Virus record (IMG/VR): IMGVR_UViG_3300028800_000219
Location: 1-35,509 of that record
DNA: 35,509 nt
Origin: a virus
Direction: 5' to 3' (one strand)
Part shown: one piece after another, positions 1-35,509 of the stretch
Position numbering within the stretch: the stretch's first letter is position 1
Layout of the letters: each line of letters starts with the position of its first letter
Program-made: the position numbers and the translations under genes
The notes under the pieces: generated by a model
What the model saw: the letters and a program-made list of their open reading frames with translations, nothing else
Told to the model about the DNA's origin: nothing
Database searches by the model: none

Positions 1-84
1 AAGGATCGACGGGTCCGTAGCTGCCGCGAACGCGTGAAACACCGAAAGGAAAAAGAACGCTGCGACGAGAAAAGCCAGGCGCAT
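1..84 (-). CDS. Partial exported protein with signal peptide
   Basis: The N-terminus of a minus-strand gene runs off the left edge of the window. The visible part reads MRLAFLVAAFFF followed by LSVFHAFAAATDPSIL: a basic residue, a long hydrophobic core and an AFA-A type cleavage site, so a Sec signal peptide. I chose ATG 84 because GGAG lies six bases upstream; the in-frame ATG at 96 is possible but has no good ribosome site. It follows three small membrane-protein genes and two spanin-like genes on the same strand, so a lysis or envelope role is an inference. The mature domain is outside the window, and the enzyme or binding function cannot be told. Confidence 0.55.
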   Translation of the reverse strand, partial: MRLAFLVAAFFFLSVFHAFAAATDPSIL

Positions 85-145
85 AACGGACTCCATGTCG
101 TTCCGTTCGGACGATATACCTGTAGCGGTATTGTTGGGATGCCGA

Positions 146-271
146 CTACTTGGGAGGCTGCACGGGAATGACGGCTGGCGAGACGACGGTGGGCGCCGTT
201 GTCGTCGACTGGTGCAGGAACACGCTGGCCATCAGCGCCAGTATACCCACGGCGCCCCCGACGATGCCGAT
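146..271 (-). CDS. Small single-span membrane protein, unusual start
   Basis: The reading frame encodes about 41 residues: a hydrophobic span (IVGGAVGILALMASVFLH) followed by a Ser/Thr/Pro-rich tail ending VIPVQPPK. The frame opens directly after the TAG stop of the preceding 25-residue gene and in the same frame. The first GTG (250) would cut the membrane span to about 12 residues, so I suggest initiation near the ATC at 271 or read-through of the TAG at 278-280. It is one of a run of small membrane proteins and may be holin-like, but it has no recognised family. A short form from GTG 250 is the conservative alternative. Confidence 0.45.
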   Translation of the reverse strand: MGIVGGAVGILALMASVFLHQSTTTAPTVVSPAVIPVQPPK

Positions 272-277
272 GACGGT

Positions 278-355
278 CTACCTAACGAATAGGACGATTA
301 TGACGATCAGGACGATGAAGCCGATCGAAATACCGCCGTACCCGTAGTGTCCCAT
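278..355 (-). CDS. 25-residue membrane peptide
   Basis: A short open frame, MGHYGYGGISIGF then IVLIVIIVLFVR, starts at ATG 355 and ends with TAG. It is a Gly/Tyr-rich head followed by one very hydrophobic helix and a terminal Arg, an architecture seen in tiny bacterial and phage membrane peptides. The ribosome site is weak (GGTG upstream). It lies between two other small membrane-protein frames on the same strand. A role in lysis timing is possible but not shown. The hydrophobicity pattern makes chance less likely, but at this length the call remains tentative. Confidence 0.45.
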   Translation of the reverse strand: MGHYGYGGISIGFIVLIVIIVLFVR

Positions 356-428
356 GTCATTTCACCACAAAACCGAACACCTGCCACCCTAGCCCGTTCC
401 CAGCTTGACTATGAAACCGTATCAGGCG

Positions 429-593
429 TTATTTAACAACGAACCCAAACGTAGCCCAGCCTAGGAGAAAAATAAGGATGATCAGCGGCCATGAGCCCAT
501 GCGCTCGTAGTACGGACCTCCGACGAAGGGGCCGAATCCGTAGAACAGCAGCGCCACGACGAAGATGATCCAGAAAAGCAGACCCTTGTCCAC
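429..593 (-). CDS. Small two-span membrane protein (holin-like)
   Basis: 54 residues starting at GTG 593, with GGAGG about seven bases upstream inside the end of the previous gene. The sequence shows two hydrophobic segments, LLFWIIFVVALLFYGFG and PLIILIFLLGWATFGFVV, linked by a short polar turn (GGPYYERMGSW). A TTG at 599 overlaps the TGA of the upstream gene (TTGA) but is too close to the ribosome site to be preferred. Size, two helices and position next to spanin-like genes suggest a holin or antiholin; this is inference, since holins are too diverse to assign by sight. Confidence 0.65.
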   Translation of the reverse strand: MDKGLLFWIIFVVALLFYGFGPFVGGPYYERMGSWPLIILIFLLGWATFGFVVK

Positions 594-595
594 GA

Positions 596-949
596 TCAAG
601 CCTCCGGAACGGGCTGGGCCTCGTGGGTCACGTTCACGGTGTCAAGCGTGAGGTCGCTGGCAGGCGGTATCTCGTCACCCACGTCGACGACGAATTCGCA
701 CACTTTCGAGCCGGCTGTGTCGTTGACAGTCAGTGTCACGCCGCTGGCGCTGCGAACCATGGCGTTGGCTATGACCGCCGGGTTGGCGTTGGCGTCCCTG
801 CCGATGAAGACGTTGACCGCGGCCGGATCGCTGGACACGGCCGCAAAAGTATTGCCGGTCAACGGCACTGTCGGTGCTCCCGTCGCGTCCATTTTGGTGC
901 CAATAGTGAACGTATAAACTTTATTGTTGTCAAGTCGATAGTCAGCCAT
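596..949 (-). CDS. Ig-like small structural protein, unknown role
   Basis: 117 residues from ATG 949, preceded by an excellent AGGAGGTGA ribosome site, which rules out the longer upstream frame. No signal peptide or membrane segment. The sequence is rich in beta-forming and small residues, with a stretch like AAVSSDPAAVNVFIGRD and later VTLTVNDTAGSKVCEFVVDV, resembling bacterial Ig-like (Big-type) domains found in phage decoration and tail proteins. It sits between the spanin-like pair and the holin-like genes. It may be a virion surface protein carried in a late operon; I do not recognise a specific family. Confidence 0.7.
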   Translation of the reverse strand: MADYRLDNNKVYTFTIGTKMDATGAPTVPLTGNTFAAVSSDPAAVNVFIGRDANANPAVIANAMVRSASGVTLTVNDTAGSKVCEFVVDVGDEIPPASDLTLDTVNVTHEAQPVPEA

Positions 950-1016
950 GACGTCACCTCCTGATATTCTATGTTCGCAGCTTAAAGCCTGGTTCGCAGA
1001 ACTCTTGCGCCGATGA

Positions 1017-1295
1017 CTACGATAGACCCTCAAGAAGGGCCACGAGCCTGTTCAACTTTGAGCGACAATCGTCCAGGGCAGCCGCCGTGGCTGCCCGCCT
1101 GGCGTCGGTCGCGTTCCCCCACGCGATGTCGGCCTCGAACGTGCGGGGTTTCTTCGGCGGCGGGATTGCCGAAGGAGTCGGCAGGCACGCGCGGAGATAG
1201 CCCGGTATGGCCAGCATCGCCGCGGTCCGTTCGGACGTCGTAACCTGCGGCGAGCACGCCGCCGTCAGGAGCAGAAGGGAAAGCGCGAGCCTCAC
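1017..1295 (-). CDS. Outer-membrane lipoprotein, o-spanin-like (Rz1-type)
   Basis: 92 residues from GTG 1295, whose GTGA overlaps the TGA of the upstream coiled-coil gene. The N-terminus is a lipoprotein signal peptide (MRLALSLLLLTAAC) with Cys as the predicted lipidated residue. The mature part has a Pro-rich stretch (PSAIPPPKKPR) and a C-terminal helix with one Cys. In the Rz/Rz1 family the o-spanin is a short Pro-containing lipoprotein that pairs with a membrane-anchored coiled-coil i-spanin to fuse inner and outer membranes at the last step of lysis. Gene order, size and coupling to the upstream gene match that model. Function is inferred from architecture, not from a sequence match. Confidence 0.65.
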   Translation of the reverse strand: MRLALSLLLLTAACSPQVTTSERTAAMLAIPGYLRACLPTPSAIPPPKKPRTFEADIAWGNATDARRAATAAALDDCRSKLNRLVALLEGLS

Positions 1296-1675
1296 CTGTG
1301 GCCAATGGACGCCTTGCTGGCGGCGTCTATTCCCTGCACCAGGGTCTCGGTACGCGTCAGGCGGTCCCTGTCCGACTGAGCCTGCTGACGCAATGCATCC
1401 ATGCCTCCCTCCAACTGGGAAAGATGACGGTCCATGCCCTGAAGCTGATCCATGCGGGGTCCCTGGTCGATCTTGGCTGAAAGGTTGGCAACCTGCGTAC
1501 TCAACACGCCGATCTGGTCCCGTAGCTGTCCTATGTCCCTGGAGTTCAGCGACCCGGACGTCAGCCAGCCGTTCATCACGCCTACGACGGCCGCCACGGC
1601 GGCGAGAGCGGCCACCCCAGAGAACACGGTGTTCAACCGCGGGCTGTCCAAAGCCTTACCAGCCTGCTCAGACAT
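1292..1675 (-). CDS. Membrane-anchored coiled-coil protein, i-spanin-like
   Basis: 127 residues from ATG 1675, with a GGGGGGTGA ribosome site upstream. Residues about 15-38 form one hydrophobic span (FSGVAALAAVAAVVGVMNGW); the rest is a heptad-like helix (QLRDQIGVLSTQVANLSAKI and following), consistent with a periplasmic coiled coil. This is the topology of an Rz-type i-spanin, and the lipoprotein gene overlaps its stop by four bases. A longer start at ATG 1768 exists and has GGAG nine bases upstream, but it adds a sequence with no obvious merit. It could instead be a holin-associated or phage membrane coiled-coil protein of other function. Confidence 0.65.
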   Translation of the reverse strand: MSEQAGKALDSPRLNTVFSGVAALAAVAAVVGVMNGWLTSGSLNSRDIGQLRDQIGVLSTQVANLSAKIDQGPRMDQLQGMDRHLSQLEGGMDALRQQAQSDRDRLTRTETLVQGIDAASKASIGHR

Positions 1676-1809
1676 GTAGGTCACCCCCCATCTTTTCGTA
1701 GGCGTTGCCCAGGGTGAACGAAAAATTACCGGACTTTTCACGATCGGGACCGGGGTGATAACGTGCATCGGACCTAACTCCGTTTTTTGTTGACCGGCTT
1801 TGACCTAGG
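1676..1809. other. Unresolved short stretch with a coding-like frame
   Basis: On the minus strand this gap holds an open frame with protein-like composition (HPGPDREKSGNFSFTLGN, then AYEKMGGDLHV) whose TGA overlaps the ATG of the next gene, typical of a translationally coupled operon. I find no ATG, GTG or TTG that starts it cleanly: the first is at 1928, deep inside another frame. It may be an unusual start, a decayed gene, or chance. Confidence 0.3.
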
Positions 1810-1956
1810 TCACAGCGCGGCCGAGCAAAACTCGTCAGTGTCGTCACGCCCGTCGATGTCCGTTTCGTCGAAGGGTATCCTCGGTGCTCCGGTGCCGTGC
1901 AGCGGCATCGGAGCATTCGAAACGGCATCGTAGACGGTTCGATGGCAAACGTTCAT
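1810..1956 (-). CDS. Small hypothetical acidic protein
   Basis: 48 residues from ATG 1956 to TGA 1810 (MNVCHRTVYDAVSNAPMPL at the start; acidic run DETDIDGRDDTDEF near the end). Codon use resembles its neighbours, but there is no strong ribosome site. It would be the first minus-strand gene after the divergent junction with the plus-strand gene at 2021. Function unknown; it could be a chance frame. Confidence 0.4.
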   Translation of the reverse strand: MNVCHRTVYDAVSNAPMPLHGTGAPRIPFDETDIDGRDDTDEFCSAAL

Positions 1957-2020
1957 GCCGGTAGGTATGATGCACCGTTCCCCATGACGCGAATAATCAC
2001 GACCGCGATAGCCTGCGGCC

Positions 2021-3877
2021 ATGGCCATACCTGCCTGGTTTTGGCCGCCGTCCGGCGCGGCGGCGCGCGGCGTGTCGCTCGTGCCATATGGTTCGGGTCT
2101 TGCAGCCGTGCCGGACTGGAGGACGCCGACCGTGTGGCTGTTCTCGGTGCCATCCAGCCGTTTTCTTGGCGGTTTGGTCCTGCCGTCGGGCGGCGTATAC
2201 GCCACCGGCACGCCCGGGCTGGCTATGGCGTCTCCTGACACGACATCGGGCATGTGGACCGTCAGATACGACGGCTCGTGGTGGCACATGAACGCGTCCG
2301 GCGCCCTGTTCGTGCCGGGCGGCGTGTCCGGCAACATCCCGTTTGGATCCAGCGGCGCACTCCTGTCCTCCGGCGTGCTGCCAAGCGGTCAGGTCTACGT
2401 CGGGTGCGCGACGCCCAACGGCTCCGCTTTTTTCCTGGCGGCCACCGGCACTGTGCTGACGTCCGGCGGCACAGTGCGCGGAACATGGCCGAGCGCGCCG
2501 GCATTAGGGTTCGCGTCGTCCGGCACGACGCTCGCGACGCTGCTGCCGAGTTCCGGCGTAGTCGGGCTCATGGTCGCCAATACCGGCGTGTCAGGGCAGA
2601 TAGCGCTGCCCGCAGCGATCACGACGCCCTCGTGCGTCACGATGTCCTCCGGCAGTCTGGCTATAGCAGGCTGGCAGACCGCGCCGGCGCTTCCATCCGG
2701 AGCCGCGGCGGCCGCGCTAAACCCGCAGGACGCGGACACCATGGCCGCCGTTGGATCAGGCTACGCCCTCATTTTCAGGGCGTCTCCCTCCACCGCCGTA
2801 TCAGGCGAAAACTGGTCGCAGGCGTCCGTGCTTACCGGACTTGCCAACGCCGCAAAAATGGCATGGCGACCGGATGGTACGCAGGTGCTTGCCAGCAGCA
2901 ACGCCTCCGGCATCGTACAGGTATTGGGCTACTCGGCTGGACTATTGTCGCTGGCGCAGAACCTTAGCGTGGTTGGGGCCGGACCGCTCATGGTGGCCGG
3001 CACATCAAGTGATGCCCTTGTTGTCCAAGCGGGAGTTTCTCAGCTTGCGGTCCTTACTTTTGCGACGGGCGCGTGGTCACTGAGCACTCACGTGACAGGA
3101 TTTCCTGGCATAAATTCGGTGGCAGCGTTCGGCCCTAGCGGGGCAGTCGCCACCTGGACGTCAGGCATAACGTTCATCAACCTGACGTCGGCAGGATGGG
3201 TCACGGGCCCGTCGGCCGCGACAAGCTTCGCACCTACGTTCCTGGCTGTCGACCAGTTCCTGCAGGTTTACGTCGCGTCCAGCGGCGTGCTGAACGTGTT
3301 CTCCGGTACCGTCCTGACAGGATCTGGAACACTACCGGGATTGTTCTCTGGCGGCATTGCCGTGCAGGATGGTCGCGTCGTGCTGGCAACTCCCCAGACG
3401 CTATACGTGTATGGCGAATCGGCGCCAGGCGCATGGACACAGCAGTATTCCGCCTTGCTTCCATCGACCTTCAACGCGTCCCTCAAGCTTGGCCAGTCCC
3501 TCACCACGTTATTCGTTATGACGACAGGCGCGGTCGGCACGCTTCTGTATGGGTTCTCTGGCACGCCGTATGTGCTGACGCAGGTCACGTCCGGCGCAGC
3601 CGCACAGTGGAATGGTTCCTCTTGGACGACGACCGCTCTCGGCATCGGGCACAACCCGTCTTGCTGCACGTTTGACGCATCCGGCAACCTGCAGGTGGCC
3701 ACCGTGCAGAACACCCTGTGGTCGATAACCTCGGGCGGCGTCGGCACTTCAGGAATAATTGCGCAATACTCCGGACAGGACCAGACTGTACCGATGGGGC
3801 CGTCGGCGGTCCTGGCTTCCAGCGGAGGGCTCTACGTGGCAACAAGCATGGCGGGCGTACTGGTTCGGGCGGCCTGA
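2021..3877 (+). CDS. Ser/Gly-rich propeller-like virion protein
   Basis: 618 residues from ATG 2021. Composition is dominated by Ser, Gly, Ala, Val and Thr with many SSG and SG turns, and short units such as DASGNLQVATVQNTLWSI and DGRVVLATPQTLYVYG recur along the chain, as in blades of beta-propeller or other repeated beta-sheet proteins. There is no signal peptide or membrane segment. It is the first gene of the plus-strand baseplate cluster, 4 bp from the next gene, so I infer a baseplate-associated or fibre-like structural role. I do not recognise a named family. The ribosome site is weak; the next in-frame ATGs lie far inside. Confidence 0.65.
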   Translation: MAIPAWFWPPSGAAARGVSLVPYGSGLAAVPDWRTPTVWLFSVPSSRFLGGLVLPSGGVYATGTPGLAMASPDTTSGMWTVRYDGSWWHMNASGALFVPGGVSGNIPFGSSGALLSSGVLPSGQVYVGCATPNGSAFFLAATGTVLTSGGTVRGTWPSAPALGFASSGTTLATLLPSSGVVGLMVANTGVSGQIALPAAITTPSCVTMSSGSLAIAGWQTAPALPSGAAAAALNPQDADTMAAVGSGYALIFRASPSTAVSGENWSQASVLTGLANAAKMAWRPDGTQVLASSNASGIVQVLGYSAGLLSLAQNLSVVGAGPLMVAGTSSDALVVQAGVSQLAVLTFATGAWSLSTHVTGFPGINSVAAFGPSGAVATWTSGITFINLTSAGWVTGPSAATSFAPTFLAVDQFLQVYVASSGVLNVFSGTVLTGSGTLPGLFSGGIAVQDGRVVLATPQTLYVYGESAPGAWTQQYSALLPSTFNASLKLGQSLTTLFVMTTGAVGTLLYGFSGTPYVLTQVTSGAAAQWNGSSWTTTALGIGHNPSCCTFDASGNLQVATVQNTLWSITSGGVGTSGIIAQYSGQDQTVPMGPSAVLASSGGLYVATSMAGVLVRAA

Positions 3878-3881
3878 AGTC

Positions 3882-4550
3882 ATGCCACAGATGTTCCGCA
3901 ACAAGGATGTCGGCCAGTACCAGCCCGCCCTGTATCAGCTTTCCATCCGCGCGCCAGGCGAATTCTTCGCGGAACTCGCAACGTATACATTTCCTCTGAC
4001 GCCCTCCGCGCTGCGCACGGATCGCAGTTCCCTGTCCACCTTCACTGACACGCAGGGCAATCCGTCGTCACAGGGCGTCAACCGGATCATGGATACGTAC
4101 GGCTTGGCACCGCCCGTGTTCACGATAGAGGGGACGACCGGCTGGGACCGTCACTCGACCGACGGCTACATCCTGACCGGCCTGCAGTCGATCCAACTGC
4201 TGCAACAGTTCCTGGCGCGATACGCGGAACTCAATCAGATCCAGCGGCAGTCCGGAAATCCGTATCTGTACGCGCTGGAGTTCTACGACTACTTCAACGA
4301 GCAATTCTGGCAGATCGAACCGGTCGGTCCGCAAGGCATACGGCAGAGCGCGGACCGCACCAAGCTCGTCTATTATCGTTTTCGCTGGGCGGCGATCCAG
4401 CCGGTCGGCGTGCCCATTCTGGGCACCATCGACGCGCTGGCCACGACGATATCGACGCCAGCGGCGACGGCGGCCGTGGCCGCGGCGCGCACGTTGGGTG
4501 CCATGCTCGTCGCATATGGCCCAACCGGTTTGGCTGCATCGATACCGTAG
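3882..4550 (+). CDS. Putative baseplate structural protein
   Basis: 222 residues from ATG 3882, four bases after the previous stop; the open frame extends further upstream but overlaps the preceding gene, so the internal Met is preferred. The middle reads VFTIEGTTGWDRHSTDGYIL, then an amphipathic helical part (QSIQLLQQFLARYAELNQIQ) and a Tyr/Phe/Trp-rich segment (FYDYFNEQFWQIEPVGPQGI). The C-terminus is Ala-rich. Position between the propeller-like gene and the gp25-like gene supports a baseplate or tail-end role; the family is not recognised. It ends with TAG at 4548-4550, and the next gene continues in the same frame (see finding). Confidence 0.65.
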   Translation: MPQMFRNKDVGQYQPALYQLSIRAPGEFFAELATYTFPLTPSALRTDRSSLSTFTDTQGNPSSQGVNRIMDTYGLAPPVFTIEGTTGWDRHSTDGYILTGLQSIQLLQQFLARYAELNQIQRQSGNPYLYALEFYDYFNEQFWQIEPVGPQGIRQSADRTKLVYYRFRWAAIQPVGVPILGTIDALATTISTPAATAAVAAARTLGAMLVAYGPTGLAASIP

Positions 4551-4592
4551 GAGAGCGACATCGAACTTCCGTTCACGGGCTATCCGGGACAG

Positions 4593-6113
4593 GTGTGGGC
4601 CACGTGCTGGCAGAGCATGACGTGGCTGTCGAACGTGCTCGCCTCCGGCACCACGAGCGTGTTCGCGATAGATGATCCCGTGGAGACCGTCTTCACCACC
4701 CTGGTGAATAGCGTGTCCGCCGTGGACGCGTGGCAGGCAGGAACCCTGCTGTCGCTCGAGGCTCAGGCGCTCAAGTCCCTGCAGAACTTCCTGGCGCTAC
4801 AGCCGTTCCCCCTGGTCCCGTCGTACTTCGACGTCGTCACGCAGGCGTATTTTGACACGCGCGTGGCGTCGGTGGCGGCTGCCGCCAGCGGCATATCGAC
4901 GCTGCCCGTTGCCGTCAATCCAATCCAGGCGGCCACGCTTCTGGCGCAGGGATCGCCCGCCGTGCCCGATCCCGGTTACGTCGAATGGTGCATGACGTTC
5001 CAGGGCGAAACTCCGCCGGTCGGCGCCGAACTTCCGGCCGCCGCCGCGACGGCAGCACAGTCGTGGCTCAACATAACCAACGCGGTGGCCGTACTGCAGG
5101 GCAGCGCCTTGACACAGATATACGACACGGCGGCAAGGCAATATCGGTGCTCGACCGTCGTCGCGAACACCATCGCCAACCTTAAATCCGGCGGGTTCGG
5201 CTGGACCCCCATATTCGCCACCGGTGAACCCTGGCAGACGGACGGCGCTGGCAACATCATCCTTGATGGTTCCGGAAACCCCATCCCGACCAGCGGCAAT
5301 ACGATAAGGCCTTTGCCGTGGAACTGGGCGGTGGCGCTTCCGACGATACTGCTGGACGCGTCGTCGCTCGCCTCCAATCCGGCGCTGCTGGTCAACCAGC
5401 AGTGCGCCGCGATACGCTATGCCCTGGTGCAGCAGATACTGTCGCTCGCCAAGCTTCTGCTGGCTCTGCGCATCCACAACATCGTGCAGCCGACGACTGC
5501 CACGCTACGCAACGGCGAGTCCCTGGCGGACCTGGCGGCGCGCACCAGCGGAAATTTTGAAAACTGGCCCGCTCTCGCTGCGCTCAACAGGATAGGACCT
5601 CCATATCCAGGCCCGACGAACAGGGCGGTAGCGTTGTCCGGACGCCAGTTGTTCACGTCGAACGGCGTAGCGACGCCCGGCGTGGAACCGGACCCGAACG
5701 ACAGTGGCGCCACATACGCGTCCAACGTGCTCGGCGTCGACTGGGACTGGGGGCCCATCAACGGACCGTCGCCGACGTGGACTGGCGACATAGTGACGAT
5801 CAACGGCTACGCCAACCTGGCGCGGTCGATCGGCCGCCGTCTGCAAACGCCGCTCGGCTCGCTGATCTATCATTCCGCCTACGGTTCCAGAATTCCGCCG
5901 GAGGTGGGCTCCGTGCAGTCTGCAGACGAGGCGGCACGACTGCGGGAATACGGCAATTCCGCGGTGCGCGCCGATCCCCGCACAGGATCCATTCTGCTGT
6001 CCGAGGCGACGACACAACCAGGTTCCCTGGCGACATACCGCGTCGTCATCAGCCCCATAGGCCCCGGGGCAATACCGGTCGAGGTCAACGCCACGATCGG
6101 CGCTACGCCGTAA
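4593..6113 (+). CDS. LysM plus gp25/W-like baseplate wedge protein
   Basis: 506 residues from GTG 4593. Domains in order: a helical N-terminal part; a middle part around the sequence LDGSGNPIPTSGNTIRPLPW; a LysM-like module at about residues 303-335 (TLRNGESLADLAARTSGNF ... WPALAALN); and a C-terminal gp25/W-like domain at about 375-490 (WTGDIVTINGYANLARSIGR, LQTPLGSLIYHSAYGS, ending in an RVVISPIG strand). gp25 of T4 and W of P2 are baseplate wedge proteins that start sheath assembly. The frame stays open upstream to TAG 4548, and a better ribosome site (TAGGAGAG) precedes an ATC at 4560, so the protein may begin about 11 residues earlier. It overlaps the convergent HNH gene by 11 bp. Confidence 0.8.
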   Translation: MWATCWQSMTWLSNVLASGTTSVFAIDDPVETVFTTLVNSVSAVDAWQAGTLLSLEAQALKSLQNFLALQPFPLVPSYFDVVTQAYFDTRVASVAAAASGISTLPVAVNPIQAATLLAQGSPAVPDPGYVEWCMTFQGETPPVGAELPAAAATAAQSWLNITNAVAVLQGSALTQIYDTAARQYRCSTVVANTIANLKSGGFGWTPIFATGEPWQTDGAGNIILDGSGNPIPTSGNTIRPLPWNWAVALPTILLDASSLASNPALLVNQQCAAIRYALVQQILSLAKLLLALRIHNIVQPTTATLRNGESLADLAARTSGNFENWPALAALNRIGPPYPGPTNRAVALSGRQLFTSNGVATPGVEPDPNDSGATYASNVLGVDWDWGPINGPSPTWTGDIVTINGYANLARSIGRRLQTPLGSLIYHSAYGSRIPPEVGSVQSADEAARLREYGNSAVRADPRTGSILLSEATTQPGSLATYRVVISPIGPGAIPVEVNATIGATP

Positions 6114-6693
6114 GCTCCGACGACCAATACAGCCACGACCGAAAGTCATCACGGATCTGAGGGTCCAGGAACCGCAGGCCGGCACGCAGCAGTTCGGCCG
6201 TTGTTGGCTGCCGCGGCGGTTTCAACGGCCGCATGCCGCCTCCCTTCTTCCCAGACCATTCAGCCGGATGATCGCGCTTCCGCTTGTTGCAATCGACGCA
6301 GGCGGACAGGATGTTGCTCCATTCCGTCTTGCCTCCGGCGGCGCGTGGAATCACATGGTCAAACGTCAGATCCTTCGATTCAAATTCCTCACCGCAGTAC
6401 TGACAGCGGTAACCGTCGCGCAGCAGGATCGACCGACGGCAGAACTTCGGCTGAGCCGAGATCGGCGCATAGGTGCGCAGCGCGATCACCTTCGGAATCG
6501 GCAACTTTATCGACGGTGAATGGAAGAACGCGTCGTCCCACGTCTCGACCACGGCAGCGCGATCGCGCCACACCGTCGATACGGCATCCTCGGCCGACAC
6601 GACAGAAAGCGGCCATGTCGAAAGAGGACGATAATCGGCGTTCAGGACAAGCGTGCGGTACGATCTTCGCTCGCGGACGGTAGCAGCGATCAT
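6103..6693 (-). CDS. HNH endonuclease
   Basis: 196 residues from ATG 6693, with GAGGG upstream. It contains an HNH nuclease core: CQYCG ... LTFDHVIPRAAGGKTEWSNI ... ACVDCNKRK. The two CxxC pairs bind structural zinc, and the DH pair with the downstream Asn supplies the catalytic metal site. The N-terminal part (TLVLNADYRPLSTWPLS) is typical of a widespread stand-alone HNH family in phages and bacteria. It sits at the downstream end of the tRNA array, only 14 bp from the last tRNA, and its 3' end overlaps the convergent baseplate gene. Likely a homing-type nuclease that moved together with the tRNA block; a packaging or defence role cannot be excluded. Confidence 0.9.
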   Translation of the reverse strand: MIAATVRERRSYRTLVLNADYRPLSTWPLSVVSAEDAVSTVWRDRAAVVETWDDAFFHSPSIKLPIPKVIALRTYAPISAQPKFCRRSILLRDGYRCQYCGEEFESKDLTFDHVIPRAAGGKTEWSNILSACVDCNKRKRDHPAEWSGKKGGGMRPLKPPRQPTTAELLRAGLRFLDPQIRDDFRSWLYWSSELTA

Positions 6694-6707
6694 GACACCC
6701 TCTATGT

Positions 6708-6782
6708 TGGAGCTCCTGCGAGGAATTGAACCCCGGTCTCGCCGGTACGAACGGCGCGCAATGGCCACTATACGACAAGAGC
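6708..6782 (-). tRNA. tRNA-Thr (CGT)
   Basis: Acceptor GCTCTTG pairs with CAGGAGC; anticodon stem CGCCG/CGGCG closes the loop TTCGTAC (anticodon CGT, reads ACG). T arm CGGGG-TTCAATT-CCTCG. Discriminator T, encoded CCA. Last gene of the array, just upstream of the HNH gene. Confidence 0.9.
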
Positions 6783-6783
6783 A

Positions 6784-6862
6784 TGGAGGACCACCTGGGA
6801 ATCGAACCCAGCAGGAAACGGGTTAAGAAGCCGTCGCACACACCAGTGAGTGCATGTGGTCC
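6784..6862 (-). tRNA. tRNA-Lys (CTT)
   Basis: Acceptor GGACCAC/GTGGTCC; loop TTCTTAA gives anticodon CTT (AAG). One C-C mismatch closes the anticodon stem. Encoded CCA with discriminator T. A second Lys tRNA (TTT) lies at 7728. Confidence 0.9.
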
Positions 6863-6865
6863 ATT

Positions 6866-6942
6866 TGGTACGCGACCTCGGATTCGAACCGAGAAAACTC
6901 CCCGTCTTGAGCGGGGCGACTTTACCATTTGCCCAGTCGCGC
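6866..6942 (-). tRNA. tRNA with Leu anticodon CAA, short variable loop
   Basis: Acceptor GCGCGAC/GTCGCGT (G1-U72 wobble), anticodon stem CCCCG/CGGGG, loop CTCAAGA, anticodon CAA (UUG), A73, encoded CCA. The variable region is only AGTTTT, whereas bacterial tRNA-Leu normally has a long variable arm. The body is nearly the same as that of the CAG tRNA at 8348, so the two probably arose by duplication. Isotype by anticodon only. Confidence 0.85.
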
Positions 6943-6945
6943 GTC

Positions 6946-7018
6946 TGGCGCTCTCGGGGCGAGTCGAACGCCCATCCCGCCGGTTCGGAGCCGGTGGTGC
7001 TGATCCGCAGCCGAGAGC
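6946..7018 (-). tRNA. tRNA-Arg (CCG)
   Basis: Acceptor GCTCTCG/CGAGAGC; loop CTCCGAA gives anticodon CCG (CGG). Discriminator G, encoded CCA. One of four Arg tRNAs in the array. Confidence 0.9.
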
Positions 7019-7021
7019 ATC

Positions 7022-7092
7022 TGGTGGCCCATGCAGGAATCGAACCCGCCGTCCTTGGCTTAGAACGCCTAGCCTGTCCCAGCAGATGGGCC
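7022..7092 (-). tRNA. tRNA-Arg (TCT)
   Basis: Acceptor GGCCCAT/ATGGGCC; loop GTTCTAA gives anticodon TCT (AGA). The anticodon stem has one mismatch. A73 and encoded CCA. Short, 71 nt. Confidence 0.85.
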
Positions 7093-7096
7093 GATA

Positions 7097-7169
7097 TGGC
7101 GCCCCGCCGCCGAGTCGAACGGCGCGTTCCGGTTTCGTAGACCAGACTCCGAATTCCGTCGGGCGGGGC
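7097..7169 (-). tRNA. tRNA-Arg (ACG)
   Basis: Acceptor GCCCCGC/GCGGGGC; anticodon stem CTGGT/ACCGG around loop CTACGAA; anticodon ACG, presumably deaminated to ICG to read CGU/CGC/CGA. Discriminator G, encoded CCA. Confidence 0.9.
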
Positions 7170-7173
7170 AAGC

Positions 7174-7248
7174 TGGTGCCGCGTACGGGTATCGAACCCG
7201 TCTCACCGCTTTGAAAGAGCGGCCGCCTCACCTGAAGCGTAACGCGGC
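7174..7248 (-). tRNA. tRNA-Glu (TTC)
   Basis: Acceptor GCCGCGT/ACGCGGC; stem CCGCT/AGCGG around loop CTTTCAA; anticodon TTC (GAA/GAG). A73, encoded CCA. A second Glu tRNA (CTC) lies at 8590. Confidence 0.92.
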
Positions 7249-7252
7249 GAAC

Positions 7253-7328
7253 TGGTGGAGCTTGTGGGACTCGAACCCACGGTCTCCTGCATGCCGAGCA
7301 GGTGATCTTGCCACTGATCTAAAGCCCC
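7253..7328 (-). tRNA. tRNA-Ala (GGC), C33 variant
   Basis: Acceptor GGGGCTT/AAGCTCC with the G3-U70 pair that marks Ala. Perfect stem CCTGC/GCAGG around loop TCGGCAT: anticodon GGC (GCC). Position 33 is C, not the near-invariant U. A73, encoded CCA. Confidence 0.92.
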
Positions 7329-7332
7329 GAGA

Positions 7333-7409
7333 TGGTACGCGCCCAGAGGATCGAACTCTGCTCTATCCAGTTTGTAGGACTGGTGCCATCCCCAGATGAC
7401 TAGGCGCGC
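7333..7409 (-). tRNA. tRNA-Val (TAC), C33 variant
   Basis: Acceptor GCGCGCC/GGCGCGT (G1-U72). Stem CCAGT/ACTGG around loop CCTACAA; anticodon TAC (GUA). C replaces U33. A73, encoded CCA. The only Val tRNA found. Confidence 0.9.
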
Positions 7410-7413
7410 AAAA

Positions 7414-7489
7414 TGGTGCGGGTGACAGGATTCGAACCTGCGGTCTCCTGATCCCAAATCAGGCGCCTTGGCCACTAGGCTACACCCAC
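7414..7489 (-). tRNA. tRNA-Pro (TGG)
   Basis: Acceptor GTGGGTG/CACCCGC; stem CCTGA/TCAGG around loop TTTGGGA; anticodon TGG (CCA). A73, encoded CCA. Confidence 0.92.
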
Positions 7490-7493
7490 GTTC

Positions 7494-7564
7494 TGGCTCC
7501 CCCGGTCTGAATCGAACAGACATTCCTCGGCTTAGGACGCCAGGGCCGCTCCATCGGCGGGGGA
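7494..7564 (-). tRNA. tRNA-Arg (CCT)
   Basis: Acceptor TCCCCCG/CGGGGGA; loop GTCCTAA gives anticodon CCT (AGG). Discriminator G, encoded CCA. Short, 71 nt. Confidence 0.88.
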
Positions 7565-7568
7565 AAGT

Positions 7569-7646
7569 TGGTCAGGGTGGCGTGATTCGAACACGCGGTC
7601 TCTCGGTTCCGAACCGAGCGCTCTGGCCAGACTGAGCTACACCCTG
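7569..7646 (-). tRNA. tRNA-Pro (CGG)
   Basis: Acceptor CAGGGTG/CACCCTG (C1-G72, usual for Pro); stem CTCGG/CCGAG around loop TTCGGAA; anticodon CGG (CCG). A73, encoded CCA. Confidence 0.93.
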
Positions 7647-7647
7647 A

Positions 7648-7723
7648 TGGCGCCCGTGACGGGGATTGAACCCGCCAGCAATCGCGTGACAAGCGATGAC
7701 CCCCACCAGGGAGAATCACGGGC
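7648..7723 (-). tRNA. tRNA-Asp (GTC)
   Basis: Acceptor GCCCGTG/CACGGGC; stem ATCGC/GCGAT around loop TTGTCAC; anticodon GTC. G73 as required by AspRS; encoded CCA. Confidence 0.93.
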
Positions 7724-7727
7724 AAAT

Positions 7728-7805
7728 TGGAGGACCGGGAGGGGATCGAACCCATCCTATCTGTCGTTTAAAAGACGACTGCCCACACCAGCAGGCCACC
7801 GGTCC
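7728..7805 (-). tRNA. tRNA-Lys (TTT)
   Basis: Acceptor GGACCGG/CCGGTCC; stem GTCGT/ACGAC around loop CTTTTAA; anticodon TTT (AAA/AAG). Discriminator T, encoded CCA. Confidence 0.93.
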
Positions 7806-7813
7806 ATTTAATT

Positions 7814-7889
7814 CGGTACTTCCGGCTGGACTCGAACCAGCGATTTCTCGGTTATCGGCCGAGCGTCCTTGCCGCTAGACGACGGAAGC
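7814..7889 (-). tRNA. tRNA-Ile (GAT), C33 variant, encoded CCG end
   Basis: Acceptor GCTTCCG/CGGAAGT; perfect stem CTCGG/CCGAG around loop CCGATAA; anticodon GAT (AUC/AUU). C replaces U33. After A73 the genome encodes CCG, not CCA, so the host nucleotidyltransferase would have to repair the end; the mature body is 7817-7889. Confidence 0.88.
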
Positions 7890-7895
7890 AAACTT

Positions 7896-7980
7896 TGGTG
7901 GGTGACGGTCGAGTCGAACAACTCCCCCGAAGGGATCGGTTTTACAGACCGCTTGATAGAACCGCTATCTTTCGCCACCC
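7896..7980 (-). tRNA. tRNA-Tyr (GTA)
   Basis: Class II tRNA with long variable arm (hairpin near TCCCTTCGGGGGA). Acceptor GGGTGGC/GTCACCC; loop CTGTAAA; anticodon GTA. A73, encoded CCA. It shows that the array does use proper class II bodies for Tyr. Confidence 0.92.
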
Positions 7981-7987
7981 GTGAAAC

Positions 7988-8061
7988 TGGTGCTCCCACC
8001 TGGTACTGACCCAGGATTTATCGCTTACCAAGCGATTGCCCTACCATTGGACGATAGGAGC
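7988..8061 (-). tRNA. tRNA-Thr (GGT)
   Basis: Acceptor GCTCCTA/TGGGAGC; stem ATCGC/GCGAT around loop TTGGTAA; anticodon GGT (ACC/ACU). The T loop is GTCAGTA rather than TTCRANY. A73, encoded CCA. Confidence 0.88.
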
Positions 8062-8062
8062 G

Positions 8063-8149
8063 TGGCGGATGGCGCTGTAATCGAAACAGACGCCTTGCGG
8101 CGCGCATCGCTTAGCAGGCGAGCCACGCAACCTTGCATGTTCACCATCC
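8063..8149 (-). tRNA. tRNA-Ser (GCT)
   Basis: Class II, 87 nt, with a long variable arm. Acceptor GGATGGT/GCCATCC; loop CTGCTAA; anticodon GCT (AGC/AGU). G73 as in Ser tRNAs, encoded CCA. Confidence 0.92.
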
Positions 8150-8156
8150 ATTTGGT

Positions 8157-8243
8157 TGGCGGAAGGCGGAGGAGTCCAACCCCAGACCTTTCGGTCCCCC
8201 CTGGTTTTCAGGACCAGTTGCCACGCACGTAGCGGCACCTTCC
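8157..8243 (-). tRNA. tRNA-Ser (TGA), C33 variant
   Basis: Class II, 87 nt. Acceptor GGAAGGT/GCCTTCC; stem CTGGT/ACCAG around loop CCTGAAA; anticodon TGA (UCA). Variable arm GGGACCGAAAGGTCT forms a hairpin. C replaces U33. G73, encoded CCA. Confidence 0.9.
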
Positions 8244-8347
8244 GTAATCTTTCGCGAGCCATGAGTGCATAGGCAAACCGCCAAACAGAACCTCCCTGTT
8301 CGTTTAAGTCGACCCCGTAGGCCGTCGACACGGTCTCCTATTCTAAC
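8244..8347. other. Spacer inside tRNA array
   Basis: A spacer of 104 bp, much longer than the usual 1-8 bp between these tRNAs. On the minus strand it holds AGGAG followed by a GTG frame (STAYGVDLNEQGGSVWRF...) that would run on into the Ser(TGA) gene; the overlap with a tRNA makes coding doubtful. I see no tRNA here. It may be the scar of a lost gene or a processing spacer. Confidence 0.4.
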
Positions 8348-8424
8348 TGGTGCGCGACCCCGGACTCGAACCGGGAAAACTCTTCCTTCTGAGGGAAGCG
8401 ACTTTTCCATTTGCCCAGTCGCGC
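8348..8424 (-). tRNA. tRNA with Leu anticodon CAG, short variable loop
   Basis: Acceptor GCGCGAC/GTCGCGC; anticodon stem CTTCC/GGAAG around loop CTCAGAA; anticodon CAG (CUG). Variable region AGTTTT, only six bases. A73, encoded CCA. Shares most of its body with the CAA tRNA at 6866. Confidence 0.87.
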
Positions 8425-8431
8425 ATTTACG

Positions 8432-8507
8432 TGGTGCATGCGGCGAGACTCGAACTCGCACTTGACGGCTTCTCGAACCGCTGACTCTGCCATTGGCCTA
8501 CGCATGC
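8432..8507 (-). tRNA. tRNA with Leu anticodon GAG, short variable loop, C33
   Basis: Acceptor GCATGCG/CGCATGC; stem GCGGT/GCCGT around loop TCGAGAA; anticodon GAG (CUC/CUU). Variable region CAAGT. C replaces U33. A73, encoded CCA. An alternative register giving CGA (Ser) has a much worse stem. Confidence 0.8.
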
Positions 8508-8508
8508 A

Positions 8509-8585
8509 TGGTGCGCGCCGCCGGATTCGAACCGACACCTTGACGGGGTTTAAGCCCGCTGCCTCTGCCATTGGGCTACGCGCGC
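8509..8585 (-). tRNA. tRNA with Leu anticodon TAA, short variable loop
   Basis: Acceptor GCGCGCG/GGCGCGC (last pair mismatched); stem GCGGG/CCCGT around loop CTTAAAC; anticodon TAA (UUA/UUG). Variable region CAAGGT. A73, encoded CCA. D arm closely resembles that of the GAG tRNA next to it. Confidence 0.87.
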
Positions 8586-8589
8586 AATA

Positions 8590-8664
8590 TGGTGGCCCAT
8601 GGGGGTAACGATCCCCCACCTCCCGCTTGAGAGGCGGGTGCCCAGACCTCTAGGCGAATGGGCC
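8590..8664 (-). tRNA. tRNA-Glu (CTC)
   Basis: Acceptor GGCCCAT/ATGGGCC; stem CCCGC/GCGGG around loop CTCTCAA; anticodon CTC (GAG). T loop ATCGTTA departs from TTCRANY. A73, encoded CCA. Confidence 0.88.
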
Positions 8665-8668
8665 GAAC

Positions 8669-8740
8669 TGGCAGCGGGCGTCGGTGTCGATCCGACCGCG
8701 GCAAGCTTCAAAGGCTCGCCTGTGCGCCGGCACTCCCGCG
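8669..8740 (-). tRNA. tRNA-Gln (TTG)
   Basis: Stem CGAGC/GCTTG around loop CTTTGAA; anticodon TTG (CAA). The 1-72 position is unpaired (C-U) and position 73 is G, both recognised features for GlnRS. T loop ATCGACA is non-standard. Encoded CCA. Divergent enough that standard scanners may score it low. Confidence 0.75.
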
Positions 8741-8744
8741 AAAC

Positions 8745-8817
8745 TGGCACCGGCCGAGAGTGCCGCCCTCTCTCCGTCGAGCTTCAGAGGCTCGCGTGCG
8801 CGCTGGCGCTGACCGGA
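8745..8817 (-). tRNA. tRNA-Gln (CTG)
   Basis: Perfect stem CGAGC/GCTCG around loop CTCTGAA; anticodon CTG (CAG). U1-U72 mismatch and G73, as expected for Gln. T stem GAGAG/CTCTC encloses the unusual loop GGCGGCA. Encoded CCA. Its anticodon arm is close to that of the TTG gene beside it. Confidence 0.75.
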
Positions 8818-8823
8818 TCAAAA

Positions 8824-8898
8824 TGGTGCCCGCAGGATGGGATCGAACCTCCGTCCACCGCTTACAAGGCGGTGATCCTGCCACTGAACGATGCGGGC
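8824..8898 (-). tRNA. tRNA-Thr (TGT)
   Basis: Acceptor GCCCGCA/TGCGGGC; stem ACCGC/GCGGT around loop CTTGTAA; anticodon TGT (ACA). A73, encoded CCA. Third Thr isoacceptor. Confidence 0.93.
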
Positions 8899-8900
8899 AT

Positions 8901-8976
8901 TGGGGTGATCGGAGAGGATTGAACTCTCACATTTTCGGTCACAGCGAAACGTGCAGACCACTACACCACGACCACC
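8901..8976 (-). tRNA. tRNA-His (GTG)
   Basis: Stem TTTCG/CGAAA around loop CTGTGAC; anticodon GTG. The acceptor stem carries the extra G-1 paired with C73 that defines tRNA-His, followed by encoded CCA. T arm GAGAG-TTCAATC-CTCTC. Confidence 0.92.
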
Positions 8977-8977
8977 A

Positions 8978-9037
8978 TAAAAACACGGGGAGCCAGCTAC
9001 GGCTGACTGTTAACCCTTGATCCTCAGATCAAGCCCC
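8978..9037 (-). ncRNA. Candidate structured RNA between tRNAs
   Basis: On the minus strand this spacer folds by eye into a three-way junction: outer stem GGGG/CCCC, hairpin CTTGATC-TGAG-GATCAAG, hairpin AGCC-GTAGCT-GGCT, then GTG and a run of five T. It is not a tRNA. It could be a small RNA, a processing signal or an attenuator within the tRNA transcript. Structure is seen in the sequence; function is inference. Confidence 0.35.
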
Positions 9038-9041
9038 ATCG

Positions 9042-9117
9042 TGGAGAAGCGCCGCAGAGTTGAACTGCGTGATGCGATTTTGCAGACCGCCACCCAAAGC
9101 CCTCGGGTTCGCGCTTC
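9042..9117 (-). tRNA. tRNA-Cys (GCA)
   Basis: Acceptor GAAGCGC/GCGCTTC; stem GCGGT/ATCGC around loop CTGCAAA; anticodon GCA. U73 as needed for CysRS; encoded CCA. Confidence 0.92.
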
Positions 9118-9121
9118 AATA

Positions 9122-9195
9122 TGGCAGGAGTGGAAAGAGTTGAACTCTCGCCTGCGGATTTGGAGGCCGCCGTGCTACCGTAACACTTCACTCCC
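9122..9195 (-). tRNA. tRNA-Trp (CCA)
   Basis: Acceptor GGGAGTG/CACTCCT; loop CTCCAAA; anticodon CCA. G73 as usual for Trp; encoded CCA. One mismatch in the anticodon stem. Confidence 0.9.
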
Positions 9196-9199
9196 AAAC

Positions 9200-9276
9200 T
9201 GGCTCCTCACCCAGGTACCGCCCCTGGCAAACTTCGCTTAACAGGCGAGTCCGTTCGCTTGCTCGGATCGTGAGGA
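9200..9276 (-). tRNA. tRNA-Asn (GTT)
   Basis: Acceptor TCCTCAC/GTGAGGA (U1-A72, G73, as in bacterial Asn); loop CTGTTAA; anticodon GTT. T stem CCAGG/CCTGG encloses the non-standard loop GGCGGTA, like the Gln(CTG) gene. Encoded CCA. Confidence 0.87.
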
Positions 9277-9277
9277 A

Positions 9278-9352
9278 TGGAGCGGCATACGGGGATCGAA
9301 CCCGTCTTCAGAGCTTGGAAGGCTCGTCGTCTCCCCAGAGACGGAATGCCGC
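9278..9352 (-). tRNA. tRNA-Gly (TCC)
   Basis: Acceptor GCGGCAT/ATGCCGC; loop CTTCCAA; anticodon TCC (GGA/GGG). U73, usual for Gly; encoded CCA. Confidence 0.92.
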
Positions 9353-9356
9353 AAAC

Positions 9357-9432
9357 TGGTGCCCGAACTTCGCGTCGAACGAAGACCTCCTGCTCTTCAG
9401 ACAGGCGTGCAGGCCAGCTACACCACCCGGGC
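9357..9432 (-). tRNA. tRNA-Phe (GAA)
   Basis: Acceptor GCCCGGG/TTCGGGC with two G-U pairs; stem CCTGT/GCAGG around loop CTGAAGA; anticodon GAA. A73, encoded CCA. Confidence 0.92.
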
Positions 9433-9434
9433 AT

Positions 9435-9507
9435 TGGTTGCGGGAGACGGAATCGAACCGTCAAGCGCACGGTTATGAGCCGGCGCGGGCACCCTGTCCT
9501 TCCCGCA
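9435..9507 (-). tRNA. tRNA (CAT), initiator-like acceptor stem
   Basis: Acceptor TGCGGGA/TCCCGCA, A73, encoded CCA; loop CTCATAA; anticodon CAT. The GCGGG...CCCGCA end recalls initiator tRNA, but position 1-72 is a U-A pair instead of the C-A mismatch and the anticodon stem is weak and lacks three G-C pairs. Identity (initiator Met, elongator Met or lysidine-modified Ile) is open. Confidence 0.82.
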
Positions 9508-9510
9508 ACA

Positions 9511-9585
9511 TGGTGGACGTGCTTGGAATCGAACCAAGACCAATCAGTTATGAGCTGACAGCTCGAGCCGTCGAGCTACACGTCC
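9511..9585 (-). tRNA. tRNA (CAT), Met or Ile2
   Basis: Acceptor GGACGTG/CACGTCC; stem GTCAG/CTGAT around loop CTCATAA; anticodon CAT. A73, encoded CCA. The body resembles elongator Met and also the minor Ile tRNA that reads AUA after lysidine modification; sequence alone does not decide. Confidence 0.88.
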
Positions 9586-9594
9586 AGGCAAAAT

Positions 9595-9669
9595 TGGAGC
9601 GGCCATCGAGAGTCGAACTCAATGATTCACGTTGGCAACGTGACACGCAACCCGTCGCGTACTGGCCGC
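9595..9669 (-). tRNA. tRNA-Gly (GCC)
   Basis: Acceptor GCGGCCA/TGGCCGC; stem TCACG/CGTGA around loop TTGCCAA; anticodon GCC (GGC/GGU). U73, encoded CCA. Confidence 0.92.
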
Positions 9670-9672
9670 ATT

Positions 9673-9745
9673 CGGTGGAGTACCTCGGAATCGAACCGAG
9701 CTGCGCCGGTTTGCAGGACCAGCCCCCGTACCCAGCGGGTACCCC
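9673..9745 (-). tRNA. tRNA-Ala (TGC), C33 variant, encoded CCG end
   Basis: First gene of the array. Acceptor GGGGTAC/GTACTCC with G3-U70 (Ala identity); stem CTGGT/ACCGG around loop CCTGCAA; anticodon TGC (GCA). C replaces U33. After A73 the genome reads CCG rather than CCA. Confidence 0.9.
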
Positions 9746-9773
9746 ATAGAAAATAGATCGTGCTACCTGGCCT

Positions 9774-9802
9774 ATTATCTGGCGCTAGGTCCCGGACTTC
9801 AA
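9774..9802 (-). promoter_or_regulatory. Sigma70-like promoter of the tRNA array
   Basis: On the minus strand TTGAAG (9802-9797) and GATAAT (9779-9774) are separated by exactly 17 bp, close to the TTGACA/TATAAT consensus. The start would fall about 20 bp before the first tRNA. It lies immediately downstream of an intrinsic terminator, so it should fire the array independently and through host RNA polymerase. Confidence 0.75.
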
Positions 9803-9827
9803 CGGGACTGTCAGGCAACAGGGCATT

Positions 9828-9859
9828 AAAAAAGCCCCTCAGATCTTGGCTGAGAGGCT
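9828..9859 (-). terminator. Intrinsic terminator upstream of the tRNA promoter
   Basis: Minus strand: AGCCTCTCAG, loop CCAAGAT, CTGAGGGGCT, then a run of six T. Ten-base stem with a single G-U pair. It would end transcripts from the short frame at 9888-9980 and insulate the tRNA promoter. A second hairpin (GTCGG ... CCGAC) lies just upstream. Confidence 0.85.
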
Positions 9860-9887
9860 TTCGGTCTTGAAACCGATGTCGGAACGG

Positions 9888-9980
9888 TTATCCCGACAAA
9901 GCCTCTCCATACGCATGGCTGCGCGTCTCGGGATTTTGTCCGAGCCGTGAATACCAAAAGATTTTCGCCATCGATCTCAT
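9888..9980 (-). CDS. 30-residue hypothetical peptide
   Basis: A short frame from ATG 9980 (MRSMAKIFWYSRLGQNPETR at the start), preceded by GGGAGG at four bases and ending at TAA 9888, just before hairpins and the terminator. Ribosome site plus terminator give some support. No known motif; it could also be a leader peptide. The 88 bp from 9981 to the plus-strand gene at 10069 show no further feature that I can support. Confidence 0.35.
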   Translation of the reverse strand: MRSMAKIFWYSRLGQNPETRSHAYGEALSG

Positions 9981-10068
9981 GCAGCCTCCCTACGCCTGTC
10001 CGTTCCGGCTCGTCAAGCACTTATTTTCAGCAGATGCTACGTTGTCGCGGAACCTGTAGGATGCCCCC

Positions 10069-11268
10069 ATGTCCGGATCCCTCGCACCGACCGTGGCCGC
10101 CGCACCGACGGCCGTTCAGTCCGCCTCGAACCTCCTGGCGATGATGGCCGCCCTGAACGGCCAGGCCACGGACTACAACCAGGGTTCCGAGGTGCGCACC
10201 TTCTCCGAGGCGAACGGACTCGTCATCGAACAGCAAGGCGTGGGCAACATGGCCTTGGCCCTGCAGGCGCTCGCCTACGGCGCGATGTCGCTGTTCAACA
10301 TCCAGCAGTCGCAGGCCGTGGCCGCTACAGGCACGGTAACATTTGCCACGTCGATACCCGTGTCCGGGGCGTTCAACTCGCCGCAGGCCATCGCCATACC
10401 GTCAGGCACCCTGGTGCAGACTGCCGGCGGCGTGCAGTTCGCCACCACGGTGGCCTCGGTCCTCGCCTCGGGCACGTCCAACGTCAGCATCGGCGTTATG
10501 GCCACGACCGCCGGCAGCGCCGGCAACGTCGGCTCCGGCGCCATATCGGGAAGTCCCCTTACGCCGCTCGGCTATCCCCTGTTCGTCACCAACGCAGCCC
10601 CCGCCGGCGGCGGCACCAACGCCGGCACGCAGTCCCTGGCGCTCGCGCAGTTCACCGCCAAGGCCGCCTCGCTCGGGCTGTGCTCCCCCGTAGCGGTCGC
10701 CAATGCCGCGATCGGCGTGGTCGCCACCGGCACCGGAGAGACGGTCGTCAAGGCTGGCGCTTTCGAGCCGTGGATCGCCGCCGGCAGCGGCGCGGGAAGC
10801 GGCACGGCAGGATTTACCCTCTACATCGACAACGGCACCGGCACCTCGTCCGCATCGCTGATCGCCGCCGTGGTGGCGTGGCTGAACGGCAGCGTCACGC
10901 TCGGTCAGAGCGGCTACCGCCCGATCGGCGTGCCCTACCAGGTCTCCGGCGTGGCGCCCGTCTACGCCAACGTCGGCGTGACCGGCGTGCTCCTGCCTGG
11001 CCTCCTGGCGACCGGTTCCGTCACCACCACGATCGTCAGCGGCATCGCCAGTTATTTCGCCAACCTCGGGGTATCGCCGTCCGCGGCCTACCAGCCGCAG
11101 GTGGCCGGCGTCGTGGCGGACGCGGGGATCGGAGCGTTTTCATCCCTGACGGTCAACCTCTACTACATGTCGTCGCCGTCCACGCCGGTCGCGCTGGTCA
11201 GCGGCGCGATAGGCACGCGGGTGATCCTGAACTCGCTCGCCACGAACATCTCGGTCAGCGGAACCTGA
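10069..11268 (+). CDS. Baseplate J-like protein (gp47/gpJ family)
   Basis: 399 residues from ATG 10069 with TAGGA upstream. The N-terminal YNQGSEVRTFSEANGLVIEQ matches the hallmark (P)GS-x-RT...EA motif of baseplate J proteins, followed by a helical part, a beta-rich middle with GTLVQTAGGVQFATT-type strands, and a C-terminal domain (SGYRPIGVPYQVSGVAPVYA) characteristic of the family. Baseplate J (P2 J, Mu gp47) forms the wedge dimers that hold the fibres and trigger contraction. It is followed directly by the I-like gene and the fibre gene, the P2-type order. Its usual upstream partner (gp25/W) lies 4 kb away, beyond the tRNA block. Confidence 0.85.
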   Translation: MSGSLAPTVAAAPTAVQSASNLLAMMAALNGQATDYNQGSEVRTFSEANGLVIEQQGVGNMALALQALAYGAMSLFNIQQSQAVAATGTVTFATSIPVSGAFNSPQAIAIPSGTLVQTAGGVQFATTVASVLASGTSNVSIGVMATTAGSAGNVGSGAISGSPLTPLGYPLFVTNAAPAGGGTNAGTQSLALAQFTAKAASLGLCSPVAVANAAIGVVATGTGETVVKAGAFEPWIAAGSGAGSGTAGFTLYIDNGTGTSSASLIAAVVAWLNGSVTLGQSGYRPIGVPYQVSGVAPVYANVGVTGVLLPGLLATGSVTTTIVSGIASYFANLGVSPSAAYQPQVAGVVADAGIGAFSSLTVNLYYMSSPSTPVALVSGAIGTRVILNSLATNISVSGT

Positions 11269-11269
11269 G

Positions 11270-11926
11270 ATGAACTTCGCGGCCGTCCTCGGCGTCCTGA
11301 ACGACCTGCCGAGCACCTTCCTGCGGCCCGCCCCGCCGTATACCCAGTTCGTAGACGCCACCGGAACCGCCCTGACGCAGTTCACCGCCGGCGCGGACGG
11401 CATGTGGACCCAGGCGCTATCGTTCCAGAACGCGGTCGACGGATGGCTCGACGTGTGGGGTCTGCTGTGGGCCGTGCCGCGAAACCCTGGCGAAGGGAAC
11501 ATCCCCTACGCCATTCGCGTACAGGAAACCGTCCTGGCGTGGGTCGGCACGGTACCCGCGATCCAGGTATGGCTGAATTTGTTTGCCGCCGGCGGCACCG
11601 TCACGGAAAACGCGAGCGGACTCGGTTACGTCATCACGTTTCCGGCCGGCATGACATCAAGCGAAATTCTTCTCTTTTTCGTGTCGCTCCAGCGCATACG
11701 ACCGATCGGGGTGCCCTTCACCATACAGCAGACCGGAACAGGCCTGTTCGCTGGCACCGAGGCGTTTACCGACAGCGGCAGCCGCGTGCTGGGGGACTAC
11801 CTGTCCGACACGCCTGCTTCGGTGGCCCCCCCGTTCGGTGCGATGACCTTGAACACGCCGCCGCTTTTGCCCGCATTATTGCTGGTGGATCCGACGATAA
11901 ATCCCAGTTTTGCGCCTTCGGGGTAG
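11270..11926 (+). CDS. Tail protein I-like / Mu gp48-like wedge protein
   Basis: 218 residues from ATG 11270, one base after the J stop. Near the N-terminus DGWLDVWGLLWAVPRNPGEG, followed by IPYAIRVQETVL, matches the pattern of phage tail protein I / YmfQ-type proteins, which connect the J wedge to the tail fibre. The middle contains a beta-rich module (TENASGLGYVITFPAGMTS) and an RIRPIGVPFTIQQ strand. The position between J and the fibre gene gives extra support; exact family membership is inferred from order and partial motif. Confidence 0.7.
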   Translation: MNFAAVLGVLNDLPSTFLRPAPPYTQFVDATGTALTQFTAGADGMWTQALSFQNAVDGWLDVWGLLWAVPRNPGEGNIPYAIRVQETVLAWVGTVPAIQVWLNLFAAGGTVTENASGLGYVITFPAGMTSSEILLFFVSLQRIRPIGVPFTIQQTGTGLFAGTEAFTDSGSRVLGDYLSDTPASVAPPFGAMTLNTPPLLPALLLVDPTINPSFAPSG

Positions 11927-11929
11927 CAC

Positions 11930-13399
11930 ATGAAAACTGCGAACTTCACGAACGAACAATACGTGACGGCCACCGGCGTTGGTGGCCTGACGACTGCTTT
12001 CGGCACGACGTCCGGCGCGATCGCCAGCGTCGGGTCCGGCGCGTGGGCGGTTCCGGGCTTCCTGGCGCCGGACGCCATGACGGTGTCCTTCTCGGGCATG
12101 ATCGCCACCATAGGACTGCCCTCGCCGTGGGCGCTGGTGTCGTCCGGCGGCGTCGTCGTGCGCGCACACGGCACGCAAACTGGACAGGACACGAACAGCT
12201 ACAGTGTAAACTTCGCACCGCTGGTACCGGGAGGAGGCAGCGTCACGGCGTATCTGGCCGCAACGATCCAACTCATCCAGCAGGCACCGTTTCCCGTGCC
12301 TGGTCCGCCGCGAGGACACCCGTCGTTCAATCCGAACTACGTGCCGTCCGTGGGATACGCCCAGTCGGTATTCACGGTCGCATTGACGGCCGTCACCGGC
12401 GGAATCGACAACATCAATACGTTCGAAATTTTGCGCACCACGCTCACGGCCGGACAGAGCATCCTTGCGACGTATAATACGTTTGCCCGGCAACCGGCAG
12501 CACAGCGCCGCGCCATTCCTTCCTTGACGATCACCAGCGGCGGAACTCTGGTGCCGGCGCAGGCGCAATATATGATCCAACCCAGCGTACCGGGCCTCAC
12601 GTTCACGTTGCCTTCGGTATCCGGCGCTGCGGGACTGCTATACGGGTTCACCAACCCGACCACCGGAACGCTGACGATAGCGGCGAACGGCGCAGACCTG
12701 ATAGCGGGATTCTACCCCGCGGGATCGTCCAGCGTCGTGGTGCCAGCTTCCGGATCGCTCGTGATGTGGGGCAACGGGCTGAACGCGCAATGGGATGTCG
12801 TCGGCTTCAGCCCGAATTTCGTTCCTCACGACGAAATAGCATTCAACAGCAACGGATCATGGTCGCCTCCCTTTGGGGTAAGCCAGGTGTACTACCGCCT
12901 GTGGGCCGGCGGCGGCGGTGGCGGAGGAACTTTCGGATCAGGTTCGGCGGGCGCCGGCGGCGGTGGCGCAGGTTACGTCGAAGGCGTGGCGCAGGTCTCT
13001 TATGGCACGTCGTATACGGTAGTCATCGCAAGCGGGGGCGCGGGCGGCACCGGTGGCGTCAACGGCACTGGTGGCGGCATCAGTTCATTCTCGACATTCG
13101 CGACGGCATCCGGCGGAACTGGAGGTCAGGCCGGCATCAGTGGTGCCGGAGGCAGCGCCGGCAACGGAGGGGCCGCAGTCGGCGGAACCCTGGCGGCAGG
13201 TGGCGGACAGGGCGGCCCGGGCTTGCTGATAGGATCCACAGGACTTGGCGGTCAGGGAGGCAGCACGTTCGGGTTCACCCCGACACCATACGGCACCGGC
13301 ACGGGCTCGAACGGCACCATCGGCAACGCGGGGACGGGAGGCGCAAACGGGGCTCCCGGCGGCAACGGCGGGCAAGGATTGCTATTGCTCTCCTGGTGA
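11930..13399 (+). CDS. Tail fibre/adhesin with glycine-rich C-terminus
   Basis: 489 residues from ATG 11930 (GGGG upstream). The N-terminal 300 residues are beta-rich; a trimer-type segment (SGSLVMWGNGLNAQWDVVGF) resembles the phage fibre C-terminal unit that repeats in collar regions. From about residue 320 the protein becomes a Gly-rich domain (WAGGGGGGGTFGSGSAGAGG ... GGQGLLLLSW). Glycine-rich domains of this kind form the receptor-binding tip in S16/T2-type adhesins, built from polyglycine-II helices. It follows J and I, so this is very likely the host-recognition protein. Terminal LLLLSW is typical of such domains. It ends four bases before the convergent hub gene. Confidence 0.8.
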   Translation: MKTANFTNEQYVTATGVGGLTTAFGTTSGAIASVGSGAWAVPGFLAPDAMTVSFSGMIATIGLPSPWALVSSGGVVVRAHGTQTGQDTNSYSVNFAPLVPGGGSVTAYLAATIQLIQQAPFPVPGPPRGHPSFNPNYVPSVGYAQSVFTVALTAVTGGIDNINTFEILRTTLTAGQSILATYNTFARQPAAQRRAIPSLTITSGGTLVPAQAQYMIQPSVPGLTFTLPSVSGAAGLLYGFTNPTTGTLTIAANGADLIAGFYPAGSSSVVVPASGSLVMWGNGLNAQWDVVGFSPNFVPHDEIAFNSNGSWSPPFGVSQVYYRLWAGGGGGGGTFGSGSAGAGGGGAGYVEGVAQVSYGTSYTVVIASGGAGGTGGVNGTGGGISSFSTFATASGGTGGQAGISGAGGSAGNGGAAVGGTLAAGGGQGGPGLLIGSTGLGGQGGSTFGFTPTPYGTGTGSNGTIGNAGTGGANGAPGGNGGQGLLLLSW

Positions 13400-13403
13400 T
13401 CGC

Positions 13404-15113
13404 TTACTGACCAGGTGCCTGCGGCGTGACGAAGATGTTGGCGAGCCGGCCCATCAACGTCGTGATGCTCTCCGGCGACCCGAACGTCGTCAATGCCGGA
13501 CCGGTGCCGTCCGGCACCCCTGACGCGTATGCACCGTTCATCCGCATCGCGTTGCCGGTGAAAATAGCCTGCAGAACGCCGTCCGACGAGGCGTCGGAAT
13601 AGACCGACGACGGCAACCCGCGGGTCAACGCAAGCGTCGTCGTCGACACGCCGCCGAATACGAAGTGGTGTCGCACCGTCTCGACGTAGAAGTCCCATAG
13701 CGTGCCGTCCTTGAACGGCGCGTAGCGCCAACGCGTGCCGATCATGATATCCGGCGACAGAGGCAGCGTGACAGTACCGCGCGCCATGAGCGGCTCAGGA
13801 TGACACCAGCTTATCAATTTGCCCAACAATGCCGCCACGGACTGCGGGATGTTCAGGTCCGCGTTCTGACCTGCAGTCCCCTGCGGATCGAACAGCCACT
13901 TGAACGTGCCTATCTCCGGACGAAACCCGTAGCGATGCACGGACGCGGGATCGGCAGCTCCCACGAAGGAAAACGGAAACGGAATGTTGTTGGAATTGTT
14001 GTTTCCGAACAACGACGTATACGCCGTCGGGTTCAGCATGTAGAAATTACGCGCTGCCTCGGCGCTGAACGTCACTTCGGACGAGTAGAAGACGGGAGCA
14101 CCGCTTGAGTTCAACGGATCAGGTTCGTTGACCGGAAGCGCGTTCCAACGGGATACGTCCAATGTGCCGATCGACGTGTTTTGCGCCGACGTATCGGACG
14201 TGACCGACAGCGTTGGTATGGGGTTTATCCGGGCGACAAGCTGCGGTCCCGCCGGAAGGGCGAGCGGCTGGCTCGCCATGGTGAAGGTCGCACCGGACGA
14301 CGTCACGCCAGTGGATCCAGATGCCATGGCGTATGCGCCCGAAGGCGCCGTGGTAACGAAGAACTCGTACCACGGCATCGGCAGTATCTCCATGAACTTG
14401 TCCATCCATGATTCCTCCGCCGCCATGAAATAATCGGCAAACGGAATGAATGCGTTCGGATAGTTCTCCCATGTCGTGGCGACCGCCTGTCCAAACGGCA
14501 CGCGCGAGCCGTTGTACGGCACGAAGGTCTTGCCGAGGATAGCTCCTTGTCCTGCCATGACCTTGTCAAACCAGCGCTGCGCCACGAGGGACGGGTTCGA
14601 CTGGTTCGTTCCTGTGCCGCCAAGCAACCCTTGATCCAGCAACGCCGGTATGCCCGCTGGCGCGAAGCCGAGAGCCTCGCCGACAGGCGCTCCTGCGGTA
14701 AGCCCAAGGAAAGTCAACGAGTACCAGTTGAAGGTGCGGAAAAACCACGCGAAGTCGGCGACCTCAACGACCGGAAAGCGTCCGGCACCGGATTCCTCAA
14801 TGCTCGAACGAAAATCCTGTTCTTCCGACGATCGCGTAGACACGCCATCGAGCACGATGGCCGCCTTGTCGCCGCGTGACATGCCAATAAGCACGTGGCT
14901 CATGGGTGTAATGACTTCCGTCCACGTCGGCGACGATTCGACCCCGAACGGGCCGCCGGGCGCCAAGTCTATGCGCGCCCGCCCGACTGACCCGCCGCGG
15001 ATAGACTTTTCCACGGTAACGGAACGAATCTGCCCTGAACCCAGGACAAAAGGACCACCTTCAAAGGGATACACCTCAACGGAACATGAAGGGGCTGCAA
15101 AAGACTGCGTCAT
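13404..15113 (-). CDS. Baseplate hub / tail-tip protein
   Basis: 569 residues from ATG 15113, two bases after the tape measure stop. The N-terminal SCSVEVYPFEGGPFVLGSGQ, then a segment with RARIDLAPGGPFGVESSPTW and DKAAIVLDGVSTRS, has the beta-strand pattern of hub (gp27/gpD-like) proteins that describe a ring with defined frame of measurement; later parts are rich in Trp and Phe (AWFFRTFNWYSLTF). Location directly downstream of the tape measure is the standard place of the hub. The call rests on order and pattern, not on a decisive motif. Alternative: tail protein of unknown baseplate position. Confidence 0.65.
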   Translation of the reverse strand: MTQSFAAPSCSVEVYPFEGGPFVLGSGQIRSVTVEKSIRGGSVGRARIDLAPGGPFGVESSPTWTEVITPMSHVLIGMSRGDKAAIVLDGVSTRSSEEQDFRSSIEESGAGRFPVVEVADFAWFFRTFNWYSLTFLGLTAGAPVGEALGFAPAGIPALLDQGLLGGTGTNQSNPSLVAQRWFDKVMAGQGAILGKTFVPYNGSRVPFGQAVATTWENYPNAFIPFADYFMAAEESWMDKFMEILPMPWYEFFVTTAPSGAYAMASGSTGVTSSGATFTMASQPLALPAGPQLVARINPIPTLSVTSDTSAQNTSIGTLDVSRWNALPVNEPDPLNSSGAPVFYSSEVTFSAEAARNFYMLNPTAYTSLFGNNNSNNIPFPFSFVGAADPASVHRYGFRPEIGTFKWLFDPQGTAGQNADLNIPQSVAALLGKLISWCHPEPLMARGTVTLPLSPDIMIGTRWRYAPFKDGTLWDFYVETVRHHFVFGGVSTTTLALTRGLPSSVYSDASSDGVLQAIFTGNAMRMNGAYASGVPDGTGPALTTFGSPESITTLMGRLANIFVTPQAPGQ

Positions 15114-15116
15114 GGC

Positions 15117-17603
15117 TCAGTATGGCGACGGCATTGGAAGCACCTGCGTATTCATATTCCCCAGCCGGCTCAAAGCGGCCGTGGCGCGTCCCGCCGCTGC
15201 GGCGAGACCCTCGAGGTTTTTGTTCACTGCCGGTATGATGATGTTCAACTCTGAAAAAGTTATGCTGGATCCTTCCATTGACGCCTGACCAGCTTCAGCT
15301 TTGCGGTTCAACATGTCCGTAGGGATATTGCCGTTGGCGCCGCCTGCGGTCATCCATCCCTGCACGTTCGTCACGTAGTTTGGATTGACGCGATCCATGG
15401 CAGGACCATTGTAATTTCTAAGCGTGTCGTGAAGATTCTCTCCATGCGCCATGTCTTTTCGAAGATGCATGGCGCCTTCCGCGATGCTTTCTGCCTCACT
15501 TTTAGGAATTGGCATTCCGCTGGATGGGTCTATCTGCATCACGTTAACGCCTGCTGCTTTATTTTTTCCTCCGGTGGATTCCTGCATCATGACCCCGCCC
15601 ACAAGCAGAGGATCCACACCTGCCATGCGCGCGGATTGTATGGTAACGTCAACAAGGTCGGGCCGCACACCCATTCGCAGCAGGCCTTGCTTGTAAGAAT
15701 CAACGCTCTTGTTTCTGTCATATTGAAGACTGGCGTTGGTCGCCGTGCCCGCCTGCTGTTCAGACTGGGGACCAGGACTAAGAGACCCGGGGTTCATCGA
15801 ATACGACAGGTAAGGCAACGTGCCTAGGTTGGTGAGCCTACCTGCAACTTTTGGTACCATATAGTCAGACAATCCTCTATAAAATTGCGATTGTGTAAAC
15901 ATTTTAGCTTGTGCGGCTGGGTTTCCGGCCGTTAAATCTTGCAAGTATCCGGCTGAAAAAACTGAATCTCCCGCGGCATTAGCTTTCAAAAAATTCTGGA
16001 TCAGCGCCTTGCCTTCCGGCGTCGCAGACGTCTTCGCGAACGCCTCGGGACCCAGAAACTTCTGCAGGTCCTGTTCGTTTTTTATGCCGTGCGCCGCTTG
16101 CACTGCCATCATAGTCCGCATCGGGTTCTGCCCGATCGTGTCCGTCGCCGCCTGCAGTCCCCCCATGGCTTGCAGCCCGATCTCTCCCGTCTTGCCGCCG
16201 GGCAGGTTGGAGAACCGCATCAGGAAACCCTGCAAACCGGCGGCGTCCACGCCGGCTGCGCCGGACCGTGCCGCCATGGCCACCGACGCATCGATCGAGT
16301 GCAGCACCGACGCGCGATCCATGCCGCGTGCAACCGCGTTCTCCATGACCTGGGAAAGCTGCATGCCGTAGCCGGACACGCCTCCTGCGGTCGGCTCTAT
16401 GGCGCCATACCGCGCCGCCTGCCGTGCGGACGAACGTGCCTCGTCTCCGACGCCGCTTGTGCCAGGAAGGTAGTCCAGCGACGCCAAGGACTGGGTGAGT
16501 CCTTCCCGATCCGTTGAAGAAAAAGGCAGTATTCCAAACTGCCCTGCCATGCGGTTCGCTTCGGTCGGGCCAAGCCCAAAGGATCGCATCCAGTCAGGCG
16601 TCTTATAGCCGCCGGGAAACATACCTTCGACCGTGCGCCTTCCGGAATCCCCGGTCGCGCGCGCAAAGGCGTAGCTCTGCTCCGTCAGGTCGGTATACGG
16701 CTTGGCCGCCGCGATAGCACCGGCTTCCGCCGCGCCTATCTTCTGAGGAGCAAGAACCAGTTCCTCGAGAAGCTCGGCGCCAATGGCGACGCCGGCGCCT
16801 ACCCCGAGCGCACGTCCCAGGCCTCTGCCGGTCGCTGGGAAACCGAACCGTCCGATGAAGGGCATATGACCGTAAGGTCCACCTCCACCTCCACCTCCAC
16901 CTCCACCTCCACCTCCACCGAAACCTCCACCTCCACCGAAACCTCCACCTCCGCCGTATCCACCTCCACCGAAACCTCCACCTCCGCCGTATCCACCTCC
17001 ACCGAAACCTCCACCGAAACCTCCACCCCCTCTCCCGCCAGGAGGGGGTCCACCGCCACCTCTGCCGCCGCCTCCGAAATGTCCGCCCGGGCCCCATCCC
17101 ATGCCTGCCAGTCCATGAATGCCCGGCGGAAGGTAGGCGCCACCCATACCTGCCAAGCCGGATATACCGGGAGGCAGGAATACCGATCGCGTGCGCCCGC
17201 GGAAGATATCGATCTCTTCCTGGCGCTGTCGGATCGCGATGTCTTCCTTGCTGGCAATGTTCTGGAGATACAGGAGCATCCCGGTGAACACCTGCCCCGT
17301 GGCGGCCGAGATCGTATTTGGCGTGCTGACGCGTCCAAGGTTGCCCGGCATCGACGCGTTCGACGTGCCCTGCATTAGCGCCGTAGCTATCGACTGCTGC
17401 TGCTGCGCGTGCGCGCGCATCTGCCGCGCCACGTTGTCACCGAACCCGGCACCGCCGGCAGCCATCGCCTGCGCCTGGGCGAGCGTCAGGCCGCCGTACG
17501 GGTCCCCGCCGATCGCCTGGGCAAGCTGCGCCTCCTGAGCGTAGCCTGGAGGAACGGCCCCACCTCCAGGCCGCGGCGTCCCCTCAATCCTGATCCCCGG
17601 CAA
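15117..17603 (-). CDS. Tape measure protein with lytic transglycosylase domain
   Basis: 828 residues from TTG 17603, with GAGGAGG eight bases upstream. N-terminal Gln/Ala-rich helices; a glycine-rich stretch at about 175-247 with GGGF/GGGY repeats; a hydrophobic helix near 258-280 (LGRALGVGAGVAIGAELLEE); long Ala/Gly-rich helices; and at about 651-750 an SLT-like lytic transglycosylase module (SARMAGVDPLLVGGVMMQES, with the probable catalytic Glu, then NVMQIDPSSGMP and LRNYNGP). Such tape measures set tail length and help DNA cross peptidoglycan. Position after the tail chaperones is canonical. Part of the C-terminal half (about 15400-16000) is AT-richer than the neighbours, suggesting a domain swap. 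Confidence 0.88.
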   Translation of the reverse strand: MPGIRIEGTPRPGGGAVPPGYAQEAQLAQAIGGDPYGGLTLAQAQAMAAGGAGFGDNVARQMRAHAQQQQSIATALMQGTSNASMPGNLGRVSTPNTISAATGQVFTGMLLYLQNIASKEDIAIRQRQEEIDIFRGRTRSVFLPPGISGLAGMGGAYLPPGIHGLAGMGWGPGGHFGGGGRGGGGPPPGGRGGGGFGGGFGGGGYGGGGGFGGGGYGGGGGFGGGGGFGGGGGGGGGGGGGGPYGHMPFIGRFGFPATGRGLGRALGVGAGVAIGAELLEELVLAPQKIGAAEAGAIAAAKPYTDLTEQSYAFARATGDSGRRTVEGMFPGGYKTPDWMRSFGLGPTEANRMAGQFGILPFSSTDREGLTQSLASLDYLPGTSGVGDEARSSARQAARYGAIEPTAGGVSGYGMQLSQVMENAVARGMDRASVLHSIDASVAMAARSGAAGVDAAGLQGFLMRFSNLPGGKTGEIGLQAMGGLQAATDTIGQNPMRTMMAVQAAHGIKNEQDLQKFLGPEAFAKTSATPEGKALIQNFLKANAAGDSVFSAGYLQDLTAGNPAAQAKMFTQSQFYRGLSDYMVPKVAGRLTNLGTLPYLSYSMNPGSLSPGPQSEQQAGTATNASLQYDRNKSVDSYKQGLLRMGVRPDLVDVTIQSARMAGVDPLLVGGVMMQESTGGKNKAAGVNVMQIDPSSGMPIPKSEAESIAEGAMHLRKDMAHGENLHDTLRNYNGPAMDRVNPNYVTNVQGWMTAGGANGNIPTDMLNRKAEAGQASMEGSSITFSELNIIIPAVNKNLEGLAAAAGRATAALSRLGNMNTQVLPMPSPY
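16878..17032 (-). repeat. GGTGGA hexanucleotide repeat coding polyglycine
   Basis: On the minus strand a run of GGTGGA units, interrupted by TTT or TAC codons, codes for (GGGG-F/Y)n in the tape measure. The pure repeat (six or more hexamers) is prone to slippage, so copy number may vary between isolates. Confidence 0.85.
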
Positions 17604-17967
17604 GTGGCTTGCCTCCTCGCGTCAACCCAGGCTTCAGACCTCCGCCTTGCTGCTGACGCTTCCGCCACGCAGCCACGCCGGCTATGCCGGCGGTGACGCC
17701 GATCCTGGTGAGGTATCGTAGCAGAAGATTTCCCTTCAGCACGTCGGTCCATCCCGCCAACGCCTTCGTGGTCCTCTCCTGCCCTGCGCGCACGAACGTC
17801 CATCGCTCCGGCTCGTCGCGGGCGGCCATCTCAAGGATAAAATCGAGCTCCGGCACCGTATGGTCGACGAGCAGTTTGCCGAACGGATTACGATGTCCCT
17901 GTATGACCGAGGCGATCCAAAGCTTACGCGCCAGCGGGTGCTCCGGACTTATTCCCTCTGCTGCGAA
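17584..17967 (-). CDS. Tail assembly chaperone, frameshift extension (gpT-like)
   Basis: This frame codes for about 127 residues (start of the part: FAAEGISPEHPLARKLWIAS, later LLRYLTRIGVTAGIAGVAAW) and has no sensible start of its own; it overlaps the end of the preceding gene in a different frame. Between tail tube and tape measure, phages commonly make a long chaperone by frameshifting (lambda G/GT, Mu gp41). Here the frame relation requires +1 (or -2), not the common -1. A plausible slip is at TTT-C (17968-17965), where Phe tRNA can re-pair with TTC. The product would be about 253 residues in fusion. The stop overlaps the tape measure start. Confidence 0.65.
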   Translation of the reverse strand, partial: FAAEGISPEHPLARKLWIASVIQGHRNPFGKLLVDHTVPELDFILEMAARDEPERWTFVRAGQERTTKALAGWTDVLKGNLLLRYLTRIGVTAGIAGVAAWRKRQQQGGGLKPGLTRGGKPLAGDQD

Positions 17968-18343
17968 ATCGCTGCACCGCAGCTTCGAAGGCCTGGCCCA
18001 CGGCATAGACGTCGTCCGCGCTGTCCAGCGGGAACTTGTCGAAGTCCACCTTAGGCGCCTTCGACGTATCAAGCCCCTTGAGGTCCTCGTCCGTGATCCC
18101 GAACGGCCAGCCCACCGTTGCGCTCAGCAGATACATCTCAAGGATCGCGCAGTATCGGGAGAAGTTCACCGCCTGCATGTCGATGCCGCCCATGCCGCCG
18201 TAGCCGTCCGGGTAGGCCCGGTTGCGGATATCGGCCGACTTGTAGCCGACCTCGATGTCGTAGCGGATCGTCGGTTTTCGGAAGGTATATGTCGCCCCTT
18301 CCACCACCACGTCGAACCTGTCCTGCAGCGGGTTGTCGGACAC
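17924..18343 (-). CDS. Tail assembly chaperone (gpG-like)
   Basis: 139 residues from GTG 18343, with GGAGG seven bases upstream. Reads DRFDVVVEGATYTFRKPTIR near the start, then a helical part (AVNFSRYCAILEMYLLSATV) and an acidic end. Small acidic proteins between tail tube and tape measure act as chaperones that keep the tape measure soluble during tail assembly. The 3' end overlaps a second frame that continues it (see extension). Its ribosome site is partly inside a hairpin (18353-18372). The function is inferred from order and the overlapping-frame arrangement. Confidence 0.7.
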   Translation of the reverse strand: MSDNPLQDRFDVVVEGATYTFRKPTIRYDIEVGYKSADIRNRAYPDGYGGMGGIDMQAVNFSRYCAILEMYLLSATVGWPFGITDEDLKGLDTSKAPKVDFDKFPLDSADDVYAVGQAFEAAVQRFRSRGNKSGAPAGA

Positions 18344-18352
18344 CCAGCACCT

Positions 18353-18372
18353 CCGGAGTTACGTCACTCCGG
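18353..18372 (-). promoter_or_regulatory. Hairpin touching the chaperone ribosome site
   Basis: Minus strand CCGGAGT-GACGTA-ACTCCGG, a perfect seven-pair stem between tail tube and chaperone genes. The last two stem bases are the first two of the GGAGG ribosome site, so the fold could lower chaperone translation. It has no T-run, so it is not an ordinary intrinsic terminator. An mRNA processing or stability role is equally possible. Confidence 0.5.
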
Positions 18373-18391
18373 CGACATTATACCGATACCG

Positions 18392-18922
18392 TCAGGGAGA
18401 CAAGCCGAGATTCGATGCGGCCAATCCAGCCGAAGCCGCCGCTGACGCGATGCTCAACGCGTTGTCGCCAGTATCCATTATCGAATTGCCATCGGCGTCC
18501 AGCACGTCCATGGCGAGAAACGAGTAGCTGTTACGGATCGGCGCATTGGTCGGGATATTCTGCGCAAAATTCTGCGCCTTTGCCCCGACGTAGGCGAACA
18601 GGATGGTATTCTGGTTCCCGTCCAGCACGTACATGTCGTACGACTTGCCAGCCAGGAGATACTCGAGCCGCTGGTTACTCGCCAGAAGGGTAAGTCCCGC
18701 ATCGGTCAACTCGAACGAATCGAGCGTGAACGCCGGCGACATGCGAAGCTGCTGGATCTCCTGCGGCTTCGAGTTGCCGATGCCGTACAGCCCCTCGGTA
18801 CCCAAAGGCAACTGGTGTCCGACAGTCTGCGCAAAGGCAATGATAGTGTCACCAAGCATAACAGCTACGTTATTGCCGTTGAGTACGTTATTCGCAACGG
18901 TTTTTCCGTTATATCCAGGCAC
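18392..18922 (-). CDS. Tail tube protein
   Basis: 176 residues from GTG 18922, with AGGAG nine bases upstream. The protein is a compact beta-rich single domain: NVAVMLGDTIIAFAQTVGHQ, a mid-part YLLAGKSYDMYVLDGNQNTI and a tail ending in Ala-rich helix. Size and composition fit inner tail tube proteins of contractile tails, and it lies directly downstream of the sheath gene. The C-terminal segment beginning SFLAMDVLDADGNSIMDTGD continues the strand pattern. Expected to polymerise as hexameric rings on the hub under chaperone and tape-measure control. Confidence 0.8.
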   Translation of the reverse strand: MPGYNGKTVANNVLNGNNVAVMLGDTIIAFAQTVGHQLPLGTEGLYGIGNSKPQEIQQLRMSPAFTLDSFELTDAGLTLLASNQRLEYLLAGKSYDMYVLDGNQNTILFAYVGAKAQNFAQNIPTNAPIRNSYSFLAMDVLDADGNSIMDTGDNALSIASAAASAGLAASNLGLSP

Positions 18923-18934
18923 CGTAATGATCTC

Positions 18935-19078
18935 CTAGAACGCGATCGAGGTGGACATTAACGTATCCTCTTGATTCATCATCTGTTTTGAGAGCATGGA
19001 CCAGCTTTGTCTCTTGGGCTTTTCCACGACATGGAAGACGCTCGTCGTGCGTATCAAGAAGCGGCTGCAAAACTGCAT
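18935..19078 (-). CDS. 47-residue hypothetical protein between sheath and tube
   Basis: A frame in the 176-bp gap between sheath and tube, ATG 19078 to TAG 18935: basic N-terminal half (MQFCSRFLIRTTSVFHVVEK) and a Met/Gln-rich end (MNQEDTLMSTSIAF). No convincing ribosome site. It may be a real small late gene, or the gap may be a spacer containing only the tube ribosome site. Confidence 0.35.
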   Translation of the reverse strand: MQFCSRFLIRTTSVFHVVEKPKRQSWSMLSKQMMNQEDTLMSTSIAF

Positions 19079-19098
19079 GGCGTGTTTGCCCGTCTATC

Positions 19099-20901
19099 TT
19101 AGCCCGTATTCACGATCGTGAAGTTCAACGGTAGGATCGTGGCGAACGCGGTGATGTAGCGATTCTGGTCCACCAGGATGGCGTTGAATGTGACCGCGGC
19201 CGTCTGCGTCGAGCCGGTATACGTCAGCTTCAGCGACTTGCGGGCCCATGAGGTGAGCACGCCGTTCGAGGAATTCCCCGTGTAGATCAGGGCGTCCAGC
19301 AGGTTCTTCATGGCGTTGAGGATGTTCACCTCGGTCACCGGCGCGGCGATCGTGCCGACGTATTGCTGCAGCACGTTGACCACCGAATACGCCAGCCAGT
19401 AACGGCAGGCCACCTGCTGCGAGGCCGTGTTCTCCGGGTTATTGTCGACCTCCCACGTGGTCACGTCGGACAGGATGGTCGGGATGCCGGTCTCGTTCGG
19501 CATGTAGACAGCCATCACGCCGTTGTTCTGCAGGTTGACGAGCTGCGACGTGGTAAGCGCCGCGCCGGCGTTGGCAAGCTCGACGCCGGTCGCGATCAGA
19601 GGCTTGTTCGTCAGCGGGATGGCGACCTGGTTGCCCGTCACCATGCCGGCCGCCATAGCCGCCGCATACAGGCCGCCGTAAAGCTGGTTCTGGTTCGTCG
19701 TCGTGTTGATGCGGTAGATGCCCGGATACAGGTAGTTCATCTGTATCGTATCGAGCGCGCGAGAATTGGTGATCGTGGTGGTCACCGTGTCGCCGATGGA
19801 CGATCCGGTGAAGCCGCGGCGCCACATGCCATACGGCACCGACGACGCCGTGATGCAGTGCTGCGCCATGAGCGCCTGCACGCCGATCGCGTTCGAATCG
19901 CAGAACACCGCCCACGCCGGCACCGTCAGTCCGACGTTGAGCCCAGACGCGTAGTCGTTGTTGGTCGGCGGCACCCCGGTCGCGCCGGAAAAGAACTGGG
20001 CAGACCCCGTTACCGGCAGGGACTGCAGCGTATCGCTCACCGAACCAGTGACAGCCGTGGCTATCGTCGACGCGAACTGGTTGATCCAGAAGACGGGATC
20101 GTTGAGCACGGCAAAAATGTTCTGGTATTGCAGCACGCCGCTCACTGGCGCTGCCAGGGTGGACCCTTGCGACGACAGGAAGTTCGACGGCAATTGACCC
20201 TGCGTCGCCGACAGCAGGTTGGCAAAATAGTTCGATGTTCCGTTCAGGAACTCCACCAGTAGGCTGACCGTATTGAACCCACCGCTGCCGAGCGGCACCG
20301 TGACGGATTCGCCGGAAACCGGTGACGTCAGCGCAAAGGCGGCCGACGTTACGGTCATGGTGACGCCTCCCGTCGAGGCGCCGGAATACGCGACCTGAAG
20401 CGGTACGCCGAGGTTGTCGCCGACCAGCGACACGCCAGCGAAATTGTCGACCAGCGTAAACTTGCGCCCCGCCGATCCGGAGCCGCCCGTGGCGGAACCC
20501 GTCGATATTTGCAACGTCAATTGGTTGGACGGTGGCCCATACAGGGTAGACGTCAGCGTGGCGTAGGTGGTGGCACCGGTCGTAAGCAGCGCCAGGGACG
20601 ACTGCGTGTTCGAGGACACGTCGATGAACGTGATGCGCTGCGCGCCGTTCAACGACGGCGACGGCGTCGCCATGAATGGCACGTATGCCGCTGCCGGACC
20701 GCCGCGGAGGGCCACCTGCAAATCACCCGGGTTGACGAACGTGACGGGCGTCTTCGGCTTCGGGCCCCAGCCGTAGCCGAGGAATAGCAGTGGTGGCGTG
20801 ACGGGAGGCGTATTCGGCAGGGCCGCCGACACATCATCCGCATAGTAGGCGCCAGGCAAGCCGATGTACGCACCGGCGAAAGTTATCCCCTGCTGCGGCA
20901 C
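19099..20901 (-). CDS. Tail sheath protein
   Basis: 600 residues from GTG 20901, four bases from the upstream gene. The N-terminus (GITFAGAYIGLPGAYYADDV) is followed by a variable beta-rich protruding domain (about 100-260), and the C-terminal half holds features typical of contractile sheaths: GGLYAAAMAAGMVTGNQVAI followed by PLTNKPL, then an ENTASQQVACRYWLAYSVVN segment and an EVNILNAMKNLLDAL helix, ending in VDQNRYITAFATILPLNF. This defines a contractile tail (myovirus morphology). It lies between neck genes and the tube gene, as expected. Confidence 0.93.
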   Translation of the reverse strand: MPQQGITFAGAYIGLPGAYYADDVSAALPNTPPVTPPLLFLGYGWGPKPKTPVTFVNPGDLQVALRGGPAAAYVPFMATPSPSLNGAQRITFIDVSSNTQSSLALLTTGATTYATLTSTLYGPPSNQLTLQISTGSATGGSGSAGRKFTLVDNFAGVSLVGDNLGVPLQVAYSGASTGGVTMTVTSAAFALTSPVSGESVTVPLGSGGFNTVSLLVEFLNGTSNYFANLLSATQGQLPSNFLSSQGSTLAAPVSGVLQYQNIFAVLNDPVFWINQFASTIATAVTGSVSDTLQSLPVTGSAQFFSGATGVPPTNNDYASGLNVGLTVPAWAVFCDSNAIGVQALMAQHCITASSVPYGMWRRGFTGSSIGDTVTTTITNSRALDTIQMNYLYPGIYRINTTTNQNQLYGGLYAAAMAAGMVTGNQVAIPLTNKPLIATGVELANAGAALTTSQLVNLQNNGVMAVYMPNETGIPTILSDVTTWEVDNNPENTASQQVACRYWLAYSVVNVLQQYVGTIAAPVTEVNILNAMKNLLDALIYTGNSSNGVLTSWARKSLKLTYTGSTQTAAVTFNAILVDQNRYITAFATILPLNFTIVNTG

Positions 20902-20902
20902 T

Positions 20903-21283
20903 TTAGTTCACTCCCCAGCGAGGATGGAGCGGATGCGCAGGTTCATCACGATACTTTTCGATCAGCGCCTGCCATTCCGTCATCGTATGCCGCTCGTTCT
21001 GGTGACGCATGGAGAGCAGCTTCATCCAAACCTCGTCCGGATGTCCGGCGGACGCCGTCGCAGCCACCATGCGCGGCACGCCGCCGATGATGACTTGGCG
21101 ATGCGTTACGCGGGGCCCGAGCGTTGCGGCAAAGACGCGCAGCGGCACGGCAAGCTCCACGGGACTATCGTTGCCCGCGACGTCGACGGCTGCCGAAGTC
21201 TCCGAAAACTCCGGGGAACTATCTTCTGGCATGTCTGACAAGGCGTCCTCCGGAAGCGTCGCGACGGTCGGTCGCAGACGCAA
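20903..21283 (-). CDS. Hypothetical protein before the sheath
   Basis: 126 residues if started at TTG 21283; no ATG or GTG is in frame upstream, and AGGA lies very close to the TTG. The N-terminal third is acidic and low-complexity (PEDALSDMPEDSSPEFSETS); the C-terminal half is compact (HRQVIIGGVPRMVAATASAG, then DEVWMKLLSMRHQNERHTMT). It may be a small neck or tail-completion factor, given its place between the neck genes and the sheath. No family recognised. A shorter protein from an internal start is possible. Confidence 0.6.
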   Translation of the reverse strand: MRLRPTVATLPEDALSDMPEDSSPEFSETSAAVDVAGNDSPVELAVPLRVFAATLGPRVTHRQVIIGGVPRMVAATASAGHPDEVWMKLLSMRHQNERHTMTEWQALIEKYRDEPAHPLHPRWGVN

Positions 21284-21299
21284 TCCTACGAACGCCCCG

Positions 21300-22184
21300 T
21301 CATATGCCGCTTGCCGAAGGGACCATCGCGGACTGCGATGCGCCCTCCAGAAGCTCCGCCGTCGCGACGATGGTTTCGATCAGGCCGTAGCCGGTCAGCA
21401 CTGCCACGGGGAACACGCCGTCCAGTTCCAGCATGAGATCCGCCCCGTAGAACCCCGGCGCCTTGCCCTCGTATTCCGCCGTCTCGGTATACGAATTGGC
21501 CTGGAACGAGTGCGACACGTTGAGTCCGAGCGGTTGAAACGCCGTCGGTATCATGGCCCGCCATGCTGCCAGCAGGGAATCGCGCCACCAGTCGCGTTCG
21601 TCGGCGGACTGCGACAGCACGGTCATACGCCACATGCGCTTGGCGTTGGCGTACAGCGTCCAGTCGTTGTTCAGGTCCGGATTCGACACGTCCTCGCCGA
21701 TCTGCACTTCCGACTGCTGGATCAAGTCCAGGTTCATCACGATGAACGGCATCGCCTGGAAGCCGTTTTGCGGCATTTGGGTGGACAGAAGCGGACGCGG
21801 CACGCCAGGAAACAGGGGCGCCGAATTCACGAACCCCTGAAACAGCCGCAGCGTGATCTGAGACAACTGATCCGGAAGCGTCGTCATGGTGCACGCCGGC
21901 ATCACCGGATCCGACTGCGTCGTGCCGCGGCTGTCCGACACCGCCCACACGTATTGTTCCGTCGACACGAGCGGAGTGGGCAGGCCATCCCCCACGTCGA
22001 TGAACTGCGGTAGCACCGCGCCACTGTAAACCTGTACGAACGGCGTCAGCCCGCTCGCGCCGGACACGGCGCGCGCTATCGTCATGGCCGTCACGCCGCT
22101 CGGCGGCTGAATGTACTCCGGAAGCGAAAGCATGACCGCACCGCCGGTCGCCACGGCCTGCGTATTTACGATAGGCCCAGGCAC
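21300..22184 (-). CDS. Neck/tail completion protein, putative
   Basis: 294 residues from GTG 22184, two bases from the upstream stop. The N-terminal part is beta-rich (TGGAVMLSLPEYIQPPSGVT; VVSDSRGTT-type turns), the C-terminal part has WWRDSLLAAWRAMIPTAFQP and TAEYEGKAPGFYGADLMLEL, reminiscent of tail terminator proteins. The window order head - connector - this gene - sheath supports a role in joining head and tail. The family is not certain. Confidence 0.6.
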   Translation of the reverse strand: MPGPIVNTQAVATGGAVMLSLPEYIQPPSGVTAMTIARAVSGASGLTPFVQVYSGAVLPQFIDVGDGLPTPLVSTEQYVWAVSDSRGTTQSDPVMPACTMTTLPDQLSQITLRLFQGFVNSAPLFPGVPRPLLSTQMPQNGFQAMPFIVMNLDLIQQSEVQIGEDVSNPDLNNDWTLYANAKRMWRMTVLSQSADERDWWRDSLLAAWRAMIPTAFQPLGLNVSHSFQANSYTETAEYEGKAPGFYGADLMLELDGVFPVAVLTGYGLIETIVATAELLEGASQSAMVPSASGI

Positions 22185-22185
22185 G

Positions 22186-22716
22186 TCAGCCCGCTCCCGC
22201 CATCTGCTTCGCCTGCGCCGCTAGGATGAGCGCCGGCGAGTACGGTCTCATCTCCGGAATGATCCAGCTTCCCGGGTCCGAGTTCGGACCGATAGAAGCG
22301 AACCCGGAAAACTCCGACGTGCGAATCTCCGCCCACATGGACGGCTTCCTGCTGGCTGGCCCGCCGCCGATGCGCCGCAGCGTCGTGCCGCTGGTGCCGC
22401 CGCGCGCGCGGTGCATGGGGTAGCCTCGGCCGCGCTGCAGCCGGGTCTTCAGGTCGACAGGACCGTGTCCCTGCTCGAGGATGCCGGCCTCCGGTGCCGC
22501 TCCCTCGTCCGCCACGATCGCCACGGTCGCCTCGCCCTCTCGACGGAAGGAAATGCTGCTGGCGTAGCGCCCCGACGGATATACCAGGCGTCGACCGTTC
22601 AGCATCGTCCTGCCGAGCGCGAAATCCAGCCATTTCGCGAAGATGATCAGACCGATCTGGTTGACCATCTTCGGGTCCAGGTTCGTCCGGATCACGTACG
22701 TAACGCTACTCGCCAT
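22186..22716 (-). CDS. Head-tail joining protein (gp10-like), putative
   Basis: 176 residues from ATG 22716, four bases after the upstream stop. YPSGRYASSISFRREGEATV, followed by AIVADEGAAPEAGILEQGHG and PVDLKTRLQ, shows a compact beta/helix domain resembling HK97 gp10-type minor tail and neck proteins, where an exposed GHG-PxDLK loop is common. It sits between the Cys-containing gene and the tail completion gene. The role as a neck ring protein is inferred from order and partial pattern. Confidence 0.6.
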   Translation of the reverse strand: MASSVTYVIRTNLDPKMVNQIGLIIFAKWLDFALGRTMLNGRRLVYPSGRYASSISFRREGEATVAIVADEGAAPEAGILEQGHGPVDLKTRLQRGRGYPMHRARGGTSGTTLRRIGGGPASRKPSMWAEIRTSEFSGFASIGPNSDPGSWIIPEMRPYSPALILAAQAKQMAGAG

Positions 22717-22719
22717 GCT

Positions 22720-23649
22720 TCACCACGCCAGCGGTGTCCCGCCGATGTTGATCTGCGGCTGCAGACCGCGTTGCCGGGTCCAGAAGTCCAGCGCCTGCAC
22801 GCGAAACGCCTTCGGCAGGTTCACCGTGCCACCGCCGAACGGCCGATCGTGCGGCAGGCCGCCGGCCCGCCGGAAAGCAACGAACAGCGCTGCCGCCTGA
22901 AATTCCACCATATACGACGTGCCGGACGCGAAGCCCGCCGGCAGCGTCACGGTCGCGCCGGACACGACATAGCCCGACACCGGCGCGATCATCCTGGTGT
23001 CCGGGTTCCACGTCACGACGGCGCCCACCGGGGCTATCTGCAGGTTCTGCTGAAACGGCAGGTTCTCCGTCACGCCCGATTGCAGCATGGTCGTATAGCG
23101 CGCCAGCATGTCAACCGCGACGAATATGTCGTTCGTGCTGGCATATGTCCACGGCAGCGTCGGCTGCCTCACGTCGTCCAGATCCAGGAAGGGATTCACG
23201 TAGGGTATCGTCAACGACGGCTCGGACACCTGATCGACGCCAAACTTTGGATCCTCACGTACGCCAGGCTCGTCCGGCGACGGCGAGATGTGCCGAAACG
23301 TCATGACCGCCTGAAACGGAACCGTCGGCAAGTCCCAGTAGGTGCCGACGCCGAGGCACGTCAGGCACTGTTTCTGGGCCGATCCTGGCGTCGACAGGCG
23401 GGTCGTCGGCGCAACCGCTCCGCTCGGGAACACGGGAAATCCACCGGAACCGAATACTGGTTGCCCGGACGCGTTCACCGTCTGCATCGCGCCCATGAAC
23501 GACGGTGCCCACACGCACGGACAGGAATGCGAACGCATCCATGATATGCGCTGACCGATCTGCCCGATCAGCGCGTTGAAGTCGCTGGCTGGCAGCAGAT
23601 ACGGATCAGTCCGCGGAACGTATACGCTGCGAGTGGACGATCCCGACAT
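22720..23649 (-). CDS. Structural protein with Cys pairs, neck region
   Basis: 309 residues from ATG 23649, whose TGATG overlaps the stop of the preceding gene; the frame is open for a further 139 codons upstream but these lie within that gene and read as a shadow. Contains HSCPCVWAPSFMGAMQ and, about 60 residues later, QCLTCLGVGTYWD: four Cys residues in two pairs that could bind zinc. The rest is beta-rich with a late segment SYMVEFQAAALFVAFRRAGG. The place in the head-to-tail cluster suggests a neck or tail-adaptor protein. No named family recognised. Confidence 0.7.
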   Translation of the reverse strand: MSGSSTRSVYVPRTDPYLLPASDFNALIGQIGQRISWMRSHSCPCVWAPSFMGAMQTVNASGQPVFGSGGFPVFPSGAVAPTTRLSTPGSAQKQCLTCLGVGTYWDLPTVPFQAVMTFRHISPSPDEPGVREDPKFGVDQVSEPSLTIPYVNPFLDLDDVRQPTLPWTYASTNDIFVAVDMLARYTTMLQSGVTENLPFQQNLQIAPVGAVVTWNPDTRMIAPVSGYVVSGATVTLPAGFASGTSYMVEFQAAALFVAFRRAGGLPHDRPFGGGTVNLPKAFRVQALDFWTRQRGLQPQINIGGTPLAW

Positions 23650-24203
23650 CAGAGTTGTCCCAGAAAGAAGCCACCACCCTTCTGCAAGGCTCGTCTGGTA
23701 AGACGTTTCACTTCGTTCTCGAAATTCTTCACCTGCCCGCTGAATACGCCGGCCTCGGGATATTTCACCCTGCGCATCAGGCCGTCGACGTTGATCGTCA
23801 GTTCCGTGGCGCCGTTCGACACCGAGACGCCCATCGTTTTGAACGCCTGCACGGCCGCACGCGACATCACGAGCTGCTTCATGAAGGACCACTCGCCCTG
23901 ATAGTCGGCCGGCGTCAACCCTGCCGTATACTGGAACCACAGGCCTTGCGGCACCGACTGCGCGAATCCCATGAAGGCAAGCTGCATCGCGAACAGCGGC
24001 AGCATCTGCACAGACGTCGCCGGCACAAAGCGCAGCAGGCCGCGGTTCTGGTCCTCCACAACCCACGACGAGGGCATGCGGAAGAACTCGTTCAGCAGCG
24101 GATAGATGAAGGCGACGTTCTTGGTGCCGACGTAGTTGTTGCTGACATCGGCCGTCGGCGAGAACAGTTCCAGCGACTTAACCGGACGCCAACGGGTGCG
24201 CAC
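23649..24203 (-). CDS. Neck protein, second half after the T-run
   Basis: 184 residues if translated from GTG 24203 (GAAGGA nine bases upstream), but the frame continues upstream without stop to the ten-T run at 24234-24243 and reads ERWRDEGWGYVRTRWRPVKS, fitting directly onto the C-terminus of the upstream gene after a one-base shift. Middle segment FVPATSVQMLPLFAMQLAFM and a Gly/Tyr segment (YTAGLTPADYQGEWSF) recall phage head-tail connector proteins; the C-terminal part is basic and helical. Probably one protein with the next feature. It may be separate if the run is real and no slippage occurs. Confidence 0.65.
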   Translation of the reverse strand: MRTRWRPVKSLELFSPTADVSNNYVGTKNVAFIYPLLNEFFRMPSSWVVEDQNRGLLRFVPATSVQMLPLFAMQLAFMGFAQSVPQGLWFQYTAGLTPADYQGEWSFMKQLVMSRAAVQAFKTMGVSVSNGATELTINVDGLMRRVKYPEAGVFSGQVKNFENEVKRLTRRALQKGGGFFLGQL

Positions 24204-24231
24204 GTAGCCCCATCCTTCGTCGCGCCATCTT

Positions 24232-24642
24232 TCAAAAAAAAAAGTCGTAACCCGGCTCCGCGTAATCGTAGTCGACGCCGAGCTGCTGGTAGTTGTCCTG
24301 CACGCCGAGATTGAGAAGCTGCACCTCCTGCTGCGTCTTCGCCGCCGGCGCTGCGATCCACGTCTGGCACAGCCGGACGTTCGTCTCCGTCTCGATGTCG
24401 TCCTCGGCGTAGCGGATCCAGCTGTTCACCGTAGCATCGGAGATCGCGCCGGGCGGGTTCGTCCAGGTCTGGATCGACGTGCCGATGAACTGCTCGAGGT
24501 CCGCGCGGAGCAAGCCGGTCTTGGTGACGGCCCCCTGCACGGTCGGATACGACTCGATCTTCTGCGGCTGGCCCGATACCGGCGTGCTCCACGTCCACAG
24601 CGCCCTGGTCTGTATCGTCGGTCCGGATGTGGTAACGCTCAA
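24232..24642 (-). CDS. Head-tail adaptor-like protein, first half
   Basis: 136 residues from TTG 24642, which overlaps the GIY-YIG stop (TTGA); GGAGAG lies upstream inside the endonuclease gene. The segment GLLRADLEQFIGTSIQTWTN, followed by ATVNSWIRYAEDDIETETNV, is a helical bundle like gp6/adaptor-type connector proteins. It ends in Phe-Phe-Phe and TGA within a run of ten T. Dropping one T joins it to the frame at 23649. So this is either a frameshifted gene (slippage at the run) or a sequencing indel; a programmed event cannot be told from an error by sight. Confidence 0.65.
   Translation of the reverse strand: MSVTTSGPTIQTRALWTWSTPVSGQPQKIESYPTVQGAVTKTGLLRADLEQFIGTSIQTWTNPPGAISDATVNSWIRYAEDDIETETNVRLCQTWIAAPAAKTQQEVQLLNLGVQDNYQQLGVDYDYAEPGYDFFF
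24619..24642 (-). repeat. Duplicated gene-start sequence, copy B
   Basis: First eight codons of the neck gene. It matches the first eight codons of the GIY-YIG gene (25506-25529) at 20 of 24 positions; three of the four differences are in third codon positions. Looks like a junction duplicated at insertion of the endonuclease gene. Confidence 0.7.
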
Positions 24643-25529
24643 ACGGAACTCTCCTGAACTGTAGTTTCGATCGTAGCGTTTCTACGCTTGGCTGCCTTCG
24701 CTGCCGTTACGGCTGCACTCATGCGCGCCCTTGATTCATCTGTCCACACCCGTCTTCTGTTCGTCGCCGCCATCTTTGATTTTACTTCGGGCCGGGCCAG
24801 CGCTTTGCGCAAGGCGGCGCTCATGTTGGCGCGCATCTCGGGAGTCCACACTCTTCGGCTATTAGCCTGCGCTATTTTCTCTATTTCTGGGGCCCTGTGT
24901 TTACGTCCAGTGGCTGCAGCCGACAGTCGCAGCCGTGTTTCACAGGTGATGACACGCGCGCTGTTCGCCGCAGCTATCTTCACCTTGAATTCAGGGCTTT
25001 GCACTGTGTTCAGCAAATGCGCGGCCAGTTTTTGCTTCGTAACATCCGATAGAACACGTTCGCTGTTGGACTTCGCTACTTTGGTGCCAAACCCTTCCGG
25101 CTTTGGTTTTCCTTTTCTAGCCACACTCATTTTGTGCCTGGATTCGGCGGATATCACCTTACCCTTGTGCTTGTCGCTCATGGCCATCTTGGCGACTGTC
25201 GTATGTTTGTAGCCGACAGTTCCCTCCCCGCCTTCCGTCAGGTTGTAGCCGCGAGGAACCAACGTACTGTATTCAGTTATGGCTGCTATTTCTATCTTAA
25301 CAGCATCCTGCCACGTAAGGGCGGAGCCGATCACGTGCACGCTGAAATCGTTGACGCCGTACTTGCGCATGGCCTTATGGATTAGCGCCACGCTGCCGTT
25401 CTTGGCTTGTCTGCAGTGCTCCTTGAACCGTTTAGCCGCACCGTTCCTGGATACACCCACGTATGCCTTCGAAGTCGATCGGCACGTCAACAGGTATATT
25501 TCGATTGGTCCGTACGTGGTGACGCTCAA
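24639..25529 (-). CDS. GIY-YIG homing endonuclease
   Basis: 296 residues from TTG 25529, overlapping the upstream stop as TTGA. Residues about 9-95 form the GIY-YIG nuclease fold: IYLLTCRSTSKAYVGVS (GIY and YIG equivalents), the conserved Arg in KRFKEHC, and a C-terminal EIAAITEYSTLVPRGYNLTE with the catalytic Glu region. The rest carries repeated NUMOD3-type DNA-binding motifs (MSDKHKGKVISAESRHKMSV and related units with SARV, SRRV, RRRVW). The gene is more AT-rich than its neighbours, indicating transfer. It sits exactly between two head genes without breaking either, and its start copies that of the downstream gene. A free-standing homing nuclease is most likely. Confidence 0.92.
   Translation of the reverse strand: MSVTTYGPIEIYLLTCRSTSKAYVGVSRNGAAKRFKEHCRQAKNGSVALIHKAMRKYGVNDFSVHVIGSALTWQDAVKIEIAAITEYSTLVPRGYNLTEGGEGTVGYKHTTVAKMAMSDKHKGKVISAESRHKMSVARKGKPKPEGFGTKVAKSNSERVLSDVTKQKLAAHLLNTVQSPEFKVKIAAANSARVITCETRLRLSAAATGRKHRAPEIEKIAQANSRRVWTPEMRANMSAALRKALARPEVKSKMAATNRRRVWTDESRARMSAAVTAAKAAKRRNATIETTVQESSV
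25506..25529 (-). repeat. Duplicated gene-start sequence, copy A
   Basis: First eight codons of the GIY-YIG gene, TTGAGCGTCACCAC and ten further bases. Partner of the repeat at 24619-24642; both contain a TTGA stop/start overlap. Confidence 0.7.
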
Positions 25530-25807
25530 TTCTTCCTCTTGTTCCTGCGTACGTCCGCCTCGGCCGGCACGGGATCCGGATCGGCGAGAACAGCCTCCGG
25601 CGGAGCCACACCCGTCATCTCGATCCGCACGGACGTGTTTCCGGCCAGCGCGTCGACCTGCGCCTTGTCGAGCCTGTCGGCCGCGACGTAGTTGTCTCCT
25701 GGCGTCCACGAGAATCGCACGCCGTGGAGGTCGCCCCCGAGCGAATGCCGGTTGCGCCATTCGCGCCATACTGGGGATCCCCGGATGACGTGCGCCGTGA
25801 AGACCAT
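25526..25807 (-). CDS. Small head-region protein
   Basis: 93 residues from ATG 25807, five bases after the upstream stop; the long open frame before it overlaps the upstream gene and is not used. Short beta-rich domain (MVFTAHVIRGSPVWREWRNR, then SLGGDLHGVRFSWTPGDNYV) and an acidic, Pro-containing tail. Its TGA overlaps the TTG start of the homing endonuclease. Presumably this gene originally lay directly before the neck gene at 24642. Function unknown. Confidence 0.65.
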   Translation of the reverse strand: MVFTAHVIRGSPVWREWRNRHSLGGDLHGVRFSWTPGDNYVAADRLDKAQVDALAGNTSVRIEMTGVAPPEAVLADPDPVPAEADVRRNKRKN

Positions 25808-25812
25808 GCTGC

Positions 25813-26058
25813 CTACGAATACAACGACGTGAAAATGTCGTTTGGCTGCACATCTACGTCGCCGTTCGCGTACTGCAGCACCCACTGATTGATGAGAGCG
25901 CGTACGGTCCCCCGCTTCGTCGGGACGTGCAGGGAACCGTCGCCCGGCGTATGAAGCGCCAGACGCTTGGCCCACACGGGGAGGTTCGTCGGGATCGTGC
26001 CGCCGGTCCACTGGAACGCGTCGACGGTCACCGAACCTATCTGCGTCTTGATCGTCAT
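25813..26058 (-). CDS. Small conserved-type phage protein
   Basis: 81 residues from ATG 26058, with AAGGAGAG seven bases upstream. The pattern VTVDAFQWTGG ... WAKRLALHTPGDGSLHVPTK ... GTVRALINQWVLQYANGDVD ... PNDIFTSLY resembles the short phage proteins with a QWTG start, a T/K-RG strand, a GDW-like turn and a final DIF-xx-Y. Those proteins are common in tailed phages and of unknown function. It lies between the Pro-rich genes and the small gene before the endonuclease. Confidence 0.75.
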   Translation of the reverse strand: MTIKTQIGSVTVDAFQWTGGTIPTNLPVWAKRLALHTPGDGSLHVPTKRGTVRALINQWVLQYANGDVDVQPNDIFTSLYS

Positions 26059-26108
26059 CGATGCTCTCCTTCGTCGCGCTCCAGTCTAGTCGAACCGGCG
26101 GCGTTTCG

Positions 26109-26270
26109 TCACGCCTTTGGTTTCGACCGGTTCTCGACAGGTTGCACCGGTATCGGAGGATCCTGCAACGTGCCGGGGATTGATTCTAAAACCGGAATTT
26201 TCTTCGGGTCGACGACCTGCGTCTGCACGATCTCTGTTCTCACCGGGTTCTTGTTCGTGTCGTCACTCAT
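26109..26270 (-). CDS. Small Pro-rich protein A
   Basis: 53 residues from ATG 26270 to TGA 26109, not on any longer frame. Reads MSDDTNKNPVRTEIVQTQVV, then DPKKIPVLESIPGTLQDPP. AGAAGGAC lies upstream. The N-terminal pattern KNP ... QT-Q ... DPK ... P is shared with the other small protein at 26355. No membrane segment or known domain; rich in Pro, Val and charged residues, so likely extended or disordered. It might be a capsid-associated or decoration peptide made in large amounts after the capsid gene, but this is inference. Confidence 0.6.
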   Translation of the reverse strand: MSDDTNKNPVRTEIVQTQVVDPKKIPVLESIPGTLQDPPIPVQPVENRSKPKA

Positions 26271-26315
26271 GGCTCGGGTCCTTCTGTGAATACCCTGTTC
26301 GCATAGCGCTAAAGC

Positions 26316-26349
26316 AAAAACGCCGCCGTGGCTGTCTGCCAGGCGGCGT
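26316..26349 (-). terminator. Intrinsic terminator between the small Pro-rich genes
   Basis: Minus strand ACGCCGCC-TGGC-AGACA-GCCA-C-GGCGGCG followed by five T. Twelve base pairs with a single bulge. It directly follows the small gene at 26355 and resembles the terminator after the capsid gene. Confidence 0.85.
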
Positions 26350-26354
26350 CTCGA

Positions 26355-26510
26355 CTACGTCCTAGGCGGAGGCGTCTTCGGCGGAGACGTGGGCTTCAGT
26401 GGCTGTTCGATCGGCTTGTTCGTCAAATACTCCTTGGATGGATCTCCGGCCGGTTGACGCGGCACCTTCGGGTCCTGCGTCGTCTGTACGCCTGGATTTT
26501 TTGTCGACAT
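26355..26510 (-). CDS. Small Pro-rich protein B
   Basis: 51 residues from ATG 26510 (AGGAGGAC seven bases upstream) to TAG 26355. Reads MSTKNPGVQTTQDPKVPRQP, then AGDPSKEYLTNKPIEQPLKP and TSPPKTPPPRT. Pro, Lys and Thr make up much of the sequence, so the chain is probably disordered. It shares the KNP ... QT-Q-DPK-P pattern with protein A and stands between two strong terminators, directly after the capsid gene. The annotated-looking longer frame on this strand is in a different register and lacks a ribosome site. Confidence 0.65.
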   Translation of the reverse strand: MSTKNPGVQTTQDPKVPRQPAGDPSKEYLTNKPIEQPLKPTSPPKTPPPRT

Positions 26511-26548
26511 GATATGTGTCCTCCTGTGAACAAGAGGTCACATGGCCA

Positions 26549-26582
26549 TAAAAGAAAACGCCGCCAGACAACTCTGGCGGCG
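26549..26582 (-). terminator. Intrinsic terminator after the major capsid gene
   Basis: Minus strand CGCCGCCAGA-GTTG-TCTGGCGGCG followed by TTTTCTTTT. A perfect ten-pair GC-rich stem with a T-run, 26 bp after the capsid stop. A strong stop after the most abundant product would lower expression of the neck and tail genes downstream relative to the capsid gene. Confidence 0.93.
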
Positions 26583-26607
26583 CTGTCGTCTCCCAACGAT
26601 AGGTTGA

Positions 26608-28545
26608 TCAGGAGTTCGCGCCGAGCGGGTTCCAGACGGGGCTGTCCGGCACAAAGTTGTTGATGATCCCGTGGAACTTCGGAATGCGGTTACGGATGGC
26701 TCCGATCGACGCCACAGCCCACGGCATGTAGAGGTTCTGCGCGAACAGTTCCACGCGCGTCAGCGGCAACAGGTAGCGGAAGTCCAGCGCGTTGTCTTCT
26801 TCCCGCATGTCAAGCAGGAAGATCTTCTCGCTGCCCGGGATCGTGCCGTTGAAGTCCACGAAGTTCACGGTGCCGGTGCCGTTTGCCGCGATCGTGCCGA
26901 TATAGCGGTAGGCGGTCGCCGAACCGGATACCGTGGTGTTGGCCGCCGCGCCGGTGCGGAACACGCGATAGGCGGTCGCGTCCGCCGCGGCCGGGCCGGC
27001 GATCGCCACGACGGCCGCGCCGGAACTGGTCACGCCCGAGCCGGCCAGGACGTTCGAGAACGCCAGCACCGATTCGTTCATGTTCACGTCGGTCGACGCC
27101 ACAGCGTAGTAGTAGCGGGTGGCCGCACCTGAATAGACGCCGCCGTTGGTGCTCCAGTTCGAGCCAATGAAGGCCGTGCCGGATGCCGTCGCGACCACGC
27201 CGGTCGGCGGGGTAGGACCGACGGTCGTGGTCGGCGTGGTGCCGTTGCTGCGAGGCTGACCCTGCGCGGGGATATCGCGGGCCGTGATGACCAAGTCCAT
27301 CGGGAACTGGATCGGGCCCATACGGGTGCGCATGCCCTGCAGATCGCCGTCAACCACGATACCTGGCACCGGATTCGCGTTCGGCCAGTTCGTGATGTTG
27401 TTCAACAGGGTGGTGACCAGCGACTGCAGCGCGCCGGCCGTGACCGGCGTCATCAGCGCATGCGTGATGCGACCGTAGCGGCCCCATGACGTGATGACTG
27501 CCGCGACCTCGTAGATCATGTTGTACAGGGTCTGCGAGGTGCTCCAGCCCTGCAGAGCAGCGTTCGCCGCGTAGAAGGCCTGGAAATCGAAAATGTTCGC
27601 TGTTGGCGTGGACGATCCGAGACCGGTGAACTGGTTCGGGAACAGCGTCGGATTGCCAAAGTAGCACAGCCAGTCTGCCGTGCCGAGCACCGTCAGCGCC
27701 GCGTTGGCGTTTTCCTGCTCGTTGACGCTGACGAAGTTGTTCTGCGCCATCAAGGCCAGGGTGACCGCGCGTCCGTCCAGCATCAGCTTCAGGTTGATCG
27801 ACTGAAGCGAGTAGATGCCGGCGTTGGTCGCCAGCGTGCCGGACTGCACGTTCGAGAAGCCGGACGTGGCCGAGCCGGGCAGCGCGCCGCCCGTATCGTC
27901 GATGTACGGCCAGTAATCTACCACCTGGAATGCGGCCGACTTGGCCAGCATCTGGTAGAGCGTGAAACTGTCCGGCCGAATGGTGCCGCGTGCCATGCGC
28001 GTATCGAGCGACACGTAGCCCATCGACTGACCGCCGGTGATCGACGTGAAGTTGGTCTGCGTGCCGACGTCAAGAATCGCCTTTGCGACCGCGTTGGACT
28101 TGGCAAGCTCGCGTGCGTCGATATGACTACGTGGGCCACCGCCGGGCGCCGTCGTCTGATAGTAGCGAGGATGCTCGCGACGCTCGCGGGAGTAGACATT
28201 CTCTACCTCGGCCGCCTTGGCGAGTTCCGTTCGCGCCCGGGCACCGTCGAAATCCACGCCACCGACGTTCATGCCGCGGCCGGTCACCAGCGACAGAAGT
28301 GCTGGGCGCAGCGCGCCGAGCTCGCTGTTCGCCGCCGGCAGGGACGCCTCGAACTGGTTTAGCGCATTCGCCGTACGGCTGGTGCGCATGTCCTCGGGGA
28401 TGTCCTCGCCGATCGTCGGGTTCGGCACATAGCCGAATGGCCGCGTCTGCACCGGAGCGATTTCGATGCGCCGCTCCTCCCGGGTTTGGGTCGGGATGTG
28501 AATATCGGGACCGGACCGGGGAGTCTCGGCAGTTGTCGTGCTCAT
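26608..28545 (-). CDS. Major capsid protein
   Basis: 645 residues from ATG 28545 (GAGGAC upstream); an in-frame ATG at 28590 would add 15 residues and overlap the upstream gene. N-terminal acidic/charged arm, then a long helix region (FEASLPAANSELGALRPALL), a central part rich in QSMGYVSLDTRMARGTIRP, and a C-terminal segment VELFAQNLYMPWAVASIGAI. Placement after protease and scaffold genes, length and lack of signal peptide fit a major capsid protein of HK97 fold. Residues about 442-570 form an inserted Fn3/Ig-like unit (TRYYYAVASTDVNMNE, then YRYIGTIAANGTGTVNFVDF), an extra surface domain. The assignment rests on order and composition. Confidence 0.78.
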   Translation of the reverse strand: MSTTTAETPRSGPDIHIPTQTREERRIEIAPVQTRPFGYVPNPTIGEDIPEDMRTSRTANALNQFEASLPAANSELGALRPALLSLVTGRGMNVGGVDFDGARARTELAKAAEVENVYSRERREHPRYYQTTAPGGGPRSHIDARELAKSNAVAKAILDVGTQTNFTSITGGQSMGYVSLDTRMARGTIRPDSFTLYQMLAKSAAFQVVDYWPYIDDTGGALPGSATSGFSNVQSGTLATNAGIYSLQSINLKLMLDGRAVTLALMAQNNFVSVNEQENANAALTVLGTADWLCYFGNPTLFPNQFTGLGSSTPTANIFDFQAFYAANAALQGWSTSQTLYNMIYEVAAVITSWGRYGRITHALMTPVTAGALQSLVTTLLNNITNWPNANPVPGIVVDGDLQGMRTRMGPIQFPMDLVITARDIPAQGQPRSNGTTPTTTVGPTPPTGVVATASGTAFIGSNWSTNGGVYSGAATRYYYAVASTDVNMNESVLAFSNVLAGSGVTSSGAAVVAIAGPAAADATAYRVFRTGAAANTTVSGSATAYRYIGTIAANGTGTVNFVDFNGTIPGSEKIFLLDMREEDNALDFRYLLPLTRVELFAQNLYMPWAVASIGAIRNRIPKFHGIINNFVPDSPVWNPLGANS

Positions 28546-28579
28546 GGCTGTCTCTGTCCTCGCTCTCGGTGGCCGGTAT

Positions 28580-30760
28580 TTACGCGGCATGCCTGGTGAT
28601 CACTTCCTGTATCTTTGGCGGCAACCGGTTAACCTTCGCCTGGACGATGTCATTCGGCAGGCCCATCCGCGCGCTGGTGATCGCATCGCGCGCTCGGTCG
28701 GCGTCCTCGAAGGTGATGTCGTTGTTGTCGCGCAGTTCGTTGATCGCCTTTTCCGTCATGGCCAGCTTGTCGCCGCCGGCCTTGGCCAGCGCGAACACCG
28801 GCGGCAGACGCTGCCCGTCATCGGTGACGGACGTCTTTTGACCGGAGATCGCCGCAAACAGATCCTGCACGTTCGCTGTCAGCATACCCATGCCAGCCGC
28901 TGCCTTGCTGATCTGTTCGACCGCCTTCCGCAGGTCGGCACGCTCCGTCGAAGTATCGGCACCCTTGCCGACTTCGCGCGCAGTCGACGCTGGCCAGATC
29001 TTCTGATTGTCGGACTGTGCTGCGGCCAGGCCCTTGCGGCCGGCCTTGGCCTTGGCAATCCGGTCCTGCACGACCTTCGTTGCCGGCCCGATCTTGCCAC
29101 CCTTGACGGCGATCGACGCCGCCAGATAGGCGTCTGCCTTGGCAAGATGGTTCTTCGCCGCTTTGCGCAGCGCCTTCACCACCGGTGCGCCTTCAGGCTT
29201 CGCGAGGAACGGCGCGGCCTTCTGGACGCATGCGCGCGCCTTGCGCACGCGAGACTTGGCCAGCAGACGCAGCTTGGCGGCCTGCATGGACTTCGCCTTG
29301 TCGTCATCGTTGTCGTCGTCGTCATCCTCTTCTTCGATCTCGTTGACGACTTCGACGTCGGTGCCGGAACCGGACTCCTCTTCGTCGTCCTCCTCGGACT
29401 CCTCTTCGGCGGCCTTGGCCACGATAATGGCCTTCTCGACCTCGGTCTCGGCTTCCTTCTCCTCGTCCTTCTCCTCGTCGCGCTCTTCCTCCGCCTTGCG
29501 CACCGCATGACGCGCTGCGGTCTTGATCGCTGACTTGAAGTCCAGACCGGCGATCGCCTTGGTCACGGCTGCGGACACGAGCGCCTGAAGCGCGGCCTCG
29601 TCCACCGACTTGGCGACCGACGCCTCGAGGATCGCGAACTGCTGTCCTTGCGCCTCGACCGCCTTCAGGATCGACTTCATGGCTCCGCGGGCCGCCGCGA
29701 TGTCGCGCCCGAGACGTTCGGTCGCTGACTGCACCCCGCTCTGGGGGGCATGACGGGAATATTCGCCTTCCATCTTTTCGGCGCCGTCGCCCGAGGACTG
29801 CTGCGTGGGACCAACCGGCACCTTGCCAGGAGCGACCTTGCTGCCGGGGCCGTGCGCGTGCACGGTCTCAAGATGATCGTCCGGCGGTCCGCTCCACTGG
29901 TCCTCGACAATGCCGATCCGGCCGCGGTCGTCGCCCATGTCGAGCAGATGGTTGGCCTTGCCAAGCTCCGTATCAGCCAGCACCGACGCGTCCTTGAACA
30001 GCGTGCTGCGCTGTTCCTGCGTCGCGCTGCCGATGAGGCTGGCGATGACGCGGGTCACGAGACCTGCCGCCTTGGGCTCAGTGACGGTGGCGGTAACAAT
30101 CGGATCCATGTGGCCTCCAGAAGTGCTTCGTCCATGTAGTCCGCGGCATTTGGCGCACGGGCACGTCGTAGCGACACCGTATGTACCGTCCGCGCTCTTT
30201 ACCGATGCCGAAGGGGGGCGGTACGCCAACGGTTTCTTCGTATCGCCGGAACGCAGCCATTGCTTGAATTCATCGAACGTCAGCCGCGTGACGGCACCGA
30301 TGCGCTGTTGGCCCTTTCCGTCGGAAAAGCCCGCCAGATACGTCCGATGCGCGATCGCCGCGTTCGGGAACCCGAGCATGCACTTCGCTTCGTCGTATTG
30401 GTGGTTGTGATGATGCCGCTGATCTATAACCCAGACCGGCAGATCCTCCGCCCGGTGTGAATCCGGCCCAAGGTAGACGTCCACCTGACCGCCGTCGTGC
30501 GCGATGGTGCGCTTCACGTACCCATAGTCCGCCGGCATATAAACGTGCCAGCGGGCGCCGTTCGGGTCGGTACCGCGACGTATGTGGTCCTTCGGCGTCT
30601 CGATGGTGACCTGCAGCCCGCCAACGACGACGTGCGCCATCTTGTAGTTGTCGGCGCGCGCCTGCGCCTCGGACGGACGGTTGACGCGCCGCGTCGCTCG
30701 CTCCAGGTCGCCCGGTCGATCGATGACGAGAGGATTGTCGCCGGTTCCCGGAGCAGCCAT
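28580..30760 (-). CDS. Pyrophosphatase-like domain fused to scaffold-like protein
   Basis: 726 residues from ATG 30760, two bases after the protease stop. Residues about 45-160 match the phage-type inorganic-pyrophosphatase-like domain (DYGYVKRTIAHDGGQVDVYL followed by GP, then VDQ/VIDQRHHHNHQYDEAKCM, LGFP and FDEFKQWL). This is followed by a small CPCAKC motif and then a long, charged, helix-rich region with acidic coiled coil (DEEKDEEKEAETEVEKAII), Asp/Glu clusters and Lys/Ala-rich helices, typical of internal scaffold proteins. An internal ATG at 30109 with GGAGG upstream could produce a separate scaffold form of about 509 residues. It lies between protease and capsid genes. Confidence 0.72.
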   Translation of the reverse strand: MAAPGTGDNPLVIDRPGDLERATRRVNRPSEAQARADNYKMAHVVVGGLQVTIETPKDHIRRGTDPNGARWHVYMPADYGYVKRTIAHDGGQVDVYLGPDSHRAEDLPVWVIDQRHHHNHQYDEAKCMLGFPNAAIAHRTYLAGFSDGKGQQRIGAVTRLTFDEFKQWLRSGDTKKPLAYRPPSASVKSADGTYGVATTCPCAKCRGLHGRSTSGGHMDPIVTATVTEPKAAGLVTRVIASLIGSATQEQRSTLFKDASVLADTELGKANHLLDMGDDRGRIGIVEDQWSGPPDDHLETVHAHGPGSKVAPGKVPVGPTQQSSGDGAEKMEGEYSRHAPQSGVQSATERLGRDIAAARGAMKSILKAVEAQGQQFAILEASVAKSVDEAALQALVSAAVTKAIAGLDFKSAIKTAARHAVRKAEEERDEEKDEEKEAETEVEKAIIVAKAAEEESEEDDEEESGSGTDVEVVNEIEEEDDDDDNDDDKAKSMQAAKLRLLAKSRVRKARACVQKAAPFLAKPEGAPVVKALRKAAKNHLAKADAYLAASIAVKGGKIGPATKVVQDRIAKAKAGRKGLAAAQSDNQKIWPASTAREVGKGADTSTERADLRKAVEQISKAAAGMGMLTANVQDLFAAISGQKTSVTDDGQRLPPVFALAKAGGDKLAMTEKAINELRDNNDITFEDADRARDAITSARMGLPNDIVQAKVNRLPPKIQEVITRHAA

Positions 30761-30762
30761 GC

Positions 30763-31635
30763 CTACAGGCCGGACACCGGACTGGAAACGCCCTGCATCT
30801 GGGACAGATTGGCCGGGCGGTTCATGAGATGGTTGTACATCATGGAGTGCGCCAGGATGTCGGCGTGCCCCTCGGAGCAGCCTTTGCAGGCCTTGAAGTG
30901 CTCGCGGTAGCCGAGCACGGACGGCTGCTCGTGCACGCCGCAGTTCGGGCACGGCTGGGCCGCGTCCGCCACCGTGTCCGGCAGCCAGGACACCGGCGAC
31001 ACCTGCATGCCGGTGTGTGACTTGACCAGTTCCGCCAGGTAGGACTTCGCCGTCACGATCCGCGTCGGCGAGGACAGCGACGTGTTCTTCGGTGCCCGGG
31101 TGAACGCCAGGCTGCGCCAGTCTATCGACTTGATGATAAAGCGTTTTGCCCCGCTCCTGGAGCACTCACCCTTCGTGCAGTCCTCCATGTCGGTCGGCCA
31201 GCCGTAGATGGACGAGAACCACATGACCGGTGGATCGCGTCGGAGCGACGCCCAGAACTCGTCGTATTTGTTCCGCACCGGGTCCTCGCGGCCGTCCAGG
31301 CTGCGGCTGATCTCCCCTTCGACGAAGGTGGAATTGTTCTCACCCTTCCGCACGGAAAGCGGTCGTCCGACGATATAGGACGACGGATCGGATATGCCCA
31401 TGCGAGCGCCAAGCTCGGACAGGTGATCGATGTCGAGGTGTCCGGTCGCGACGAACGATTCGGCCGACTTCAGCAGGGCGTCCTGCATAACGATATCACC
31501 GTCGTAGTCGACGGACTCGTCGCTGGCCTGTACCTCTACGACACGACGTCCGCTGCCCGACTGATGATACGACTTGATGACGCATGGAATCTGCGCCACC
31601 ACGGCCCGGTCGAGGTCATCCAGCGAGGTGATCAT
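30763..31635 (-). CDS. Prohead protease, S78/XkdF-like, putative
   Basis: 290 residues from ATG 31635. The N-terminal domain reads VVEVQASDESVDYDGDIVMQ, then FVATGHLDIDHLSEL, a pattern of phage head maturation proteases (self-excising serine proteases whose catalytic His follows a DGDIV-type strand), and KSIDWRSLAFTRAPKNTSL at the end of the domain, a usual motif with Ser/Thr and Arg. A late CPNCG...CKGC pattern may bind zinc. It sits before the scaffold-like and capsid genes, where the protease normally is. The catalytic Ser is not certain by eye; function is a good but not proven assignment. Confidence 0.68.
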   Translation of the reverse strand: MITSLDDLDRAVVAQIPCVIKSYHQSGSGRRVVEVQASDESVDYDGDIVMQDALLKSAESFVATGHLDIDHLSELGARMGISDPSSYIVGRPLSVRKGENNSTFVEGEISRSLDGREDPVRNKYDEFWASLRRDPPVMWFSSIYGWPTDMEDCTKGECSRSGAKRFIIKSIDWRSLAFTRAPKNTSLSSPTRIVTAKSYLAELVKSHTGMQVSPVSWLPDTVADAAQPCPNCGVHEQPSVLGYREHFKACKGCSEGHADILAHSMMYNHLMNRPANLSQMQGVSSPVSGL

Positions 31636-31679
31636 CCAGGAAACCTAGTCGACCGGAACGGTCAAACCCTACGCCGCAC

Positions 31680-32339
31680 CTACAGTGCGGACATCCCGGC
31701 CGGGCCGGATACTTCCGCTCCCAGGGTAGAACCGAGGTAGCTTGTCAGGTGCGTCACGCCGGCGGATGCGGAAAACACCGCGCCGGACACGAACCCGGAA
31801 ACCGCCATTTCACAGCGCTTGATCCAGCGCTCGACCGGAAACCGCGACAGTTCCTGCGCCAACCAGTTCGTAGTGTAGGAGGGATTTCTCATTTCCTGAT
31901 CAAGCCACGCCATAACCTCGCGGCCGTGCCGGGAATGGTAGCGCGCGTGGAAGGACATCTCGATCATCAAGTCGCGCCGGTTGGTCGCAGCCAGGTAGTT
32001 GAGTTGGATTCGCCCCACGAAACGGCAGTCCGGACAGGCGCATATCGTCCATTTGTGCCCTTTAGGCACCAGCGTGACCGCTTCGACGAACTCGGCCCGT
32101 CGGGTCTCCCAGTCCATGCACGTCGAGCAGCCGCATTCCGCGTCGAGCATCGAATAGTGCTCGAGAGGTGACACCGGCGGCTTGATTTCCTCCGCCACGA
32201 TACGGTCGGCATACGCCACCAGTGAGCGTCGCAGCCGATCTATCTCGACCGCCAGGGCATCGCGACGACGTACTATGGCCCGAACCGCAGGATCCGGACT
32301 TACCGATGGGTCTCGATACGTCAAAGAATCAAGCGGCAA
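31680..32339 (-). CDS. Cys-rich hypothetical protein
   Basis: 219 residues from TTG 32339, chosen because GGAGG precedes it by six bases; a 64-residue longer frame overlaps the upstream gene and has no support. N-terminal helical segment (PDPAVRAIVRRRDALAVEID); two CxCxxC clusters (ECGCSTCMDW and CACPDCRFVG) that may bind zinc; then an acidic/helical C-terminal part with HARYHSRHGREVMAWLDQEM and SYTTNWLAQELSRFPVE. No named family seen. It stands between the winged-helix-like gene and the protease gene; it could be a structural or portal-associated protein. Confidence 0.65.
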   Translation of the reverse strand: MPLDSLTYRDPSVSPDPAVRAIVRRRDALAVEIDRLRRSLVAYADRIVAEEIKPPVSPLEHYSMLDAECGCSTCMDWETRRAEFVEAVTLVPKGHKWTICACPDCRFVGRIQLNYLAATNRRDLMIEMSFHARYHSRHGREVMAWLDQEMRNPSYTTNWLAQELSRFPVERWIKRCEMAVSGFVSGAVFSASAGVTHLTSYLGSTLGAEVSGPAGMSAL

Positions 32340-32805
32340 TGGGTTCCTCCGTCGAGACACCGTCCGGCAGCGGTACATCAATGGGCCAGTATCCGGCTCT
32401 TCCTGGCAACAGATCGATGAGATTGCGACGTTTGACCAGCTTTTGTCGGAACGATTCCGACGACACTTTCGTCTGGTCTGGATACTGCGTGAAGAACGCC
32501 TCATACAGCGCGCTGATCCCGAGCGGACCACCGTTGCCGGTCAGCACGGTTTTCACGCGCATGGTGAAGTCGTCCGACGTCAGTCGCGCACCGGTGCTGC
32601 CGTTCGGTTTCGCGTGCACGGGCGCCGTCTTCTGTTTTTGCGTCGACAGCGTCGTTGCCGCCTCCTCGAGCCCCTCGCCGTAGGTCGCCAGGAAGGTGTT
32701 CAAGCCGACCATTTCGTGTTCCAGCCGACGGAACCGTATGGCCACGCCGCGCACGGCGGGGTCCGCCGACGCTACAGCCTTCTCCAGTATCGTGTTCATG
32801 TCCAT
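32329..32805 (-). CDS. Small protein with winged-helix-like C-terminus
   Basis: 158 residues from ATG 32805, where TGATG overlaps the stop of the glycosyltransferase; AAGGAGG lies ten bases upstream. The N-terminal half is a helical coiled region (RFRRLEHEMVGLNTFLATYG), a Thr/Gln linker follows, and the C-terminal half (GPLGISALYEAFFTQYPDQT, then SESFRQKLVKRRNLIDLLPG and RAGYWPID) has the helix-helix-helix-wing pattern of winged-helix domains. Could be a DNA-binding regulator or a small structural factor. Function unknown. Confidence 0.6.
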   Translation of the reverse strand: MDMNTILEKAVASADPAVRGVAIRFRRLEHEMVGLNTFLATYGEGLEEAATTLSTQKQKTAPVHAKPNGSTGARLTSDDFTMRVKTVLTGNGGPLGISALYEAFFTQYPDQTKVSSESFRQKLVKRRNLIDLLPGRAGYWPIDVPLPDGVSTEEPIAA

Positions 32806-35509
32806 CAGTCAGCAGCCTCCTTCACATCATGTTCCTCGGACCGGGCAAGCACCCGTCCGTAGGCCTCGCGCCACGCCGACTCGTCGACGTCGCCAAAAAC
32901 GTCCTTCGCGGCCGCCTCGGATCCTTCTGGCCCCAGCCACCACGCCACCTCGACCGGCTCGACCGGATCAACTACGACGCACGGGACGTCGAGCGCCGCG
33001 AAGGCCCGAAGCGACTCAACCGGAGGCGCCGCGCCGCCGGAACCGACGAGCGAACGGATCACCACCTTCGTGACGCCGAGCGCCTTCAGTCCTCGCGAAA
33101 TGCCAGCGGAATTCCGGATGTTCCACGGCCGCGCGTTCGGTGAATTAGGCGCCGACAGTCGCAGCGTAAACCCGGACAGGTCCGCGAACATCGGCACGCC
33201 GCCGGTCGCAATGACGGACACCGCTGCGCCGGCGATGCCCGGCACGTCGTTCACCAGCAGCACGCGCTCAGCGTCGTCCGGTGGGACGAAGTCCTTCCAG
33301 GCGAGCGCCTCGGCGTTCAGTCCCTGAATCGCCATGCCGCCCTGGATCATCCCGACGGCGAGGTTCGGCGACCAGTACGGGTCCGGTCCAGGACACTGCC
33401 TGGCGATCGCCAAGCCCTCGTCCATCAGCTTGCGCATGCCCTCCTGCGACATCGCCGACGGACGCGACGTGCCCTCGGGATGCAGCAGTTCCGCCGTGCA
33501 CTGCACGACGTTGCGCAGGCCGTGCTTCCGCATGGACAGGCAGAACGCCGTGTCGCCGTAGTTGTGCGACAGAGACTCGTCGAAGCCGCCGACCAGGTCG
33601 AAGTTCTTGCGGGAAAACAACATGCATGCGCCGGTCACCGCGGACGCCTCGTGCGTCAGGAGCGCCCGACCCATGTGCCCGGGCTGTCCGTTCTGCGTGC
33701 CCTTGTGCATGTGTCCCGCCACGCCGTTATGACAGACCACGCCGACGTGCTGGATGACGCCCATCGGATGCAGCAGCCGCGCGCCGACGCAACCGACGTC
33801 GGACTGCACCGCCTGACCCATCATGTCGTCCAGCCAGTTCTTGGCGCCGACGCAGATGTCGTCGTTCATCGCGACGACGTATTCGCCCTTCACGTGATTG
33901 ACGATCGCCCAGTTGTTCAGCCGCGACCAGTTGAAACCGCGTTTCTCGGGATCGTCGAAATGGACAACGCGCACGTGAGGATCCGTCAATGTCGCAGGGG
34001 ATAGTTCAGGCTCCTGCCGCTCGCCGTTCTGCACCACCACGATCTCATAGTTCGGATACCGGGTGTGCTGCAGGATCGTCGCCACGCACGGCTGAATAAG
34101 ACGACTGCCGCCGAGCGTCGGCACGACGATGCTGACAAGAGGCGGATCGGTGTTTGCATTCGAACCGGAAAGCTTTCGCGTCACGACGAGACTGCCGGGC
34201 AAACCGCGATGCGCGATCACGTCAACAGCGTCGTCCAACGCCTCCTGGATCACCACCTGCCGCGACAACGCGTCCAGCGCCGCGCGCTCCGGCGTCGTCT
34301 CCAGCTTCACCGCGCCGAACACATGCGGCACGTGCAGAAACGCTTTGCCACCGTGTTCCAGCGCGACCTGCAGGATCATGCGATACAAATCAGTACGATC
34401 GCCGGGAACCCGTCCCTCCAGCACGTCGATACGCACGGCACAGACCGACGTGACGTAGTCCTGCGCCAGGAAGAACTCCAAATCGAAGTCCGGCTTGAAC
34501 TCCGGCGCGCGCTTGCCGTCCGGAAAGACGATCTCGTTGTCGGCATACACAACCCGCACGTCGTCGGACGCGCTCACCGCCGCTTCCAGCAAATGCATGT
34601 CCGCGTTGACGCGCAACTCGGTGCTGTCGTCGACGAACACGACCCAGTCGTCCGTGGCAAACAGGTCGCCTTCCTTGTCGCCGAAAGTGCAGACAGTGAT
34701 GTTCTGCCCCTTCGTGGTAAACAACGACTTGGCTCCGTCCTGCGCCGCGCGCAGCGCCGACCACGCCTCGTAGTCGTTGGTGAAACCAGCGGATCCAGGC
34801 CGCGGGCCGCCCCACTGCGAACGCAGCAGCGCAAACTCGAACTGCTCGCGTTCGTCGTCGGTCAGCTTTTCGTACGTGCCACCGAGCGCGTTGGAGAAGC
34901 CGCGCGCCTGGAGCCGCAGAGCCGCACGCTGCGTTGGTTGCGCCGGCGGGGCGATGGAAGCCGCATACGCCTCGGGCGCCTGCATGTGCTTCCAGTGGCG
35001 ACCCGCAGCACGAGCCCCCCACTCCAGGATAGCCTGCTCCTCGTTGCCGTCGCATCCCGCGACGTCGGGGACGCCGAGCATGGACAGCGCATGCCGTGTC
35101 AACAGCACCACAGGCCCCGATGGCGCCGGCACGACCAGCCGGCGCCCGGCGAACATACCGCGCGTGATGACGTCCATCGTCGGCACGGACGACGGAGGTA
35201 TGGGCGACCACTTGTCGATGAAGGGAAAACCGTTCGCGCCGTCGGACGTCAGCGGCACCGCCGACGCGATCTCGTGCGTCTGCGCCGCCGCGGCCATGAC
35301 CGCCTTGATCCCTTCCTCCGTCAACGTCGTGGCGGGACGCAGCCACAGCACATCAGCACCGGTTGCAATCGCCTTACGGCAGGCCGTCTCCAGTCCGTCC
35401 TGGCATACCGTCGAATGGCGCAGGAACGGCATGCGCTCGACCACGCTGTCACCGTCGACGCAGGCCAGCACAGGACGTACGCTGCCGTCGGCATGTCGAG
35501 CCGTGGAGG
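32805..35509 (-). CDS. Multi-domain glycosyltransferase, GT2-like (partial at right edge)
   Basis: At least 888 residues counting from GTG 35471; the frame stays open to the window edge, so the true start may lie outside. Modules: an N-terminal GT-A-like part (ADVLWLRPATTLTEEGIKAV), a second with VVYADNEIVFPDGKRAPEFK and FFLAQDYVTSV typical of two-domain GT2 enzymes, and a third, classic GT2 unit starting PLVSIVVPTLGGSRLIQPCV with the DXD-like motif MNDDI near residue 535, TGACMLFSRKNFDLVGGFDE and YGDTAFCLSMRKHG. The C-terminal 200 residues form a further alpha/beta domain. Probably transfers a sugar to a virion protein, phage DNA or host cell surface; the donor and acceptor are unknown. Confidence 0.85.
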   Translation of the reverse strand, partial: STARHADGSVRPVLACVDGDSVVERMPFLRHSTVCQDGLETACRKAIATGADVLWLRPATTLTEEGIKAVMAAAAQTHEIASAVPLTSDGANGFPFIDKWSPIPPSSVPTMDVITRGMFAGRRLVVPAPSGPVVLLTRHALSMLGVPDVAGCDGNEEQAILEWGARAAGRHWKHMQAPEAYAASIAPPAQPTQRAALRLQARGFSNALGGTYEKLTDDEREQFEFALLRSQWGGPRPGSAGFTNDYEAWSALRAAQDGAKSLFTTKGQNITVCTFGDKEGDLFATDDWVVFVDDSTELRVNADMHLLEAAVSASDDVRVVYADNEIVFPDGKRAPEFKPDFDLEFFLAQDYVTSVCAVRIDVLEGRVPGDRTDLYRMILQVALEHGGKAFLHVPHVFGAVKLETTPERAALDALSRQVVIQEALDDAVDVIAHRGLPGSLVVTRKLSGSNANTDPPLVSIVVPTLGGSRLIQPCVATILQHTRYPNYEIVVVQNGERQEPELSPATLTDPHVRVVHFDDPEKRGFNWSRLNNWAIVNHVKGEYVVAMNDDICVGAKNWLDDMMGQAVQSDVGCVGARLLHPMGVIQHVGVVCHNGVAGHMHKGTQNGQPGHMGRALLTHEASAVTGACMLFSRKNFDLVGGFDESLSHNYGDTAFCLSMRKHGLRNVVQCTAELLHPEGTSRPSAMSQEGMRKLMDEGLAIARQCPGPDPYWSPNLAVGMIQGGMAIQGLNAEALAWKDFVPPDDAERVLLVNDVPGIAGAAVSVIATGGVPMFADLSGFTLRLSAPNSPNARPWNIRNSAGISRGLKALGVTKVVIRSLVGSGGAAPPVESLRAFAALDVPCVVVDPVEPVEVAWWLGPEGSEAAAKDVFGDVDESAWREAYGRVLARSEEHDVKEAAD

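Follow-up and report, generated by a model that had tools for sequence, protein, structure and literature searches.

Four leucine tRNA genes without a long variable arm in a viral tRNA array are probable substrates of leucyl-tRNA synthetase

We analysed a 35.5-kb IMG/VR virus record (the whole stretch, hereafter the window) that carries myovirus baseplate, sheath and head genes, and found that four Leu-anticodon genes of its tRNA array (CAA, CAG, GAG and TAA) lack the long variable arm and keep the elements recognised by leucyl-tRNA synthetase (LeuRS). Judged from sequence comparison, they are very probably leucine tRNAs that the host LeuRS would charge with leucine and that would serve ordinary decoding. 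Of the two alternatives posed by the initial annotation, the first, minimised tRNA-Leu that LeuRS continues to charge, has good support, and charging with another amino acid, with mistranslation of Leu codons, finds no support in the LeuRS determinants, in precedent or in the codons of the window.

The variable regions of 5–6 nt and the A73 that had been read in all four genes were borne out, as were the long arms of the Ser and Tyr genes of the same array (Table 1). The 3-pair D stem first seen in the CAA gene is present, together with a 20a insert, in all four. Both ARAGORN and the Rfam tRNA model called every one of these genes, with Rfam scores of 46.7–51.8 bits (cut-off 29), and CCA is encoded in each. 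With only 5–6 nt between anticodon stem and T stem there is no room for a long arm, and none of the four has the variable region of at least 10 nt that is canonical for class II. All four do fall within the short-armed tRNA-Leu class of actinobacteria and phages, which we defined by a Leu anticodon, a variable region of 4–7 nt, the LeuRS set and A73. RNAfold, run on single sequences without modifications or tertiary contacts, folded the CAA gene into a cloverleaf with a short variable region and the GAG gene into a near-cloverleaf; the CAG and TAA genes folded otherwise, and a long variable arm was supported in none of the four, so that the hidden arm which a re-fold might have exposed was not seen.

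Table 1 Features of the tRNA array and its surroundings in the window.
Feature	Position	Strand	Characteristics
HNH endonuclease gene	6103-6768		adjoins tRNA array
tRNA array with four Leu genes	6708-9745	minus	23 genes (ARAGORN) and further divergent tRNA-like genes between them
tRNA-Lys	6784-6862		U73
tRNA-Leu(CAA)	6866-6942	minus	variable region AGTTTT (6 nt), A73, CCA encoded, G1-U72, D arm UGGGCAAAUGGUAAAGUCG; full LeuRS determinant set
Arg CCG, tRNA-like	about 6943-7017		uncalled
Arg TCT, tRNA-like	about 7022-7092		uncalled
Arg CCT, tRNA-like	about 7494-7566		uncalled
tRNA-Lys	7728-7805		U73
tRNA-Tyr(GTA)	about 7896-7980	minus	comparator, long variable arm; sequence reading and CCA-anchored scan
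tRNA-Ser(GCT)	about 8063-8149	minus	comparator, long variable arm, G73; sequence reading and CCA-anchored scan
tRNA-Ser(TGA)	about 8155-8243	minus	comparator, long variable arm, G73; sequence reading
tRNA-Leu(CAG)	8348-8424	minus	variable region AGTTTT (6 nt), A73, body as in CAA gene; full LeuRS determinant set
tRNA-Leu(GAG)	8432-8507	minus	variable region CAAGT (5 nt), A73, C33 for U33; full LeuRS determinant set
tRNA-Leu(TAA)	8509-8585	minus	variable region CAAGGT (6 nt), A73, body GUAGCCCAAUGGCAGAGGCA equal to that of actinobacterial chromosomal tRNA-Leu(UAA)
Gln TTG and CTG, tRNA-like	about 8665-8822		uncalled
Cys GCA, tRNA-like	9042-9117		uncalled
Gly TCC, tRNA-like	9278-9352		uncalled

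According to a recent review, E. coli LeuRS relies on A73, A15-U48, G18G19 and A20a, dispenses with the anticodon and the long arm, and stays active on variants from which both the anticodon arm and the long arm have been removed; the review brings in A14 when it turns to the mitochondrial case, "as for E. coli" (PMC9976931). Our scored determinant set (A73, A14, A15-U48, G18G19 and A20a) follows these E. coli rules, and the LeuRS of the host could be stricter. For minimal leucylated tRNAs the primary source is Larkin 2002, cited here through that review. The full set is present in 4 of the 4 Leu genes of the window versus 0 of its 18 other scored tRNAs. Over all fetched loci it was found in 332/359 short Leu, 79/90 long Leu and 8/1543 non-Leu tRNAs, many of these loci having been picked by a motif that itself contains several LeuRS bases. 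Repeating the count on a generic viral sample gave 40/47, 42/48 and 3/675, respectively, with A73 mildly favoured by a T-arm pattern that included it for the matched gene, and with variable-region length and isotype free of selection. Elements for other enzymes are missing: all four genes have a Leu anticodon (NAG or YAA) and C2-G71, a listed SerRS antideterminant; the long arm and G73 of tRNA-Ser are replaced by a short variable region and A73; and the G3-U70 identity pair of tRNA-Ala is absent, position 3-70 being G-C in the CAA, CAG and TAA genes and A-U in the GAG gene. Since the E. coli enzyme needs neither arm nor anticodon, the host LeuRS would be expected to charge such short-armed tRNAs with leucine. 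The long arm would have been lost and the scored determinants retained for LeuRS, and the four tRNAs would read CUG, CUC/CUU, UUG and UUA normally.

The arrangement recurs in a relative (G005) whose capsid is 68% identical to that of the window. There, a syntenic tRNA array beside an HNH ortholog (66% identity to the window HNH) carries Leu genes TAA, GAG, CAG and CAA in the order of the window, all with variable regions of 5–6 nt and A73. The Leu copies of the two phages are about 70% identical (52–54 of 77 positions), and their stems stay paired. Because the same four short-armed Leu anticodons recur, they represent a conserved feature and not chance, and the short state is therefore older than the split of the two phages. 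The full LeuRS set is found in 2 of the 4 genes of the relative (CAG and CAA), the TAA gene lacking parts of the D loop and the GAG gene having G15 and G48.

Other members of the array are also unusual. Between the genes called by ARAGORN, positions 6943–9510 hold tRNA-like genes that the program missed, several of them with reduced or odd D arms. Both Lys tRNAs have U73 as discriminator base, which is odd for tRNA-Lys; those of the relative have C73 (CTT) and A73 (TTT). The anticodon loop of the GAG gene, UCGAGAA, is atypical in that C33 replaces the nearly universal U33, which the GAG gene of the relative has, and the TAA gene shows a G7:G66 mismatch; these two genes may work poorly. HNH genes in or near tRNA clusters also occur in Wofford, F86, T5 and mycobacteria. 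The array would probably serve to furnish the infected cell with an almost full set of tRNAs, for example when those of the host are degraded. The capsid and sheath did not indicate the host, phages of Thermus and of several proteobacteria being matched at only about 24–27% identity.

That bacterial tRNA-Leu is class II, the premise from which the initial annotation had started, turned out not to hold throughout, as about half of viral tRNA-Leu genes and two actinobacterial genomes show. We found 46 tRNAs in Mycolicibacterium moriokaense and 50 in Corynebacterium yonathiae; in either set a single gene stands for Leu(TAA) and another for Leu(CAA), both with a variable region of 5 nt, alongside long-armed CAG, GAG and TAG Leu tRNAs. 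No other UUA-reading tRNA was present among those found in either genome. The short-armed genes are the only UUA/UUG readers found there, and LeuRS must therefore charge the short form in these two bacteria. Like the window genes, these actinobacterial tRNAs combine a short variable region with A73, A14, A15-U48, G18G19 and A20a; the D-arm body of the window TAA gene is identical to theirs, whereas the bodies of the CAA and CAG genes differ. At least 119 GTDB stretches, most of them from Actinomycetota, contain the body of the TAA gene. A strict pattern for short Leu(UAA) matched 21 of 100 sampled Actinomycetota genomes, which is a lower bound, and its reversed-pattern control gave 1 match; outside the sampled phylum 5 of 6 genomes matched, but these were chosen from pattern hits and yield no rate. 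The actinobacterial short form is mainly UAA or CAA, and the window adds short CAG and GAG genes, which are long-armed in both genomes examined.

Further precedents are partial. Mycobacterium mucogenicum and its relative Mpho have a short-loop tRNA-Leu(TAG) in a tRNA cluster with an HNH gene; unlike the window, this is a cluster of a bacterial genome and the anticodon is TAG (PMC6582537). Animal mitochondrial tRNA-Leu is charged by LeuRS without a long arm, as proposed here, but by an organellar enzyme and with a degenerate tRNA structure. In the literature searched, short-armed tRNA-Leu of bacteria was mentioned only in passing. A recent review calls the long arm of tRNA-Leu universal outside animal mitochondria (PMC9976931), and the actinobacterial and viral short-armed Leu tRNAs contradict this.

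The suggested search of other phages found short-armed Leu tRNAs in many named ones, and in the generic T-arm sample 47 of 95 viral Leu-anticodon tRNAs were short-armed, compared with none of the 49 Ser and none of the 24 Tyr tRNAs. Among the carriers are P318, several T4-like and T5-like phages, and Wofford (Streptomyces), Pumpernickel (Microbacterium), DSS3P8 (Roseobacter), phiCB2047-B (Sulfitobacter) and F86 (Vibrio), the last five being alike in Leu anticodon, a variable region of 5–7 nt, A73 and tRNA arrays. The CAA genes of DSS3P8 and phiCB2047-B have the body UGGGCAAA..GGUAAAG in common with the window, although the sequences of the named phages have diverged from it and their hosts are different; DSS3P8 and Pumpernickel, unlike the window, also carry long-armed Leu genes. 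Phage T5, for which historical charging data were considered, was rejected as a precedent, as its Leu tRNA has 85 nt and is long-armed. In Thermobifida phage P318 an unannotated short-armed tRNA-Leu(TAG) lies immediately ahead of the small terminase gene (L012:3008-3081). A stretch ahead of tRNA-Trp in Mycobacterium phage Beezoo and its kin (L010:947-1026) is similar by BLAST to a short-armed Leu tRNA; neither the record nor ARAGORN has a gene call there. Short-armed phage tRNA-Leu genes that are already common and normally charged, the outcome that had been named as a refutation, are thus what emerges, directly as regards commonness and, as regards charging, by way of the sole-isoacceptor status of the short form.

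A tree of 149 Leu tRNAs, built without variable region and anticodon on 66 columns and with most forks unresolved, implied 13 changes between long and short, of which the starred branches force at least 4. A single origin of short-armed Leu tRNAs does not fit this tree. The arm would have been lost repeatedly in Leu but not in Ser, probably because SerRS depends on the long variable arm (PMC9976931, PMC7609411); Tyr keeps its arm too.

Isotype scoring, proposed earlier as a check, gave a divided answer. Our models were position-specific and left out anticodon loop and variable region. Trained on long Leu tRNAs only, they assigned CAA to Gln, CAG to Leu, and GAG and TAA to Tyr. This scoring is ambiguous on the window genes and uninformative, since the same models went wrong on 87 of the 115 short Leu tRNAs from cells; an isotype mismatch is therefore no evidence of another identity. 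When a short-Leu class was added from cellular and generic viral sequences, a Leu class came first for all four window genes, with margins of about 4 (CAA), 1.4 (CAG, a small one), 11 (GAG) and 20 (TAA) log units, and in cross-validation the models called 1 of 1431 non-Leu tRNAs Leu.

To examine the codons of the window, 16 of its open reading frames with 8220 codons in total were aligned to relatives. CTG, CTC and TTG aligned to Leu at 0.62, 0.57 and 0.58, versus an overall identity of 0.52. Leu codons of the window and its relatives exchange freely, with window TTG opposite CTG 24 times versus TTG 13 times, and similar Leu-codon rates were obtained against a relative (L452) whose 81-kb contig has 0 tRNA genes. 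TTA accounts for 4 of the 8220 codons, too few for UUA to be judged by alignment; that a Leu(UAA) gene is carried all the same argues against a role for it in codon compensation.

These data allow the other readings to be weighed. Charging with another amino acid, by which Leu codons would be mistranslated or recoded during infection, could appeal to the class I shape of the four tRNAs, to the lack of a clear Leu call from models trained on long-armed tRNAs and to the A35, A36 and A73 that YAA-anticodon tRNAs have in common with tRNA-Phe. We consider it highly improbable: the mismatch with isotype models recurs in cellular short Leu tRNAs, the LeuRS set is intact in all four genes, the long arm and G73 for SerRS and the G3-U70 for AlaRS are all missing, and most other synthetases read anticodon bases that Leu anticodons do not contain. 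Moreover, the Leu codons of the window align to Leu in relatives and swap among themselves, and tRNAs of the same class are the sole UUA/UUG readers found in two actinobacteria.

Charging by LeuRS is compatible with an adaptive loss of the arm, by which nucleases of defence systems that target the variable arms of class II tRNAs would be left with no site to recognise or cut. The absence of the arm from about half of viral Leu tRNAs, the minimum of four changes of state on the tree and the carriage of Leu(UAA) with UUA almost unused are in line with such a role, but Septu and retron-Eco7 have been reported for tRNA-Tyr and not Leu, short-armed Leu tRNAs on actinobacterial chromosomes make a phage-specific cause unneeded, and LeuRS tolerance with drift accounts for the pattern, so that we regard adaptive loss as unlikely. 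The stronger form, in which phages would repeatedly strip an arm that LeuRS dispenses with and so make these tRNAs uncuttable by defences that cleave long variable arms, seems more doubtful still. It is likewise improbable that some or all of the four genes are decaying pseudogenes, or decoys only, that act outside translation. The C33 of the GAG gene, the G7:G66 of the TAA gene, the reduced D arms of several array neighbours and the deviating TAA gene of the relative would suit decay, but gene order, short arms and stem pairing are kept across about 30% divergence, CCA is encoded in all four genes, and their tRNA covariance scores lie far over the cut-off.

We conclude that the four genes, taken as leucine tRNAs charged by the host LeuRS, are a further case of a known but under-described short-armed tRNA-Leu. 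Such tRNAs are natural substrates for testing what LeuRS truly needs, and where isotype models disagree with the anticodon of a phage tRNA, the cause may lie in their having been trained on long-armed Leu tRNAs and not in recoding.

Follow-up and report, generated by a model that had tools for sequence, protein, structure and literature searches.

Free-standing homing nucleases have to enter packed phage operons without harm and, at the same time, have to spare their own genome. How both can be achieved is the question raised by a 35.5-kb virus contig (IMG/VR record IMGVR_UViG_3300028800_000219, positions 1 to 35,509, analysed over its whole length and referred to here as the window; 63% GC), in which a GIY-YIG nuclease gene occupies precisely the boundary between two others and opens with a near copy of the start of the gene that follows it.

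A GIY-YIG homing endonuclease between two genes of an operon

On the minus strand of the window, the capsid gene is followed by small genes, gene d, a gene that we call ‘up’, the nuclease, the downstream (target) gene and other structural genes (Table 1). For ‘up’, we used the 93-aa open reading frame, whose form is conserved in relatives, rather than the 161-aa maximal frame; tblastn matches in eight relatives (L002, L003, L004, L005, L007, L010, L011, and L012) start at or near its ATG. The nuclease overlaps each flanking gene by TTGA only. More specifically, the upstream gene ends in ...AAGAATTGAGCGTCACCACGTACGGACCA, where AAT TGA provides the stop and the TTG start of the nuclease lies in the +1 frame, and the nuclease ends in ...TCCGTTTGAGCGTTACCACATCCGGACCG, where GTT TGA provides the stop and the downstream gene again starts with TTG.

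Table 1. Features of the nuclease locus (positions in the window).
Feature	Position	Strand	Basis or remark
Major capsid gene	28590-26608	-	phrog_752
Gene d	26058-25813	-	
Upstream gene ‘up’, 93 aa	25526..25807	-	TGA overlaps nuclease start
Free-standing GIY-YIG/NUMOD3 homing endonuclease (predicted), 296 aa, TTG start	24639..25529	-	Pfam, PHROG, residues, model
Copy 1 of the 24-nt start, nuclease start	25506..25529	-	TTGAGCGTCACCACGTACGGACCA
Copy 2 of the 24-nt start, downstream gene start	24619..24642	-	TTGAGCGTTACCACATCCGGACCG
Downstream (target) gene, 5' part, ending ...YDFFF* at the T10 run	24232..24642	-	single ORF in 8 relatives
T10 run (A10 on the plus strand), then GAAAGA	24234..24243	-	last T begins the TGA stop
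Low-GC3 recoded patch around T10, conserved peptide YDFFFERxRDEGW	24192..24261	-	GC3
Downstream gene, 3' part, shifted frame, phrog_772-like tail protein	23649..24243	-	phrog_772, 7.7e-10

Several lines of evidence bear on the identity of the nuclease. Pfam finds GIY-YIG (2.9e-6) and NUMOD3 (8e-11) domains, the nearest PHROG is 314, homing endonuclease (2.2e-36), and the catalytic residues Y12, Y23, G25, R34, H38, E80, and N96 are invariant across 31 homologues. The best structural match of its AlphaFold model is the I-TevI catalytic domain (1mk0; TM 0.83 on the target, E 1.4e-5). The gene thus combines GIY-YIG residues and fold with a position between genes and absence from the same site in relatives, the features of the Seg type, and judged by its sequence it is a free-standing GIY-YIG homing endonuclease of that type, for which site-specific cleavage is predicted. 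Residues 1–8 form a coil in the model, and similarity to other GIY-YIG nucleases starts at about residue 9–11, so that the copied leader described below falls outside the GIY-YIG domain. A mobile group I intron or an intein was rejected, since an Rfam scan found no group I/II intron or other RNA element around the nuclease and Pfam no splicing domains. Searches of viral contigs and phage records with the nuclease or the target protein alone returned no close relatives beyond the contigs named here, and a NUMOD3 search of 398 bacterial genomes gave a single, uninformative match.

Elsewhere in the window, 18 tRNA genes are clustered on the minus strand at 6711-9585, and an 861-aa protein with a Pfam InPase domain (PF18823, 7.5e-41) is encoded next to the capsid gene, at 28580-31165 on the minus strand.

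Nuclease and downstream gene share a near-identical start

Compared over their first 24 nt, the nuclease and the downstream gene are identical at 20 of 24 positions. Three of the four differences are synonymous (GTC/GTT, ACG/ACA, and CCA/CCG), the remaining one being TAC/TCC (Tyr/Ser). With the start codon set aside, 17 of 21 positions match, while the best of 1,473 other ATG-, GTG- or TTG-started stretches in the window reaches 13 of 21 (z 5.6). We therefore reject a chance match of start sequences, none of the 1,473 in-genome starts matching as well, and the copied start proposed by an earlier note on this DNA holds. On its left side the repeat extends no further than the start codon, and its right end lies just before the GIY-YIG core. 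No longer duplication including the ribosome-binding region was found, the copies being unrelated upstream of their start codons, nor is there any likeness between the ends of the nuclease and those of the upstream gene. A CAGGAG element stands upstream of the downstream gene's TTG, within the 3' end of the nuclease.

To place this arrangement in context, we surveyed related nucleases in viral contigs and phage records, a set of 89 non-redundant loci. The score of nuclease start against downstream start is at least 15 in two of them only, the window and the related contig L007, and among nuclease-start/downstream-start pairs drawn from different loci it reaches 15 or more in 1 of 7,832. The nuclease stop overlaps a following NTGA in 27 of the 89 loci, and junction insertion by itself is therefore ordinary. 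Accordingly, the suggestion that the element is unusual applies to the copied start and not to the overlap. Apparent start or end copies in L020, L106, L112, L113, and L114 were rejected as artefacts of open-frame extension on short frames. In Acinetobacter phage Octan (L136, 1501-2244), a GIY-YIG nuclease separates genes 4 and 2 and overlaps each of its neighbours by ATGA, but has no copied start.

The same junction in related phages

Nine further phage contigs were found through the capsid protein and a conserved part of the downstream gene (L002, L003, L004, L005, L007, L010, L011, L012, and L121). Seven of these have a bare stop/start junction between ‘up’ and the downstream gene: TAA|GTG in L002, an ATGA overlap in L004, a ATGTCTGA overlap in L005, and the two genes within about 12 nt of each other in L003, L010, L011, and L012. 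The proposed insertion exactly at a stop/start junction is thus borne out insofar as relatives lacking the nuclease join ‘up’ directly to the downstream gene. None of them carries the exact empty site, because the first codons vary between phages.

In L121, an IscB-like gene (RRXRR and HNH domains; 260-1933) occupies the same junction, with an ATGA overlap to the downstream start, which marks the junction as a repeated landing site. ATGNCTGAAGNCAGGGGNTT is present at both ends of this IscB-like gene, and the locus has no Rfam match at gathering score.

A second case of the copied start, sought among orthologues, was found in L007. A sister nuclease (44% identical; start coordinate 4651) occupies the same junction there and shares an ATGA with the gene on either side. 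Its start ATGAGTCAAGCCTCCCCGCAA is a copy of the start of its neighbour, ATGAGCCAATCCTCCCCGCAG (MSQASPQ/MSQSSPQ), in a sequence unrelated to that of the window. Outside the start codon 15 of 18 positions match, against a maximum of 10 among 432 others (z 5.3). The copied length is 20–21 nt, compared with 24 nt in the window. Contig L094, which comes from a different sample, matches L007 at 100% identity over 4,372 bp, so L007 is not a one-off assembly.

The starts match within but not between the two genomes (6 of 21 positions for the window nuclease against the L007 target), although the nucleases are sisters at the same site; the copies are therefore local. Taken together, these sequence comparisons indicate that the copies arose, or were maintained as a matching pair, within each lineage once the two nucleases had split. 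L007 otherwise groups with L002, L003, and L005, so that the nuclease-bearing phages are not sisters and fall within groups of nuclease-free phages, a pattern that a mobile cassette would be expected to produce.

Other nuclease genes occur nearby in these relatives. HNH nuclease genes lie on the opposite strand between the capsid gene and ‘up’ in L005 (9948-11531, minus) and L007 (2480-4300, minus); in L003 a GIY-YIG nuclease and a phrog_20074-like protein are joined in a single frame (10030-11148); and in L004 (799-1714) and L012 (85-1011) a small ribbon-helix-helix-like gene directly precedes a GIY-YIG nuclease, possibly as a regulator pair.

The downstream gene is broken at a recoded T10 run

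The earlier note held that both neighbours remain intact. This is contradicted by the downstream gene, which is frame-broken at 24234-24243. In the eight relatives that lack a GIY-YIG nuclease at the junction, the gene is one open reading frame of 324–363 aa. In the window and L007, and in these two phages only, it stops at the same codon (DFFF*) and the remainder of the protein continues in another frame; in the window, this 3' part is 57–67% identical to its relatives over 184 aa. The break coincides with a 22-nt sequence, TACGAC-T10-GAAAGA, common to both phages, at which the run of the relatives is shorter by one T and their codons are mixed (TTCTTCTTC, TTTTTCTTT). T10-GAAAGA lies about 395 nt after the nuclease and is present in both phages with a junction GIY-YIG and in none of the eight others, a co-occurrence that amounts by arithmetic to 1 in 45 and, coming from two nuclease-bearing phages only, limits the case for a cassette. 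Apart from T10, the window has no A/T run that reaches 7. Within 1.5 kb downstream of the nuclease, no other locus of the 89-locus set has an A/T run of at least 9, a comparison to be read with the GC-richness of the window and L007 in mind.

Recoding extends beyond the run. GC3 of the patch is 0.57 against 0.85 for the rest of the gene in the window (z -3.4) and 0.41 against 0.89 in L007 (z -7.0), a drop that spans about 23 codons, with atypical, AT-ending choices, while the peptide YDFFFERxRDEGW is kept. In L007, TTT makes up 2% of Phe codons and AGA none of 61 Arg codons. Given genome usage, the codons chosen in the patch have a joint probability of 2e-4 in the window and 4e-8 in L007. No stretch of the L007 gene has a lower GC3 than the patch, and in the window the patch is near the bottom of the range for the gene. 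Identity between the window and L007 exceeds background just around the patch and not elsewhere, ranking first of 45 pairs for a region that was chosen post hoc, and a tree of this short segment gives no supported grouping of the two (43% of bootstrap trees). L121 and L005 show a GC3 dip at the same peptide without T10, which counts against a cassette. An AlphaFold model of the target protein is poor (mean pLDDT 45) and was set aside.

Rescue by slippage requires an A or T run longer than 7, with a bias of bacterial RNA polymerase to T (PMC6260861), and an interrupted tssM of Citrobacter is rescued by an 11-A run (PMC4256274). The T10 run has the features of a slippage gene, namely an A/T run of about 8 or more with an open frame beyond, and it resembles tssM in that a run of at least 10 A/T stands at or just before the stop with a long frame behind; slippage is predicted here. 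No stimulatory RNA structure for a ribosomal signal was found at T10 (RNA z-scores -0.86 and -0.29), which favours transcriptional slippage.

Skewed codons also occur at other places in these phages. In four of them, with a nuclease gene directly behind the capsid gene, the last 60 codons of the capsid gene have a clearly lower GC3 than the gene averages (L003 9700-9881, L004 400-628, L005 9700-9896, and L007 2300-2500); the nuclease is GIY-YIG in L003 and L004 and HNH in L005 and L007. Such recoding is absent from the capsid 3' end in three phages without a nuclease behind it (the window, L002, and L011). The capsid pattern fits carriers recoding conserved stretches beside these nucleases. 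That idea is weakened by L004 and L010, where the last 40 codons of the downstream gene have GC3 dips (z -7.6 and -9.0) with no adjoining nuclease seen.

A proposed mechanism

We propose that a GIY-YIG homing endonuclease entered where the stop of one phage structural gene meets the start of the next, co-directional one, and that the insertion duplicated the first 7–8 codons of the downstream gene. One copy would now start the nuclease just before the GIY-YIG core while the other still starts the downstream gene. With its stop inside the start of that gene, the nuclease would take over the old ribosome-loading position of its neighbour, and the downstream gene would be re-loaded from the 3' end of the nuclease by way of CAGGAG. 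The T10 patch most likely corresponds to the nuclease cleavage site of nuclease-free phages; changed in the nuclease-bearing phage, it would no longer be cut, and homing would carry it along with the nuclease. The frame is broken by the extra T; slippage on T10 would probably yield the full-length protein. That nuclease, captured neighbour start and recoded resistant site form a homing cassette decoded by slippage is the reading toward which we lean, at somewhat better than an even chance. A site 395 nt from the insertion gives no reason for insertion at the junction and counts against it. If a one-T read error had occurred in both lineages, the frame break would vanish and the recoded patch would stay.

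Alternative explanations

The copied starts may instead reflect concerted evolution after an old insertion, with gene conversion, or homing that recurs between allelic phages, maintaining the likeness of the copies. Sister nucleases at one site do suggest a single ancestral insertion, and the mostly synonymous differences within each pair are those expected between alleles of one gene start; the unequal copied lengths and the nesting of nuclease-bearing among nuclease-free phages speak against it. We consider this account rather unlikely, while noting that from two cases concerted evolution and independent capture cannot be separated. Far less credible is coincidence or artefact, a chance start match with T10 as an assembly error. 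Short two-copy repeats are often due to chance and homopolymers are error-prone, yet the start matches stand out in both genomes and line up with the start codons, and T10 is found in two phages that have diverged from each other, with the identical run in a third contig obtained from a different sample. For the start copy, this explanation is refuted.

Other alternatives concern the frame break. Junction insertion with a captured start could be real and T10 an unrelated programmed slippage site, yielding a short and a long tail protein and inherited or transferred independently. Two needed length variants made from one gene by slippage are known (PMC4256274), and exact conservation of the T10 motif, while the nuclease has diverged to 44%, is as for a functional site. 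Against this stand the perfect co-occurrence of T10 and nuclease in non-sister phages, the single frame in eight relatives, and a codon skew over about 23 codons, beyond the need of a slippery run; we regard it as unlikely, slightly more so than concerted evolution. A gene in pieces, with two proteins and re-initiation after DFFF* as in T4 39/60 or Aeh1 nrdA, is improbable. The window does have a GTG at 24203 after an AAGGA-like element, and split genes beside homing nucleases have precedents (PMC2988022), but L007 has no start codon at the matching place and the conserved ERxRDEGW...RWRP segment would be lost.

Relation to known systems

For a nuclease linked to recoding, the textbook example is T4 mobA together with the gene 60 bypass. 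The 50-nt gap of gene 60 goes with mobA; it is a possible protection against the nuclease, and ribosomes bypass it (PMC5009743, PMC3014915). The two have been described as a mobile cassette (Bonocora et al. 2011, as cited in PMC4592705). The present locus is alike in that a nuclease lies beside a gene frame-broken downstream by sequence absent from nuclease-free relatives. In T4, the break is thought to be protective against the nuclease and tolerated by recoding; here, both are suggested by analogy, the recoded codons lending indirect support to protection. The differences are that the nuclease is GIY-YIG rather than HNH; that the break is one extra T in T10 with no notable RNA structure, unlike the gene 60 bypass with its 50 nt, take-off and landing codons and hairpin; and that the nuclease sits at a gene boundary, whereas mobA splits its gene. 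By this analogy the window locus may work like the mobA/bypass cassette without being a member of it.

The locus also resembles the Seg endonucleases of T4-like phages in its GIY-YIG core, NUMOD3 repeats and intergenic position inside an operon. According to the sections of a review that deal with them (PMC2988022), Seg and Mob nucleases adjoin and cut conserved genes; a copied neighbour start, as found here, is not reported for Seg in those sections. The nearest precedent for the copied start comes from fungal mitochondria, where free-standing GIY-YIG genes are duplicated with the N-terminus of atp9 (PMC7487136). Both cases tie a nuclease gene to a duplicated piece of a host gene start, but there the host N-terminus is copied along with the nuclease, whereas here 20–24 nt are reused as the nuclease's own start.

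Two diverged phages thus give a concrete answer to harmless entry, a copied neighbour start with a shared stop/start overlap. A recoded, frame-broken site decoded by slippage is a candidate answer to self-cutting. More tentatively, and at rather less than an even chance, nuclease, captured start and T10 patch may make up a single mobile cassette. This would be a second solution of the mobA/gene 60 type, reached independently, in which a frame-breaking immunity site would be read by slippage of RNA polymerase or ribosome on T10 and a start would be gained in a new way without harm to the operon. Such a second and mechanistically different case of a nuclease linked to recoding, if true, would make the origin of such recoding testable.
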